A DNA stretch of 39,010 nucleotides, taken from the IMG/VR virus record IMGVR_UViG_3300038309_000064, positions 1 to 39,010 of that record. One strand, written 5' to 3'. This document shows positions 1-39,010 of this stretch, in pieces. Positions within the stretch are counted from its first letter, which is position 1, and every line of letters starts with the position of its first letter. A model generated the notes under the pieces. The model was not told the origin of the DNA and searched no databases. It was given only the letters and a program-made list of their open reading frames with translations. The translations under genes were made by a program, and so were the position numbers. This stretch comes from a virus.

Positions 1-44
1 CCATTAACTGCACGCTCTAATTGTTCTACTGTTATTTTTCTCAT
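1..44 (-). CDS. 5' end of the HK97 gp10-like gene (partial, repeat copy)
   Basis: The first 14 codons of the gp10-like head-tail protein, cut by the window edge; the complete gene is at 38495-38884. The ATG at 44-42 shares one base with the stop of the upstream stopper gene (TAATG arrangement), showing the two are translated in series. In the circular genome this fragment and the right-end gene are the same gene, so it should not be counted twice. Confidence 0.9.
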   Translation of the reverse strand, partial: MRKITVEQLERAVN

Positions 45-170
45 TAAATTACTTTTTCGGCTAATACAACTAAATGCGGATTGCTACCTTTATTTCTATC
101 TATTACGAATCTAACATGATAAGCATCAGTCCCTTGCGTTAAGCGATCCCCCTCACTAACATCAGTTCCG
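1..170. repeat. left copy of terminal direct repeat (circle closure)
   Basis: Bases 1-170 match 38841-39010 except at 92, 137 and 143 (a/g, c/t, g/a). All three changes are third codon positions of the stopper gene (Asn88, Thr73, Arg71) and silent. The repeat marks the point where a circular or permuted genome of 38,840 bp was opened, with the two ends taken from slightly different strain variants. Confidence 0.93.
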
Positions 171-355
171 ACTGGGCAAATTATCGTATATGCTTTCGAA
201 AATTCCAGTTTAGAATATTCCTGATAAATATCAGCAACCCCTTGCTCTAACCATCCATAAAAAGTTTCCTGTAATACATTTGCCGAGCTATCCCCTGTCC
301 ATTCTTGACGATAAGTAGAAAATTTAGTTGTAAAAAACTTACTTATTGAACTCAT
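44..355 (-). CDS. putative head-tail stopper / head closure protein
   Basis: 103 aa. It sits between the head-tail adaptor and the gp10-like protein, the usual place of the small beta-barrel stopper (HK97 gp7, SPP1 gp16 type) that seals the portal channel before tail joining. The second half is rich in alternating beta-strand pattern (motifs YTIICPVGTD, YHVRFVIDRN, LVVLAEK), as expected for such a barrel; the N-terminal third is helical. Its ATG overlaps the adaptor stop (ATGA), so translation is coupled. The assignment rests mainly on order, size and predicted fold, not on a signature motif. A 3' partial copy with three silent changes lies at 38884-39010. Confidence 0.6.
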   Translation of the reverse strand: MSSISKFFTTKFSTYRQEWTGDSSANVLQETFYGWLEQGVADIYQEYSKLEFSKAYTIICPVGTDVSEGDRLTQGTDAYHVRFVIDRNKGSNPHLVVLAEKVI

Positions 356-978
356 AATAATATTCTTTTATAACTATCTAAAATTTCCATTGCTTTTGAT
401 AGATCATCGAATCCTCCACCATCGGCATAAGTTACAGAATAAGTATCTCCAATTTTTTCACTTTTAATTGCTCCGCTATTCTCCCCTCTATTTTGATAAT
501 ACATTCCCGATGCAATAACTGTAGCCGCATAAATGATATCATCGGGTACATTTTCCGAATATCCCCATTTAGCAGTTATTCTATGGTTTCCCACTCCCTT
601 AATCCAAATTCTATTTCTTAATCCTATTTTTCTTATTGGCCTTCCCTCGGAAACATAATTAGTTGGTAATAGATAATATTCCAGGATTGCTCCCTCTGCA
701 TTTGTTTGCTCTGTAAAACTATCCCCATAATAATTAGTACCGACTTCAACCTTGCTCACCGAAATACAATCATCAATTATTAATGCTGGCCTATCATTTC
801 CATCAAAATATCTTATGCTAGCTGTTTCATCAGCCTTAAAATTTCTATCTGTGTATTTATCAATAAATTTTTGAGTAGCTAAAATAAATTGAACTGCATC
901 GTCATTAGAAATAGTTATATCTCCTCCGAGATAATTTTCTAATAATCCCTTATTTGTATATTGTTTATCGGTTGTCAT
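352..978 (-). CDS. head-tail connector / adaptor (HK97 gp6-like)
   Basis: 208 aa, directly after the capsid gene as in HK97-type head modules. Adaptors form a dodecameric ring under the portal. The N-terminal half is helical (NDDAVQFILATQKFIDKYT, a typical gp6 start in which a helix is followed by a conserved aromatic/Arg motif), the middle is beta-rich (IRYFDGNDRPALIIDD, VSKVEVG), and the C-terminus has the helical pattern VPDDIIYAATVIASGMYYQN followed by SVTYAD, common in gp6/gp15-like connectors. Start ATGA-overlaps the stop of the preceding 50-aa gene; its own stop ATGA-overlaps the stopper gene. Confidence 0.78.
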   Translation of the reverse strand: MTTDKQYTNKGLLENYLGGDITISNDDAVQFILATQKFIDKYTDRNFKADETASIRYFDGNDRPALIIDDCISVSKVEVGTNYYGDSFTEQTNAEGAILEYYLLPTNYVSEGRPIRKIGLRNRIWIKGVGNHRITAKWGYSENVPDDIIYAATVIASGMYYQNRGENSGAIKSEKIGDTYSVTYADGGGFDDLSKAMEILDSYKRILL

Positions 979-1127
979 TTCTTTTTAATTACCCTTTCTT
1001 TTTTAATCATTGAATTTTTAATCTTCTTCGGCTCATGGTTTCTAACAAACTTCCAAAACTTCGGATCCATTTTTTCCTCAGTAACTATTATTGATAGGGA
1101 TGTTTTGTGCTGATAAATTTTTTTCAT
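975..1127 (-). CDS. 50-aa basic protein of the head module
   Basis: Short gene between the major capsid gene and the adaptor, beginning MKKIYQHKTS and ending with a Lys-rich tail (VIKKK). Its stop codon TGA overlaps the adaptor ATG (ATGA), which is good evidence that it is translated. An AT-rich leader precedes its start. Twelve or more Lys/Arg residues in 50 make it strongly basic, so RNA or DNA contact or capsid lumen binding is possible. I do not recognise a family; many HK97-like phages carry a tiny unknown gene in this place. Confidence 0.6.
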   Translation of the reverse strand: MKKIYQHKTSLSIIVTEEKMDPKFWKFVRNHEPKKIKNSMIKKERVIKKK

Positions 1128-1143
1128 AATTTTAGCCTTAACT

Positions 1144-1191
1144 CTTATAAATAAATTAATTCCTTATAAGAGGAAAACTAAAAGTTTTCCT
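1144..1191 (-). other. intercistronic hairpins after the capsid gene
   Basis: A perfect 9-bp stem (1171-1179 with 1183-1191, loop 3) lies next to a 7-bp AT stem (1144-1150 with 1164-1170). Neither is followed by a T run in the direction of transcription, so an mRNA-stabilising or processing element behind the highly expressed capsid gene is more likely than a terminator. Confidence 0.55.
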
Positions 1192-1238
1192 ACCGGTTGA
1201 GTAAAAGAGATCTCCGGCTTCTCCATGAGTACTAAATA

Positions 1239-2618
1239 CTAGGCACTAGCAGCAGCAGTCGTTAGTTTAGTAACTGCAGATGGGATGATCGCAAGATATC
1301 CAACCTGAGTTATCCAACGAACCGCCTCTCTATCAGTGGTGATAAGGTTGATATCTGCTGAATCAGCAATATTTCTAACCGCACCAGCATTGAAACGATC
1401 GGCCACAATACCTCCTCTAACTCCTCGCAAACATGCTTTTCGCAAATCTCCGAAAAGAACGAAAGAAGTATCGGCAGCTGAATCGCTAGAACTAGGCATA
1501 GCCTCAACTAAAACGATAGGATATCCATCGATATTAGCTGGCTCAGTTCCCTGAGCTGCTTTCCAGATGAAAGCACCGGCTCCGTCTCCTGCTGAGATAG
1601 CATCTTCTCTCAAATTTCTAACATAAGTTAGAATTGATCGGTGCATGTAATACTTAGCATTTGCTAATGCTCCTTGCGGAGTAGCATCTTGCATAGCTCG
1701 CAACTTCTCAACAGAAATGTTTGAGAAAGCTGTATCACCGCTAGCAAGCGTAACTTCATTAACGCTACCATTCTCCAAAAGTCCGGTAAACGAACCATAA
1801 GTTGAAGTACCATCACCGATAAAGAAAGCTTCATCTTCTGCCTGTGCAAATCCCTCAGCAACTCTTTCTCCCAAGAAAGACACGAAGTCAATTTCTTGTT
1901 CTTGAAGCAATTCGCGGGTAAGCGTAACAATTGCAGCAAGTTTTTTAAGATCTAGAGTTCCCTGACCAAGAACGGCCTGAGTAGATTTAATTGATCCTCC
2001 CTCGTCTACCCAGTAAACAGTTACATCAGTCGCAAGGTTATTAGCCTTGTAGCTGTTATTCATGAAAGACACGGTTGTCATTTCACGAGCTGCAACTCCA
2101 TATTGAGTCATTAAGTGTCGGATCTCAGCATCCAAGTAGTCATGGGTAATATACCCAGAATAAGGAGTACCTGTCGAATCAGTCGTCATTTCAGCTTTAA
2201 CTTTACCGAATTCTTTAGTTTCGGCTCCATTAACAACTGAAAGTAGACCCTCACGCAGATATTTATTCATTAATTGACGCTCAGCATCTTTTTTAGCCTC
2301 GGTGGAATAAACGCCAACTTTCTTAGCCATTTTTTCCTTATGGGCATCTAGAAGTTTTTGCACTTCTGCCAAAACATCTTTCTTTAATGAACTTTTTTCT
2401 CCATCAAAAACTTTTTTCATAGCTTTTTCTACTTCTTGCTCTACTTCTCCATCCTCGGGGTTTTCCTCAGGAAGTTCGTCTACTTTTTCAACGTCTTCCT
2501 TGGCAACATCTTGCACATCTTGCTCCTGCTCCTCAAGCTCTTTTTTAATAGCTTGTTTTTCTTCGGCTGAAGCATAACCTCTCTCTAGGATTTCCTTTAG
2601 CTTTTTGATAAATTTCAT
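1239..2618 (-). CDS. major capsid protein, HK97 fold
   Basis: 459 aa. Residues 1 to about 115 are charged and coiled-coil-like (many Glu/Lys), the delta/scaffolding domain usually removed by the prohead protease. From about residue 145 the HK97-fold capsid domain follows, with family-typical stretches such as AAIVTLTRELLQEQEIDF (N-arm/E-loop to spine helix) and GYPIVLVEAMP near the C-terminal third. It lies directly after the protease: the protease stop is only two bases before this ATG. A good SD (GAGGTG, seven bases upstream) precedes the start, unusual in this genome and fitting high expression. Base composition is GC-richer than the early region (27 of 60 in 1441-1500), also typical for a highly expressed gene. 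Confidence 0.95.
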   Translation of the reverse strand: MKFIKKLKEILERGYASAEEKQAIKKELEEQEQDVQDVAKEDVEKVDELPEENPEDGEVEQEVEKAMKKVFDGEKSSLKKDVLAEVQKLLDAHKEKMAKKVGVYSTEAKKDAERQLMNKYLREGLLSVVNGAETKEFGKVKAEMTTDSTGTPYSGYITHDYLDAEIRHLMTQYGVAAREMTTVSFMNNSYKANNLATDVTVYWVDEGGSIKSTQAVLGQGTLDLKKLAAIVTLTRELLQEQEIDFVSFLGERVAEGFAQAEDEAFFIGDGTSTYGSFTGLLENGSVNEVTLASGDTAFSNISVEKLRAMQDATPQGALANAKYYMHRSILTYVRNLREDAISAGDGAGAFIWKAAQGTEPANIDGYPIVLVEAMPSSSDSAADTSFVLFGDLRKACLRGVRGGIVADRFNAGAVRNIADSADINLITTDREAVRWITQVGYLAIIPSAVTKLTTAAASA

Positions 2619-2620
2619 AA

Positions 2621-3415
2621 TTACACCTCACTTTCTAGTTTTTTTATTTTCGTCATCTGACGAATTATACGATTTGCCATTTGTCGCTTTTTTTCGGCTT
2701 CGACCTCGCCTTTTTGCAACCGCTGTGTAACAGCAAGCACTTCTTTTAATATTTCATTTCTCTTTTTCTCTCTTTTCTCGATTATTCTTTTTAACGCCTT
2801 GATCTGTTTTTGCTTCTTTGTTTCAATCTCGACAACTTCTTTTTCCTCAACAACCTCCTCTTTCTTTTCTTCTTTTTCTTCTTCGTTTAACTTTCCACAC
2901 TTAGCACATTTAAATACTCCTTTATCTTTAATCCAATTTTTATGTTCGCATATACTTTCAACGTCTATCCCTTTTGATTTTGCTAATGCCATTGCATTTG
3001 CCGGAACCGCAACTGCTGACACTTCAAGCAATTCTGATTTTGTAATATTCCCTGATTTTTCATCCATCTCTAATGGCATAAATCCGATCGAAAATGCATT
3101 AAGGAACCCACCGGCATAAAGATCAAAAATGATTTTAGCCTTAGGATTTTCATTAACCGCAAATTTAACTTTACCTTGTAGCTTTCCCTCTTTAACTCCG
3201 ATAGGGCTAATTTTTCCTATTACCTCAGTTGCATCCCCGTAATTATGGCTATTAAGCAAGACTGGGTTTTTCTTAAAAGCCTTTAAATCGAAATTCTGCT
3301 CGACTACTTCCAAATGCCTATCTACATTATCGCTTGAAAATATAGCATCGAGCGTAAAGCTTTCTTTGTTAACTTCTTTTAACTCGATTGGCAATTCTAA
3401 ATATTTTTTTTCCAT
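2621..3415 (-). CDS. prohead serine protease (HK97 family, S78) with extra C-terminal domain
   Basis: 264 aa. Residues 1-145 form the HK97-type protease: His57 in NPVLLNSHNYG, Ser109 in FLNAFSIGF, Glu131 in SELLEVSAVAVPANA fit the catalytic triad order. It cleaves the capsid delta domain and itself during head maturation. After the catalytic part come a possible zinc-binding group (C156, H158, C170, C173 in ICEHKNW...FKCAKCGK) and a long Lys/Glu coiled coil (about 178-264), probably the scaffold-like portion that brings the protease into the prohead. The stop lies 2 bases before the capsid ATG. An endonuclease gene separates it from the portal gene. Confidence 0.93.
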   Translation of the reverse strand: MEKKYLELPIELKEVNKESFTLDAIFSSDNVDRHLEVVEQNFDLKAFKKNPVLLNSHNYGDATEVIGKISPIGVKEGKLQGKVKFAVNENPKAKIIFDLYAGGFLNAFSIGFMPLEMDEKSGNITKSELLEVSAVAVPANAMALAKSKGIDVESICEHKNWIKDKGVFKCAKCGKLNEEEKEEKKEEVVEEKEVVEIETKKQKQIKALKRIIEKREKKRNEILKEVLAVTQRLQKGEVEAEKKRQMANRIIRQMTKIKKLESEV

Positions 3416-3442
3416 AACGTTTATAAAATTATTAAATAAAAC

Positions 3443-3928
3443 TTACTGACCCCTCTTATTTTGCTTCTTCAGTTTTTTATATATCCTTTCTTGATTAATA
3501 TATTCTTCATTAGTTCTTCCCCTTTTTCCGCTTCTTCCTTTTTCTCTTGTTATGGGAAGCTCTAATACTGTCTCTATTCTTTGATATTTAACTATCGAAT
3601 ATGGCAATATTGCTTTTAATAATGTTCTTGCTTTCTCTCCAGTTATTTGATATCTATGGCAAGGTCTCCATTTGCTATATTTAGATTCTTTTCTAACTAT
3701 ATATGAACATCCCGCTCCGATAGTATTTTTTAACCATTCAATTATATTTATATCAGTATTAACAATAATAAAAACCATTTGATAATCCTTTAAAAACATT
3801 TTAGATACAGAGTCCTTTTTTGATATTGTTACACAGCCATCTGCATCAAAAAATCCTGCTATATATGCTTTTTGCTCCTTACTTAGTTTGTTTATTTTTC
3901 CCTGTTTCATATTTTCTAAATAAAGCAT
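3443..3928 (-). CDS. LAGLIDADG homing endonuclease, single-motif
   Basis: 161 aa if read from the ATG at 3928, 155 aa from the ATG at 3910; the latter follows an A-rich stretch and lies just beyond the portal stop at 3916, so I prefer it. One LAGLIDADG motif (AYIAGFFDADGCV) near the N-terminus implies a homodimer. Later segments (VFIIVNTDINIIEWLK, RYQITGEKARTLLKAI, YSIVKYQRIETVLEL) follow the family pattern. It is a free-standing gene between portal and protease: both neighbours are full length, so it is neither an intron ORF nor an intein. It probably cleaves a related phage genome near this junction to spread. Confidence 0.92.
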   Translation of the reverse strand: MLYLENMKQGKINKLSKEQKAYIAGFFDADGCVTISKKDSVSKMFLKDYQMVFIIVNTDINIIEWLKNTIGAGCSYIVRKESKYSKWRPCHRYQITGEKARTLLKAILPYSIVKYQRIETVLELPITREKGRSGKRGRTNEEYINQERIYKKLKKQNKRGQ

Positions 3929-6021
3929 TCACACGAAATTACTTCTTCCGCTCCACCATTTGGATCTCCCGGAAACATTAATCCATTGCTAAATGCAGTG
4001 TCTATTGGTTTTTCCTCTCCATCCATTGCTTGGTGCCATTCTCTAACTCCTCCCTTTACTCCGGGAGCCCAAACCCAAATCTTTAAACCCAAGCCTGCCT
4101 GCTTATATCCTTGAATAGTGCCATATTGCATTACTCCGTGAGTTTCAGTCCTCGCTATTGTAGTAGCTCTACCCTTACTTATTCCATCATAAGTTTCCCT
4201 TATTCTATCAACCAGTTTGTCAGTTCCCTCTCCATCGCTAAAACTCTGCTCAAATTCACTTTTTAACTTATCAAAGGTTGTATCATTTATCTGCTTTGCG
4301 AATATATCTGTTTTTTTATCTAACCAACTTTGTATTTCTGCAGTTTCATTAAACTCCCAATCTGAACCGGCAATTTCTTTGCTATCTTTAGCGGCCTTAT
4401 TTAATAACTCGCTTAATATTGGCAAAATTGTATCTTTAGCAATTCTTATTTCTAGGGAGTGAGTAAAAACCTCTCCCAATAATTCTTTTTTAACTACGGC
4501 TGATTTTTGAGTTCTTATCTTGCTTAAAATTCTTTCCTCTTGCCCTTTAAAATATTTTTTGACCTCTCTTAAAACTAATTGAGAATTCCTATCTAATCTT
4601 TTTAATTGTAATGCATGATAAGCCTTTCTAATCTCCTTATTTCTCAATGGATGATATGACTTAGTTTTGCATGGCTTACTGCAAAGGCTCTCTGCTATCG
4701 CTACCGCCTGCTCTTGGCTCATCGATGGATCTTCCGCCATTATCTCAGGGATCTTTCTTGAAACACACTGTGCCTTTGTTTCATCACTTTGTCGACAAGC
4801 TGGCGATTTGGTAATTGTTTTCTTTTTGGTTGGTGTTATCGAGTTATCAACTCCCATCGGCACTAAATTCATTGGTACTAAAATATCATCTCCTCCTTTT
4901 ATCGGATCTAGCCCGAGCATCTCTCTTTTCTCATTAGTTGTCATTGCATTAATATTATTCGCTGTTTCTAGATCTTTTCTTTTATCTTCTTTATTTTCCG
5001 GTGTAGGATCAACGAAAGTTAACTCTAAATCTTCCGGGATTAAAACCTGATTTAGTTTCTCGCATAGATTTTTGCATAATGGATTTATTGTTTCCCGTAA
5101 GAATATTGCTATTGCCGCATCTGCATTTGCATAAGTTTCATCCGATGTAGATCCTAATATTGATTTTGGAACTCCAGTTAAAATCGCGATATCATTTAAC
5201 GTTACTTTCTTTGTTTCTAAATAAGCCATTTCCGCTGGTGTTAACGCCATTTTGTCATATTCCGCCTCTCCCCCTAAAAACATTGGCAAGCCGGATCTGC
5301 TAGCATTTCCGTATTCTTCCTGATATTTATCTTTTATTTCCTCTAACTGCTCCTTATTTAAAACTGATTTAAATTTAAATACTCCCTCAACTCTACCTCC
5401 ATTTTCCAATACCTTATTTTGATATTCATCAATTTGAGTAGATGTTTCTATTTGCCTAATTCCTGCTCTCATTAATGATTCTCCCCTTAATGGTGCTACC
5501 GGATCAGGATTATGTGCGTAAATTATCTCATCCGCCTGAAAAATCTTTGTGCCCTTTCCTGTTCGATATTCAACATTTATCAATTCTCCGGTTGCTTCGC
5601 TAAAGTTTGGCTTTACTAGATCACTCCTTAATATTTGTAATTCATTAATCCTATTTCCTCCACCCATTGTCATTTCCTTGTCTAGCAGAATATATACCTC
5701 TCCGAAAATATCGTAGTATTTTTGATATAAAGCCCAAAATTCCCTACCTGTGAAAACTTTACTGGGATTATAAAGCAATCCGAGAAGTTTATTATCTTCA
5801 ATAACCTTATCCCCTCTTTTTAAAATAAACTCTATTTCGCTAACCTTTTCCGCTCTTTTACTTATAGCCCTATTTGCATAAAGAGAAATCTCATAGGCAC
5901 TTAGATAATCTGACTTTGAATAATTTTTTTTATACTTTGAAAAAGGCAAAACAGAAATGCTAGAAAAAACATTATCTCCGCCTAAAAAATTCTTTATTCT
6001 GTTCCGAAAGTTTTTAAACAT
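3916..6021 (-). CDS. portal protein fused to MuF-type minor head protein
   Basis: 701 aa. Residues 1 to about 395 are an HK97-type portal (YDIFGEVYILLDKE; YAHNPDP; ILTGVPKSILG; TNEKREMLGLDPI), forming the dodecameric DNA channel. Residues about 405-451 form a separate small Cys-containing helical unit (CVSRKIPEIMAED, QEQAVAIAESLC) seen as a mobile unit in other phage head proteins. Residues about 455-701 are a MuF/SPP1 gp7-like minor head domain with RATTIARTETH, WHQAMDGE and a terminal ISCECFI. Such fusions occur in some phages but are not the rule. Start ATG follows the U-run of a terminator-like hairpin in the leader; the late promoter lies about 90 bases upstream. Confidence 0.94.
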   Translation of the reverse strand: MFKNFRNRIKNFLGGDNVFSSISVLPFSKYKKNYSKSDYLSAYEISLYANRAISKRAEKVSEIEFILKRGDKVIEDNKLLGLLYNPSKVFTGREFWALYQKYYDIFGEVYILLDKEMTMGGGNRINELQILRSDLVKPNFSEATGELINVEYRTGKGTKIFQADEIIYAHNPDPVAPLRGESLMRAGIRQIETSTQIDEYQNKVLENGGRVEGVFKFKSVLNKEQLEEIKDKYQEEYGNASRSGLPMFLGGEAEYDKMALTPAEMAYLETKKVTLNDIAILTGVPKSILGSTSDETYANADAAIAIFLRETINPLCKNLCEKLNQVLIPEDLELTFVDPTPENKEDKRKDLETANNINAMTTNEKREMLGLDPIKGGDDILVPMNLVPMGVDNSITPTKKKTITKSPACRQSDETKAQCVSRKIPEIMAEDPSMSQEQAVAIAESLCSKPCKTKSYHPLRNKEIRKAYHALQLKRLDRNSQLVLREVKKYFKGQEERILSKIRTQKSAVVKKELLGEVFTHSLEIRIAKDTILPILSELLNKAAKDSKEIAGSDWEFNETAEIQSWLDKKTDIFAKQINDTTFDKLKSEFEQSFSDGEGTDKLVDRIRETYDGISKGRATTIARTETHGVMQYGTIQGYKQAGLGLKIWVWAPGVKGGVREWHQAMDGEEKPIDTAFSNGLMFPGDPNGGAEEVISCECFI

Positions 6022-6072
6022 AAAAAAACCGACAAAAATTACAATAATTTAATATTGCTCTTTTATCGGTTT
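6022..6072 (-). terminator. terminator-like hairpin in the portal leader
   Basis: On the minus strand AAACCGA (6072-6066) pairs with TCGGTTT (6032-6026); AAAA/TTTT and an apical CAATA/TATTG stem continue it. Four further T follow, then at once the portal ATG at 6021. It lies about 30-80 bases after the putative transcription start, so it may attenuate late transcription or need antitermination, or it may end messages from the terminase block. Confidence 0.6.
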
Positions 6073-6107
6073 GTCCGCTTGAAGTTTATTTTTTAAATTG
6101 TACTACT

Positions 6108-6136
6108 ATTATAGCACATCTAATCCAACAATGCAA
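6108..6136 (-). promoter_or_regulatory. sigma70-type late promoter with extended -10
   Basis: Minus strand: -35 TTGCAT (6136-6131), 17-bp spacer, -10 TATAAT (6113-6108) with TG one base before it (extended -10). Predicted start near 6101. It would drive portal and the structural genes. The -35 overlaps the end of the small gene 6120-6275. Confidence 0.65.
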
Positions 6137-6275
6137 TAGCCTCCCTGTTTATAATTATAACTTTAACTATTTTTCCTTTATGAACTATGCATCTAGCATC
6201 AAATTCTCCAAAATTAATATCATCAGCAACCTTTTCTAATATTTCTTTTAATTTTTTCTTTTCTTTTTTGTCCAT
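6120..6275 (-). CDS. 51-aa protein, DUF2292-like
   Basis: Begins MDKKEKKKLKEILEKV, ATG at 6275 four bases after the terL stop at 6279. The central pattern INFGEFDARCIVHKGKIVKV resembles the small DUF2292 family, in which a Gly-Glu pair is followed by a short beta hairpin ending in a basic residue and I/V. Function of that family is unknown. It is the last gene before the late promoter, whose -35 hexamer is formed by its final codons. Length and position are typical of small genes between terminase and portal; the family call is tentative. Confidence 0.6.
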   Translation of the reverse strand: MDKKEKKKLKEILEKVADDINFGEFDARCIVHKGKIVKVIIINREAIALLD

Positions 6276-6278
6276 AAT

Positions 6279-7538
6279 TTAAACAAATCCTATAAATCCA
6301 TCGCTTGATTTACCCTTAACCGCGTATCTAGTGGCGTCCATTAAGTGATTAAATTTATCAATTGCTTTATTAGTAGGCTCCTTATTACGATCCAACGCCC
6401 ATTTATATTCATGTGTTTCCATATCAATATTTCTGCTCGATTCAGTATAATGCACCACCTTACCTTTTAATGTATTTATACCGGCTCTAATACTGTCCGA
6501 TCCTTTTGGTGCTTTTCTAACATCCCACCCATCATCCCTTAATTCTCGAATACTTTTAGGCTCTTGCTCATCAGCATAAATAACATCAGTTTTTTTAATT
6601 CCAAGCACTTCAAACCTTTCCGATAATGAATTTCCTTTATTCCCAACATTAGTTAATCCAACCTCATAAAGTAATTCCCTTAGCCATATATTCTCATTAT
6701 GATTTTTAACTTCAACTAATGCAGCCGGATCTCCCGAAAATCCAAAGTCCAGTCCAAAATATCTAGGATAAGGCAATTCTTCAAATTCTGAGTCCTTAAT
6801 TATCTTCCAATCTGAAAAAATTCTACCTCTTGCTCCCTCGCTGACTAATCCGCAAATCATATTATAGTAATGATCCGGGTTTATCTCTTTATATTTTTTA
6901 TACCTATCAACTGTTTTCTGATTTAAATTCCTAATATTATCTAAAAATGTTCCATGTATATAAACTGCATCTGTTTCTGTACTTTTTAACTCAGCTTTGT
7001 AAAATCCCTCAACCTCTGCTTTTTTTAAATTAAACCATCTCTTAATAATCCAATGGTTCCTATCAGGCGGATTTAATAATAATATTATCGAGATGTCGGC
7101 CTTAACTGTTCTTAATGAATCGTCTAATTGCTGAAAATCCTCCTCTGCCACTTCATCAGCCTCCTCTATTATTATCGCATTATAACTAGCTAAGGATTTT
7201 AATTTGCTTTTCTGATCTTCGCTTGATTTTCTAAACCCTATCCCATTTATTTTGTTATTGCCATAATTAAATTCTAATCTATGATCGCTAATCTCAATCA
7301 TCCCCTCTAGTTCATTCTCCTCTAACCTATCCTTTATTTCTTGGAATATTGAATTTCTGATATCCCCTAAAACGAACCTCATTATTGCACACCGGAAATA
7401 GTTAGCGGATAGCAAATTGAGCATTGCGAATTGACTTGCGGCATAAGATCTTCCCGAAGCCCTACCACCCATGCAAATTACGTATCTAGCATTGTTAACG
7501 AATAATGGTTTATAAATTTTACTTGGTAATATCTTCAT
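6279..7538 (-). CDS. terL: terminase large subunit (PBSX/terminase_3 type)
   Basis: 419 aa, the DNA-packaging motor and nuclease. N-terminal ATPase: Walker A GGRASGRS (24-31), Walker B IIIEEAD (122-128), coupling motif LLLNPP (153-158). C-terminal RNase-H-like nuclease: GLDFGFSGD (D264), YADEQEP (D323), HLMDATRYA (D401) give the acidic triad. Length agrees with the PBSX family, many members of which package by headful; that fits the circularly permuted closure seen here. It overlaps the 3' end of terS by 20 bases in another frame. It has no SD; its start codon lies within the coding end of terS, implying translational coupling. Confidence 0.96.
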   Translation of the reverse strand: MKILPSKIYKPLFVNNARYVICMGGRASGRSYAASQFAMLNLLSANYFRCAIMRFVLGDIRNSIFQEIKDRLEENELEGMIEISDHRLEFNYGNNKINGIGFRKSSEDQKSKLKSLASYNAIIIEEADEVAEEDFQQLDDSLRTVKADISIILLLNPPDRNHWIIKRWFNLKKAEVEGFYKAELKSTETDAVYIHGTFLDNIRNLNQKTVDRYKKYKEINPDHYYNMICGLVSEGARGRIFSDWKIIKDSEFEELPYPRYFGLDFGFSGDPAALVEVKNHNENIWLRELLYEVGLTNVGNKGNSLSERFEVLGIKKTDVIYADEQEPKSIRELRDDGWDVRKAPKGSDSIRAGINTLKGKVVHYTESSRNIDMETHEYKWALDRNKEPTNKAIDKFNHLMDATRYAVKGKSSDGFIGFV

Positions 7539-7950
7539 CTGAGAAATCTTTAAACTCTACCTCTATTTTTTTAATTTCTTTTGTCCTATCTTCCTCTTTC
7601 ATCGTCCCGAACTCTGCTCTTTTCTTTTTTTCTAAATACCACGCAGCAACTTTCGGATCATCTAAATTATTAACAACAGTGCTTCTTGCCCTTAATAAAG
7701 GCTTTTCTAATAATGCATCAAATCTGTCCTTTAGTGTTTGATTGTTATTTATCCACCGGTAGTAAGTATCTCGGCTTATTTCAGCATAAAGACAAGCCTC
7801 TGAAATTGTGCAACCGATCGAGAAAGCATGCTCTAATTTTCTGACAACTTCTGCATATCTAAATTTTGCTCTAGGTTTTAAAACTTTTGGCTTTTCATAA
7901 GAAATTTCTTTTGGTGCTTCGATTAGTTTTTGTGTTTTCTTTTCTTCCAT
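7519..7950 (-). CDS. terS: terminase small subunit
   Basis: 143 aa, overlapping terL. The core carries a helix-turn-helix typical of TerS (TISEACLYAEISRDTYYRW, residues about 49-67), recognising the packaging start site; the following helices (LEKPLLRARSTVVNNLDDPKVAAWYLEKK) match the oligomerisation region of terminase small subunits that select for 'WYLE(R/K)' near the end. The C-terminal tail (FKDFSDEDITK) is acidic and probably contacts TerL. A homing endonuclease gene ends 15 bases upstream of its start. Confidence 0.88.
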   Translation of the reverse strand: MEEKKTQKLIEAPKEISYEKPKVLKPRAKFRYAEVVRKLEHAFSIGCTISEACLYAEISRDTYYRWINNNQTLKDRFDALLEKPLLRARSTVVNNLDDPKVAAWYLEKKKRAEFGTMKEEDRTKEIKKIEVEFKDFSDEDITK

Positions 7951-7964
7951 TCATTCGCTTTAAT

Positions 7965-8585
7965 TTAATATATATTTCCATAATTTCTTCTAAAGTTTTT
8001 AATCTCTGAGACAATTCCTCTGGATATTCCATACTTTTTAGCTATATCCTTCCCCATCTCATATTTTAATTCTTCTCTTATTTTTAAAACTTTTTCCTTT
8101 GTAAGCTTTTTCATTCTTTTATTTTTACTTTGCTCTAATATCGTAATCCATTTACAATTATCCTTACAATAATTTCCATTATTATCAATTCTTTCTATAG
8201 TCAATGGGTATCTATAAGAAACAAACATATCTCTTTTAAAGTTTTCAAAATTATTCCATTCTTTGCAAATAGTAATTCCCCTCCCACCATAATTACGATA
8301 CTCTTTAGCATTTTTATTATAACACCTTACTCTCATTCCTTTCCATATTTTATAAAATCTTGTTCGAGACATTCCATGTGTTTTTTTTGACTTACCTATT
8401 TTTGATAATTTATTATTCCTTGTGCATCCACAACTCTTACAGCTTCCGTTTTTTAAGTTGCTCCCTCTTGTTATTTTTATGTTCCCGCACTTACAAATAC
8501 ATTTAAAATATCGAATCCCTTTTATTTTATTTTCTTCACTTAATACCTTTAATTTTCCGAATCTATTTCCAATTAAATTATTCAT
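7965..8585 (-). CDS. AP2/HNH-type homing endonuclease
   Basis: 206 aa, a free-standing mobile gene between an unknown gene and terS. The N-terminal zinc-binding module has CICKCGN and CKSCGC (residues about 29-54), a central part THGMSRTRFYKIW...YGGRGITICKEW (about 69-112) and ERIDNNGNYCKDNCKW (about 131-146) with the histidine-poor HNH-like active site typical of this phage family. The C-terminal 45 residues are a helix-turn-helix-like DNA-binding tail (KDIAKKYGISRGIVSEIK). Location beside terS is a common insertion place, since terminase DNA is conserved among related phages. Confidence 0.88.
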   Translation of the reverse strand: MNNLIGNRFGKLKVLSEENKIKGIRYFKCICKCGNIKITRGSNLKNGSCKSCGCTRNNKLSKIGKSKKTHGMSRTRFYKIWKGMRVRCYNKNAKEYRNYGGRGITICKEWNNFENFKRDMFVSYRYPLTIERIDNNGNYCKDNCKWITILEQSKNKRMKKLTKEKVLKIREELKYEMGKDIAKKYGISRGIVSEIKNFRRNYGNIY

Positions 8586-8634
8586 ATATTTGCCGGATGC
8601 TTTTTTGCATTTCTTGGATAAGGTTTTATTTTAT

Positions 8635-9060
8635 CTATTGCAATGCTTTCCATATTCTTTTAAATATATTTCTTTTACTTAAATTATAAGCTATTAATGC
8701 ATCTGTTAGTTTCATATAATCTGCTATTTTCATTTGATTAAAATCAAAACCAAAATTTGCTAGTATATAAGTTCTCATTTCATTAACCTTAGCTTCTCTT
8801 TTCATAGCCGTTTCGATCAATTCCGGGTATTTCTTTTTCAATGCATCACAAACATCTCCCCTAAGCCCGGTAATTCTTAACTCCTCCCATAAATATTTTT
8901 CTTGGATTTTTTCTTTTTTCTTTTTCCCTCTTTTAATTTCTAATTCATCCTCATTATTGAGCATAGCTTTTTTATAAAGCAAGCTCTCTCTCCCTAATAA
9001 TTCATCTACTTCTTCATTTAATTGATAGATTTTTTCTATCACTTCGTTGTTTTTTGCCAT
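8635..9060 (-). CDS. unknown protein upstream of terminase
   Basis: 141 aa, not recognised. The first 65 residues are highly charged and helical (coiled-coil likely: IEKIYQLNEEVDELLGRESLLYKK is read in two heptad-rich stretches). The second half has GLRGDVCDALKKKYPELIETA and ends in a basic helix (LSKRNIFKRIWKALQ). It overlaps the start of the preceding small gene's stop by 22 bases and is separated from terS only by the endonuclease, so before that insertion it was probably adjacent to terS. A packaging role is possible but only inferred from position. Confidence 0.6.
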   Translation of the reverse strand: MAKNNEVIEKIYQLNEEVDELLGRESLLYKKAMLNNEDELEIKRGKKKKEKIQEKYLWEELRITGLRGDVCDALKKKYPELIETAMKREAKVNEMRTYILANFGFDFNQMKIADYMKLTDALIAYNLSKRNIFKRIWKALQ

Positions 9061-9263
9061 GGATTTTTTTTATAAAAATAATAATTAATGCTTGTATTTT
9101 TTACATCTCCCTTTACTACTAGCTTTGGATTCTTTCTAACTACATCCCAAATAGCAGAAAATACTTGATCTAGGTAGTCGGGATCATTAAGCCTTTCCTT
9201 GCTTGTTATCCTCACCTTACCTAAAACATCATCTCTGCAGATATACTCCCATTTTGTTTTCAT
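9039..9263 (-). CDS. 74-aa unknown protein
   Basis: The start is either the ATG at 9284, which ATGA-overlaps the glycosyltransferase stop (giving 81 aa with MIFEERK in front), or the ATG at 9263, preceded by GAGAGG three bases upstream. I prefer 9263 for the product (MKTKWEYICRDDVLGKVRI), but coupling from 9284 is equally plausible. It contains Trp-rich segments (FSAIWDVVRKNPK, FYKKNPWQK) and no recognisable domain. It overlaps the start of the next gene by 22 bases, so it belongs to the same operon. Confidence 0.6.
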   Translation of the reverse strand: MKTKWEYICRDDVLGKVRITSKERLNDPDYLDQVFSAIWDVVRKNPKLVVKGDVKNTSINYYFYKKNPWQKTTK

Positions 9264-9280
9264 TTTCCTCTCTTCGAAAA

Positions 9281-10066
9281 TCATATTGCTATATTTAAAC
9301 TATTTTCTCGGTATCTTATAATTTTATCTCCCTCAATTTCAACGCAATTTCCATTCTGATATTTAAATTTTTTAGCCCCTAAATCCTCTAATGCTATTTT
9401 CCAAAACTCATCTCTACCTTTTAATGCCTGATAATTTCTAGAGTTATTTTTCTTGTTATCTATGATTTTAACTTCGGGAGTAAACACTATCTTATTTTTA
9501 ACCCTGTAGAAGAAGTGCTGGTGTTCTCTTAATTTTAATTCATTATGCCATAAAGTATCTTCAAAAACAATTTCTTTTGCTAGGAAAAAATTTAATACGC
9601 ACCCAGTTTTTTTAAATTTAATTCCATTATAAAATTCATATAAATCCCAATCCGGTATCTGATAAATAGTTTCAAATTCTTTTTTAAAATAATGCTCAAA
9701 TTTTAATCTTCTGCCATCTTTTATCACTGCTCCCCCGATAATATCCCCAACATCTACTAATGCCAACATTTTTTCGATAACTGTATCATGAGTAAAAAGA
9801 AAATCATCCTCTAATATTAATTTATATGGCTGTTTTGTTTCTTTAACTAAAACATTTCTAGCAAAAGATAATCCGCAATCATAAGGCAATGGGAAAACTC
9901 TCAAATTCCTATCTTTCCATTTCATGTAAAACTCTGTATTAATGTCCTTGCTTTGATCCGCTATTGTTATTATCGCATTCGGATAATATACAAAAATGCT
10001 ATCTAGAAGTTCTTCCAATAGATTATACCGATCCATTGTCGTAATTAGAAAATCAACTTTTTCCAT
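9281..10066 (-). CDS. glycosyltransferase, GT-A fold, beta-GalNAc-transferase-like
   Basis: 261 aa. GT2-like fold: LITTMDRYNLLEELLDSI (7-24), then PYDCGLSFARN (61-71) and the metal/nucleotide motif EDDF (86-89), then WHNELKLREHQHFFYRV (about 193-209) where the Glu-His pair matches the catalytic-base region of beta-1,4-GalNAc transferases (B4GALNT/GT12-like, EDDF or DDDF plus GEHxxFF). No signal or membrane segment. It is the last of four sugar genes; an HNH gene separates it from the epimerase. Together they suggest building of a GalNAc/Gal-containing glycan; acceptor unknown (virion protein, host surface or DNA). Confidence 0.82.
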   Translation of the reverse strand: MEKVDFLITTMDRYNLLEELLDSIFVYYPNAIITIADQSKDINTEFYMKWKDRNLRVFPLPYDCGLSFARNVLVKETKQPYKLILEDDFLFTHDTVIEKMLALVDVGDIIGGAVIKDGRRLKFEHYFKKEFETIYQIPDWDLYEFYNGIKFKKTGCVLNFFLAKEIVFEDTLWHNELKLREHQHFFYRVKNKIVFTPEVKIIDNKKNNSRNYQALKGRDEFWKIALEDLGAKKFKYQNGNCVEIEGDKIIRYRENSLNIAI

Positions 10067-10102
10067 TGCATTTTTCTTTAATATATTTAATTACATCTAT
10101 TC

Positions 10103-10564
10103 TTAAATATGTTTCCACCTTTGTTTTTTTATAATCATTCTTATGGTGTTATAATTGACACCATATTCTTTTCCCAACATTGTTAATTCTCCGTGTTTTC
10201 CTTTGTATTTTTTTCTTATTTCAATAACTTTTTCTTCTGTCAATTTTGATTGATGATTTTTTATGCCATGTTGGTTATGGTTTCTTTTCCTTAAATATAT
10301 ATCCCTAATATTATCCTTTTGTGTTCCCAAGTATAAATGGTCTGGGTTGCTACAAATAGGATTATCACATTTATGTAAAACTAATTTTCCTTTTGGTATT
10401 TTTCCTTTATAAATCCTCCAAGAAACTCTATGGGCTCTATCCATTTTTCCTCCTGACTTCATAAACCCATAACCAAAATGAGCTTTAGCACCATTCCACC
10501 CCCAACACCCTTTTTTCCTTATAACGTGGCGGTTAAATATTATTTTTTCATTTGTGATTGACAT
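10103..10564 (-). CDS. HNH homing endonuclease
   Basis: 153 aa. N-terminal CWGWNGAKAHFGYGFMKSGG and HRVSWRIYKGKIPKGKLVLH, then HKCDNPICSNPDHLYLGTQ (residues about 64-82) form the HNH_3-type nuclease; DNIRD follows as in relatives. The C-terminal 45 residues look like a DNA-binding helix-turn-helix (LTMLGKEYGVNYNTIRMI). It overlaps the end of the epimerase gene by 25 bases in another frame and splits the sugar cassette. The epimerase ends in unstructured KNKCQSQMKK, so insertion may have replaced its original last residues. Confidence 0.88.
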   Translation of the reverse strand: MSITNEKIIFNRHVIRKKGCWGWNGAKAHFGYGFMKSGGKMDRAHRVSWRIYKGKIPKGKLVLHKCDNPICSNPDHLYLGTQKDNIRDIYLRKRNHNQHGIKNHQSKLTEEKVIEIRKKYKGKHGELTMLGKEYGVNYNTIRMIIKKQRWKHI

Positions 10565-11295
10565 TTATTTTTTATATAGCTTATTACATCAATTTCAGGA
10601 TACCAACTATGTTTTATTTTGTCAATCTTTGGCGTGGTATTTCTTAAAATAACGCTTCCTTTATCTCCATTCCTTTTTGGAAGATATTCTATTTTCTTTC
10701 CGGTCGCTTTCGCTATTTCATTAATTGATATTCCCTTACCGCTTCCGCATTCATAGGTTCCCATATCCCAATTTTTCGCTAGAATTAAACAATTTACTAT
10801 ATCATCAATATTCACAAAATCTCTTTTTTGAGTGCCATCTCCGAAAATGCAACACTTTTTATTTCTTATAAATGTATCGACTACTCCCTTTGGCTTATCC
10901 CCATAAATCGAACTTAATCTTAAAATCACATAATCATTGCAAAGCATTTTTATATACTTTTCGCATGCTTGCTTACTTAATCCATAAGGACTATTCGCTT
11001 TTCCAATCGCTGCCCCGGATGTGGTAAATATAAGTTTAGCATTATATTTATTGGCTATTTCTATCGCTTTTAATGTTCCTAAAATATTTTGTCTAGCATC
11101 ATTTATTGGATCATCTACTGATTCAGGAACTCCACTTTGAGCGGCTAAATGATATAAATAAAATGGCTTTTCTTTAAAATCATAACTTAAAATATCTCTG
11201 CCGATTTTTAAATCAATTTCAAATATTGTATCATCTATCGCTTTGACTAATTTAGATCCAATGTACCCTCGCGATCCGCTAATTAGATATATCAT
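10540..11295 (-). CDS. NAD-dependent epimerase/dehydratase (GalE-like extended SDR)
   Basis: 251 aa. Rossmann motif GSRGYIG (7-13), substrate/NAD contacts HLAAQSG (49-55), catalytic TTSGA with Ser93 and YGLSK (Tyr104, Lys108), and KRDFVNIDDIV (157-167). It is short for a GalE-type protein (usually about 310-340 aa): the loop between the cofactor and substrate domains is trimmed. Likely reaction: C4 epimerisation of a UDP-sugar (Glc/Gal or GlcNAc/GalNAc), or another nucleotide-sugar conversion. Sitting next to a GT6 and two GT2-like transferases, it would supply their donor. Start overlaps the end of the GT6 gene by 17 bases; a GalE-like reductase such as RfbD is the alternative. Confidence 0.84.
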   Translation of the reverse strand: MIYLISGSRGYIGSKLVKAIDDTIFEIDLKIGRDILSYDFKEKPFYLYHLAAQSGVPESVDDPINDARQNILGTLKAIEIANKYNAKLIFTTSGAAIGKANSPYGLSKQACEKYIKMLCNDYVILRLSSIYGDKPKGVVDTFIRNKKCCIFGDGTQKRDFVNIDDIVNCLILAKNWDMGTYECGSGKGISINEIAKATGKKIEYLPKRNGDKGSVILRNTTPKIDKIKHSWYPEIDVISYIKNKCQSQMKK

Positions 11296-12079
11296 CTCTA
11301 GTTATATTATCCCAATTAATAACATAATCTTCCTTATTTATATTCATATTTCTCATTGCATCTTCTTTATAAACTTGTTTAAATTGCTTTTCATGGTGCA
11401 TGATAAACGGGATAAAATATTTATTTCCCTCCGGGCACATATAATTTGGAGGCAATACTAGCGTAGGTGGATTATCTATGAAGTATCTATTAACGTGGCT
11501 TTCATCTCCCCAAATAGCCCTAATTCCATTTTCAATATCAATTCTAATATTGGCAGAAACTGTCTCAAGCATTTCTTTAAAATGTTCTATTCTCCCACCA
11601 ACAAAACCGCATGCATAATATTGATCTCCCTCATCACTTGAAACATAAGCGGTTGATTCAATTCTTTTTTCATAATTAAAATCCTTTCTTCTTCTCATTA
11701 TATTTCTATGCAATGTAGCAACTCGATAACTTAATATTTCATTTGTTATCGGAACCATTATCTCAGCCTCAGAATCTAAAATAAATAAATAGTTTTCCTT
11801 ATAAATGCTTTTATAATGATTTAATAATTCAAATCTTAATAATGGCATTTTAGGCCATCCTAAATGCGGAGTGTAAATTGTAGTAATCTCATTATAGCTT
11901 TCATAATTTTCGGGACTATCAGTAAATAAATAAATGTGAGCAGGAAACTTATCTTTTACACTAGAAATTAATCTTGGTATAAATTGATTATATTCTCCAG
12001 TCGCTACCACTATTAATCCAACGTTATGAAATCCTGATCTTTTTGAAACTACCAGATGTTTATTGATTTTATTTTCCAT
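11279..12079 (-). CDS. GT6 family glycosyltransferase (ABO blood-group-like)
   Basis: 266 aa, GT-A fold retaining transferase. GT6 signatures in order: YLFTD (50-54), GWPKMPLLRFE (74-84), LDSEAEI (101-107) at the DxD site, ATLH (His124), DEGDQYYACGFVGG (149-162), NGIRAIWGDESHVNRYF (184-200) with the catalytic Glu193, PTLVLPPNY (205-213) and MRN near the C-terminus. Human ABO enzymes have DVD at the metal site; here it is D-S-E; bacterial GT6 enzymes mostly have NxN. The residues equivalent to ABO 266 and 268 are Ala and Gly; Gly at 268 is found in GalNAc-using enzymes. No stem or membrane helix. GT6 is rare in phages. Overlaps the upstream GT gene by 31 bases and the epimerase by 17. Confidence 0.92.
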   Translation of the reverse strand: MENKINKHLVVSKRSGFHNVGLIVVATGEYNQFIPRLISSVKDKFPAHIYLFTDSPENYESYNEITTIYTPHLGWPKMPLLRFELLNHYKSIYKENYLFILDSEAEIMVPITNEILSYRVATLHRNIMRRRKDFNYEKRIESTAYVSSDEGDQYYACGFVGGRIEHFKEMLETVSANIRIDIENGIRAIWGDESHVNRYFIDNPPTLVLPPNYMCPEGNKYFIPFIMHHEKQFKQVYKEDAMRNMNINKEDYVINWDNITRDDISN

Positions 12080-12807
12080 TTTTTTAATAATTTATCATGA
12101 TTAGGGAAATGTCTAAATCTTTTTTTCTTATAATAATCAGGCATTTCTATGTCATGTTTTAAATGATAAACCTCGCTATCCGGCGTATAAAAAACATTTA
12201 ATCCTAACTTCTTAGCCTCTAAAAAGAAATCAGGATGTAGCCCATCTCCGAAGCTATATCTTTCATCAAACCATAATCCCTTTTCTGTAAAAGCTTTTCT
12301 CTTAGCGATCCAGCAATTAGGAACTATATCTACTTTTCTGAATTTCATTCCGTTATGATCAATCCATTCGCTAGTAGGCTCAACGAAATCTATTTTATCG
12401 GGATAGATTTTAGCTTCATATATAAAAGGCGAAACTACTTTTTTTGAAACTACCTTAATTCCAACGATATCAGCATTATTTTTTTCCATAAAATCAATCA
12501 CTTCATCCAATTTTATTTTTTCCGAAATTATGAAATCATCGTCAAAGTGTAAAATATAATCTCCATTTCCATAAGCTATCATGCAATTTTTAGTTTTAGC
12601 AAGTGTAGTATCAAATCCGAAGTCAAACCAATTAAAATTATTGTAATGTTCTCTGAGTTTTATTTTCTCTATCGGCCTAGTGTCGCCTATAAATACATCA
12701 ATTAAGCCCCTTGACCTATAAGCATTTAATGCACATAGCGTTTCTTCTAGCATCTCATCTCTAAAAAAAGTTGTGTGTAGAATTACATCTACGCTTTTTA
12801 TATCCAT
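12049..12807 (-). CDS. glycosyltransferase family 2-like
   Basis: 252 aa, soluble GT-A fold. Strand and donor motif VDVILHTTFFRDEMLEETL (6-24), DVFIGDTRP (37-45), FDTTLAKTKN (65-74), and the metal-binding HFDDDF (87-92). The C-terminal part has NCWIAKRKAF, FGDGLHPDFFLEAKKLGL and EVYHLKHD, similar to GT2/GT27 and LicD-linked polypeptide sugar enzymes that place an E/D-x-FF near the acceptor. First of four sugar genes. A 13-codon upstream ORF (12798-12839) overlaps its start codon, and a hairpin (12846-12875) precedes it, so its expression may be controlled at leader level. Confidence 0.85.
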   Translation of the reverse strand: MDIKSVDVILHTTFFRDEMLEETLCALNAYRSRGLIDVFIGDTRPIEKIKLREHYNNFNWFDFGFDTTLAKTKNCMIAYGNGDYILHFDDDFIISEKIKLDEVIDFMEKNNADIVGIKVVSKKVVSPFIYEAKIYPDKIDFVEPTSEWIDHNGMKFRKVDIVPNCWIAKRKAFTEKGLWFDERYSFGDGLHPDFFLEAKKLGLNVFYTPDSEVYHLKHDIEMPDYYKKKRFRHFPNHDKLLKKWKIKSINIW

Positions 12808-12839
12808 TTTGTTTTTACTTCTGTTAAGATAACTTTCAT
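12798..12839 (-). CDS. possible leader peptide (13 aa) overlapping the GT2 start
   Basis: The genome's typical poly-A leader (TAAAAAAATG) points at this ATG at 12839 rather than at the GT2 ATG at 12807. The product would be MKVILTEVKTKWI, ending eight bases inside the GT2 gene in another frame. It could couple translation of the glycosyltransferase, or be chance. No homology to judge by. Confidence 0.3.
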   Translation of the reverse strand: MKVILTEVKTKWI

Positions 12840-12845
12840 TTTTTT

Positions 12846-12880
12846 ATAGGGCTAATATTTTTTTATCAGCCCTATTTTTT
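12846..12880 (+). terminator. intrinsic terminator facing against all genes
   Basis: Plus strand: ATAGGGCT (12846-12853) pairs with AGCCCTAT (12868-12875), loop 14, followed by six T (12875-12880). Read on the gene strand the same stem is flanked by A runs, so it is not a terminator there. It would stop antisense transcription entering the zinc-ribbon gene, whose stop lies in the stem. Confidence 0.5.
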
Positions 12881-13045
12881 AGATTTACATTCTTCGCATT
12901 TAATGCGATTATCGCCTTTTGTTTCGAAAGAAAAATAAAACTTCTTAACATTTTCTTTACCGCAAAAGTCGCACTTTAGCCCGAAATCTTTTTTGTCCAA
13001 AAGTATTACTTCTCTACATTTTGGGCAAGTAATGTAATCTGCCAT
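12872..13045 (-). CDS. 57-aa multi-zinc-ribbon protein
   Basis: Three CxxC pairs (ITCPKC, LKCDFC, IKCEEC) suggest one or two small zinc ribbons; the first two pairs form a classic ribbon, the third is spare or pairs in a dimer. It has a near-perfect SD (AGGAGG, five bases before ATG), unlike most genes here, and begins ten bases after the DUF1617-like gene. Such ribbons in phages serve as nucleic-acid or RNA-polymerase binding adaptors, but no specific role can be read from the sequence. Confidence 0.68.
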   Translation of the reverse strand: MADYITCPKCREVILLDKKDFGLKCDFCGKENVKKFYFSFETKGDNRIKCEECKSKK

Positions 13046-13054
13046 TTAAGCCTC

Positions 13055-13426
13055 CTATTCTTCGATTAGTTTAAAAATACCAGTGAGTTGAGCTGTGGTT
13101 ATATCCTCGGGTACTTCTTTTTCTTTTATCTTATGAAAACTATTTATGTTCACGTCCTTATTCTCAATATTCATCAATTCGTCATAATCTTTATTCATCT
13201 TATCCTGATCTTTCATTTCAATTCTATTGTTTTTAATAATCATTTTACCGCTTTCATCTTTTTTCGCATTTTCCTCTTGTAATTTTTTTACCTGATCATT
13301 TATGTCCTTAATCAAAACTTCTAGCTTTGATTTATTTTTTGCCAAAGCATAGGCAAATTTTATCCCCTTTAGGTTTCCGCAAGCCATGATCGCTTGGTGT
13401 AGTTCTAATATTTCTTTATTAGTCAT
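13055..13426 (-). CDS. DUF1617-like phage protein
   Basis: 123 aa. The opening MTNKEILELHQAI...GNLKGIKFAYALAKNKSKL, the acidic/basic coiled-coil centre, then DYDELMN and a C-terminal LTGIFKLIEE agree with the small DUF1617 family known from siphoviruses of Firmicutes, function unknown. Almost no Cys and no membrane segment. It is the first gene after the structured intergenic region 13459-13571 and begins a run containing the zinc ribbon and the sugar cassette. The family call is from memory of the pattern only. Confidence 0.55.
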   Translation of the reverse strand: MTNKEILELHQAIMACGNLKGIKFAYALAKNKSKLEVLIKDINDQVKKLQEENAKKDESGKMIIKNNRIEMKDQDKMNKDYDELMNIENKDVNINSFHKIKEKEVPEDITTAQLTGIFKLIEE

Positions 13427-13458
13427 TTTATTAAATTAATTATTAAATGTTTTATTAT

Positions 13459-13571
13459 AATACTCTCAGCCAAATTCTATTAATAGAATTGACTGCTAGC
13501 TAGATGCTGGCAAAACAAACCTACTAAAAGACAAAAAAGAGTAGGGAAAATAAAAACCAGCTGAGAATATT
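13459..13571 (-). ncRNA. predicted branched structured RNA (5' region of DUF1617 operon)
   Basis: On the minus strand the region closes with a 12-bp stem (13571-13560 with 13470-13459) whose only imperfection is a U-G pair; read on plus it would be a C-A mismatch, so the minus RNA is favoured. Inside are CCAG/CTGG (13557-13560 with 13507-13510), CCTACT/AGTAGG (13540-13545 with 13520-13525), and a perfect hairpin from the 18-base palindrome 13473-13490. A palindromic CTAGCTAG (13496-13503) lies unpaired. It starts directly behind a terminator T run and ends 33 bases before the gene. Could be a riboregulator, antitermination element or origin structure. Confidence 0.55.
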
Positions 13572-13635
13572 AAAAAAATCCCACGATAAAAAACTTGGGA
13601 TTGGTATTTATATTTTTTATTTTTTGTCTTTCCAT
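13570..13635 (-). CDS. possible 21-aa leader peptide across the terminator
   Basis: ATG at 13635 lies exactly where transcription from the putative promoter 13642-13670 should begin, so the message could be leaderless. The ORF (MERQKIKNINTNPKFF then IVGFF) runs through both arms of the terminator hairpin and stops at its T run. That geometry recalls transcription attenuators, but there is no run of one amino acid, and the ORF may be chance. Confidence 0.22.
   Translation of the reverse strand: MERQKIKNINTNPKFFIVGFF
13572..13602 (-). terminator. rho-independent terminator after the early operon
   Basis: Minus strand: AATCCCA (13602-13596) pairs with TGGGATT (13583-13577), 12-base loop, followed by five more T. 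It lies about 90 bases after the resolvase stop and probably ends early transcription. Confidence 0.75.
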
Positions 13636-13641
13636 GCTCTA

Positions 13642-13670
13642 ATTTTATCACATTTATATTAATTAATCAA
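13642..13670 (-). promoter_or_regulatory. putative sigma70 promoter before the terminator
   Basis: Minus strand: TTGATT (13670-13665), 17-bp spacer, TAAAAT (13647-13642). Weaker match than the others. If used, transcription would meet the terminator 13572-13602 within about 35 bases. Confidence 0.4.
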
Positions 13671-13678
13671 GCTATAAC

Positions 13679-13687
13679 TGTGGATAA
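13679..13687 (-). promoter_or_regulatory. consensus DnaA box
   Basis: Minus strand TTATCCACA is an exact match to the bacterial DnaA consensus, at the end of the resolvase gene and next to an AT-rich stretch with a putative promoter. It may allow host DnaA to act in replication or regulation; a single 9-mer can also be chance. A one-mismatch box (TTATCCCCA, plus strand) lies at 22544-22552. Confidence 0.4.
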
Positions 13688-13690
13688 CTT

Positions 13691-14122
13691 TTAGGATAAC
13701 TCCTTAAATACTTCATTAGCAGCCTCCTTTAATCTTTTGATTTTCCATTTTAAATTAGGATCAAAATTACTTTCAATTTCTACAAATTCATTTTGGTTTT
13801 GTACTAATTCTATGAAATCATCTAGCCCCATTAAAACTAAACTTTCTTGGAATTCTGGTTTTCTCGGGTTTCTAAATATAACGACCCCGGTATTCCCAAA
13901 CTCTTGGTTCTTACATTGTTCCCACCAATCAATAATTTTTAGCGTCTTTTGATTTTTAGCCTCAATCTCAATATTAAAGCTGGGTAGTCTTATATCCTGC
14001 TTATCTAATCCATTTCCACTCCCATAAGTTCTGTGAGCCTTGCTGTCTAGTTTTTCTTTTAATACTTGGAGCAGATAATTTTCGAATCTATTTCCTTTTT
14101 GGTGTATTGATTTTGGTTTCAT
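13691..14122 (-). CDS. PD-(D/E)XK nuclease, Holliday-junction-resolvase-like
   Basis: 143 aa. N-terminal KGNRFENYLLQVLKEKL (Glu14), RTYGSGNG (31-38) then KQDIRL (Asp43) and EIEAKNQKT (Glu54-Ala-Lys56), then WWEQC match the PD-(D/E)XK core of Hjc-type resolvases; QxxxWWxQ after ExK is common in archaeal and phage members. Likely trims or cleaves branched DNA before packaging, partner to the annealing protein at 19074. It is the last gene before the early terminator. A VRR-NUC-type nuclease is the alternative. Starts after the 22-bp repeat 14126-14147. Confidence 0.8.
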   Translation of the reverse strand: MKPKSIHQKGNRFENYLLQVLKEKLDSKAHRTYGSGNGLDKQDIRLPSFNIEIEAKNQKTLKIIDWWEQCKNQEFGNTGVVIFRNPRKPEFQESLVLMGLDDFIELVQNQNEFVEIESNFDPNLKWKIKRLKEAANEVFKELS

Positions 14123-14125
14123 TTT

Positions 14126-14147
14126 ATTATATATATTAATTAATTAT
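14126..14147. repeat. 22-bp AT-only repeat, copy 1
   Basis: Identical to 14942-14963. Each copy sits directly before a start codon on the minus strand (resolvase ATG at 14122; 39-aa gene ATG at 14941). On that strand it ends in TATAAT-like sequence close to the ATG. Possibly a translation leader or a promoter for leaderless messages. Confidence 0.6.
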
Positions 14148-14564
14148 CTTTATTAGCCCATTTTCTAGGAGATAGATTAGCATTTTAGCCCCCATATTTG
14201 GTTCTCGCATAAGTCTTATAATTCCCAATCCTCCAATTATTCCAGTTCCCTTATAATCAAAAACCTCTCCGTATGACTTATAAATCAAATCCCAACCGTA
14301 TTTTTCAAAAGCTTTAAATAACATCTCCCCTATTTCACTAGAGAGAAATGCTGAATAAACCTTTTCCTCCGTTCCTTCTATATAACGCTGAGTCGCATAA
14401 CTCAATTTAATCTCTTTTTTACTATCATTTATGATATTTCTATACCGCTTAGAATTAAAGTCTTTTATTCTATGCCAATAAAACTCACTCTCTTGAGGAA
14501 CTCCTAGCTCCTCCAACCTCCTTGATAGTTTTAAATTTGTTAGATGTTTTTCTAGGTTTTTCAT
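14136..14564 (-). CDS. conserved phage protein of unknown function
   Basis: 142 aa. The opening KHLTNLKLSRRLEELGVPQESEFYW and the later FLSSEIGEMLFKAFEKYG belong to a phage protein family seen beside replication genes in many siphoviruses (pattern: L-x-LS-x-x-L-x-x-LG-x-x-Q-x-S-x-FYW ... AELGEML); its function is unknown. No membrane segment. The poly-A leader upstream points to an out-of-frame ATG at 14574, ten bases before this start at 14564. Confidence 0.62.
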   Translation of the reverse strand: MKNLEKHLTNLKLSRRLEELGVPQESEFYWHRIKDFNSKRYRNIINDSKKEIKLSYATQRYIEGTEEKVYSAFLSSEIGEMLFKAFEKYGWDLIYKSYGEVFDYKGTGIIGGLGIIRLMREPNMGAKMLIYLLENGLIKIIN

Positions 14565-14607
14565 ATACTTTCATTTTTTTACTTAATAATTATCTTTAGT
14601 TTAGACG

Positions 14608-14811
14608 CTATTTTATAAATTCAAATTTTATATCATCAATATCTAAAACAGCTATTTTTCTTTTTAGCTCTTTTTTAATCTCATATAAAAGTTTCTTTTT
14701 AGCGACTTCTATTCCTGATCCTGCGTAAAGATAATTCCTTCCCAGTTCTTTTGCATTAATTCCTATGATTGCAAATGGTTGTTTTTTTAATTGTGCTTTT
14801 AATTTTTTCAT
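14608..14811 (-). CDS. 67-aa unknown basic protein
   Basis: Starts MKKLKAQLKKQPFAIIG, followed by IEVAKKKLLYEIKKELKRKI and a beta-like IAVLDIDDIKFEFI end. Alpha/beta pattern, strongly Lys-rich, no known motif. It follows a tiny membrane-peptide gene by ten bases and belongs to the dense series of small early genes. Start chosen at the first ATG, with an AT-rich leader ending AAATAAAATG. Confidence 0.5.
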   Translation of the reverse strand: MKKLKAQLKKQPFAIIGINAKELGRNYLYAGSGIEVAKKKLLYEIKKELKRKIAVLDIDDIKFEFIK

Positions 14812-14821
14812 TTTATTTATA

Positions 14822-14941
14822 TTAAAATTTTTCTCTTATTATAAATATTCTTTTTTCCATTAAATCAGCTTGCCATTTTTCAGAAACAATGCCAATAAAC
14901 CAAAGTCCTATAAAGAAAGCTATATCTCTTAATCTATTCAT
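14822..14941 (-). CDS. 39-aa membrane peptide
   Basis: MNRLRDIAFFIGLWFIGIVS is a hydrophobic segment long enough for one membrane helix (about 7-20), followed by a charged tail ending REKF. The ATG directly follows the 22-bp repeat 14942-14963. It ends ten bases before the next gene. Short single-span early phage peptides often target host membrane functions, but nothing specific can be claimed. Confidence 0.45.
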   Translation of the reverse strand: MNRLRDIAFFIGLWFIGIVSEKWQADLMEKRIFIIREKF

Positions 14942-14963
14942 ATTATATATATTAATTAATTAT
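14942..14963. repeat. 22-bp AT-only repeat, copy 2
   Basis: Second identical copy of the sequence at 14126-14147, here touching the start codon of the 39-aa gene and adjoining the structured region 14970-15044. Confidence 0.6.
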
Positions 14964-14969
14964 ATTTAG

Positions 14970-15044
14970 TTTAGACATAGGCGTGACTGCGGCTGTTGCG
15001 GAATAAGAGTTAATTATGCTCAATTACCGCCATCTATGTCTAAA
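14970..15044 (-). ncRNA. predicted structured RNA with GC-rich core
   Basis: A perfect 11-bp stem (14970-14980 with 15034-15044, TTTAGACATAG and its complement) encloses GCGG/CCGC (14998-15001 with 15027-15030) and GAG/CTC (15007-15009 with 15019-15021). Bases 14981-15001 hold 15 G/C of 21 in a region otherwise extremely AT-rich. It lies between two tiny genes with no ORF of its own. Strand is inferred from neighbours. Confidence 0.5.
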
Positions 15045-15054
15045 ATGAAAATAA

Positions 15055-15174
15055 CTAAATATCAGCGTCTTCTTTACAATCAGGGCATAATCTTTCAATA
15101 TTAAAGTTTCTGTCGTCTGATTCTATATCTTCACATTCATATTCTCTTTTACATCTATCACAAAGTATTTTCAT
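15055..15174 (-). CDS. 39-aa zinc-ribbon peptide
   Basis: Cys pairs LCDRC (5-8) and LCPDC (30-33), with an acidic middle, make a minimal zinc ribbon. Leader AATAAGAATAATATG resembles that of the gene at 15194-15442. Tiny ribbons of this kind occur in phage early regions; role unknown. Confidence 0.55.
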   Translation of the reverse strand: MKILCDRCKREYECEDIESDDRNFNIERLCPDCKEDADI

Positions 15175-15193
15175 ATTATTCTTATTAAAGCTA

Positions 15194-15442
15194 TTAAACT
15201 AGTCCCCTGTTTTTAGCTTCTTTTAGTAATGCACTATAATTCATATGCTCCATTACTTCATTCCCATACATAGTATATCCATCATATTCAATAAAGTCAT
15301 TATCTGTTGCATATCCACAGTTTATTATAACATTAACACCTTCTCTTGCTCTCCTTTTTATGAATTTTAAAATATTTAATAAATGAGAATCATCTAATTT
15401 TTTAATATCTATTTGTTCTCCATTTTTTGTTGTCCACTTCAT
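15194..15442 (-). CDS. 82-aa conserved phage protein, unknown function
   Basis: Begins MKWTTKNGEQIDIKKLDDSH, a pattern (W-T-x-x-G-x-x-I-x-I-x-x-M/L-x-D-x-HL) shared by a phage/host family of small proteins of unknown function. I chose the ATG at 15442 because its leader AATAAGAATTATATG resembles that at 15174; an in-frame ATG at 15472 would add ten residues. The C-terminal half carries GYTMYGNEVMEHMNYSALL and ends KNRGLV. Confidence 0.58.
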   Translation of the reverse strand: MKWTTKNGEQIDIKKLDDSHLLNILKFIKRRAREGVNVIINCGYATDNDFIEYDGYTMYGNEVMEHMNYSALLKEAKNRGLV

Positions 15443-15490
15443 ATAATTCTTATTATTGCTATTATAGTCCATATATAATTGAGGCTTCTT

Positions 15491-15712
15491 TTATTTTAAT
15501 ATTTTAATTATATCTTTTAAGGCGTCCTGATAACCAAACCCATAAGATTTTGTTACTGTGCCATTACCAATTAACTTCTCTATCTCTTTTTTAAAATTTT
15601 CCTTTCCATATTTAAAACCAAGCTCAAAATATTCATCAGCTATTTTTTTAGCTTCTTTAGCTAATATTTTAGTAGCTATTTCTGATATATTTTTTTCTTC
15701 TAGTTTTTTCAT
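15491..15712 (-). CDS. 73-aa unknown protein
   Basis: Mostly helical and charged (ISEIATKILAKEAKKIADEY), then a Gly/Tyr-rich turn (SYGFGYQDALKDIIKIL) and end. No known motif. It begins one base after the stop of the 171-aa gene (stop ends at 15714), so the two are co-translated. Leader is within the coding end of that gene. Confidence 0.5.
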   Translation of the reverse strand: MKKLEEKNISEIATKILAKEAKKIADEYFELGFKYGKENFKKEIEKLIGNGTVTKSYGFGYQDALKDIIKILK

Positions 15713-15713
15713 A

Positions 15714-16229
15714 TTAGTTTATTGGTTTAAGATTTTTAGTAGCTTCTTCAAATTCTTTTTTGTCATATTCTTTGTTTCCTATTTTAATAGTTTCTATTTC
15801 TTCGAATGGATAACTTAGGCAAGATTTAGGGAAAGACCAATAATCAGATTTATCTTTATTCCAAACATTACAATAAGTAATAAAAACTTTCTTTACCTCA
15901 AAAACTCCTCCAACCATTTCTTCTTTTTTTTCGTTCCAATCCATATCTTCTTTTTCGCATTCTTCTTTTGCGTTGGGTAGAATTAGAACTTTATCAATTC
16001 CCTTAAAACTAGGTTGTTCAAAATCAAAAGCGTCTACAATTTCCCAGTCTTTGAAATTTGATTCGTCAATACTATAACAACCAATCCACCTTTTAGTTTC
16101 TTCGATAGTTTTTCGCCATCCAGTCCAACCATAATTATTAGGTCTTATGTTGCTTATAATTGCATACTCATCATCATATTTTACTACTACATTTTGTTTG
16201 GTTTGTAGAACCTTTTTTATGTTGTTCAT
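15714..16229 (-). CDS. 171-aa unknown protein
   Basis: Not recognised. Beta-rich and aromatic (VVKYDDEYAIIS, NYGWTGWRKTIEETKRWIG, DYWSFPKSCL), with an acidic centre and the C-terminal pattern IKIGNKEYDKKEFEEATKNL, a repeat-like ending seen in other small phage proteins. Six Trp in 171 residues suggest a compact beta fold. Leader TTATTAAATATATG is AT-rich without SD. Confidence 0.52.
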   Translation of the reverse strand: MNNIKKVLQTKQNVVVKYDDEYAIISNIRPNNYGWTGWRKTIEETKRWIGCYSIDESNFKDWEIVDAFDFEQPSFKGIDKVLILPNAKEECEKEDMDWNEKKEEMVGGVFEVKKVFITYCNVWNKDKSDYWSFPKSCLSYPFEEIETIKIGNKEYDKKEFEEATKNLKPIN

Positions 16230-16245
16230 ATATTTAATAAATTAT

Positions 16246-16623
16246 TTAATACTCGTCTATTTTTGATTTATAAATATTTATATTTGCCTCGATCGCCTTA
16301 TTGTAGAAAACATTAAAATCGTCATCTAAGTTTTTAATCTTTTTAAACTTATCCCAATAAACAAACATTACGCCCCTTTGTCTTTGGCTTGGTGTTTTAT
16401 CTTCGTAGCTAGTATTGTCTTTTGGTATATCCTCTGTTTGTATTTTATCCTGACTGAATAAAACCCAACCTGTTTTTTGAAATTTTTCCATAACTAAAAC
16501 TTTTGCCTCTGGACTTAATTCTTGGGTGTGAAATCTTAAACTCATTCCTCCATCTTGTAATGGATTAGCACCGACTAATTGGCTTGCCGCTGTTATTATA
16601 TTATCGCTATTTTTTTTATTCAT
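16246..16623 (-). CDS. 125-aa unknown early protein
   Basis: Starts MNKKNSDNIITAASQLVGAN; segments SLRFHTQELSPEAKVLVMEK and GWVLFSQDKIQTEDIP, then PSQRQRGVMFVYWDKFKK look like a folded alpha/beta domain of unknown family. Its ATG overlaps the stop of the 31-aa membrane peptide (ATGA), so it is translated in series. Confidence 0.55.
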   Translation of the reverse strand: MNKKNSDNIITAASQLVGANPLQDGGMSLRFHTQELSPEAKVLVMEKFQKTGWVLFSQDKIQTEDIPKDNTSYEDKTPSQRQRGVMFVYWDKFKKIKNLDDDFNVFYNKAIEANINIYKSKIDEY

Positions 16624-16715
16624 TGTCTTATAAATGAATCAACTATTGCTAGCATCATCATTAGTACAAAAATTAATGCTGAAAATGTAATTATAAATTT
16701 TATTGTATTTTTCAT
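16620..16715 (-). CDS. 31-aa membrane peptide
   Basis: MKNTIKFIITFSALIFVLMM and on is almost one continuous hydrophobic helix with a short polar end (DSFIRQ). Its ATG overlaps the TGA of the preceding 96-aa gene and its own TGA overlaps the ATG of the next gene; two ATGA junctions are strong evidence for real translation despite the small size. Confidence 0.6.
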   Translation of the reverse strand: MKNTIKFIITFSALIFVLMMMLAIVDSFIRQ

Positions 16716-17002
16716 AGTCCTATCGATCTAAAATATTCCACTTTAGCTTCATCATCTTCTTTTAATCTTTCTAATTCTGAAATTGGAAATATTATTAAAT
16801 TAGTATTATTCCCGACAACTTGACGCTCCATTCTTACGATTTTTTCTCTCGTTGCTAGATATTTTCCGGGATAAACTCTGTTTCCGAATCTATCCTCATA
16901 TAATATTTCTACTATGCAATCACCCTTAGCCAAAAATTCTGCCCTTATCCCAACTGCTCCCCCCGCTTTCCATATTGGAGTTTTTATGTAAATCGTCTGC
17001 AT
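16712..17002 (-). CDS. 96-aa unknown protein
   Basis: Starts MQTIYIKTPIWKAGGAVGIR, then CIVEILYEDRFGNRVYPGKY and FPISELERLKE; a beta-rich small protein without catalytic motif. It overlaps the upstream 113-aa gene by 77 bases in another frame, unusual even here; the conserved-looking N-terminal strand supports this start. A small membrane peptide follows with ATGA overlap. Confidence 0.52.
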   Translation of the reverse strand: MQTIYIKTPIWKAGGAVGIRAEFLAKGDCIVEILYEDRFGNRVYPGKYLATREKIVRMERQVVGNNTNLIIFPISELERLKEDDEAKVEYFRSIGL

Positions 17003-17267
17003 CTTCTTTATTTATTTTTTTATCAATTTCTTCAGCGATTGATTTATCTCCTCGACCCAGCTCAAAAGCATTTAATTTGTCTTCTGGAATAATTGCTTTT
17101 AATCCGAAGATATCTCGTTCTAATTTTTTAATTGTCCCTTGTAGTTCGAAAACAATTGCTTTAGTCGTTTTTAGATCCTCAACGGCTGAAACTAATTTTA
17201 TATAATTGCTCATGAACTTCGGAAGCCAAGTTTTTAATGGCTCTCCATTTACTTTTAATTCACCCAT
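16926..17267 (-). CDS. 113-aa unknown protein, helical
   Basis: N-terminus MGELKVNGEPLKTWLPKF, followed by a long coiled-coil-like helix (SAVEDLKTTKAIVFELQGTI), acidic part and a polar C-terminal tail (NMESGGSSWDKGRIFG) that is read in the region overlapping the next gene. Poly-A leader directly before ATG. Function unknown; the overlap means the tail is probably unstructured. Confidence 0.48.
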   Translation of the reverse strand: MGELKVNGEPLKTWLPKFMSNYIKLVSAVEDLKTTKAIVFELQGTIKKLERDIFGLKAIIPEDKLNAFELGRGDKSIAEEIDKKINKEDADDLHKNSNMESGGSSWDKGRIFG

Positions 17268-17281
17268 TTTTTTACTTTAAT

Positions 17282-17449
17282 TTAATAATGCTTAATATCA
17301 AAATTAAAAAACTCATCAATATCATTTCCATATCCCTCTAGTTTTATTTCAATTTTTTCCCCTTTTTTTATATCAATTGGAGAAATAGCATTAATAATAA
17401 TTTCTTGTTTTAATTTTTTTTTATTAAAACTTATAATATTTTTTTTCAT
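17282..17449 (-). CDS. 55-aa unknown protein
   Basis: Chosen start at 17449 (MKKNIISFNKKKLKQEIIIN), preceded by AATTAAAAAAATG and lying five bases after the stop of the upstream zinc-ribbon gene; the ATG further up (17482) would run through that gene. Beta-rich end (KIEIKLEGYG) and acidic tail. No family recognised. Confidence 0.48.
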   Translation of the reverse strand: MKKNIISFNKKKLKQEIIINAISPIDIKKGEKIEIKLEGYGNDIDEFFNFDIKHY

Positions 17450-17453
17450 TTTT

Positions 17454-17618
17454 TTAATTTTTAAATGTGAACCCACAATCATTACATTTTATTGTAGGTC
17501 TGCAAATTAATAATAATATTAAGCTCCACGGCAAGAATGTTATAAATATAATCCAAAATAAACATCCTCTGCTTTTAACCGTATTGTTGCTTTTGCAATT
17601 TTGACAAGATAAATTCAT
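17454..17618 (-). CDS. 54-aa zinc ribbon with membrane hairpin
   Basis: Cys pairs SCQNC (5-8) and KCNDC (45-48) flank a strongly hydrophobic stretch (CLFWIIFITFLPWSLILLLI, 19-38). A zinc ribbon whose two halves are split by a membrane segment is unusual; the ribbon would form on one side if the segment is a re-entrant hairpin (Pro30). ATG overlaps the TGA of the protease-like gene (ATGA). Confidence 0.55.
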   Translation of the reverse strand: MNLSCQNCKSNNTVKSRGCLFWIIFITFLPWSLILLLICRPTIKCNDCGFTFKN

Positions 17619-17914
17619 ATTGTTTTAATTGAGCTAATTTCAATTAATTTATTTTTTTTATTTTTATTAATAAATCCTACCTCCAGAAGCAAATCTTTTT
17701 CTTTTATTGTCAAACCTTTTCTAGGAATAAATATTCCATATATTTTTCCGTTTTTGTATTTTATATTTTCAAGTTTTCCAAGAGGTTTTTTATTTAAATT
17801 ATGATTATCTAAAACAATAGGATTTTTTTTATATTCTTTTATTGACCCTCCAAAATATGTCCCTACTTTTATTTTACTTAATTCTCTTTTTTGGTCTGCT
17901 GTTAGATTGCTCAT
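17615..17914 (-). CDS. small protein resembling a degenerate prohead protease domain
   Basis: 99 aa. IKEYKKNPIVLDNHN (25-39) followed by GKLENIKYKNGKIYG (46-60) aligns with LKAFKKNPVLLNSHN and GKISPIGVKEGKLQG of this phage's own capsid protease. The catalytic His is kept (His38); the position of Ser109 falls on Glu78 (LLEVGF against AFSIGF); the third acid appears kept (Glu92 in LIEISS against LLEVSA). So it looks like a shortened, probably inactive, protease-fold protein encoded in the early region. Role unknown; protease regulation or an independent domain use are possible. Start after a poly-A leader. Confidence 0.6.
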   Translation of the reverse strand: MSNLTADQKRELSKIKVGTYFGGSIKEYKKNPIVLDNHNLNKKPLGKLENIKYKNGKIYGIFIPRKGLTIKEKDLLLEVGFINKNKKNKLIEISSIKTI

Positions 17915-17918
17915 TTTT

Positions 17919-18353
17919 TTACTTCTTTTCGATTAGTTTAATTCCATGGCATTTACCATGAATAGATCCGTGCTTTTTTCTACTTATTACTTTTAAATTT
18001 TCTATTCTATTGTCAAGCTTATCACCGTTTATATGATGTATTGTTTCATTATATTTTAATTTTCTATGTAAATGTTTTTCCATTATTACTCTATGCTCAA
18101 GCTTAATCTTTCCATTTATATACATTGCCCTATATCCTTGCGAATTTATAGTTCCCCCTTTATATAATTTATTACTTATCTTTTTTTTAGTTTCTTCGCT
18201 ATGCTTTTTACCCTTTCTTTTCTCAGACATCTTTTTTTTAGTTTCTTCGCTATGCTTTTTACCATTCATCCATTTTCCAAATCCTTTTTCTTTGGCAATA
18301 ATAGACATCTTCTTTTTTATTTTTTCTGTTCTTTTATATACTCCAGAAGTCAT
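17919..18353 (-). CDS. NUMOD3/HNH homing endonuclease
   Basis: 144 aa. Two NUMOD3 DNA-binding repeats (GKKHSEETKKKMSEKRK and GKKHSEETKKKISNK, 17 residues apart) precede an HNH nuclease: LEHRVIMEKHLHRKL, TIHHINGDKLDNRIENL (residues about 104-120). The repeated DNA (18181-18212 and 18232-18263) is nearly identical, hinting at recent duplication. Free-standing in the early operon between two unknown genes; no intron ends seen. Confidence 0.9.
   Translation of the reverse strand: MTSGVYKRTEKIKKKMSIIAKEKGFGKWMNGKKHSEETKKKMSEKRKGKKHSEETKKKISNKLYKGGTINSQGYRAMYINGKIKLEHRVIMEKHLHRKLKYNETIHHINGDKLDNRIENLKVISRKKHGSIHGKCHGIKLIEKK
18181..18263. repeat. 51-bp-spaced direct repeat (NUMOD3 units)
   Basis: A 32-base identical block starts at 18181 and again at 18232 (offset 51 = 17 codons), inside the endonuclease gene. 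Identity including silent sites points to recent tandem duplication of the DNA-binding unit. Confidence 0.85.
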
Positions 18354-18393
18354 ATTATTAATATAATTATTATATCTCTATTATATTTATATT

Positions 18394-18834
18394 CTATGAT
18401 TTGTCAATTGATATTAAACGAATATATCCTTTTTTAGCACTTTCTTTTCTTCCTATGTTTAATGTTTCTAAATCTTCGCCCTCTATCCTTGCTTTTAGAA
18501 TATAATTTTTAAGTTTTGTCCCATCTACTTTTAGAAATTGTTCTGCATTTTCTCCAAAAACTTTCATAACTTGGCTAACTCTATATGTAATTGTAATAGT
18601 AGGATCTATCTTGATAACCTTAAAATCTCCAAATTCTATTTCTTTTAAATCTCTATCATTCATAATTTCCGATCCTCTTGTTTTTACCTTAGTTTCAATT
18701 TCCTCAGCGAACTTTTTTAGCTTCTTTGAAAATACCAATGCCTCTGCAAACTTCTCTGGAGTAGATAAATAAAATCTTATATTCTCCTCTAGGTCTTTTA
18801 ACTTGTCATCATATTTTGTTAGTTGCTTATTCAT
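18394..18834 (-). CDS. 146-aa unknown protein beside recombinase
   Basis: N-terminal 55 residues are coiled-coil-like (YDDKLKDLEENIRFYLS, FAEALVFSKKLKKFAEEIET), then a basic/acidic alpha-beta part (FGDFKVIKIDPTITITYRVS) and ARIEGEDLETLNIGRKESAK near the end. Layout and neighbourhood (recombination genes) recall Gam- or Gp157-like phage proteins, but I see no diagnostic motif. Its ATG overlaps the stop of the 76-aa gene upstream. Confidence 0.5.
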   Translation of the reverse strand: MNKQLTKYDDKLKDLEENIRFYLSTPEKFAEALVFSKKLKKFAEEIETKVKTRGSEIMNDRDLKEIEFGDFKVIKIDPTITITYRVSQVMKVFGENAEQFLKVDGTKLKNYILKARIEGEDLETLNIGRKESAKKGYIRLISIDKS

Positions 18835-19057
18835 GGTGTTTGTTTATTAATTCTTTGTAGTTTAATCTTCCGCTAGTTATAATATAACCAATTGCGGACT
18901 TAGCACTTTTTAATTTTTTATCACTTAATTTTTTATCAAATTCGATTTTAGCAACTCCAAACTCTTTTTTTATTACTTTCATTGTTTGTTCCCATGCTAT
19001 GTTTAGAATCGAATCCATTAATTTATCAAGTTCTTTATCGTTTTGTCGTTTTTCCAT
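18827..19057 (-). CDS. 76-aa unknown helical protein
   Basis: MEKRQNDKELDKLMDSILNI then EQTMKVIKKEFG and SAKSAIGYIITSGRL; helical and basic. No family recognised. Poly-A leader (TTTAAAAAAATG). It lies between the annealing protein and the 146-aa protein, overlapping the latter by eight bases. Confidence 0.5.
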   Translation of the reverse strand: MEKRQNDKELDKLMDSILNIAWEQTMKVIKKEFGVAKIEFDKKLSDKKLKSAKSAIGYIITSGRLNYKELINKHHE

Positions 19058-19073
19058 TTTTTTAAATTAATAA

Positions 19074-19880
19074 TTAAATCCCCTTATAATTAGTTTCCGG
19101 TACTCTTGTTTTTGCATCTTTTATAACCTCCCCTGTTTCTGAATCTATGACAGGAATTCCATCGCTTGTTTCTTCTTGAACTTTAGGCTCTAGATTATTC
19201 TGTTTATTTTTTAATTGCTCTATTACCTGAGAAGCAACTCCCATTTTCATAGTTTCCAACTTTCCCGCTTTCTTTTCTAGCCATTCCATTGATAGCTGTA
19301 AATCTTCCATTAATTTTTTTATCAGGTATTTTTGTTTATCCGAGGCTGGTTTATGTGGATCATTTATAGTTTTTTTAGTATCAGCTTGTTTGCTTTTTAC
19401 ATTTCCCGATCCTTGCATATCCTCTAAATCTTGAGTGAATATATCACTTAGCCCTGTCGTTCTTATAACTGCATCAACGTAAGCCCTTTTTTGAGCCATT
19501 TTTATCGTTTTATTAGGATCGTTTTGGTTTCTTGATAAAGTATCAGCTCCGCCTCCCTCTCCTTGGAATTCATCTTTTGAATTATAAAGTTCGCAACGAT
19601 ATGCTATTAATCCGGGTACATCCGCAAATGCCTTTTTAGCTTCTTCGTCTATTTTAAATTTTGCATAAAGTTTAAAACCGGTTGCAAGTTTTTCTGCACC
19701 ACCTTTTGAAAGTGATTTTTTTTCCTTAATTACATGGTAATCTTGTGATTCTACCATAATGGATTCTAGTTGGGATTTAAAATAATCCCTATTGGCTATC
19801 ATAGAATCTACATTTTTTTTGAATGTAGAATCTACGCTTGAGTCGCTTTTAGCAATCTCGGTTGTCTTTTTTGTAGTCAT
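19074..19880 (-). CDS. putative single-strand annealing / recombination protein
   Basis: 268 aa. The core holds SLSKGGAEKLATGFKLYA, then GGGADTLSRNQNDPNKT and KMAQKRAYVDAVIRTTGLSD followed by IFTQDLEDM, a conserved block in phage proteins annotated as Rad52/ERF-like or as conserved recombination-linked proteins of unknown activity. The C-terminal part (ASDKQKYLIKKLMEDLQLS) resembles a small helical DNA-binding domain seen in ERF/Sak-type proteins, followed by a polar tail ending ETNYKGI. Likely anneals or binds ssDNA during replication. Starts after a poly-A leader. Confidence 0.62.
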   Translation of the reverse strand: MTTKKTTEIAKSDSSVDSTFKKNVDSMIANRDYFKSQLESIMVESQDYHVIKEKKSLSKGGAEKLATGFKLYAKFKIDEEAKKAFADVPGLIAYRCELYNSKDEFQGEGGGADTLSRNQNDPNKTIKMAQKRAYVDAVIRTTGLSDIFTQDLEDMQGSGNVKSKQADTKKTINDPHKPASDKQKYLIKKLMEDLQLSMEWLEKKAGKLETMKMGVASQVIEQLKNKQNNLEPKVQEETSDGIPVIDSETGEVIKDAKTRVPETNYKGI

Positions 19881-19884
19881 TTTT

Positions 19885-20406
19885 TTAATTATTAATTATT
19901 GTATAACTTAAATTTTTTCTTCCGAACTTAAATGCTTGCTCCTTTGTTTCCATATAAATATCAAAGTGGTTTCCTTTTATTGCTCCGCCTCTATCTTGGC
20001 AGATATAAGTTCCCATTCCCTCGATATTTATTTTAGTACCAAATTCTAGTTCCGGCGGGCAAGCAAGAGTTTCGTTCTCTTTTACTTTTTTACCGGAAGC
20101 TGTGATCCCATCGCTCTTACCGCATTCGTCTATTGAGGCGGTATAAGCGGAGAAATTGCCTACCAACCCGCCGTGATTAATTAATCCTACTTCCCCCGGA
20201 TCAACCGAAGTTTCCAAATTAACATCACGCACGGCCTCGTCGGCCTTTTCTCTTATTATCTCTATCCTGTTTATATAGTATAATCCTCCCTTTATATAAT
20301 CATATAGTTTCAATCCCTCGTAAAATATTATTGTAGAGGTTGACCCTATTATTATGGCTAGGAGAATTATACTAATTAATTTAAATGTACCTTTTTTTAT
20401 TTTCAT
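19885..20406 (-). CDS. membrane-anchored 3D-domain protein
   Basis: 173 aa from the ATG at 20406, which follows GATAAAAAA; a GTG at 20424 would add six residues. One N-terminal membrane helix (8-28), stalk, then a 3D double-psi barrel (about 84-165): FSAYTASIDECGKSDG, ITASGKKV, TYICQDRGGAIKGNHFDIYM with Asp138 and Asp149. The domain occurs in cell-wall-cleaving lytic transglycosylase-like enzymes (MltA/Sps/YabE group). Here it sits in the early region with its own strong promoter, away from the lysis genes, so wall remodelling or superinfection exclusion may be more likely than lysis. Confidence 0.8.
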   Translation of the reverse strand: MKIKKGTFKLISIILLAIIIGSTSTIIFYEGLKLYDYIKGGLYYINRIEIIREKADEAVRDVNLETSVDPGEVGLINHGGLVGNFSAYTASIDECGKSDGITASGKKVKENETLACPPELEFGTKINIEGMGTYICQDRGGAIKGNHFDIYMETKEQAFKFGRKNLSYTIINN

Positions 20407-20451
20407 TTTTTTATCGGCTATCACCCATCGCCCGTTTTATTTATATATCCC

Positions 20452-20480
20452 ATTGTATACGTTTTTTGCAATATTGTCAA
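20452..20480 (-). promoter_or_regulatory. strong sigma70 promoter
   Basis: Minus strand TTGACA (20480-20475), 17 bp, TACAAT (20457-20452): consensus -35 and near-consensus -10. Predicted start near 20445, upstream of the 3D-domain gene and the recombination genes. Confidence 0.8.
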
Positions 20481-20483
20481 GTC

Positions 20484-20666
20484 CTATTTACATAGATTTT
20501 TCCTATCTACTTTAACATTATGTTCTGCCAGTATCTGATAAATTCTTGTTTTAGTTATTCCAAATTTACTTTCTAGCTCTATGATTTGAAGTCCATCTTT
20601 ATATGCCTTTATCAATCTTTTATCTCGATCGTTTACAATAAGTTTTACAAAATCTTTAGTATTCAT
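20484..20666 (-). CDS. 60-aa helix-turn-helix regulator
   Basis: Basic protein with a helix-turn-helix (KDGLQIIELESKFGITKTR then IYQILAEHNVKV, about 24-54) like Hin/sigma-region-4 type DNA-binding units. It stands between two strong promoters, its own (20692-20720) and the next (20452-20480), so it is the best candidate for an early regulator. A palindrome ATCATGAT between -35 and -10 of two promoters could be its operator. No other domain. Confidence 0.68.
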   Translation of the reverse strand: MNTKDFVKLIVNDRDKRLIKAYKDGLQIIELESKFGITKTRIYQILAEHNVKVDRKNLCK

Positions 20667-20691
20667 TTGATTATTATTAATTGTTTCCTCT

Positions 20692-20720
20692 ATTGTATAT
20701 CATGATTATAAATTAGTCAA
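20692..20720 (-). promoter_or_regulatory. sigma70 promoter with internal palindrome
   Basis: Minus strand TTGACT (20720-20715), 17 bp, TACAAT (20697-20692). Spacer contains the palindrome ATCATGAT (20699-20706), also present in the promoter at 22508-22536. Drives the HTH gene. Confidence 0.75.
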
Positions 20721-20740
20721 GTCCGCTTTACTTCATGCTT

Positions 20741-20902
20741 TTACTTTAAAATTTTTATAATATATAAATAAGAAACTAACAATATTGGAATATCGGTAAA
20801 GTAATCTCCAACTACTGGTATTTTATTAAAAGCGGTGTTAACTACTATTAAAGTAAAAAACACTACAATAACAGCCGAATAAAATTTTATAAATTCTTTC
20901 AT
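20741..20902 (-). CDS. 53-aa membrane protein
   Basis: Two hydrophobic segments (AVIVVFFTLIVV about 10-21 and IPILLVSYLYIIKIL about 38-52) joined by a polar loop (NTAFNKIPVVGDYF). It follows the 113-aa gene by four bases. It resembles small early phage membrane proteins; holin-like topology but far from the lysis genes. Confidence 0.5.
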   Translation of the reverse strand: MKEFIKFYSAVIVVFFTLIVVNTAFNKIPVVGDYFTDIPILLVSYLYIIKILK

Positions 20903-20906
20903 ACTT

Positions 20907-21248
20907 TTAATTTAGTTGATTATGAGAATTTTCTAAGGCTATCTCTTTGTCAATATCTGATATTTTTTTATTTTTTAATCTATATTCTATGTTTTTTTTA
21001 TCTCCAGCAAACAATTTCCATTCGCCTTGCACAAATATCCTTGTTAAGTCCTTACTCATTAAATCTCCTCCACAATGTGCTTCAGTTTCAGCGTCTCCAA
21101 TACTTTCAACTGAACTTAGATTTATCATATCTCCGCTTTTTAATCCTATTAAGCCAGTTTTACCATTAGCTATAAGAATTTGTAGTTTCTTAAATTCCTC
21201 ATCGGAAATTAAAAACTCTGTTTTACTCATCATTTTTATTGATTTCAT
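20907..21248 (-). CDS. 113-aa unknown protein
   Basis: ATG at 21248 overlaps the organizer stop (ATGA); the ATG at M7 is another start. Sequence FLISDEEFKKLQILIANGKT, GLKSGDMINLSSVESIGDAE and TRIFVQGEWKLFAGDKKNIE suggests a small alpha/beta fold; several phage proteins of replication regions have this 'lI.ng..gl..l.sG..inl.si.sI' pattern, function unknown. Co-translated with the replisome organizer. Confidence 0.52.
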   Translation of the reverse strand: MKSIKMMSKTEFLISDEEFKKLQILIANGKTGLIGLKSGDMINLSSVESIGDAETEAHCGGDLMSKDLTRIFVQGEWKLFAGDKKNIEYRLKNKKISDIDKEIALENSHNQLN

Positions 21249-21949
21249 AATTGTACAAAATTAGATTTATTATTCTTTTGATTATCAAAATATATTTTAA
21301 ATTGAGCCAGCTTCTCTTTCATTTGGTAAGGGGTAGTAGCGACTGGGGCATAAGGCTTTCCTTGAACTGCTACCACTGCTTCAGCCATTCTAATAACATT
21401 TTCTTTTTTATATTTTTTAATTAACCATTCGCAAGCAGATCTGCTTGTCTTATTTTGGAAATTAAGTGCTGGATTTATCTTATAAAATATATTCATAATT
21501 TCATTAACTCCAGCGATCGCTAGATCGCTAGTATTTATATTCTTATCATTCTTATTCTTCTTATCATTCTTGTTTGTGTTATTTTGATGTTCTTTTGATG
21601 TTACTTTGATGTTATTTTGATGTTCTTTTTCTTGGTAGTCTTTCCAATTTATCACCGTAATAAGCCTAAATTTATTAGTTTTTTGTTGTTCTATTTGATG
21701 TTCTTTTTCGAAAATTTTTAATATTTTTTCGATAGTCGATTCATTAATGCCTGTTTCATCGCTTAATTTCTTTCTCCCGGTAATAAATTGCCCCTCTTTT
21801 ATTACTATAATTTCATTATTCCACATAAATTCGGATCCTTTATGATTTGCTTTTAATAGAATATGCAACCATAAATGGATATATTTAGAATTCTTATAAT
21901 ATCCTTTTTCAATTATTCGCCTATGTATTTTTACCCAACCATTATTCAT
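21245..21949 (-). CDS. replisome organizer / replication initiator (lambda O-like role)
   Basis: 234 aa. Residues 1-105 are the phage replisome-organizer winged helix (GWVKIHRRIIEKGYY, then ILLKANHK, IKEGQFITGRKKLSDETGI, RLITVINWKDYQ). Residues about 108-142 are a low-complexity Asn/Lys linker encoding four DNA iterons, and 145-225 a DnaD-like helical tail (NEIMNIFYKINPALNF, SACEWLIKKY, EAVVAVQGKPYAP). Such proteins bind the origin and load the host helicase. No helicase loader is evident in the window. First gene after the HNH in the early operon. Confidence 0.82.
   Translation of the reverse strand: MNNGWVKIHRRIIEKGYYKNSKYIHLWLHILLKANHKGSEFMWNNEIIVIKEGQFITGRKKLSDETGINESTIEKILKIFEKEHQIEQQKTNKFRLITVINWKDYQEKEHQNNIKVTSKEHQNNTNKNDKKNKNDKNINTSDLAIAGVNEIMNIFYKINPALNFQNKTSRSACEWLIKKYKKENVIRMAEAVVAVQGKPYAPVATTPYQMKEKLAQFKIYFDNQKNNKSNFVQL
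21541..21624. other. candidate replication origin: four 11-bp iterons plus pyrimidine tract
   Basis: TTTGATGTT occurs at 21583, 21594, 21605 and 21616, exactly 11 bp apart, and once more at 21694. The period is not a multiple of three, so the repeat is selected at DNA level, not as a peptide repeat. It adjoins a tract (21541-21571) that is almost all pyrimidine on the plus strand. Iterons inside the initiator gene next to a strand-biased AT-rich tract match lambda ori. Confidence 0.65.
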
Positions 21950-21979
21950 AATTTTACAACCAAAAAAGAGTAGGCCACA

Positions 21980-22375
21980 TCAAATAATTTCTAAAAGTGT
22001 GTTACTCTTTCCCATATTGCAGTCCTTACAAGCCGTTTTGAAATTATCCATAATGTTTTTTCCACCCTTCGACCTTGGGTGTATATGATCTATTTCTAAA
22101 ATTACATCAGGAGCTTTTCTTCCACAATATTGACAGGTAAATGCATCTCTCTTTAGGATATCGAATCTTAATTTTAGTGGTTTATGATTTTTTCTAGGTC
22201 GATATTTGTAGGTAAATTTTCTTAACTTTCCTCTCTCTTTTTCGCACTCTTTGCACCTGTAAGAATATCCCAGCCTTCCATTTTTACTTTTAATAAATGT
22301 TTTGTCATTAAGTGGTAATATTCTTTTACAAATATAACACCTCCTTTTTCCTAATTTGTATAAATGCTTCCCCAT
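21980..22375 (-). CDS. HNH endonuclease
   Basis: 131 aa. N-terminal zinc module CYICKRILPL...YRCKECEKERGK (residues about 13-47), then the HNH core: FTCQYCGRKAPDVILEIDHI followed by HPRSKGGKNIMDNF and ACKDCNMGK. Typical free-standing phage HNH of the group with N-terminal C4 ribbon. It is the first gene behind the early promoter and structured leader. It may be a homing enzyme, or a domestic nickase helping replication or packaging; the position near the origin allows either. Confidence 0.9.
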   Translation of the reverse strand: MGKHLYKLGKRRCYICKRILPLNDKTFIKSKNGRLGYSYRCKECEKERGKLRKFTYKYRPRKNHKPLKLRFDILKRDAFTCQYCGRKAPDVILEIDHIHPRSKGGKNIMDNFKTACKDCNMGKSNTLLEII

Positions 22376-22384
22376 TTAATTGCG

Positions 22385-22483
22385 AAACCAAAAGCCCAGA
22401 GTATCATCGCAAAATGACCCACTCTGGGCTTTAAGTCCAACAATTCAGTTGTATTTTGCGATGATTTCATTAGGTCTTGGTTT
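22385..22483 (-). ncRNA. structured leader with two mutually exclusive long stems
   Basis: Stem A: 22391-22402 with 22421-22432, 12 perfect pairs. Stem B: 13 bases of its loop (22403-22415) pair perfectly with 22453-22465. Outer stem: 22385-22391 with 22477-22483, 7 pairs. A 4-bp hairpin (22440-22443 with 22449-22452) lies between. A and B cross, with no linker between two of the strands, so they cannot both form fully: a two-state switch or a partial pseudoknot. On the gene strand stem A ends in TTTT. It lies 18-116 bases after the predicted start of the promoter at 22508-22536 and ends 10 bases before the HNH gene. Confidence 0.7.
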
Positions 22484-22507
22484 TATTTAAACTTTCTAGA
22501 TATAAGC

Positions 22508-22536
22508 ATTGTATCATGATATAAAATAAAAGTAAA
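22508..22536 (-). promoter_or_regulatory. sigma70 promoter of the early operon
   Basis: Minus strand TTTACT (22536-22531), 17 bp, TACAAT (22513-22508), start near 22501. Carries the palindrome ATCATGAT (22513-22520) as does the promoter at 20692. Preceded by the late terminator, so early and late transcripts are insulated. Confidence 0.7.
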
Positions 22537-22555
22537 GACTAAGTTATCCCCAATT

Positions 22556-22578
22556 AAAAAGCCGATAATTAACCGACT
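22556..22578 (-). terminator. rho-independent terminator after the lysis genes
   Basis: Minus strand: AGTCG (22578-22574) with CGGCT (22564-22560), including one G-U pair, then a run of T (22560-22556). It separates the lysis block from the early promoter. Confidence 0.6.
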
Positions 22579-22666
22579 AATAAAATAGATTTGTCTCGGA
22601 TTATTGACTTTTTAGTTTAATTATTATAACCACCGAACCGATTGCCGAGTTAAGCAGTAATAATAT

Positions 22667-22867
22667 TTATTTCCCCTTATTGAATTCCCTGATAGCGTTG
22701 ATCAGGATAGCACAAACTGCAGTTATTAATGCCGAACTGCTACCAAGATCCAACTGTGCTATCGCTTGCAGAAGATAGGTTGCTAATGCACCACCTCCCG
22801 CAATCAATGCTCCTTTCCCTATTTTAACAAGTGTTTCCTTGTCAAAAGAGTTCTTTTTTTGGCTCAT
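22667..22867 (-). CDS. holin-like membrane protein
   Basis: 66 aa with charged N-terminus (MSQKKNSFDKETLVKIGKGA), two hydrophobic segments (about 20-37, Gly/Ala-rich ALIAGGGALATYLLQAIA, and about 45-58, ALITAVCAILINAI) and a basic end (REFNKGK). Two-span layout, length and position directly after the endolysin agree with a class II holin that opens the membrane for lysis. Its ATG overlaps the endolysin TGA (ATGA). Confidence 0.68.
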   Translation of the reverse strand: MSQKKNSFDKETLVKIGKGALIAGGGALATYLLQAIAQLDLGSSSALITAVCAILINAIREFNKGK

Positions 22868-23475
22868 AGTTTTAACTTAATAATTAACCATCTAAATATC
22901 TTCTTTATTATCTCTGCTATTATATTTGCTTTCTTGCTTATATTTTCCTCCTCCGGCTCAGAATTTCCACTCGCTGGCTCCTCTTGACCGGAAATGGGTA
23001 TTTCTACCATTTCGCTATCTTCTTCGCTCTCAGGCTCATTTTGAGCCTGTATTTCAAAATCTCTAATCCTGAAGTTTATCGTTACACCTAAATCATCGGC
23101 TACTGACTTGGCATAATTCATTGGATAATTACCATCAGAACTAGGAGCATATTTTCCGTAAAACTCCAAGAGTGTCATTTCGGGGGTATAACTTCTTAAT
23201 TCTCCAAGGCAAGCCCAAGTTAAAAATTTAACTAAAGCATTAAATCCTTTTTCGTAAGTATCCCATTTTGCAAATCTTCCGTCAGATTCTACTTTTGCCC
23301 CAAGATAATCTCTCGTGAAAGAATTATAAATTAAATTTCCGGGATTATTGTTTCGATAGCTTCGAGAACCCTCGTACCAGCCCTCGTGACGCATTGTGCA
23401 ATAAGCCCATTTTTCTATGCCACTCAATTTATTCCAATCATCACCACATATTGATACTGTTTTTGGTTTATCCAT
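22864..23475 (-). CDS. lysozyme-like endolysin with C-terminal amphipathic helix
   Basis: 203 aa. The first 140 residues look like a lysozyme-superfamily peptidoglycan hydrolase: RHEGW (Glu31 as likely catalytic acid), SRSYRNNNPGNLIYN (about 37-51; NNPGN motif), DGRFAKWDTYEKGFNALVKF. Then a Glu/Ser/Pro-rich linker (about 142-180) and a hydrophobic-basic end (IIAEIIKKIFRWLIIKLKL) able to act on membranes like known amphipathic endolysin tails. Just before the holin-like gene; starts inside the preceding HNH gene's last codons. Whether it is secreted by the holin is inferred. Confidence 0.75.
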   Translation of the reverse strand: MDKPKTVSICGDDWNKLSGIEKWAYCTMRHEGWYEGSRSYRNNNPGNLIYNSFTRDYLGAKVESDGRFAKWDTYEKGFNALVKFLTWACLGELRSYTPEMTLLEFYGKYAPSSDGNYPMNYAKSVADDLGVTINFRIRDFEIQAQNEPESEEDSEMVEIPISGQEEPASGNSEPEEENISKKANIIAEIIKKIFRWLIIKLKL

Positions 23476-23992
23476 TTTTTTTATAAAAATTTATTATTGT
23501 ATGATGAGATGAAACATTTAATTTTTTTGCTATCTTCCTAAAAGACATTCCGCTTTTTAAATATTTTTTAATCTCACATATATCAAAACTATATTTTCCA
23601 AATTTCTTAAAATTATTTTTAATGTCGTATCTGGTGTGGCATCTTGGACATAAAGAAATATAATCTTCTAAGTTTCTTTTATATTTATGGTCTACATTAG
23701 CCCATTGAATTCTTTTTTTATCTCCACAAATACTGCATATTTTTGCCTTTCCCTTATGTTTTTTTACCCATTCGTGAATTGCTCCATATTTAGCCTTATT
23801 TCCTTTCCAATTTGGTGATTTATCATCTTCTTTTCCAAACATTGGATTTAATTTTCCTCCTTTAAATCCATTCCCGTTACCTTTTAATTCAACTAATTTT
23901 CTTCTTATCTCTGGTCTAGCCATAGCTTCTTTTGTAGCCTTACTTATTTTATCTTTTAGCCATTGAGGTTTTTTGCCGTATCTTTTATCCAT
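23468..23992 (-). CDS. HNH endonuclease with N-terminal NUMOD-like and C-terminal HTH parts
   Basis: 174 aa. N-terminal helical DNA-binding part (KPQWLKDKISKATKEAMARP) and NPMFGKEDDKSPNWKGNKAK, a NUMOD3-related pattern; HNH core ICSICGDKKRIQWANVDHKY followed by RNLEDYISLCPRCHTRYD; C-terminal helix-turn-helix (GMSFRKIAKKLNVSSHHTII). Inserted between C39-like peptidase and endolysin, so it splits the lysis block. Last eight bases overlap the endolysin start. Confidence 0.9.
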   Translation of the reverse strand: MDKRYGKKPQWLKDKISKATKEAMARPEIRRKLVELKGNGNGFKGGKLNPMFGKEDDKSPNWKGNKAKYGAIHEWVKKHKGKAKICSICGDKKRIQWANVDHKYKRNLEDYISLCPRCHTRYDIKNNFKKFGKYSFDICEIKKYLKSGMSFRKIAKKLNVSSHHTIINFYKKNG

Positions 23993-24043
23993 ATATTTAT
24001 ACTAATAATTACATATTTAGTATAAATAACCTTTGTGTTTTTG

Positions 24044-24562
24044 TCAATAAGATTTACCACAAATCATACAATTTCCCTCTCCTAAAGCCCATTCTTTTAT
24101 CGTTGGTTTCATATTTTTATCATTAGATAATAAACTGTTATCTTGCATTTTTTTGAATAACCTATAGCTAACTAAAGGATAAGTTCCGGCTGGTCTTATT
24201 GTCCCAGTCCAAGAATCTATTATTGATCCGTCCTCCTTAATTACTACAAAATGCTGTTGTTTTCCGGGGGATGGCGACATATCAACTTCCGCTATTGTTT
24301 TATAAGGTGGTTTTTTATTTATCTCAAAATTGTTTCCGTCATATTCTAAACCCAATAGGCTAGCCATTACAGGAGTACTAATTATTAAATCACCCCTTAA
24401 ATATCCGTTTTTAGATAAAATCCCAAACACTTGATCAGGCGTATATTTTCCAGAAAGATTTGCAAGTGCAGTTCCGAAACATCCATAAAGTCCGATGGTT
24501 GACTTTGTGTTTCCTATTGTTTTGTTAGCCCATCTTGGATCCCTTTGTGAGTAATATTCCAT
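24044..24562 (-). CDS. C39-like papain-fold peptidase (tail or lysis enzyme)
   Basis: 172 aa. YSQRDPRWANKTIGNTKSTI (4-23) followed by GLYGCFGTALANL with likely catalytic Cys28, then QQHFVVIKEDGSIIDSWTG with His103 and Asp115, match the peptidase_C39_2 pattern used by phages as peptidoglycan endopeptidases. The C-terminus adds a CMICGK half ribbon. No signal peptide. It precedes the lysozyme-like gene, so a two-enzyme lysis system seems likely; bacteriocin-type maturation is a less likely alternative. Confidence 0.75.
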   Translation of the reverse strand: MEYYSQRDPRWANKTIGNTKSTIGLYGCFGTALANLSGKYTPDQVFGILSKNGYLRGDLIISTPVMASLLGLEYDGNNFEINKKPPYKTIAEVDMSPSPGKQQHFVVIKEDGSIIDSWTGTIRPAGTYPLVSYRLFKKMQDNSLLSNDKNMKPTIKEWALGEGNCMICGKSY

Positions 24563-24569
24563 ATTTTTT

Positions 24570-24659
24570 TTATTTTAAATTATTATTATATTGCGGAACT
24601 CTTTGCTGAAGTGGAATTTCTTTGTTTCCGAAAAACATAATTGCGAATATAGCAATCAA
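24570..24659 (-). CDS. possible small membrane peptide (non-ATG start)
   Basis: An open frame runs from about 24700 to the TAA at 24570 with only a late ATG (24638, product MFFGNKEIPLQQRVPQ and on). Upstream in frame is a hydrophobic stretch (IYLLIAIFAIM) that could be reached from TTG at 24659. If real it is a single-span peptide with a polar tail, eight bases before the C39-like gene. No SD, so low confidence. Confidence 0.3.
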   Translation of the reverse strand: MIAIFAIMFFGNKEIPLQQRVPQYNNNLK

Positions 24660-24713
24660 TAAATAGATAATAAATTGTTTAAGAATACTAATATGCTTTT
24701 TTTAATAATTAAT

Positions 24714-24743
24714 GGATGGGAGGAGGTTTACTCCCCCCGATCC
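24714..24743 (-). other. GC-rich hairpin behind the mini-gene cassette
   Basis: Minus strand GGAT...GGGGGGAG pairs with CTCCTCCC...ATCC (24743-24731 with 24725-24714) with one bulge and one G-U pair. No T run follows in the gene direction. Possibly an mRNA end or processing element for the cassette. Confidence 0.5.
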
Positions 24744-24751
24744 AAACGGAT

Positions 24752-24973
24752 TTAATTGTGGAAAATCCGCTGTTTATGCTGGCAATTTCCGCAACGATAA
24801 TAGTCGCAGCTATCCTCGCCAACATATTCGTACATTACGCTCTTGCATACCGGGCATAGTTTTGCACCCATGCTTTCTTTTTTGATCCAAACACTACAAG
24901 CCCAGCAAACATCATGCAAGCAACCATTAGCCATCTTTGTTATCATCGGGCCGTTGCAACTTGGACAGTTCAT
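24752..24973 (-). CDS. 73-aa double zinc-ribbon protein
   Basis: Four Cys groups: MNCPSCNG, VCWAC, LCPVCKS, YYRCGNC; two zinc ribbons likely. A strong SD (GGAGG, seven bases before ATG) precedes it. Base composition is clearly above the neighbouring genes (28 G/C of 60 in 24781-24840). Overlaps the upstream 60-aa gene by 47 bases. Phage zinc ribbons of this kind usually bind nucleic acid or polymerase; role unknown. Confidence 0.7.
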   Translation of the reverse strand: MNCPSCNGPMITKMANGCLHDVCWACSVWIKKESMGAKLCPVCKSVMYEYVGEDSCDYYRCGNCQHKQRIFHN

Positions 24974-25109
24974 TTTTATCCTCCAATCCGAGAAAAAACT
25001 CCTCGTAGTCTTTTGCCTCAGCCAATCTAGCTGGAGCGGTTTTTTCTAGGTAGCGATTCTTATAACTATCCATTAGAAACTTTACGATTAGCTTCCTTAA
25101 CCTTGTCAT
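24927..25109 (-). CDS. 60-aa unknown protein with strong SD
   Basis: Chosen start MTRLRKLIVKFLMDSYKNRY at 25109, preceded by GGAGG with suitable spacing; other in-frame ATGs (25151, 25073) lack such a site. Basic N-terminal helix, then LEKTAPARLAEAKDYEEFFL and an acidic/basic tail (LQRPDDNKDG). It overlaps the 3' end of the HNH-like frame and the start of the zinc-ribbon gene. No family recognised. Confidence 0.5.
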   Translation of the reverse strand: MTRLRKLIVKFLMDSYKNRYLEKTAPARLAEAKDYEEFFLGLEDKNELSKLQRPDDNKDG

Positions 25110-25327
25110 AATAAGCCTCCAGATAATGGTGGTTTCCTCCCCAGAATACATTGACTAACATATCAAGTATTTCTTGTGGAGTTTTGTTGCCAAAAATATA
25201 GTGATACTTTTCGTGCAACTTGGCTTTTACCATCACCACATTATCTCCCCCGTTTGAGCCACCTCGGCTAACAGGTTTAATGTGGATGATGCCTAGTTAA
25301 ATAATACTTTTTATTTTTACTAGACAT
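25066..25327 (-). pseudogene. HNH-like small gene, frameshifted
   Basis: The start (MSSKNKKYYLTRHH at 25327) is preceded by a full AAGGAGGTGAT SD but meets TAA at 25277. Deleting one C of the CC after the second His codon would join it to IKPVSRGGSNGGDNVV, HEKYHYIFGNKTPQEIL and a tail ending KVSNG, a small HNH-like family (HH, P-x-S-x-GG, N, H...H-x-LFGN pattern) common in environmental phage and Patescibacteria-type genomes. So it is either a recent single-base insertion, an assembly error, or a +1 frameshift site. About 87 aa if joined. Confidence 0.5.
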
Positions 25328-25342
25328 ATTGGCATCACCTCC

Positions 25343-25471
25343 TTATTGACCATATCGAGGATGTCCTCTAAATGGTCTTATCTTGAAGTTAAGTATTCCG
25401 CCTACCACTAAGGCAAGCAAGACAATCCCGACGAGGATTATCACCTTAATCGGCAATGGTAAATGTCTCAT
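25343..25471 (-). CDS. 42-aa membrane peptide with strong SD
   Basis: MRHLPLPIKVIILVGIVLLA and on: one hydrophobic span (about 8-26) then a basic tail (NFKIRPFRGHPRYGQ). AGGAGGAG stands three to ten bases before the ATG, formed by the Glu codons that end the upstream gene; the ATG overlaps that gene's TGA (ATGA). Small single-span peptide in the lysis neighbourhood; a spanin- or pinholin-like role is conceivable, not proven. Confidence 0.6.
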   Translation of the reverse strand: MRHLPLPIKVIILVGIVLLALVVGGILNFKIRPFRGHPRYGQ

Positions 25472-25782
25472 TTCTCCTCCTCTTTTAATGTACCTTTATA
25501 CTCTAAAATTGTTAAAATCTTATTTTGTCGCTCGCTTATTATTCTTATCTCTTGCTCGATATGTTTAATGTCATTCTCCTTTAAAAGCTTTAGGCTAGTT
25601 CTCATATCATCTAAAATTTCATCTAATCTCTCGTGCTTATATTGGCATCTAGTTTCTAATATTTGTAAATCTTCTTTATTCTTTATATCGGGATCAGAAA
25701 ATGTTTTATATACTACAAAAATCATGCTTATTAAAAGAATAAGGGAATTAACAAATGGTAAATTTTCTTGTATAAAATTCAT
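25468..25782 (-). CDS. membrane coiled-coil protein (lysis-region, holin/XhlA-like)
   Basis: 104 aa: MNFIQENLPFVNSLILLISM begins a single membrane span (about 9-26, ending VVYKT), followed by FSDPDIKNKEDL and a long amphipathic coiled coil (HERLDEILDDMRTSLKLLKE, IEQEIRIISERQNKILTILE) and Glu-rich end. Such N-in single-span coiled-coil proteins stand beside phage lysis enzymes (hemolysin XhlA-like or i-spanin-like). It follows the tail fibre gene with six bases and precedes the cassette. Confidence 0.6.
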   Translation of the reverse strand: MNFIQENLPFVNSLILLISMIFVVYKTFSDPDIKNKEDLQILETRCQYKHERLDEILDDMRTSLKLLKENDIKHIEQEIRIISERQNKILTILEYKGTLKEEEK

Positions 25783-25786
25783 AGTA

Positions 25787-27487
25787 TTAAGTTTCTCCTA
25801 AATAAGTTACGCATAAATTCATATAGGTTGGTGTGAAATCTACATCTGTTCCGAAATCATGCCTTGCTCTTAAATCTAAATCTAAATTTTCTGTCTCCAC
25901 ATCAATTATTCCAGAAATTGAACAGGAGCCCATATCATTCGCTGTCGCAAATTTTCTATGTGCGTGGCATTGGCTTTGTTCTGAACCATCTAAAAAGCAT
26001 GCGAATTTAAAAGTTGAAACAATAGCAGCACTTCCGCTTATACTTGCATTGACTAAATATCTCCCAGTTTTTGTTATGGTTATTTTATCATTTGAAGCAT
26101 CGGCTGTGCAATTTGAACTTTGCCCATCACTAGCAAAACCTGTTAACTTTGTATAATCAGTTCCGTTCGCTATCGTTTGTGCAGTCGAACCATCAGCGAC
26201 ATAAATATCGGCAAAGGTTCCGGGATAAGTAAGTCTTCTATTAAAATTTAAAACTGCATTAGTCCATTCTAAAATCTTATATCCGAGAGAATAAAATCTC
26301 CAAGAATCATTAGTATCTAAATTCTGCCAAGCATTTTCCTCTCCTGCGGTAAAAGTCCAATTAGAACTTTGAGCTGTGCCTGAACCATTATCAGCTATTG
26401 CATACCAAGTATATTCAACTCCGGGAGTAAGTCCCTCCCAAACAATTTCTGCAATTCCTCCACTGGCCACACCCTCAACTGTTCCGATTAAAACATCTCC
26501 ATCCGCATTATAAAATGAAACGTCCATGTCAAATCCGTCTGGATCAGTAACTACGCATTTTAATTCCTGATCCTCGACTAATCCAGTTCCACCATTTGCG
26601 GGATAAGGTGTCGTTGGTGGGTTTGGGTCGCCTGCTGGCGTAGCATATTGGTCAAAACCTCTGTCCCAATCTCCTGTTCTTGTATCTCCATCAATATCGT
26701 CATCAAAAGCATAGGTTGGGTCAGCACTTAAATCTGTCCCATTTCCTCTTGCATCAGGATTTGTTTCTGTTAAATGGAAATCACCGCCATCAGCATCAAC
26801 GAAATTAACAGTATCCCCACTATCTAAACAAGTTGTTTGTGTTCCATTAACCCAATCATTACCTACGTTCCCATAAGAAATACAATTAACGCAAGTAGCA
26901 TCAACAAAACCATCTCTTCCACAATTTATAGCATTACAATTATAATAAACATTAGTTACACTAGTTTCATTATGAAAACCATCAGCTCTATCAGCTCCAT
27001 TTATTGCAATACAATTTATTAAATTACAATATTGACCTCTAGTCATGAATTGATTATTGGAGGTAGTCGTTCCATCAACAAGCATTCCTACTATTTTTAA
27101 ATAATCTCCATCGTTATCAAAAACAAAACTTGTAGAAGATGATTCAATTATCAAATCATAAATACCATCATAATTTTCATCTATTTTCCAAATTCCTGTT
27201 CCAGAAAATTTTACTCCATTGTTGAATGTTCCATCGTGCCCTTCTCCATCGGCAGGCTTAATCACCCTAAAATAAGAGGCGTTTGTTGTTGCACCAGCTA
27301 AAACAACATAATCGTCAAAACTATCTGCATCATCATAACACTCTAAAACCTCACCCTTTTTAGCTGTAACCAAGTTTATATCAGTATAAGCTTCCCAAGC
27401 AACCAAAGAAGTAAAATCACGCCCAAGTCCGCTTGCTCCGTAGGTTCTTACATTATATGATAATGGTAATCTTCTTGAACTAGCCAT
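25787..27487 (-). CDS. tail fibre/spike: beta-helix, FN3 and C1q-like modules
   Basis: 566 aa. N-terminal module (RTYGASGLGRDFTSLVAWEA) starting a region common to virion-bound adhesins; about 90-240 a right-handed beta-helix-like stretch with Cys/Asn repeats (CNLINCIAINGADRADGFHN, YYNCNAINCGRDGF); about 240-285 the motif DGGDFHLTETNPDARGNGTD and DDIDGDTRTGDWDRG; about 290-380 an FN3-type domain (GLTPGVEYTWYAIADNGSGT); and about 440-566 a C1q/TNF-like jelly roll (GRYLVNASISGS ... LCVTYLGE). Probably binds host glycans; beta-helix may be enzymatic but I see no clear active site. Confidence 0.75.
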   Translation of the reverse strand: MASSRRLPLSYNVRTYGASGLGRDFTSLVAWEAYTDINLVTAKKGEVLECYDDADSFDDYVVLAGATTNASYFRVIKPADGEGHDGTFNNGVKFSGTGIWKIDENYDGIYDLIIESSSTSFVFDNDGDYLKIVGMLVDGTTTSNNQFMTRGQYCNLINCIAINGADRADGFHNETSVTNVYYNCNAINCGRDGFVDATCVNCISYGNVGNDWVNGTQTTCLDSGDTVNFVDADGGDFHLTETNPDARGNGTDLSADPTYAFDDDIDGDTRTGDWDRGFDQYATPAGDPNPPTTPYPANGGTGLVEDQELKCVVTDPDGFDMDVSFYNADGDVLIGTVEGVASGGIAEIVWEGLTPGVEYTWYAIADNGSGTAQSSNWTFTAGEENAWQNLDTNDSWRFYSLGYKILEWTNAVLNFNRRLTYPGTFADIYVADGSTAQTIANGTDYTKLTGFASDGQSSNCTADASNDKITITKTGRYLVNASISGSAAIVSTFKFACFLDGSEQSQCHAHRKFATANDMGSCSISGIIDVETENLDLDLRARHDFGTDVDFTPTYMNLCVTYLGET

Positions 27488-27917
27488 TCTTTAATTTCTT
27501 AAATTTTTTAATCTTCTTATCATAAATTAAATCTTCTCCATCTTCAGCTATTACTAGAGTTTTGTTCTTTAGCGGTTGATAAACTACATTAGGGTCTAAT
27601 AATTGCTCCTCGTCAATCGTTTCCATCGATTTTAGTTTATTAAAATCAATATTAAATTTTCTTTTAGCCATCATGATAGGCTTTTCTAAGGCAGGGTCAA
27701 AATCCTCTTTATCAAATAAAGGTTTTTGTAATTTTTTAGCTTCATCAGCTTCAATACCATCGACCACTACAACAAGATAGTTTCTTTTTTCTATTTCTCC
27801 CCATTCCCAAGGATAAGGTTTAACTGCAATAATATCTCCCTTTTTTGAGTGTTGCGGGTACATTATTCCGACTAACTCTGGTTTATCTTTAATTTCTATT
27901 AGTAATTCCCATTTCAT
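27480..27917 (-). CDS. 145-aa tail-region protein of unknown function
   Basis: Contains GIMYPQHSKKGDIIAVKPYP then WEWGEIEKRNYLVVVVDGIE, a recognisable pattern of small proteins between fibre genes in environmental siphoviruses; the rest is helical with conserved Lys/Glu and ends IAEDGEDLIYDKKIKKFKK. No enzyme motif. Its end overlaps the start of the beta-helix fibre by eight bases, so the fibre is coupled to it; chaperone or attachment roles are possible. Confidence 0.55.
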   Translation of the reverse strand: MKWELLIEIKDKPELVGIMYPQHSKKGDIIAVKPYPWEWGEIEKRNYLVVVVDGIEADEAKKLQKPLFDKEDFDPALEKPIMMAKRKFNIDFNKLKSMETIDEEQLLDPNVVYQPLKNKTLVIAEDGEDLIYDKKIKKFKKLKNG

Positions 27918-27921
27918 ATTA

Positions 27922-29433
27922 TTAACATATTATTAAATAATTTTGACCAATATTTATATTTCTTTTAGTTTGTAATTCTGCCTGATCATTTTCATTTACT
28001 TCCCAAATGCCATAAAGATTAGCATCTCCCTCTGGTAGATCGTCAGTAGTCTTTCCAGAAAATGAACTATCAAATCTATCCTCAGTATAATAAAAATTTG
28101 AACTTCCCTCACTTAAATCATCGGTAGTTTTAGAAGAAAAATCTGTATCGAAATCTGAACTATTGTATCCGTTATCATCAACATATTTTTTGGTAGCTGG
28201 CTCGTAATCATTATCAGGTGTAAATGGAGTTGTGTTATTTAATTCTAGCACATTAGTTTTGTCCGCTTTACCATTTAATGCTGAACCAAAAAGCGTAACT
28301 AATTCATCAATCGCACCATTAACAGTTGTAGCAGATAATCCTGAGACACTTCCATCAAAAAATTGTCCGTAGTCATTTAATAATATAGTACCCCCCTTAT
28401 CTACAATTGCCCCTCCATATTTATTTATATATCCGACTAAAACTCCAGTAGGGTTTACATTTATATTATTTGAAATCCAAGTTCCACCAATTATCTGCAT
28501 TTGTCCATTAAGTTCTAAATCACTTGAAACTTGCAATAATGAATTTACTGGCTGGAAATAATGTCCTGCTGCTATTATTAAAGTTCCCATTATATAAGCA
28601 CCAAATACTATTGAAGGAGCAGCTGCGTTAGTAGAGCCGATAGTAAGTTGCCCTGTAAACTCAACGCTATTAGCAATAGAATATTCTCCTAAAGTTACAT
28701 TACCAGTAAACTGCGTCATAACTATTCCCTGAAATCCTTTAGATGAGTGTATCCCTACGAAGTCGGGTAAGGTAAAGTTCTCTGAATTGGTTAAATCTAA
28801 ACAGCAAATACTCCAAAGATTATCTATCGCTGGAGTTTGAGTATTGATATAAGTAATAGCATTAGCGATTGAAGCATATCTCTTGCCCGCTACTTCGGTG
28901 CAACCTGTTAAAACCTCGACTGTGTTTTGAGGAATAAAAGCATAATTAGTAAGAACTGGTTTATTTAAAATCTGTGCATCTCCACTACTAGCATTCCAAT
29001 CTGCGTTAACATTCACTTCTGCTCCTGCCTCGATCCCGGATAATTTTAAAATATCCTCTGCAGTAGTAAATTTATTTGTGGTTGAAGTGTCATCTAAATC
29101 ATCAGGATCTAAAATAACGTCTCCAGTTTTTTCATTTACGCTACTAACTCCGCCCCCCTGCTCATCTGCACTTAACACTCCATTAGTTATTGTTAGTCTA
29201 GCACCAACCTTAATTCCTCCCAAAATTGAATCAGTTGCAGTTGGTAAAACATAATCGCTAGATCCACCTCCATAAACTTCAACATCTACATTATAACTTG
29301 GTAAGGCAACATCAATCCTTATATCATTTAAATCAATATCGAAATTATAAATATTTTGGTTTATATTTATTGCATTATCATTTAAATCAATGTTTAGATT
29401 ATAAATTTTTTGTGTTATTTCGATATCTGTCAT
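27922..29433 (-). CDS. tail fibre protein with coil/beta repeats
   Basis: 503 aa. N-terminal repeats of alternating Asn/Asp beta strands (IYNLNIDLNDNAININ, IYNFDIDLNDIRIDV) about 8-50, then the fibre motifs TATDSILGGIKVG and GVSSVNEKTGDVILDPDDL, DWNASSGDAQILNKPV; a middle beta-helix-like region (GYWRLE is not present; LTIGSTNAAAPSIVFG and LIIAAGHYFQPVNS are); and C-terminal repeats of SSKTTDDLSEGSSNFYYTED and SGKTTDDLPEGDANLYG, a motif of many phage fibres. Between the BppU-like and 145-aa genes. Confidence 0.75.
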   Translation of the reverse strand: MTDIEITQKIYNLNIDLNDNAININQNIYNFDIDLNDIRIDVALPSYNVDVEVYGGGSSDYVLPTATDSILGGIKVGARLTITNGVLSADEQGGGVSSVNEKTGDVILDPDDLDDTSTTNKFTTAEDILKLSGIEAGAEVNVNADWNASSGDAQILNKPVLTNYAFIPQNTVEVLTGCTEVAGKRYASIANAITYINTQTPAIDNLWSICCLDLTNSENFTLPDFVGIHSSKGFQGIVMTQFTGNVTLGEYSIANSVEFTGQLTIGSTNAAAPSIVFGAYIMGTLIIAAGHYFQPVNSLLQVSSDLELNGQMQIIGGTWISNNINVNPTGVLVGYINKYGGAIVDKGGTILLNDYGQFFDGSVSGLSATTVNGAIDELVTLFGSALNGKADKTNVLELNNTTPFTPDNDYEPATKKYVDDNGYNSSDFDTDFSSKTTDDLSEGSSNFYYTEDRFDSSFSGKTTDDLPEGDANLYGIWEVNENDQAELQTKRNINIGQNYLIIC

Positions 29434-29434
29434 T

Positions 29435-29776
29435 TTATTGACTTGTAATTGTTATATCTCTTTTCACTTTGAAAATATCCTTAACTAGAGTTACAATAAT
29501 CCCTCCCGATGTTTTCATTTGTATATCATAATGATATAGTCCGGGAGTTAAATTCATCTCAGAATTAGGTATAGTTATAGTAGTAATTCCCTGTGTTGGG
29601 TTTGTATGCGACTCTACCTTTTTTTGAATCAATGCTTCTGCATCGGTATCATCTTCATTGGTCTTAACAGTAAGCCAAAATGTATATCCAGTTATATTAA
29701 CTACGGATCCATCATTAGTTATTGTTATAGGTATTACGGCATCATCCCCTCTAAATACATTTAAAATGTGTGACAT
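29435..29776 (-). CDS. baseplate upper protein N-domain-like (BppU)
   Basis: 113 aa. FRGDDAVIPITITNDGSVVN then ITGYTFWLTVKTNEDDTDAE and GLYHYDIQMKTSGGIIVTLV match the N-terminal fold of lactococcal BppU and related attachment proteins that join the fibre to the tail tip. It is a single-domain version, directly before the fibre gene, consistent with an adaptor. Start ATG follows AATAAT; its stop lies one base before the fibre ATG region. Confidence 0.75.
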   Translation of the reverse strand: MSHILNVFRGDDAVIPITITNDGSVVNITGYTFWLTVKTNEDDTDAEALIQKKVESHTNPTQGITTITIPNSEMNLTPGLYHYDIQMKTSGGIIVTLVKDIFKVKRDITITSQ

Positions 29777-29786
29777 ATTATTAAAC

Positions 29787-32700
29787 TTATTTAATTAACT
29801 TATCTTTTACTTCATCATCCAATATTTTTAATGCGTCGTCATCTATCTTTGATCTAAGCTTTGGCTTAATAAAGCCTTTTTTATTATGCATTGGCAATAA
29901 TTCTTCCCCTCTCAATTTTCTTCTTATGTTCTCACTTCTGATCTTATCATTTAAATTCTGAGTTTCCCCGTATAATTCCGGATATAAATATCCTTTAATA
30001 TTTTTTTCAACCTCTACCTCCATTGGCTTTGCTAAAGCATAGGGATCCTTTCTCACCCCATAAATTATCCAGCTGAATTCACAATCAACGTTAGAAGCAA
30101 CTTCAACTTTGTTATTCTGGTATTCTTTACTTACCCATAGATTAGCATTTATTCCTATTGGAGTTAAATTATATTCAATATTTGTATTTAATGCTTCAAA
30201 ATAATCTGGCAATTCTATTGTAAATTTACCATTTACTGTCAAACCCCTACCTTTATAAATGTTTAACCTCTCAGGGGCTTCAACAAAAGAGTGAAACAGA
30301 AAATGCGTTTCTGGTTTTAGTGGATGATCTATTCTAAACGATCCTCCTCCCTTAGATAAATCGCCTCCCACGTGAACATCATCTGCGAAATAGGCATCCT
30401 TTCCAGTTGTTAAAGTTAAAACATTTCCGCTGTCCTCATCGATATAAAACTGATCTCCAGAATCTTGCTTATTATAATTAATTATAACAGTATCGGCTGC
30501 ATTAATATACCAATCACTGCTACACGTAAAATACATTGCGTTAGATGTATAATATATATCATTTGCTTCTAAATATATAAAATCACCTGCCCCTGTCGCA
30601 CTTAAATAAATAGAATTATCTGCATCAATTCTTAAATCTCCGCTAGAATCTGCATAAGCGTATGCAACCGTATCAGTGCCATAAATCCAAGCAATTCTTC
30701 TGTTTGTAGCATCGAGTCTTAAATTAGATCCAGTTGTGGTATTAACAAGATTTAATGTTCCCATGTAAGCAGTAATCGCTGATAGCGTGCTTACACTCAT
30801 TCTATCGGCTGTTATAGTGCTTGCCGCTATTTCATTTGCCGTAATAGTGTTAGCCGCAATTTCGTTTGCAGTTATCGAATTAGCCGCGATATTATCTGCG
30901 ATAACCGATCTATCTGTAATATGAACCGATCCATCTAATTGGATTTTTTGCCCAAAGCTAACCGGAAATATTGAAGCCCCCTTAGTAGCGATTGCTGATT
31001 TTGTGGCATAACAAAGCGGTATTTTGCCTCCTCCAATTCCGTCCGAAAAAGTAGTTGAAATTTGCAATTCAGTTGTAGATGTAGCCGGATCGAAATAAAT
31101 TACATGATCCGCTGTTAGTGTTTCCGATGCATTTGCATCAATACTATAAACTGTTCCGTCCGAAGTTCTTATTGATCCAGAACTCCATTGGATCGTTTCA
31201 TCATCAATCGCGGTAAATTCTATGTTCTGTAAAACTCCTTGATCACCTAACGCTGGAGTAATATCAGGATTATCTGCCGCCTGCTTAAATAAGTCCTCTA
31301 TCTTTCCTAATCTTCTAGTAGTAGCTTTTACTTCATAAACAAACCTTGTTTCGCTTTCTGCTTTAAAATTTACTGTTTCAATATTTACTGTTTCATTTAT
31401 TCCCCTTATTGCACTAACTATATCTATTTGCTGTCCCGAGAATAATCCATTCTTTTTTGTTTGAAAACTTATAATTTTTATTGGATCCTTATATGCCGAT
31501 AAAATAGCATTAGCTTTTTGAGTAGCTTCATTTGTCGCAGTAACATCATTATCAATTTCGAAATACTGTCTTAATCCATAACTAGAAATAGATGTGGCAT
31601 CAGTAACATTAACTGCCGCTACTCCCTTTCCTTTAACAGTAACATCATTTCTTAATTGCGTGTAATCTTCGCTAACCTCGACACTAGAAAAAATAGCATT
31701 TCCGTTAGTATCGTTTATATCGAAAGGTGCGGAAATAACACTATCAGAAAAAAAATATATTTCTTTATCCGGGCTAACGTACCAATTTTTATTGGATAAC
31801 TGAGCAAGTCTATCTAATGCAGATGAAACAGAAATATTATCAAAAACAACTCTAGCTATATTCGTAGTATCGGAAACGTGAGTTGTCCCATCGTAAGATG
31901 ATAAATTAGCATCTGTAAAAATATCCTCTATTATTGCCTCGACTGTTTCGTTGTTATATTCCGAATCAATTATAATATTTGCTAATTCTTCATTCCAATC
32001 TTTAAACTCCAGAAAATAAGACTCTTGGAATCCTTTCATTCTTTTCTCTATGCTTATTAACAACCCCTTGAAAATAGTTAGTCCGGTATCTTGTATTTCA
32101 ATTTCATCTCCGGCCTGCGGATTATATGATTTGCTCGATGATCTTATAATTTCAAAATTAGCAGTATCGGGATCGGAATAAAGATTATTCCTAACATGTA
32201 GCGTATCAAAAAGAACCTCGTCGCTTATATCAACAGAATTAACTAATATCACTACCTCCCGTTGCTGAACCGTAAAATCTGCATTAATTCCAGTTAGGCT
32301 AAATGATCCAGTCCCTAACTCAGCATTAAAATTTGTTTGAAAGTCAGCATTAACTCCGCTTAAATTAAAAACTCCCGTTCCTAAATCTTCTTTATAAGCA
32401 GTGTTATTATAAATCCAAGCTATTTCTGCATCTAATAAAACCCTATCCCAAATTGAAATATCGTCTATTTTAACAGATGGATATCCATAATCATTATGGC
32501 CTCTTTTTCCAATACAGACTACATCTCCAATCCCGCAAGATCCTGAACCAATAGTTGGGGCTCCGGTATCTCTACTAACTCCATCAACCCAAAGTTCCGT
32601 TATCGCGGCACCATCCCAAGTAGCCACTATATGGTGCCAGTTAGCAGTTCCTAATTCTACTTCATAATACATTACATCAGGAAAGGAAACACCATTTTTT

Positions 32701-34364
32701 GCATATCCCGCATAAACTCTTAATGTACCCGAGTTATATTGATATCCTATTTCTAGTCCATCATCATTAGCACCATCATTAGACGAATAAAAAACCCATT
32801 CCCCACTAGCTATTTCTGCATTACATTTTACCCACATTGAAATAGTTTGAGGATGTCTTCCTAATCCTAAATCATTTTCTATTGAAAGAAAATCAGTTGA
32901 GTTGGCTGATCCAAAATCAACCGCGTTGCTAAATTCCCCAGTATCAAAACTTAGTGTAGTTTCGTTAAAAGTATATTCCGAAGTTGGAGGGGTAAAATTA
33001 GATGTCCATTTTGCTTCTCCTTTAACTAATCTAAATTCATCAATCCATCCCTTAAACATATAGGAAGTTGAACCGGATCCATCGCCTCCAACACCAATCG
33101 CAAATGGTGCTGATAATGTAGGATAAGAAGTTAAGTCATTTGAAACTGTTTTTGTTTTTTTAACTCCATCTATGTAAAAATCAACTACTCCGGCATTACA
33201 AACTAATGCAACATGGTACCAAGTATCTTGCGATGGACTCCATGTAGTAACATTTGGCGTTTGCTCAATTCCCCCAACAAATCTAATAAAGTATAAATTA
33301 CCGTTAGTGTGCCAAGAGAAAAACATAAAATTGTTAGTATCTTCCCATTGTCCGCAAATTCCTTGTAGATGAGTAATATCGCTAAACCTAACCCATGTGT
33401 CTATTGTCCATGTTAGCCCCAAATCCCAATCAGCACTATCAGGAACTGTAACCCAGTCGCCAGTTCCATCAAGCAATAAAGAAGAAACTCCAAATTTATA
33501 TTGAGCAGTGTCTAGTTGTGCATTTCCGGCAAAAGTTAAGGTTTGGTTAGAAATTTCCGCCTTATATGCAGTTGCAGCATCCGCTCCGTTAAAATGAACC
33601 AATAATTTTGTAGAGTTATTACTTTCCTGTAAATCATAATTACCCAATTCATCGCTTCCGTCTGCCTCTAATCTGTAATAAGCTCTCAATCCTGATCCAT
33701 ATAAAGATATAACCTCTGCATCAGTTAAGGCTCTATCTAAAATAGCTACGTCATCTATAATTCCATCGGCATAATTTCCAGCATCATTTCTCCCTATATA
33801 AAAAACTCCATTAGAATCCGTCGATGAACCAGAAGCGGAAACAGTTGTTTTATTGCCATTAATAAAAATAGAAAGTTCTCCTGCTACTGAATCATATCTT
33901 CCCACTATGTGATACCAATTCCCTGCAATAAGCCCTTGCGTATAATTAACAAATTCATTAGTTGTTAGTCCATCTACATAAAACTGAACGTAAGTGGTAT
34001 CAAAGAAAATTTGCATTCCAGCGGTTCCAGCAACCTTAGCAAATAAAACTTGCAACGAAATTGATTCTGGTTTAAACCATAATGAAACTGTTCTACTGCC
34101 GCTAATTTCAAGGTTTGGGCAAGAGGCATCTGCTATTGAAAGGTATTGAGAACTTCCTGATTCAAAATCTCCTCCATTTCCAAACTTTCCAGTAGTAAAA
34201 GTAGGTGCTGTTCCTGTTAAAGTATATCCATTGCTTGAACTATCAGTTCCATCGCTTTCAAGCCTCCAATATCCCTGTAGATTTGCATCGTTAAATAAAT
34301 CTGATAAATAAAACTCAGTTGCTTCCGCAGTCAATAAAGCCGATTTGTATATTTCAACGCTCAT
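29787..34364 (-). CDS. LamG-tail hub fusion (tail tip/receptor protein)
   Basis: 1525 aa, the largest gene. Three concanavalin/LamG domains at about 25-220, 250-465 and 470-660 (YWRLESDGTD; TVSLWFKPE; WYHIVGRYDS; WTIDTWVRFSD; WYHVALVCNAGVVDFYIDG; WVYSS- and WHHIVATWDG-type motifs). Then twin 15-residue repeats (LGTGVFNLSGVNADF, LGTGSFSLTGINADF), a Tal/gp27-like hub (about 700-1100: ISDEVLFDTLHVRN, SALDRLAQLSNKNWYVSPDK), a repeat block ANEIAAN... (about 1170-1205) and a C-terminal carbohydrate-like part. Hub proteins form the tail tip; the LamG part likely binds host surface sugars. N-terminal position of three LamG on a hub is unusual. Confidence 0.82.
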   Translation of the reverse strand: MSVEIYKSALLTAEATEFYLSDLFNDANLQGYWRLESDGTDSSSNGYTLTGTAPTFTTGKFGNGGDFESGSSQYLSIADASCPNLEISGSRTVSLWFKPESISLQVLFAKVAGTAGMQIFFDTTYVQFYVDGLTTNEFVNYTQGLIAGNWYHIVGRYDSVAGELSIFINGNKTTVSASGSSTDSNGVFYIGRNDAGNYADGIIDDVAILDRALTDAEVISLYGSGLRAYYRLEADGSDELGNYDLQESNNSTKLLVHFNGADAATAYKAEISNQTLTFAGNAQLDTAQYKFGVSSLLLDGTGDWVTVPDSADWDLGLTWTIDTWVRFSDITHLQGICGQWEDTNNFMFFSWHTNGNLYFIRFVGGIEQTPNVTTWSPSQDTWYHVALVCNAGVVDFYIDGVKKTKTVSNDLTSYPTLSAPFAIGVGGDGSGSTSYMFKGWIDEFRLVKGEAKWTSNFTPPTSEYTFNETTLSFDTGEFSNAVDFGSANSTDFLSIENDLGLGRHPQTISMWVKCNAEIASGEWVFYSSNDGANDDGLEIGYQYNSGTLRVYAGYAKNGVSFPDVMYYEVELGTANWHHIVATWDGAAITELWVDGVSRDTGAPTIGSGSCGIGDVVCIGKRGHNDYGYPSVKIDDISIWDRVLLDAEIAWIYNNTAYKEDLGTGVFNLSGVNADFQTNFNAELGTGSFSLTGINADFTVQQREVVILVNSVDISDEVLFDTLHVRNNLYSDPDTANFEIIRSSSKSYNPQAGDEIEIQDTGLTIFKGLLISIEKRMKGFQESYFLEFKDWNEELANIIIDSEYNNETVEAIIEDIFTDANLSSYDGTTHVSDTTNIARVVFDNISVSSALDRLAQLSNKNWYVSPDKEIYFFSDSVISAPFDINDTNGNAIFSSVEVSEDYTQLRNDVTVKGKGVAAVNVTDATSISSYGLRQYFEIDNDVTATNEATQKANAILSAYKDPIKIISFQTKKNGLFSGQQIDIVSAIRGINETVNIETVNFKAESETRFVYEVKATTRRLGKIEDLFKQAADNPDITPALGDQGVLQNIEFTAIDDETIQWSSGSIRTSDGTVYSIDANASETLTADHVIYFDPATSTTELQISTTFSDGIGGGKIPLCYATKSAIATKGASIFPVSFGQKIQLDGSVHITDRSVIADNIAANSITANEIAANTITANEIAASTITADRMSVSTLSAITAYMGTLNLVNTTTGSNLRLDATNRRIAWIYGTDTVAYAYADSSGDLRIDADNSIYLSATGAGDFIYLEANDIYYTSNAMYFTCSSDWYINAADTVIINYNKQDSGDQFYIDEDSGNVLTLTTGKDAYFADDVHVGGDLSKGGGSFRIDHPLKPETHFLFHSFVEAPERLNIYKGRGLTVNGKFTIELPDYFEALNTNIEYNLTPIGINANLWVSKEYQNNKVEVASNVDCEFSWIIYGVRKDPYALAKPMEVEVEKNIKGYLYPELYGETQNLNDKIRSENIRRKLRGEELLPMHNKKGFIKPKLRSKIDDDALKILDDEVKDKLIK

Positions 34365-34370
34365 TTAAAA

Positions 34371-34805
34371 TTAAGTTATTGTTAAAACTCCAGCACTATC
34401 ATCAAAATTGCAAATAAATGTATCTCCATCTCCCATATTCTTAGCCACCCCTAAATCATAAACACCAATCAAATTATCGCTAGTAGCATCATCATTGTAT
34501 AAATAAATATACCTAAACTCAGGCACTACCCCAGATGCAGTCAATGTTAAATCCTGAATTATCAATTTTGCTGTTCCTGAACTTAACGACCAGCTAGTAG
34601 TAGTTAAATTTCTAGATGATAAATTCGCATGATTTATCTGCGTTACATTTGCCAATACCCCATTTCCATCAGCGGTTGGATCGCTAGATTCTCCACTCGG
34701 AGCGGTATTGGATAACACAATTACTAATTGATCATTGTCCATGTCGTGGACTCCATTTCCTAAATCTTCCACGAAATCATTTACTTTTGTAAAAGCTATA
34801 CTCAT
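34371..34805 (-). CDS. tail-tip associated protein (Dit position)
   Basis: 144 aa. AFTKVNDFVEDLGNGVHDMD, VIVLSNTAPSGESSDPTADG, SGTAKLIIQDLTLTASG and YIYLYNDDATSDNLIGVYDL make a beta-rich jelly-roll-like protein of a type often found between tape measure and tip genes. It occupies the place of the distal tail protein, but is shorter than usual Dit proteins (about 250 aa). I see no Dit signature, so the family is uncertain. Confidence 0.6.
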   Translation of the reverse strand: MSIAFTKVNDFVEDLGNGVHDMDNDQLVIVLSNTAPSGESSDPTADGNGVLANVTQINHANLSSRNLTTTSWSLSSGTAKLIIQDLTLTASGVVPEFRYIYLYNDDATSDNLIGVYDLGVAKNMGDGDTFICNFDDSAGVLTIT

Positions 34806-34822
34806 AATATTTTAATTAAAAA

Positions 34823-36556
34823 TTATAATCTTAATCTTCTTCTTATTTCATCGCTTAAAAGATCCGCTAATTTAACACTAGCATTCCTATCTAAAAGCAT
34901 TGGGTAATTTACATTAACAACTACTCCTGAGCCTCCGGCACCAGCAGCAGACAATGTTCCGGGTGTTTTAGTAGCTATTAAATAGTCGGACGGATCTGTT
35001 TGTATAACATCTCCCTGAGGAGTAATTACCGCATCATTTATTCTTGTAATTTTTCCTAAGAATGAATCCCTAAATCCAACTCCGATCGATTCTAGGAGCC
35101 CCATTTTACTTAATCTCTCTGCTTTATCAGCAAGTTCATCATATTGATCAATCGCATTTTTTAGATTTACATTAGCGGCTTCATTACTTAATTCGCCTAT
35201 TTTTTTTCTAGCCTGATCGATCATATCGTTCGTTTGCTGTAGCGATGTTTTAATTTCTTCTTGTGCTTGTTTCAAATCTCCCCATGCGTCTATAGCACCG
35301 ACAATAGCCACCGTTGCAAGAGTGGTAAGAACTGCTATTAATCCAACCGGACTCAATAATAATCCTGTCATAGTACTAATTCCGCCCGATACTAATCCGA
35401 ATGCTGGTATTAATGCAGAAACTACATCTGCGATAGACATTGCAAGTTTTAATGCCTCCCAAGCAGCAACTAAAAATATAATTGCTTTTCTATGATCCCA
35501 AATAAATGAAGTCAATGATATTACTATACCGATTAAATCATTTATTTTATTCCAAACATCTTCTAATATTTTTTTTAACCCCTCTGTTCCCCCAATACTT
35601 TCATACCATTCTTTTATCTTATCTATCGCATTCTGAATTGCTCTTTTAGAAAAATCTATTATCGCTTGTTTATTTCTATCAACCCAGTCTAGTAATCCTT
35701 TTAATGCATTTTTTGCTATATCAAAAGCACCTGATTCCTCAGCGATATCAGAAGTTAAAACAGTAAAGTTATCTTTCATATTTGAAACAAGCTGATTGAA
35801 AGTTCCCGCTTGATCTGCAAAAGCATTAGCAAATCTTCCTCCGTCTTTTCCTGCTTTTTCAAACATATCAGTAAGCACTTTAAATGATATCTCTCCGTTA
35901 GATATCATGTCATTCAAAGCCTCACCACTTTTTCCCGTTGCCTCTTGGAGCATCTCAAAAATAGGTATTCCTGCGAAAGCAAATTGTTTTATGTCTAGCA
36001 TTGACGCATGTCCAACTGCTCCAATTTGTTGTAGGTTTACAATTATTCTATCTAATTCTTCCTGACCCTTTCCCATTGCAGATAATGCCTTACCAACATT
36101 TAATAATATCCCTTCTGACTTTCCTGCATCATGAGTAACCGCTGTTAAAAGTTTATTAGCTTGAATTAACCCCGGTAATTCAAACGGGGTGGTTGCCGCA
36201 TCTTTTTTTATCATTTCTATTGCTGCGTCTGCCTGCTCTACACTTCCCAATAATGTTTTAAATGCCATTCTTTCCTGCTCTAAATTAGCCGCGGTTTTTA
36301 TTGCTGTTACTCCTATACCAACCGCAGCAGCAGAAAATCCTATGGCTGCGTATTTAGCATAATCAAAAGCTTTCCCAAGTATATTTAACTCGGTAGAAAA
36401 TCTGTTTTTTAAGGTATTGGATAGTGAAGTCGCGGATTGCTCCCCATCTCTAAATCGATTGGATAAATTACTTAGGGTTGATCCAACACTTCTTAATTCA
36501 CTAGATGCTTGATCCTTTAATTTTAATATTAAGTCTAGTTCCCTTGTTTCAGCCAT
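34823..36556 (-). CDS. tape measure protein
   Basis: 577 aa. N-terminal ELDLILKLKDQASSELRSVG and QADAAIEMIKKDAATTPFEL belong to the tape measure family (DQAS..L and TPFeL motifs). Central IGAVGHASMLDIKQFAFAGI is the standard 'G..s..dl.qf.g.gip' segment. Residues about 355-430 hold membrane-like helices that may help DNA entry. Length suggests a tail of roughly 85-90 nm by the usual 0.15 nm per residue rule (inference). Starts eight bases inside the T frame of the chaperone. Confidence 0.92.
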   Translation of the reverse strand: MAETRELDLILKLKDQASSELRSVGSTLSNLSNRFRDGEQSATSLSNTLKNRFSTELNILGKAFDYAKYAAIGFSAAAVGIGVTAIKTAANLEQERMAFKTLLGSVEQADAAIEMIKKDAATTPFELPGLIQANKLLTAVTHDAGKSEGILLNVGKALSAMGKGQEELDRIIVNLQQIGAVGHASMLDIKQFAFAGIPIFEMLQEATGKSGEALNDMISNGEISFKVLTDMFEKAGKDGGRFANAFADQAGTFNQLVSNMKDNFTVLTSDIAEESGAFDIAKNALKGLLDWVDRNKQAIIDFSKRAIQNAIDKIKEWYESIGGTEGLKKILEDVWNKINDLIGIVISLTSFIWDHRKAIIFLVAAWEALKLAMSIADVVSALIPAFGLVSGGISTMTGLLLSPVGLIAVLTTLATVAIVGAIDAWGDLKQAQEEIKTSLQQTNDMIDQARKKIGELSNEAANVNLKNAIDQYDELADKAERLSKMGLLESIGVGFRDSFLGKITRINDAVITPQGDVIQTDPSDYLIATKTPGTLSAAGAGGSGVVVNVNYPMLLDRNASVKLADLLSDEIRRRLRL

Positions 36557-37051
36557 TTTGATTAGATAATTTTTTACGCTGTTCCATTATATCTAGATAA
36601 TTTTGGATATCATCAACACTAGTTTCCTTTATTTCGTTTGGAGTCCAGCCGTATTCTTTTGATAAAATTTCCATGATAACCTCATTAGATAGTTTTTTTC
36701 TTCCCTTTAGCTGATTATAAATATCATGGCTATTTAGTCTTCGTTTTTTTTTGATAGACTATCGACTGCATCCTTTATTTTGTTCCCCTCTGAAATTGTT
36801 AAATTATCCAACCATTCTCTAGAAAATTCTAAAATTTTTCCACTCTTTATTTCCTTGATCTCTTTTACCGCCCTTTCGATCGTAATATAAGTTGATTCAA
36901 CTACACACTCCCCGTTAAAATCAATATCTTGATTGCTGGCACCAGCAGAAAACTTGGCACCAGCCATCAATGATTTTTGTATTGCTTGGGCATCTCCCCA
37001 AGTAAACTCGTCTTTAATTTTAACCTCGAACTCTTTTAATTTAACTATCAT
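36549..37051 (-). CDS. tail assembly chaperone GT product by -1 frameshift
   Basis: About 167 aa. The G frame (36734-37051) carries a slippery run of nine A (36744-36752 on the complementary strand) three codons before its stop. A -1 slip continues into RRLNSHDIYNQLKG then LSKEYGWTPNEIKETSVDDI and QNYLDIMEQRKK to a TGA at 36549 that overlaps the tape measure ATG. Position between tube and tape measure, overlap and slip run match the conserved G/GT arrangement of lambda-like tails. Confidence 0.83.
36734..37051 (-). CDS. tail assembly chaperone G protein
   Basis: 105 aa. VKLKEFEVKIKDEFTWGDAQ, AIQKSLMAGAKF, INIDFNGECVVESTYITIER- and VKEIKSGKILEFSREWLDNL-type segments form the small chaperone fold found after tail tube genes. 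It coats the tape measure during assembly; the longer GT form recruits tube protein. Poly-A leader (AATTAAAAAAATG). Confidence 0.8.
   Translation of the reverse strand: MIVKLKEFEVKIKDEFTWGDAQAIQKSLMAGAKFSAGASNQDIDFNGECVVESTYITIERAVKEIKEIKSGKILEFSREWLDNLTISEGNKIKDAVDSLSKKNED
36744..36752 (-). promoter_or_regulatory. poly-A slippery site for -1 frameshift
   Basis: Nine A on the minus strand contain the heptamer A AAA AAA in the G frame (TCA AAA AAA AAC). After a -1 slip the next codons are AAA CGA AGA CTA, open for 64 residues. Confidence 0.8.
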
Positions 37052-37065
37052 TTTTTTAATTTAGA

Positions 37066-38052
37066 TTAATTACTAGGTACGTTAGCATAAGAACTTGTTA
37101 AGTTTCTTAATGTAACTGTAGATGCTTCGCTATCAGTTTCATTGTAGAAAGCCTTAAATGATATCTTCTCAGTAACTAATTCGTCATTTCCTCCGCTTCG
37201 ATCCCAATCGGTAATTTTAACTTTGTTAAATACATAAGTTAAGGTTGGGTAATATCCTCCACCAAGATCGGAAGTACCTTGGATTACTATCTGCATATAT
37301 TTCGCAGAATCTCCAAGATATAAATCTTTGTAGGTTTCATCTGAGAAGTTTATCGTAATTTCTCCCTCGATCGAATTCTTAGAATTATAAAGATCACCCG
37401 GTGTATATGATCCGAATACGTGATCCCTTATTATTCCCTGATCATGGGTAATCGTGAAGTCTTTTACTTTAATCGCAGTTGCTCCAGACAATCCAGCCTC
37501 AGAATCGGCAAGTTTAATTGTGATATCTTTTCCAATAAAATCATATTCCGTATTATAACTAGGACTTGCTGATCCATCAGTTGCAGTTTGTCCAATTATA
37601 TTTGCTTTCACTCTAACAAAATCATCAACACTTCCGCTTACTTCGAGCGTATTAACTACGCAACCAGCTAGTTTTAAATTCTGCACCGAACCATCTTTTG
37701 TAAATACTGTTAACGATTGGTGAATAGTGTTCTGCTTAACTCCAAAAACGTGATCATATACAGATCCAGCAACTACCGAGGATGAAACTTTTCCATAAAC
37801 GGATGCATAAAGAAAACCTAAGGCATCAATTTGAGCAATACCCTCAAAATCTCCCTCAATGTATTTCTTAACAACTCGCCTATTTTCCATGTCCTCCAAT
37901 ACTCCTCTAGTAGTATCGTCTTGTACATGTTCCGCTTTTTCGATAATGTTAGTAGTAACATTTCTTAGCCATCTGTCGACTGAAGATTCAGCCGTTCCTC
38001 TTACGGCTTCAGTGGCAAAGCCTACTTGTAATTCTCTCCCTATAATTTCCAT
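37066..38052 (-). CDS. tail tube protein
   Basis: 328 aa. Begins IIGRELQVGFATEAVRGTAE, then VTTNIIEKAEHVQDDTTRGV; mid-section KKYIEGDFEGIAQIDALGFL, FTKDGSVQNLKLAGCVVNTL and C-terminal IEGEITINFSDETYKDLYLG. This is the pattern of siphovirus tubes with extra C-terminal Ig-like domain. Between the tail terminator and the chaperones. Length is in the range of fused tube proteins. Confidence 0.87.
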   Translation of the reverse strand: MEIIGRELQVGFATEAVRGTAESSVDRWLRNVTTNIIEKAEHVQDDTTRGVLEDMENRRVVKKYIEGDFEGIAQIDALGFLYASVYGKVSSSVVAGSVYDHVFGVKQNTIHQSLTVFTKDGSVQNLKLAGCVVNTLEVSGSVDDFVRVKANIIGQTATDGSASPSYNTEYDFIGKDITIKLADSEAGLSGATAIKVKDFTITHDQGIIRDHVFGSYTPGDLYNSKNSIEGEITINFSDETYKDLYLGDSAKYMQIVIQGTSDLGGGYYPTLTYVFNKVKITDWDRSGGNDELVTEKISFKAFYNETDSEASTVTLRNLTSSYANVPSN

Positions 38053-38069
38053 ATATTTTTTTAAATTAA

Positions 38070-38498
38070 TTAACTTGTTAACATTTTAATCTCTAAATCT
38101 ATCTCTGCGGAAACTTCAATTCCTTGATTTTCCTGAGAAATAGAAATTCCCCCAGTTGATATCTTATTCCAAACTCTATGCCCGCCTATTGTAGAAAAAT
38201 CCCATCCATCATCGAAAGCATCTAATACTGAATCCATAACATTTGGCAAAACGCTTGATAATATATTTTGGATCGATTTTGCCTCTGCATTTATAACTAT
38301 CCATAATTTATAGTTATATATCTTAAAATTATCTCCCGTTGTTTCAAATCTATTCTCGAAATTAGATGGATAAAATACTGCTGCCGGATATGCTGTAATG
38401 TCATTAGTCGGATAAGCATAAATAGCCTTTATCTTTGTTATCGATGATAATATTGTATTTATCTTGGTATTAATTTGACTATATATTGCTGTTGTCAT
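38070..38498 (-). CDS. tail terminator / tail completion protein
   Basis: 142 aa. INTKINTILSSITKIKAIYA, AYPTNDITAYPAAVFYPSNF and the later ISISQENQGIEVSAEIDLEI (alternating charges and hydrophobics) fit the gpU/TrP1-type terminator that stops tube growth and joins the head. Its ATG overlaps the gp10-like stop (ATGA). Position between gp10-like and tube gene is canonical. Confidence 0.72.
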   Translation of the reverse strand: MTTAIYSQINTKINTILSSITKIKAIYAYPTNDITAYPAAVFYPSNFENRFETTGDNFKIYNYKLWIVINAEAKSIQNILSSVLPNVMDSVLDAFDDGWDFSTIGGHRVWNKISTGGISISQENQGIEVSAEIDLEIKMLTS

Positions 38499-38884
38499 GT
38501 TGCTATCGTTTTTAAAATATTATCTAAAAATTTATTATAATGTTTTCTAATTACATAATCAGCTTTTATCTTTGCATAATCTAACCATGGTCTAGCTTGC
38601 ATTCTGCGGGTTCCCTCATGCACGAATGACGCATATCTCACCCTGTTCGGATCTACCCCGAATCTTCCCTCTAATCCATTTATTCTAGTATAATGATCTC
38701 TCCTTAGGTTTCCTGTATCTACGGGTATTCCTCCTCCGCTTTCTCCAATTCTCCATGGACTCCTTACTGCCACCTTTTTATATTCTGATAATCCTCTTTG
38801 TAAAAAATCTTGGGCTTCCTTTTTTATTACTGCCGGAGCTCCATTAACTGCACGCTCTAATTGTTCTACTGTTATTTTTCTCAT
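38495..38884 (-). CDS. HK97 gp10-like head-tail/tail completion protein
   Basis: 129 aa. QLERAVNGAPAVIKKEAQDF then KKVAVRSPWRIGESGGGIPV, DTGNLRRDHYTRI and RYASFVHEGTRRMQARPWLD give the HK97 gp10 family pattern (sPwdTGnLr, YA.fvhEGT..mpARPfl). Takes part in joining tail to head. Partial copy at 1-44. Confidence 0.9.
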   Translation of the reverse strand: MRKITVEQLERAVNGAPAVIKKEAQDFLQRGLSEYKKVAVRSPWRIGESGGGIPVDTGNLRRDHYTRINGLEGRFGVDPNRVRYASFVHEGTRRMQARPWLDYAKIKADYVIRKHYNKFLDNILKTIAT

Positions 38885-39010
38885 TAAATTACTTTTTCGG
38901 CTAATACAACTAAATGCGGATTGCTACCTTTGTTTCTATCTATTACGAATCTAACATGATAAGCATCAGTCCCTTGTGTTAAACGATCCCCCTCACTAAC
39001 ATCAGTTCCG
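38841..39010. repeat. right copy of terminal direct repeat
   Basis: See 1-170. The three mismatches (38932, 38977, 38983) are silent in the stopper gene. Confidence 0.93.
38884..39010 (-). CDS. 3' part of the stopper gene (partial, repeat copy)
   Basis: C-terminal codons of the gene complete at 44-355, cut by the right edge. It differs from that copy only at three silent third positions, so both encode the same residues. Not a separate gene in the circle. Confidence 0.9.
   Translation of the reverse strand, partial: GTDVSEGDRLTQGTDAYHVRFVIDRNKGSNPHLVVLAEKVI

Follow-up and report, generated by a model that had tools for sequence, protein, structure and literature searches.

What does a small uncultured phage make with four sugar genes, one of them of the ABO/BoGT6a family, and on what is the product placed? 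The question is raised by IMGVR_UViG_3300038309_000064, a virus record of 39,010 bases, classed as 'linear' by IMG/VR and without end repeats, which we analysed over its full length and call the window. The original prediction placed here four consecutive genes for soluble enzymes. All four ORFs are found at the predicted positions on the minus strand and encode, in reading order from 12807 to 9281, a GT2-class transferase (GTA), the GT6 enzyme, an epimerase (EPI) and a second transferase (GTB). They are not strictly consecutive, since an HNH_3 endonuclease ORF (10103-10564, minus strand) separates the epimerase from GTB. We used the Pfam curated cut-offs as threshold; all four sugar ORFs score above them, so the matches are not chance. 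Hydropathy agrees that the enzymes are soluble, with no membrane helix in any of the four proteins (top 19-residue mean 1.48). The GC and GC3 of the cassette agree with the rest of the phage. Promoter and terminator scans do no better than chance, and we therefore build no operon claim on them. In a DNA-level search of cultured phages the endonuclease core is the sole match. We found neither a lipid-carrier gene nor one for a flippase or for base hydroxymethylation.

The GT6 enzyme (11279-12079, minus strand) belongs by sequence to the predicted family: it matches PF03414 at 5.8e-32 (111 bits against a cut-off of 25), BoGT6a and the ABO transferase in the PDB at 1.1e-31 and 6e-26, and NF041524 at 6.2e-42, where its 143.7 bits lie under that model's subfamily cut-off of 250. 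Its WGDES and HHEK231 segments align to BoGT6a, with the catalytic Asp-Glu-Ser block and the C-terminal lysine (Lys231) present. DSE replaces DXD, WGDES replaces WHDES, and the pocket reads YYACGFVGG. Three active-site positions set the window GT6 and its two nearest phage relatives (L014, 62% identical; L101, 61%) apart from other phage GT6. When the motifs of 71 distinct phage GT6 are surveyed, 67 carry DXD, one carries NXN, and DSE is found in three, the window enzyme and these two relatives. Because DSE stands in place of the canonical DXD (metal-dependent) or NXN (metal-independent) motif, we file the enzyme as a divergent GT6-like sub-clade and not as a standard GT6. The addition of Gal or GalNAc, given beforehand as established for GT6, is not directly transferable to an enzyme with three divergent active-site residues; that it transfers either sugar in alpha-1,3 linkage by a retaining mechanism is putative. 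Searched against IMG/VR as a single sequence, the window GT6 gives no match; its relatives there are recovered by an alignment query. The proposed look at GT6 neighbours in other phages finds an epimerase at 68 of 79 phage loci; we give this association little weight, since numerous SDRs score with the epimerase profile and large phages are rich in sugar genes. We reject the 'blood-group-like glycan' of the original prediction as overstated: the cassette has no fucosyltransferase, there is no acceptor evidence, and nothing shows the product.

The epimerase ORF (10540-11295, minus strand) shares 17 bases with the GT6 ORF and encodes a short SDR protein (251 aa) that matches PF01370 at 1.2e-26, phrog_540 at 9.7e-40 and Thermotoga GalE (4zrm) at 6.2e-26, with the SDR signatures GxxGxxG (as GSRGYIG) and YxxxK (as YGLSK). 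With TIGR01179, the curated equivalog model for GalE, it reaches 62.8 bits where 262.3 are required, so we file it only as an SDR nucleotide-sugar epimerase/dehydratase; the nucleotide-sugar epimerase of the original prediction stands, and the formation of UDP-Gal(NAc) is putative. The HNH_3 endonuclease (PF13392, 1e-11; phrog_1872, 9e-31) is a mobile element that has inserted into the epimerase gene at its 3' end; it resembles cyanophage and Bacillus phage endonuclease genes at the DNA level, leaves the EPI reading frame open and lies outside the sugar pathway. A further ORF at 7965-8585 is endonuclease-like, and we count it with the HNH ORF as homing endonucleases invading the locus. At 10053-10103 (minus strand), translation gives an orphan second epimerase C-terminus, I-D-V-I-K-Y-I-K-E-K-C-N-G-K-S-stop, which extends into the start of GTB. 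In the related phage L004, an EPI homologue (60% identical) is placed between GTA and GTB, and its tail, KIDVIQYIKEKCRT, overlaps the L004 GTB start; from this comparison we take the orphan tail to be the remnant of an uninterrupted EPI-GTB junction.

The two remaining enzymes are soluble transferases that match PF00535. GTA (12049-12807, minus strand; 6.3e-8), a GT-A-fold protein encoded by the first cassette gene, shares 31 bases with the GT6 ORF. By itself it matches B4GALNT1 weakly (0.0063); it is 19-24% identical to its positional homologues, and their profile matches B4GALNT1 at 1.7e-23. GTB (9281-10066, minus strand; 5.6e-8), with the motifs EDDF and REHQHFF, is the island's most conserved enzyme. 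The predicted likeness of this last transferase to beta-GalNAc transferases is real. Its single sequence matches B4GALNT1 alone (phmmer, 1.6e-6), and its family profile has human B4GALNT1 (GT12) as best match at 5.7e-22. The structure prediction that had been suggested as a check gives the same answer, with an AlphaFold model (pLDDT 91.6) whose top four Foldseek chains are all B4GALNT1 (E 7e-18, TM 0.76), the next entry being at about 2e-10. A GT12 enzyme is its closest solved relative by sequence and fold. We call GTB 'GT12-like' and not 'GT12', with UDP-GalNAc as putative donor and beta-1,4 as putative linkage; profile and fold likeness to B4GALNT1 does not prove that it uses UDP-GalNAc.

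Small siphophages of one clade share a conserved modular island upstream of the terminase, and the cassette is one of its alleles. The island site is fixed, between DNA-metabolism genes and the terminase, and the GTA-GTB core and the border genes recur in relatives down to about 50% TerL identity. The core is often a single protein of 515-560 aa, fused in at least nine relatives (L002, L011, L042, L046, L053, L064, L065, L066 and L067), and the exchangeable genes around it are a LicD/FKRP-like transferase, a CDP-glycerol synthase, methyltransferases, epimerases and GT6. The right border is a small conserved ORF directly past GTB (9039-9284, minus strand), and L002, L004, L005 and L022 have its homologue in the same position. 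Next to it, orf8635 (8635-9060, minus strand) encodes a conserved protein of about 140 aa (alignment of 13 homologues), which follows GTB in all relatives read that far; its model is all-helical with a small hairpin (pLDDT 89.9), and a fold search finds nothing in the PDB below E 0.3. Among TerL relatives read more than 5 kb upstream, GTB and an orf8635 homologue are present in eight (L002, L004, L011, L012, L014, L015, L022 and L024) and in none of the other nine, which are mostly more distant. At the left border lies an ORF (13055-13426, minus strand) with 47% identity to L004 3341-3697, which is directly upstream of LicD and TagD. L004 carries at the island LicD, TagD, a methyltransferase and a DUF2334 gene; the window is without LicD and TagD, and the place of the four genes is occupied by a 57-aa CxxC-type zinc-ribbon ORF (12872-13045, minus strand; read from the sequence, with no Pfam match).

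In sister phages, the LicD at the island site (PF04991) has a profile that matches human FKRP at 3.6e-10, and the glycerol-3-phosphate cytidylyltransferase matches TIGR01518 at 5e-43. The L004 LicD has no tblastn match among cultured phages. Two distant phages (L081 and L084) encode LicD, TagD, GTA and GTB as one polypeptide of about 860-870 aa (in the order GT, LicD, cytidylyltransferase, GT), a fusion that implies one pathway. The L084 fusion gene sits between the neck (phrog_5) and the tail-terminator/major-tail genes, and in cultured phages of Salinibacter (Salinibacter ruber; for example phage 4_2 of strain M8, OR896287) a GTB homologue (HMM 1.3e-33) lies two genes behind the one for the major head protein. 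Across 14 phage records (the window and 13 related ones), an integrase is found in one, and GtrA (PF04138) and thymidylate synthase/hydroxymethylase (PF00303) in none; the window has neither integrase nor PF04138. The gene identities, the synteny, the fusions, the absence of membrane and base-modifying genes, and the neighbourhood of morphogenesis genes are direct observations.

As no lipid-carrier, flippase or base-hydroxymethylation gene accompanies the cassette, the best explanation is that this clade uses the modular island for glycosylating its own virions, a reading to which we give about an even chance. Of the roles named in the original prediction, virion glycosylation is the one retained, and exclusion of rivals at the host surface becomes less likely. 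That prediction was made with no view of the modular island, of the LicD/TagD alleles or of the distant head- and tail-operon relatives; these together move the weight towards virion decoration. The soluble transferase genes are linked to morphogenesis genes and have no membrane partners, as virion glycosylation would have it. EPI would supply a 4-epimerised UDP-sugar from the host pool, in the simplest case UDP-GalNAc or UDP-Gal. GTA and GTB (GT-A fold, GT12/B4GALNT type) would start and lengthen a short chain, with either a structural protein itself or a first sugar of host origin as its base, and GT6 would then add a further alpha-linked sugar, probably a terminal one. With soluble enzymes and no lipid carrier, the site would be the cytoplasm during head and tail assembly. 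In sister phages, the cap may be added by the LicD/FKRP-like phosphotransferase with CDP-glycerol from the TagD-like enzyme. What we infer from the genes is which sugars are used, in which order the steps run, that the acceptor is a protein, and what the phage gains (shielding, or a change in adsorption or stability). Phage-encoded transferases glycosylate capsid and tail-tube proteins in the mycobacteriophages Che8, Corndog and Myrna, according to the accounts of Freeman et al. (2023) in PMC12363180 and PMC11256854. Counting against the virion role, none of the enzymes stands out as a polypeptide:glycosyl primer, the island in the window's clade precedes the terminase, at the DNA-metabolism border and outside the head-tail block, and a soluble enzyme could also act on a lipid-linked host precursor. 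Large-cyanophage GT6-epimerase clusters are commonly read as lipopolysaccharide-type, which also counts against it.

The enzymes could instead act during infection on a host polysaccharide or teichoic-acid precursor, adding sugars or, in sister phages, glycerol phosphate, and thereby keep rivals or released progeny from adsorbing. The classical roles of LicD and TagD are in teichoic-acid and phosphocholine chemistry, the LicD of one gut phage family has been interpreted in this way (PMC8008677), the GT6 of P-SSM2 sits in a large sugar cluster, and alleles vary strongly among sister phages, as an arms race predicts. We nevertheless find host-surface modification unlikely: the cassette lacks a GtrA-like flippase, a priming transferase and any membrane protein, and distant homologues lie inside head and tail operons. 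An integrase in only one of the 14 records makes lysogenic conversion unlikely, and gtrABC-type serotype conversion has none of its marks here: neither PF04138 nor an integrase in the window, and no membrane helix in the cassette enzymes. Some phage transferases target host enzymes, and every cassette enzyme is soluble, so the target might be an intracellular host protein or metabolite, modified for takeover or counter-defence. A multi-step route with donor synthesis, several transferases and caps is elaborate for a single inactivating modification, however, and this with the synteny to morphogenesis genes makes such a target improbable.

Variable gene content and the homing endonucleases would also fit recently acquired host cargo without settled function, retained by chance (moron drift), but the GTA-GTB core and border genes recur over the TerL range given above, base composition agrees with the phage, the catalytic motifs are intact and the EPI frame is still open despite the insertion; we think drift quite improbable. 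Least probable is glycosylation of modified bases of the phage genome against nucleases, a role often given to phage glycosyltransferases (PMC10202952) and suggested by the DNA-metabolism genes that adjoin the island. It is opposed by the absence of a thymidylate-synthase-type hydroxymethylase from the window and the 13 related records and of known base-hypermodification enzymes in Pfam scans of the window proteins, and by the nearest relatives (B4GALNT1, BoGT6a and FKRP), which are protein- and lipid-glycan enzymes and not DNA glucosyltransferases.

We assign no host. A TerL profile search of genome records gives three matches: a Fermentibacteria-binned contig of 35.9 kb, possibly misbinned because it has the same length as virus record L068, one from a Chryseobacterium, and a Moraniibacteriota contig that carries it in a prophage. 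Such a TerL occurs in one of 380 Moraniibacteriota genomes, and the CRISPR spacers of the prophage record match none of the phages in the set. On those two grounds we draw no host from these TerL matches.

Phage GT6 enzymes have been described before; for the GT12/LicD/TagD island, no earlier description appears to exist. If virion glycosylation is correct, many small uncultured phages sugar-coat their particles with an exchangeable kit of enzymes from families familiar chiefly from animal glycans (ABO, GM2 synthase, FKRP) and teichoic acids. It would explain why sister phages differ at exactly the island locus, imply virion 'serotypes' affecting adsorption, stability or recognition, and make compact soluble enzymes available as models of GT12 and FKRP-type chemistry. 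A wider proposal, which we regard as rather doubtful, is a widespread undescribed class of phage cytoplasmic protein-glycosylation machines making GalNAc-type glycans on head or tail proteins. In these, a fukutin/LicD-type phosphotransferase and a synthase for CDP-glycerol would be combined with B4GALNT-like transferases, sometimes within one polypeptide, and the cap, glycerol phosphate or in the window's variant a GT6-added sugar, would be swapped like serotypes. Such a class would be the virion counterpart of teichoic-acid and dystroglycan chemistry.

Among known systems, the cluster PSSM2_260-271 of Prochlorococcus phage P-SSM2 resembles the window in having GT6 (PSSM2_268) beside an epimerase (PSSM2_270), with GT2-type transferases and a methyltransferase. 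P-SSM2 differs as a 252-kb myovirus whose cluster is not next to the terminase and has no detected GTA-GTB pair; its GT6 is about 35% identical to that of the window and has the canonical DVD motif where the window has DSE. Che8, Corndog and Myrna, as far as the two accounts cited above describe them, share phage-encoded transferases with proposed capsid or tail decoration, whereas the window has several transferases and donor-making genes. The window GT6 shares with BoGT6a, ABO and alpha-1,3-galactosyltransferase the fold family, the D-E-S block and the C-terminal Lys231 (PMC3961637), and differs in DSE for DXD or NXN, Gly for His before DES, the YYACGFVGG pocket, and in being soluble, with no stem or membrane anchor. 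GTB aligns with human B4GALNT1, its best profile and structural match, in the aspartate triad and the H-x-x-FF region; at 21-24% identity, it is a single 261-aa GT-A domain without the stem, membrane anchor and extra N-terminal domain. The LicD/IspD insertion of the gut 'Flandersviridae' (PMC8008677) is like the sister phages in placing a LicD-family enzyme in a phage; there it is paired with IspD in the replication module, and no transferase island is described. Finally, sister phages carry LicD and a cytidylyltransferase at the same island site, as in the LicD/FKRP and TagD systems of teichoic-acid and dystroglycan glycan synthesis; the window differs in lacking both genes, and phages can fuse them with two glycosyltransferases.

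The window, a 39,010-base IMG/VR record of an uncultured siphophage, encodes on its minus strand the terminase large subunit (6279-7538), portal (3916-6021), major head protein (1239-2618) and tape measure (34823-36556). Beside a LamG-rich tail protein of 1525 aa, an ORF at 29435-29776 matches PF10651 (BppU N-terminal domain, 1.9e-5) and is possibly a receptor-binding baseplate part. In the sugar cassette (9281-12807, minus strand), the four sugar ORFs of the original prediction are all found, with Pfam families above curated cut-offs: the flanking enzymes GTA (12049-12807) and GTB (9281-10066) are both PF00535 (GT2), GT6 (11279-12079) is PF03414 (5.8e-32), and the epimerase EPI (10540-11295) is PF01370 (SDR epimerase, 1.2e-26). 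None of the four has a membrane helix, in agreement with their predicted solubility. Gene ends overlap by 31 bases (GTA/GT6) and 17 bases (GT6/EPI), which suggests translational coupling of both pairs. Directly upstream of GTA, a perfect 12-bp hairpin (12840-12876; -16.7 kcal/mol for the stretch folded), with no T-run on the gene strand, is possibly a regulatory or processing structure.

The four genes had been described as consecutive; all are present, but an HNH_3 endonuclease (10103-10564), lying within the EPI 3' end, splits the run. EPI in the window now terminates ...EIDVISYIKNKCQSQMKK, and behind the endonuclease a diverged, orphan second epimerase tail (...RIDVIKYIKEKCNGKS; 10053-10103) reaches into the GTB start codon. 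In the related phage L004, which has no endonuclease at that site, EPI ends in KIDVIQYIKEKCRT and overlaps GTB directly. Because of this overlap and the orphan tail, a mobile endonuclease appears to have entered a previously intact EPI-GTB junction, and the element appears to carry a substitute 3' tail that would keep the invaded EPI open. The 39 kb contain at least six homing-endonuclease-like ORFs of LAGLIDADG, HNH and NUMOD3 types (3443-3928, 7965-8585, 10103-10564, 17919-18353, 21980-22375 and 23468-23992), some identified by eye alone (such as 7965-8585 and 23468-23992), and several adjoin packaging or sugar genes.

The assignment of 11279-12079 to GT6 is confirmed by the Pfam match together with its closest solved relatives, BoGT6a (1.1e-31) and the human ABO transferases (6e-26). 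The motif at the DXD position among 71 distinct phage GT6 sequences is DXD in 67, NAN in one and DSE in three. Only the GT6 enzymes of the window and of two related phages, L014 and L101, carry DSE, and the same three alone have WGDES replacing WHDES and YYACGFVGG replacing the commoner YYAGGFNGG. In BoGT6a, an NXN motif accompanies independence from metal, whose place is taken by residues of the enzyme itself (PMC3961637); therefore, neither metal use nor donor choice should be presumed for the DSE sub-clade. A second, longer epimerase/dehydratase (371-373 aa) lies further upstream in L014 (2118-3239) and L101 (3963-5078); the window has none.

The beta-GalNAc-transferase likeness of GTB, noted originally by eye, holds up in three comparisons with human B4GALNT1: a ten-member family profile matches it at 5.7e-22, the window sequence alone has it as sole match (1.6e-6), and the four structures that best match the AlphaFold model (pLDDT 91.6) are all B4GALNT1 chains (E 7e-18, TM 0.76), the next entry being about seven orders of magnitude behind. 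A profile of GTA positional homologues matches B4GALNT1 (1.7e-23) and then TagF; the window GTA is divergent, with 19-24% identity to those homologues and a single-sequence B4GALNT1 match of 0.0063. The SDR had been proposed to convert UDP-Glc(NAc) to UDP-Gal(NAc); EPI does resemble GalE, yet it falls below the curated GalE model. Such profile and predicted-fold matches, at about 20% identity, leave donor and linkage unfixed.

Comparison with terminase relatives (L002-L040) places the cassette at a fixed site upstream of the terminase, between genes like orf13055 (13055-13426) and genes like orf9039 (9039-9284) and orf8635 (8635-9060). Where the stretch read upstream exceeds 5 kb, GTB and an orf8635 homologue occur together in eight relatives and in none of nine others, mostly with more distant terminases (L023, L025, L027-L029, L033, L034, L036, L037), absences that are weak as relatives are often fragments; that in L025 is not decisive because its upstream stretch is too short, the close relative L024 having the island about 8.7 kb upstream. 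GTA and GTB are fused into a single chain of 515-560 aa in L002, L011, L042, L046, L053 and others, are separate genes in L022, have EPI between them in L004, and have GT6 and EPI between them in the window, L014 and L101. Most island alleles include a LicD phosphotransferase (PF04991; the LicD profile matches human FKRP at 3.6e-10), and several include a TagD-like glycerol-3-phosphate cytidylyltransferase (TIGR01518, 5e-43 and 4e-46, slightly under the strict cut-off), methyltransferases and a DUF2334-like protein. LicD and TagD are absent from the window, where the gap between orf13055 and GTA holds just one 57-aa zinc-ribbon ORF.

A terminase 58% identical to that of the window is found, with an integrase and tail genes, in a prophage-like region of the Moraniibacteriota (Patescibacteria) contig JALVQA010000006.1 (L054, L180, L181). 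Host genes flank its integrase side; the opposite end has a nine-repeat CRISPR array, genes resembling Cas4-Cas1-Cas2 and a protein of 1346 aa that includes a Cas12f-like domain.

More distant phages were reached by a scan with the GTB alignment. An 865-aa ORF of phage contig L084 (7959-10556) joins PF00535, PF04991, PF01467 and PF00535, that is, GT, LicD, cytidylyltransferase and GT; our own profiles find the same order in L081 and L082, and L088 and L096 have a LicD-TagD-GT form (613 aa; L096 62-1903). Such fusion argues strongly that the joined activities belong to a single pathway. On one side of the L084 gene is a neck gene (phrog_5), and on the other are the genes for the tail terminator and the major tail protein; the L096 gene adjoins tail genes. 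Cultured Salinibacter phages have their GTB homologue (HMM 1.3e-33) two genes downstream of the major head protein gene. In Salinibacter phage 4_2 (L099, OR896287; region 8363-10116), the gene between them is unannotated, and its N-terminus resembles by eye a sulfotransferase PAPS site, with no Pfam match; more than 170 records of Salinibacter phages contain similar genes.

Given the gene identities, synteny, fusions, positions and absence of membrane partners that we observe, the best-supported reading is that the cassette glycosylates the phage's own structural proteins in the cytoplasm. As to sugars, step order, acceptor and benefit, we infer that EPI would make the sugar donor, GTA and GTB would build a glycan chain and GT6 would extend or cap it; in sister phages, LicD with TagD would cap it with glycerol phosphate. 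Mycobacteriophages offer a precedent, their transferases being reported to glycosylate virions (PMC12363180, PMC11256854). That the cassette instead serves host-surface exclusion is a serious rival, if an improbable one; among 14 phage records, GtrA was found in none and an integrase in one. Glycosylation of DNA is very unlikely, base-hydroxymethylating enzymes being absent from all 14 records.

In the literature searched, mostly without subscription papers, we found no report of a phage island in which LicD, CDP-glycerol synthesis and GT12-like transferases come together, and none of such an island with GT6 among its exchangeable parts, an absence that is not proof. The separate elements have precedents. 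Phage virion glycosylation is already known, and LicD has been reported in one phage group (PMC8008677). Phage contigs commonly carry GT6: 212 stretches were confirmed, and of the 79 loci retained, 68 have a homologue of the epimerase no more than about 7 kb away; its occurrence in phages, including the common nearby epimerase, is likewise known, P-SSM2 being the named precedent.

Follow-up and report, generated by a model that had tools for sequence, protein, structure and literature searches.

The initiator gene and its surroundings

The window, i.e. the whole stretch of DNA analysed here, is a viral record of 39,010 bp from IMG/VR, in which terminal repeats are absent. It encodes head, tail and terminase genes, and nearly all of its genes are located on the minus strand. 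Among them is a gene for a protein of 234 aa, which matches the profile PHROG 2514 (DnaD-like helicase loader) over residues 1-140 with an E-value of 3.9e-35, PHROG 345 ('replication initiation O-like') with E 2.4e-7, and the Pfam profile Phage_rep_org_N (PF09681) with E 1e-4 at 22.7 bits, slightly under the cut-off of 23.3. Via its N-terminal winged-helix domain, which matches the profile, the protein belongs to the PHROG 2514 / Phage_rep_org_N initiators. HTH_24 was matched at residues 60-86 (E 0.003), and the profile of the N-terminal domain aligns to the winged-helix-turn-helix of the FadR-family protein 8pqm (E 0.0025). The alignment with winged-helix regulators would place residues 70-81 in the recognition helix. 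The following features lie within the gene:

21245..21949, minus strand: initiator gene, 234 aa, DnaD-like / replisome-organizer type (PHROG 2514, PHROG 345 and Pfam profile matches)
21632..21949, minus strand: N-terminal winged-helix-turn-helix domain, residues 1-106 (HTH_24 and FadR-family profile alignment)
21737-21739 and 21725-21727, minus strand: codons of residues 71 and 75 in the putative recognition helix
21694..21702, minus strand: fifth AACATCAAA, set apart from the array and probably due to the coding sequence (synonymous null p = 0.985)
21614..21624, minus strand: iteron 1, AACATCAAAAT
21603..21613, minus strand: iteron 2, AACATCAAAGT
21592..21602, minus strand: iteron 3, AACATCAAAAG
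21581..21591, minus strand: iteron 4, AACATCAAAAT
21570..21580, minus strand: truncated fifth unit joined to the anchor, AACACAAACAA, which keeps the 11-bp register of the array
21536..21569, minus strand: purine-rich AT tract GAATGATAAGAAGAATAAGAATGATAAGAATATA, candidate unwinding element, with a family-wide AAG codon bias

Among the window ORFs scanned, Pfam revealed no gene for a helicase, loader or polymerase, which gives a slight hint at a reliance on host replication enzymes. A turning point of the GC skew near 21.6 kb, which had been predicted for a replication origin at this place, is absent; the skew is negative throughout, as expected when nearly all genes are on one strand.

Several other features of the window were noted. 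Immediately upstream of the initiator gene lies an HNH endonuclease gene (21980-22375), and further HNH or LAGLIDADG ORFs are found at 3443-3928, 10103-10564 and 17919-18353, suggesting homing endonuclease traffic in this phage. Upstream of the HNH gene, the segment 22385-22483 contains two perfect interlocking stems, AAAGCCCAGAGT / ACTCTGGGCTTT and ATCATCGCAAAAT / ATTTTGCGATGAT, in the order A-B-A'-B', which could form a pseudoknot or alternative folds (minus-strand fold z = -4.7); Rfam gave no match to this element. In the region 9281-12807, two glycosyltransferases of family 2 are clustered with one of family 6 (E 5.8e-32) and with an NAD-dependent epimerase. Finally, a tail-region protein of 1,525 aa (29787-34364) contains a YQBQ-like part in addition to three Laminin_G_3 (concanavalin-like) stretches; it is perhaps a receptor-binding protein.

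Tandem 11-bp repeats in the initiator linker

The motif TTTGATGTT (AACATCAAA on the coding strand) occurs in the linker of the initiator gene at positions 21583, 21594, 21605 and 21616, i.e. in exact 11-bp steps and at the coordinates given in the original prediction, and once more at 21694. These are the only copies on both strands of the 39,010-bp window, and all five are found inside the initiator ORF, whereas dinucleotide shuffles of the window contained 0.96 copies on average and reached five copies in 0 of 100 cases. After the N-terminal domain, the coding strand of the linker reads AACATCAAAAT AACATCAAAGT AACATCAAAAG AACATCAAAAT AACACAAACAA GAATGATAAGAAGAATAAGAATGATAAGAAT. Because 11 is no multiple of 3, the four tandem copies are translated in all three frames, namely as EHQ, NIK, TSK and EHQ. 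When the linker was recoded 5,000 times by redrawing its codons from phage genes without changing the peptide, at most two constant-spaced copies of any 9-mer appeared compared to the four observed. The repeats of the window go beyond what the peptide dictates, and the earlier statement that a period out of codon phase is not caused by protein repetition was borne out.

The isolated copy at 21694, originally counted as a fifth repeat, exists, but it lies within the coding sequence of the N-terminal domain, and when this part is recoded synonymously, the iteron is matched no less well (p = 0.985 in the window; combined p = 0.35 for the same upstream-copy test in 143 relatives). Hence, it was rejected as an iteron, being explained by the protein sequence, and isolated upstream copies in general were rejected as conserved iterons, since the synonymous null was not exceeded. 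The pyrimidine tract described beside the repeats is likewise present, with about 81% purine on the coding strand AAGAATGATAAGAAGAATAAGAATGATAAGAAT (rank 1.6% in the window), but it is not a pure pyrimidine run. The tract is AT-rich, yet it is not the least stable part of the gene in this window, which is AT-rich throughout.

Conservation of the 11-bp grid among relatives

A scan of IMG/VR for two AACATCAAA copies 11 bp apart returned 101 stretches, mostly linkers of related initiators, many of them from Staphylococcus aureus phages. Because such a scan selects for the motif itself, relatives were re-collected purely by N-terminal protein similarity, yielding 186 loci with 137 non-redundant genes. 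The DNA of each linker was then compared with synonymous recodings of the same linker, using z > 3 as threshold. An 11-bp period above this threshold was detected in the linkers of 95 of the 137 relatives, and 55 genes had 11 and 42 genes had 22 as their strongest linker period. The control regions gave 2 of 137 for codons 1-75 and 0 of 124 for the last 70 codons. Among 110 more distant genes from two further sets, 50 linkers showed the 11-bp period compared with none of the 110 N-terminal domains. The test was not passed by roughly one third of the first relatives and one half of the more distant genes. As positive controls, lambda O gave periods of 20 and 23 and gene 18 of phage L gave 11.

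Units are more similar within a gene (identity 0.86) than between genes (0.65), i.e. each phage uses its own letters within a shared 11-bp grid. The consensus across genes is [AGT][AC]CANCAANYG, in which C3, A4, C6 and A7 are nearly invariant. Period, place, core (CAnCAA) and anchor are shared by genomes or phages of Bacteroidetes, Clostridium, Bacillus, Staphylococcus, Lactobacillus and Verrucomicrobia, covering 25-58% G+C. Relatives combining a conserved peptide with a scrambled 11-bp spacing, named earlier as a refutation, were not seen.

A minority of the distant initiators (among the held-out genes L394-L553) shows a linker period of 12 or 23 instead of 11 or 22; they perhaps form a sister class whose unit has another length.

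Array, anchor and purine tract form a composite element

In the window, the array ends in a truncated unit that is fused to the anchor CACAAACAA and followed by the purine-rich AT tract. The anchor is conserved across the initiator family, and the tract downstream of it consists of AAG/AAT/GAT-type triplets in the whole family. In 34 of 35 genes in which the array had been located independently of the anchor, the anchor lies in exact 11-bp register. Its codons are strongly biased compared to the same amino acids elsewhere in the same genes: Thr is encoded by ACA in 88 of 103 cases (0.37 elsewhere), Asn by AAC in 65 of 68 (0.37 elsewhere) and Lys by AAG in 53 of 63 (0.35 elsewhere). Similarly, Lys codons before AA are 219 AAG and 19 AAA in the tract but 110 AAG and 213 AAA outside of it. 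The silent sites of anchor and tract are thus constrained. Moreover, the least stable 50 bp of the gene start near the anchor in 95 of 141 relatives, where approximately 17 would be expected.

Searching IMG/VR with a pattern made of unit, anchor and tract start retrieved at least 97 newly found loci. Among the composite matches listed, 94 of 97 are within initiator ORFs, and the remaining three are cut by contig ends. On this ground, copies of the origin outside genes, for example in satellites, were rejected. Looser AACATCAAA pairs outside of initiators have neither anchor nor tract and look mostly like chance or intergenic matches, so that they were also discarded. Array, anchor and tract represent one fixed composite element. 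The comparison of iterons and silent sites among relatives, proposed earlier as a check, therefore came out in favour of an iteron array inside the initiator gene beside a strand-biased AT-rich tract: the spacing is kept while the letters change in concert, and silent sites, including those of the anchor, are constrained.

The putative recognition helix covaries with the last base of the unit

Among 143 non-redundant genes, residue 75 of the initiator and base 11 of the unit form the residue-base pair with the highest mutual information (z 8.4). The combinations were Arg-G in 82 genes, Thr-A in 19, Asp or Glu with C in 7, and Lys, Asn or Ser with T in 9. The gene-by-gene Fisher values for residue-base association treat relatives as independent and ignore shared ancestry. 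On the tree, changes of base 11 coincided with changes of residue 75 on 10 shared branches of 24 and 27 (p = 9e-6) and with those of residue 71 on 14 shared branches of 47 (p = 7.5e-6); these tests rest on one approximate tree, and with about 680 residue-base pairs examined the corrected p is near 0.006. Arg75 is encoded by all six Arg codons, hence, the link between residue 75 and base 11 does not originate from a repeat at the DNA level. Residues 83 and 87 were also associated with base 2, but this was set aside because both are encoded in iteron-like DNA.

Within genes carrying Thr75, residue 71 decides about base 11 (Gln with A in 17 genes, Arg with G in 6). A rule made of both residues fits 119 of 123 genes, and 37 of 41 if the common Arg75 type is excluded. 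It was applied to held-out genes that were less than 80% identical to any gene used earlier. Among those with Thr75, all 12 genes with Gln71 had A, and 4 of the 5 genes with Arg71 had G, for which a chance of about 0.002 was calculated from the counts. For held-out genes with residues other than Thr75 the rule was not confirmed, and all held-out genes together fit in 19 of 26 cases; the misfits are mostly genes whose detected array is out of the family phase. A generic residue-base rule in the distant sets A6 and A7 was dropped accordingly, only its Thr75 part being confirmed. The window itself has Lys75 and the bases T, T, G and T at position 11 of its units, which matches the rule and contributes one data point to the relation. 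Collectively, the repeats are under selection at the DNA level, and helix and repeat change together; the covariation supports the view that residues 71 and 75 may read the last base of each unit.

Comparison with known phage origins

The closest counterpart is the Salmonella phage L (Lederbergvirus), in which the linker of gene 18 contains repeats of the 11-bp sequence TGTCCAACGGA that have already been proposed as origin (PMC8022706). Its gene 18 product belongs to the same initiator family as the window protein (profile E 5e-29), the rotated repeat TCCAACGGATG fits the unit of the window family, and the array ends in TCCATAAACAATAA, which is near the anchor. Phage L differs from the window in having other letters, an interrupted array, and an unrelated host and genome; anchor, tract and helix-base relation are not described in the passage on its repeats (PMC8022706). 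With a gp18-like initiator whose linker carries 11-bp units in tandem, the window taken alone represents a new case of the phage L type of array.

Regarding the original label 'lambda-type', the general plan and the position in the gene agree. The lambda iterons are located in the middle of O, as far from its start codon as the iterons of the window are from theirs (nt 349 compared to 326), and an AT-rich tract adjoins them. The window correspondingly contains direct repeats under DNA-level selection in the coding sequence of the initiator and, adjacent to them, an AT-rich, strand-biased candidate tract. Lambda O and the window protein also have two PHROG profiles in common (345 and 2514). However, the lambda iterons are 18 bp long and spaced by 20-24 bp (annotated 20, 24, 23), in contrast to the tandem 11-bp units of the window, where the iteron type of the lambda O family (PHROG 277; 18 bp at 20-24 bp spacing) does not occur. 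The family profile found no match to lambda O, and hhalign with O alone gave E 0.033 at a probability of 1.5%, so that homology of the two initiators appears weak.

An origin within the initiator gene, as proposed here, is also known from the replisome organizer gp38 (G38P) of SPP1 with oriL; SPP1, however, possesses a second origin as well as a helicase and a loader of its own. For ORF20 of the Staphylococcus phage 80alpha, an origin embedded in the initiator gene was inferred from the failure to complement the deletion in trans (PMC5499656). ORF20 belongs to a different initiator family (profile E 20) without the 11-bp period; because of the different family, 80alpha was rejected as direct experimental support. 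In the open-access literature, subscription reviews aside, we found no description of the family-wide 11-bp grid, anchor, tract or residue-base relation, and an exact-sequence search of open-access papers with the tract and iteron letters gave the phage L paper as the only relevant one. The plan of lambda with one-turn iterons thus proves to be common.

Proposed function and alternative explanations

The array in the window is, in our view, very probably an iteron origin bound by the initiator and situated inside the initiator gene, following the lambda plan with shorter iterons of one helical turn. The N-terminal winged helix of the 234-aa protein would bind the 11-bp units, probably with one protein per unit, such that successive bound copies would sit one helical turn apart on the same face of the DNA. 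The array might thereby position the initiator at the in-register anchor CACAAACAA, which joins the array to the AT-rich tract, whose purines are on the coding strand. Once assembled, the initiators may melt this tract, and the rest of the protein could bring in the replicative helicase of the host. We infer each of these functions, i.e. origin activity, protein binding, tract melting and helicase loading; binding is supported by the helix-base covariation, whereas melting and helicase loading are deduced from lambda, SPP1, 80alpha and DnaD-type initiators.

The covariation indicates recognition by the protein but is silent on what comes after. The repeats could therefore also be an operator by which the initiator represses its own gene from within, with replication starting elsewhere, and many initiators also autoregulate. 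We consider this unlikely, because the array is coupled in register to the anchor and to an AT-rich tract where, in most relatives, the gene is least stable, and because it has a mid-gene position like the lambda origin and the inferred origin of 80alpha (PMC5499656).

Two further explanations were weighed. A disordered linker with many N, Q, H and K residues could make the underlying DNA appear repetitive, and the linker peptide is indeed similar across the family (EHQxNIKRTSxEHQ). Such a protein-level repeat does explain the isolated copy at 21694, but as main cause it is refuted, and we give it very little probability: the units run through three frames, synonymous recoding abolishes the repeats in the window and most relatives, and silent positions of the anchor are constrained. 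Neutral slippage, i.e. a recent expansion of a functionless 11-bp unit, could spread tandem units and explain their concerted change within a gene; nevertheless, it appears even less probable, since period, place, core and anchor recur across the groups named above at 25-58% G+C and base 11 tracks the recognition helix.

Beyond the proposed initiator-bound origin in the window, it might be speculated that a very widespread class of phage origins exists, to date mentioned only briefly in the literature, in which winged-helix initiators polymerise with one protein per turn on 11-bp iterons, the relation of residues 71 and 75 to base 11 sets the specificity, and the in-register anchor together with the triplet-like purine tract serves as a distinct signal for strand opening or helicase loading, in a role comparable to the bacterial DnaA-trio. 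We regard this generalisation as tentative and are rather more doubtful than confident about it. Phage origins are seldom mapped, and a single search with the signature of 11-bp units, CACAAACAA in register and purine tract points to the initiator, the strand order and the probable origin; it is applicable to phages of many phyla including uncultured ones. The helix-base relation would furthermore predict origin specificity and which co-infecting phages could share origins.

Pairs of AACATCAAA 11 bp apart were additionally observed in L065 and L084, within ORFs of 399 and 395 aa, where they are followed by a run of AACCATAA-like repeats. These ORFs have no sequence relation to the initiator family of the window and possibly encode another type of initiator.

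Follow-up and report, generated by a model that had tools for sequence, protein, structure and literature searches.

The window analyzed here is a virus record of 39,010 bases with 33% G+C, in which every gene lies on the minus strand. A terminator-like hairpin at the end of the upstream (late) operon is followed by a predicted promoter, a predicted transcription start at about 22501, a structured leader, and the genes for an HNH endonuclease and a DnaD-like helicase loader (Table 1); the placement after a promoter and before the replication genes, claimed in an earlier sequence-only reading of this DNA, is thus borne out. The ORFs of the window mostly lack a Shine-Dalgarno site and show A/T-rich upstream stretches, and its promoters look sigma-70-like. 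A DnaA-box-like 9-mer, TTATCCCCA, is located just upstream of the leader (22544-22552), and an exact TTATCCACA 9-mer is found about 50 nt upstream of arm B in two other phages treated below (L035 and L044); across the three genomes, the distance of such 9-mers to B is 50-90 nt. They perhaps mark an origin region. Across the window genome, DnaA-box matches are not in excess but at background level.

Table 1. Features of the leader and its surroundings in the window (arms and helices as read on the gene strand).
Feature	Sequence	Position	Strand	Basis or remark
Terminator-like hairpin, end of upstream (late) operon		22560-22578	-	sequence
Predicted promoter, extended -10 (TG)	TTTACT-17-TACAAT	22508-22536	-	consensus match 9 of 12
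Arm A	AAACCAAGACCUA	22471-22483	-	partner 22385-22398, most of C' plus the T-rich tail
Arm B	AUCAUCGCAAAAU	22453-22465	-	perfect 13-bp complement of B'
Arm C	AAAGCCCAGAGU	22421-22432	-	5' arm of the terminator-like hairpin
Inner helix	UCAU/AUGA	22404-22417 (22414-22417/22404-22407)	-	closes apical loop UUUGCG (22408-22413); sequence, kissing scan
Arm B'	AUUUUGCGAUGAU	22403-22415	-	within the loop of C:C'
Arm C'	ACUCUGGGCUUU	22391-22402	-	3' arm of the terminator-like hairpin
T-rich tail, imperfect U-tract	CTTTTGGTTTC	22384-22394	-	sequence; 6 T in 8
First gene, HNH endonuclease, 131 aa		21980-22375	-	start codon 15 nt past C'; no Shine-Dalgarno
Second gene, DnaD-like helicase loader		21245-21949	-	

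Along the gene strand, the leader (22483-22385) is arranged in the order A-B-C-B'-C', with linkers of 20 nt between B and C, 5 nt between C and B', and 0 nt between B' and C'. The sequence-only reading had described a perfect 12-bp hairpin whose loop is complementary over 13 bases to a site beyond it, in A-B-A-B strand order with no spacer on one side; C:C' (12 bp) and B:B' (13 bp) are indeed perfect complements in that order, and the gap between hairpin and site, given there as 21 bases, is 20. The outer stem of 7 bp was likewise recovered as the perfect core of arm A (22477-22483/22385-22391), which overlaps the 12-bp stem by one base. The C:C' stem continues directly into CTTTTGGTTT, and the complete terminator-like hairpin (HP2) reads AAAGCCCAGAGU-GGG-UCAU-[UUUGCG]-AUGA-U-ACUCUGGGCUUU. 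CGCAAA (22455-22460), which forms the core of B, matches the apical loop as its complement, and the match grows to 13 bp once the inner helix opens; RNAfold extends this helix differently, with a 4-nt loop. No convincing hairpin surrounds B itself in the window, where the kissing scan gives one of 3 bp only. What goes beyond the first reading is that the partner of B lies in a terminator-like hairpin with a predicted inner helix and apical loop, and that this putative class is recurrent.

The pair is the sole ABAB pair in the 39 kb with both stems of at least 9 bp. First-order Markov shuffles contain 0.05 ABAB pairs per window when both stems are required to have at least 10 bp, as compared with 12 and 13 bp here, in agreement with the earlier judgment that both stems are unlikely to arise together by chance. 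Folding of both strands, which had been suggested as a check, gives structures more stable than those of shuffles (z about -4). Elsewhere in the window, a second AT-rich leader-like structure (6026-6113, minus strand), with interleaved stems of 9 and 12 bp and a T-run, adjoins the start codon of the portal gene; it is weaker and possibly due to chance.

When folding of the growing window transcript is followed, B:B' becomes the best fold once B' is available (-23.3 kcal/mol); by the time the T-run is reached, it is near balance with C:C' (-28.6 vs. -27.0 kcal/mol), and afterwards A together with B:B' leads. The predicted pairings of A and B with C'/tail and B' lie within 1.6-5 kcal/mol of C:C'. 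Besides, a full 13+12 bp pseudoknot is strained by the 13 bp of B:B' and by linkers as short as 5 and 0 nt, so that exclusion is likelier than coexistence in the window. The exclusive states of the first reading fit the window leader, and its two states are probably alternatives. A terminator-like leader hairpin with a T-run, imperfect in the window, stands before the first gene, and the predicted energies allow a mutually exclusive antiterminator structure. Our main reading, to which we assign a probability of roughly 0.55, is that the element acts as a 5'-leader transcription attenuator belonging to a class of kissing-loop (or pseudoknot) leaders; its structure is well supported, and the attenuating function is what we infer from it.

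In such an attenuator, B would capture the loop (B:B') before C' is transcribed, as RNA polymerase moves; in the window, arm A could then also pair with C' and the T-rich tail, the terminator would be blocked, and the polymerase would enter the HNH, DnaD and further replication genes. Were B (or A) occupied, sequestered or released, C:C' would form and transcription would stop, leaving an RNA of roughly 115 nt. HP2 would accordingly be the terminating element and B (with A in the window) its modulator, B:B' presumably favouring readthrough in the window. As the signal, one may think of an antisense RNA, of elongation speed, or of a protein binding to the purine-rich internal loop that most members possess (see below). 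Against an attenuator, the tail in the window is an imperfect U-tract (CUUUUGGUUU), there is no 5'-terminal hairpin, and B begins 36 nt past the predicted transcription start, unlike in most class members.

No alignable relative of the window leader was found by blastn of the region or by exact-pattern scans of viral contigs. The 13-bp pair was matched nowhere in 2.9 million viral contigs, and three matches to the hairpin stem in the same contigs had different loops and were set aside as chance and not relatives. No lambdoid phage was found by blastn of the window region, searches with HNH and DnaD gave distant relatives only, and no such leader was found in the closest relative by portal, the partial contig L025 (58%). 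The endolysin-like gene that precedes the window leader, used as a protein query, led to 68 contigs that were then scanned for interleaved stems. A leader at L035:6926-7007 (stems of 10 and 13 bp; linkers 19, 7, 10) lacks sequence similarity to the window and shows the order late genes, terminator, promoter (TTGCGT-17-TATACT), stems and DnaD-like gene. The nearest genome-contig relative of the L035 DnaD (L266, 63% identical) has its own stems of 8 and 15 bp, with letters that differ from those of L035. In L018, stems of 7 and 12 bp (linkers 21, 8, 7) are followed by a helicase gene, C' entering seven T; relatives of this helicase added the leaders of L109/L110/L112, L142, L131, L133, L172 and others, and the same architecture was also found in L044 and L119. 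The shared plan comprises a promoter, a 5' segment B, a terminator-like hairpin C:C' with a B-complementary loop, a T-run and an ATG, after which replication or other early genes follow. Several leaders whose letters are unrelated can occur in a single genome (three in that of the L018 phage, three in that of hattifnatt9-1). The first reading took the window element for the leader RNA of an early operon that should work as a switch or as a partial pseudoknot; this view gains support from the recurrence of architecture and genomic position in other, unrelated phages. An ABAB pair in L010 was rejected, as it lies in GC-rich DNA and the leader context is absent, and a permissive scan allowing GU pairs and mismatches was dropped as too noisy. 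By eye, further candidate leaders were seen upstream of the helicase in L245, L241, L253 and L257; their loops are longer, or the terminator loop holds an additional hairpin, and the scan settings may not cover the whole class.

Among 496 phage leaders scanned without a T-run criterion, 15 reach a score of at least 40 in the sense orientation and four on the mirror strand, with 0.7 expected in shuffles, and the window ranks second; none of 129 bacterial leaders reaches this score in the same scan. The descriptor took its form from the first hits; identical settings were applied to the shuffle, mirror and bacterial controls. As the 15 leaders include two in the window and one homologous pair (L353/L358), about 12 are independent of the seed. 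In 14 of these 15, at least 5 T occur in the 8 nt after C' (26% at control positions), which makes the hairpin terminator-like, though T-runs had played no part in the selection. Over 1.35 Mb of phage loci, 21 cases of interleaved stems followed by a T-run score at least 40 (two in shuffled and three in reversed sequence), 15 of them located 5-45 nt before an ORF; in a second 1.35 Mb set, mostly whole phage genomes and overlapping the first in part, the count is 10 vs. 1 at a score of at least 44. A general kissing scan was weakly enriched over shuffles (34 vs. 11 at score 70, 12 vs. 4 at score 75) and therefore served for describing the anatomy and not as proof.

Most members have a 5' hairpin (HP1) with B in its loop; B' occupies the apical loop of HP2, below which come an inner helix and an internal loop rich in purines (by eye GGA/GAA, GGA/AAA, GAA/GGA or AGUA/GAA); the two hairpins can thus kiss by 6-8 bp. 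In isolated Flavobacterium phages, B occupies the loop of the 5'-terminal hairpin, resulting in a loop-loop kiss, and for the Flavobacterium and L142 leaders, RNAfold, which takes no account of pseudoknots, predicts the two hairpins, their loops being complementary. A TAnnTTTG promoter element ends a few nucleotides before HP1/B in several Bacteroidota-type phages, so that the structure begins at the RNA 5' end. The window leader has the defining trait of the class, a terminator-like hairpin upstream of a start codon with a loop complementary over at least 6 bp to a 5' segment, and its B does not lie in a 5'-terminal hairpin loop at the transcription start. As the window, L035 and L266 lack a clear HP1, this hairpin defines a subgroup; the window is a variant without the 5' hairpin, whose extra 5' arm A can pair with the terminator 3' arm C'. 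In most members, with B in its own 5'-terminal hairpin, a kiss of 6-8 bp is compatible with the terminator, which it would tune and not exclude. In two unrelated leaders (L357, 40371-40490, and L142), the outer and inner HP2 helices appear to be separated by AGUA/GAA, the signature of a bulged-G (loop E) motif, which suggests a contact, either tertiary or with a protein.

In most members, 11-25 nt separate the end of the structure from the ATG, and the downstream genes are mostly replication genes, as would be expected of a translational operator, that is, a pseudoknot or kiss near the start codon bound by a replication protein repressing its own mRNA; the T4 gene 32 leader works in this manner, a replication protein binding the leader structure and repressing its own mRNA. 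We consider this distinctly unlikely: the architecture is constant across varying genes (HNH, DnaD, helicase, unknown small proteins), the T-run would have no explanation, and the start codon itself is free and not sequestered. The same spacing bears on the idea of a small RNA gene, in which promoter and terminator would yield a trans-acting phage sRNA of 75-110 nt (also forming loop-loop dimers), readthrough into the gene being incidental. The transcription unit is complete (promoter, 5'-end structure, T-run) and complementary loops could pair between molecules, but the fixed distance to the start codon and the different loops of each leader argue for a role in cis, making a small RNA gene very unlikely.

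Resemblance to HK022 has also to be weighed. Its putRNA, of ~70 nt and with two stem-loops, is a phage early leader that suppresses terminators elsewhere, and putL, just downstream of the early promoter PL, acts in cis with no protein (PMC9378689). Put-like elements would stay folded at the 5' end on RNA polymerase and make it resist pausing and downstream terminators, the T-run hairpin being merely part of the fold. The kissing leaders too have two hairpins, are 75-110 nt long and sit mostly at the 5' end; two stem-loops near the early transcript start are found in most members, and not clearly in the window. However, the T-run directly after the second hairpin (14/15) is a terminator requirement, put elements are similar in sequence, with particular residues in common, and their kissing is not described (PMC9378689), whereas no sequence is common to the leaders found here, and one phage can carry three different ones. 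A put-like function is, all in all, unlikely.

Covariation in related phages, suggested as a further check, was positive in the one set of leaders that could be aligned, the window itself having no alignable relative. This set, non-homologous to the window, comprises the leader near gp44 of the Flavobacterium phage hattifnatt9-1 and its homologues in snusmum6-1, morran9-1, FCV-1 and FCOV-S1. In the alignment of the five, 96.7% of cells are paired, and changes on both sides are seen in 14 pairs: five fall in the 8-bp kiss and seven in the outer stem of HP2, and the inner helix and HP1 contribute one each, so that both kiss and hairpin show compensation in this subgroup. The observed values are reached by none of 500 shuffles, and pairing in slid controls does not exceed 46%. 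A covariance model of the five leaders, with the kiss left out, next ranks L109 (E 0.01), L303 (0.014) and L172 (0.05), all of them kissing leaders found independently of the model; under strict filters it had no match in 198 genomes of one bacterial phylum. In a mixed alignment (A2; L186, L187, L192, L210, L212), the hairpin columns are out of register, and changes between L116 and L121 are visible by eye only.

The most improbable of the alternatives is an ordinary inter-operon terminator with chance complementarity, or an element acting at the DNA level (origin or recombination site). The DnaA-box-like 9-mers upstream of B would agree with the latter, but their background-level frequency in the window genome does not. 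With the promoter upstream of it, the hairpin cannot simply end the previous operon, and the strand asymmetry (15 vs. 4 leaders) speaks against this alternative. Chance pairing is excluded by the window shuffles and opposed by the compensatory changes within the kiss of the Flavobacterium set.

As regards known systems, the leaders of the trp, pT181 rep and similar attenuators hold an intrinsic terminator that a competing pairing can prevent from forming, and an attenuator of the type proposed here would resemble them in both respects. In contrast to them, the competing strand would come from the RNA 5' end and target the apical loop of the terminator, neither a leader peptide nor a conserved aptamer was seen, and the arm sequence is unconserved across phages. 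The SAM-II, preQ1 and fluoride riboswitches also place an H-type pseudoknot in the leader, often coupled to a terminator, but no conserved ligand-pocket sequence is present here. In ColE1 RNA I/RNA II and other antisense kissing-loop systems, loop-loop pairing of 6-8 bp controls replication functions; the pairing is similar, but both loops lie in one transcript here, and no antisense gene was identified. The window and class leaders have no Rfam match at gathering thresholds and no sensible one at E<=1, and no description of such a leader class was found in literature searches of incomplete coverage. Alternative pairing around a leader terminator is a known principle; the pairing or kissing of the terminator loop by the 5' end, with unconserved sequence, appears to be a new arrangement.

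It appears fairly probable that an undescribed cis-regulatory leader class is common to phages of several host groups, in many cases located precisely at the 5' end of early transcripts and with up to three per genome, in which a loop-loop or loop-strand pairing of the 5' end with the loop of a terminator-like hairpin is kept and the letters are not. Sequence-based RNA catalogues would miss the class for this reason. Early gene timing in most environmental phages lacks an explanation, and a leader class defined by complementarity and not by sequence would be a widespread regulatory layer; among the isolated Flavobacterium phages, natural phage pairs already supply compensatory mutants. Two annotations overlap such leaders: in L353 (NC_048832; 9441-9477), the helicase gene gp34 is annotated as starting inside the terminator-like hairpin, its true start likely being the ATG at 9477, and in morran9-1 a small ORF (14157-14300) is annotated across the homologous leader.
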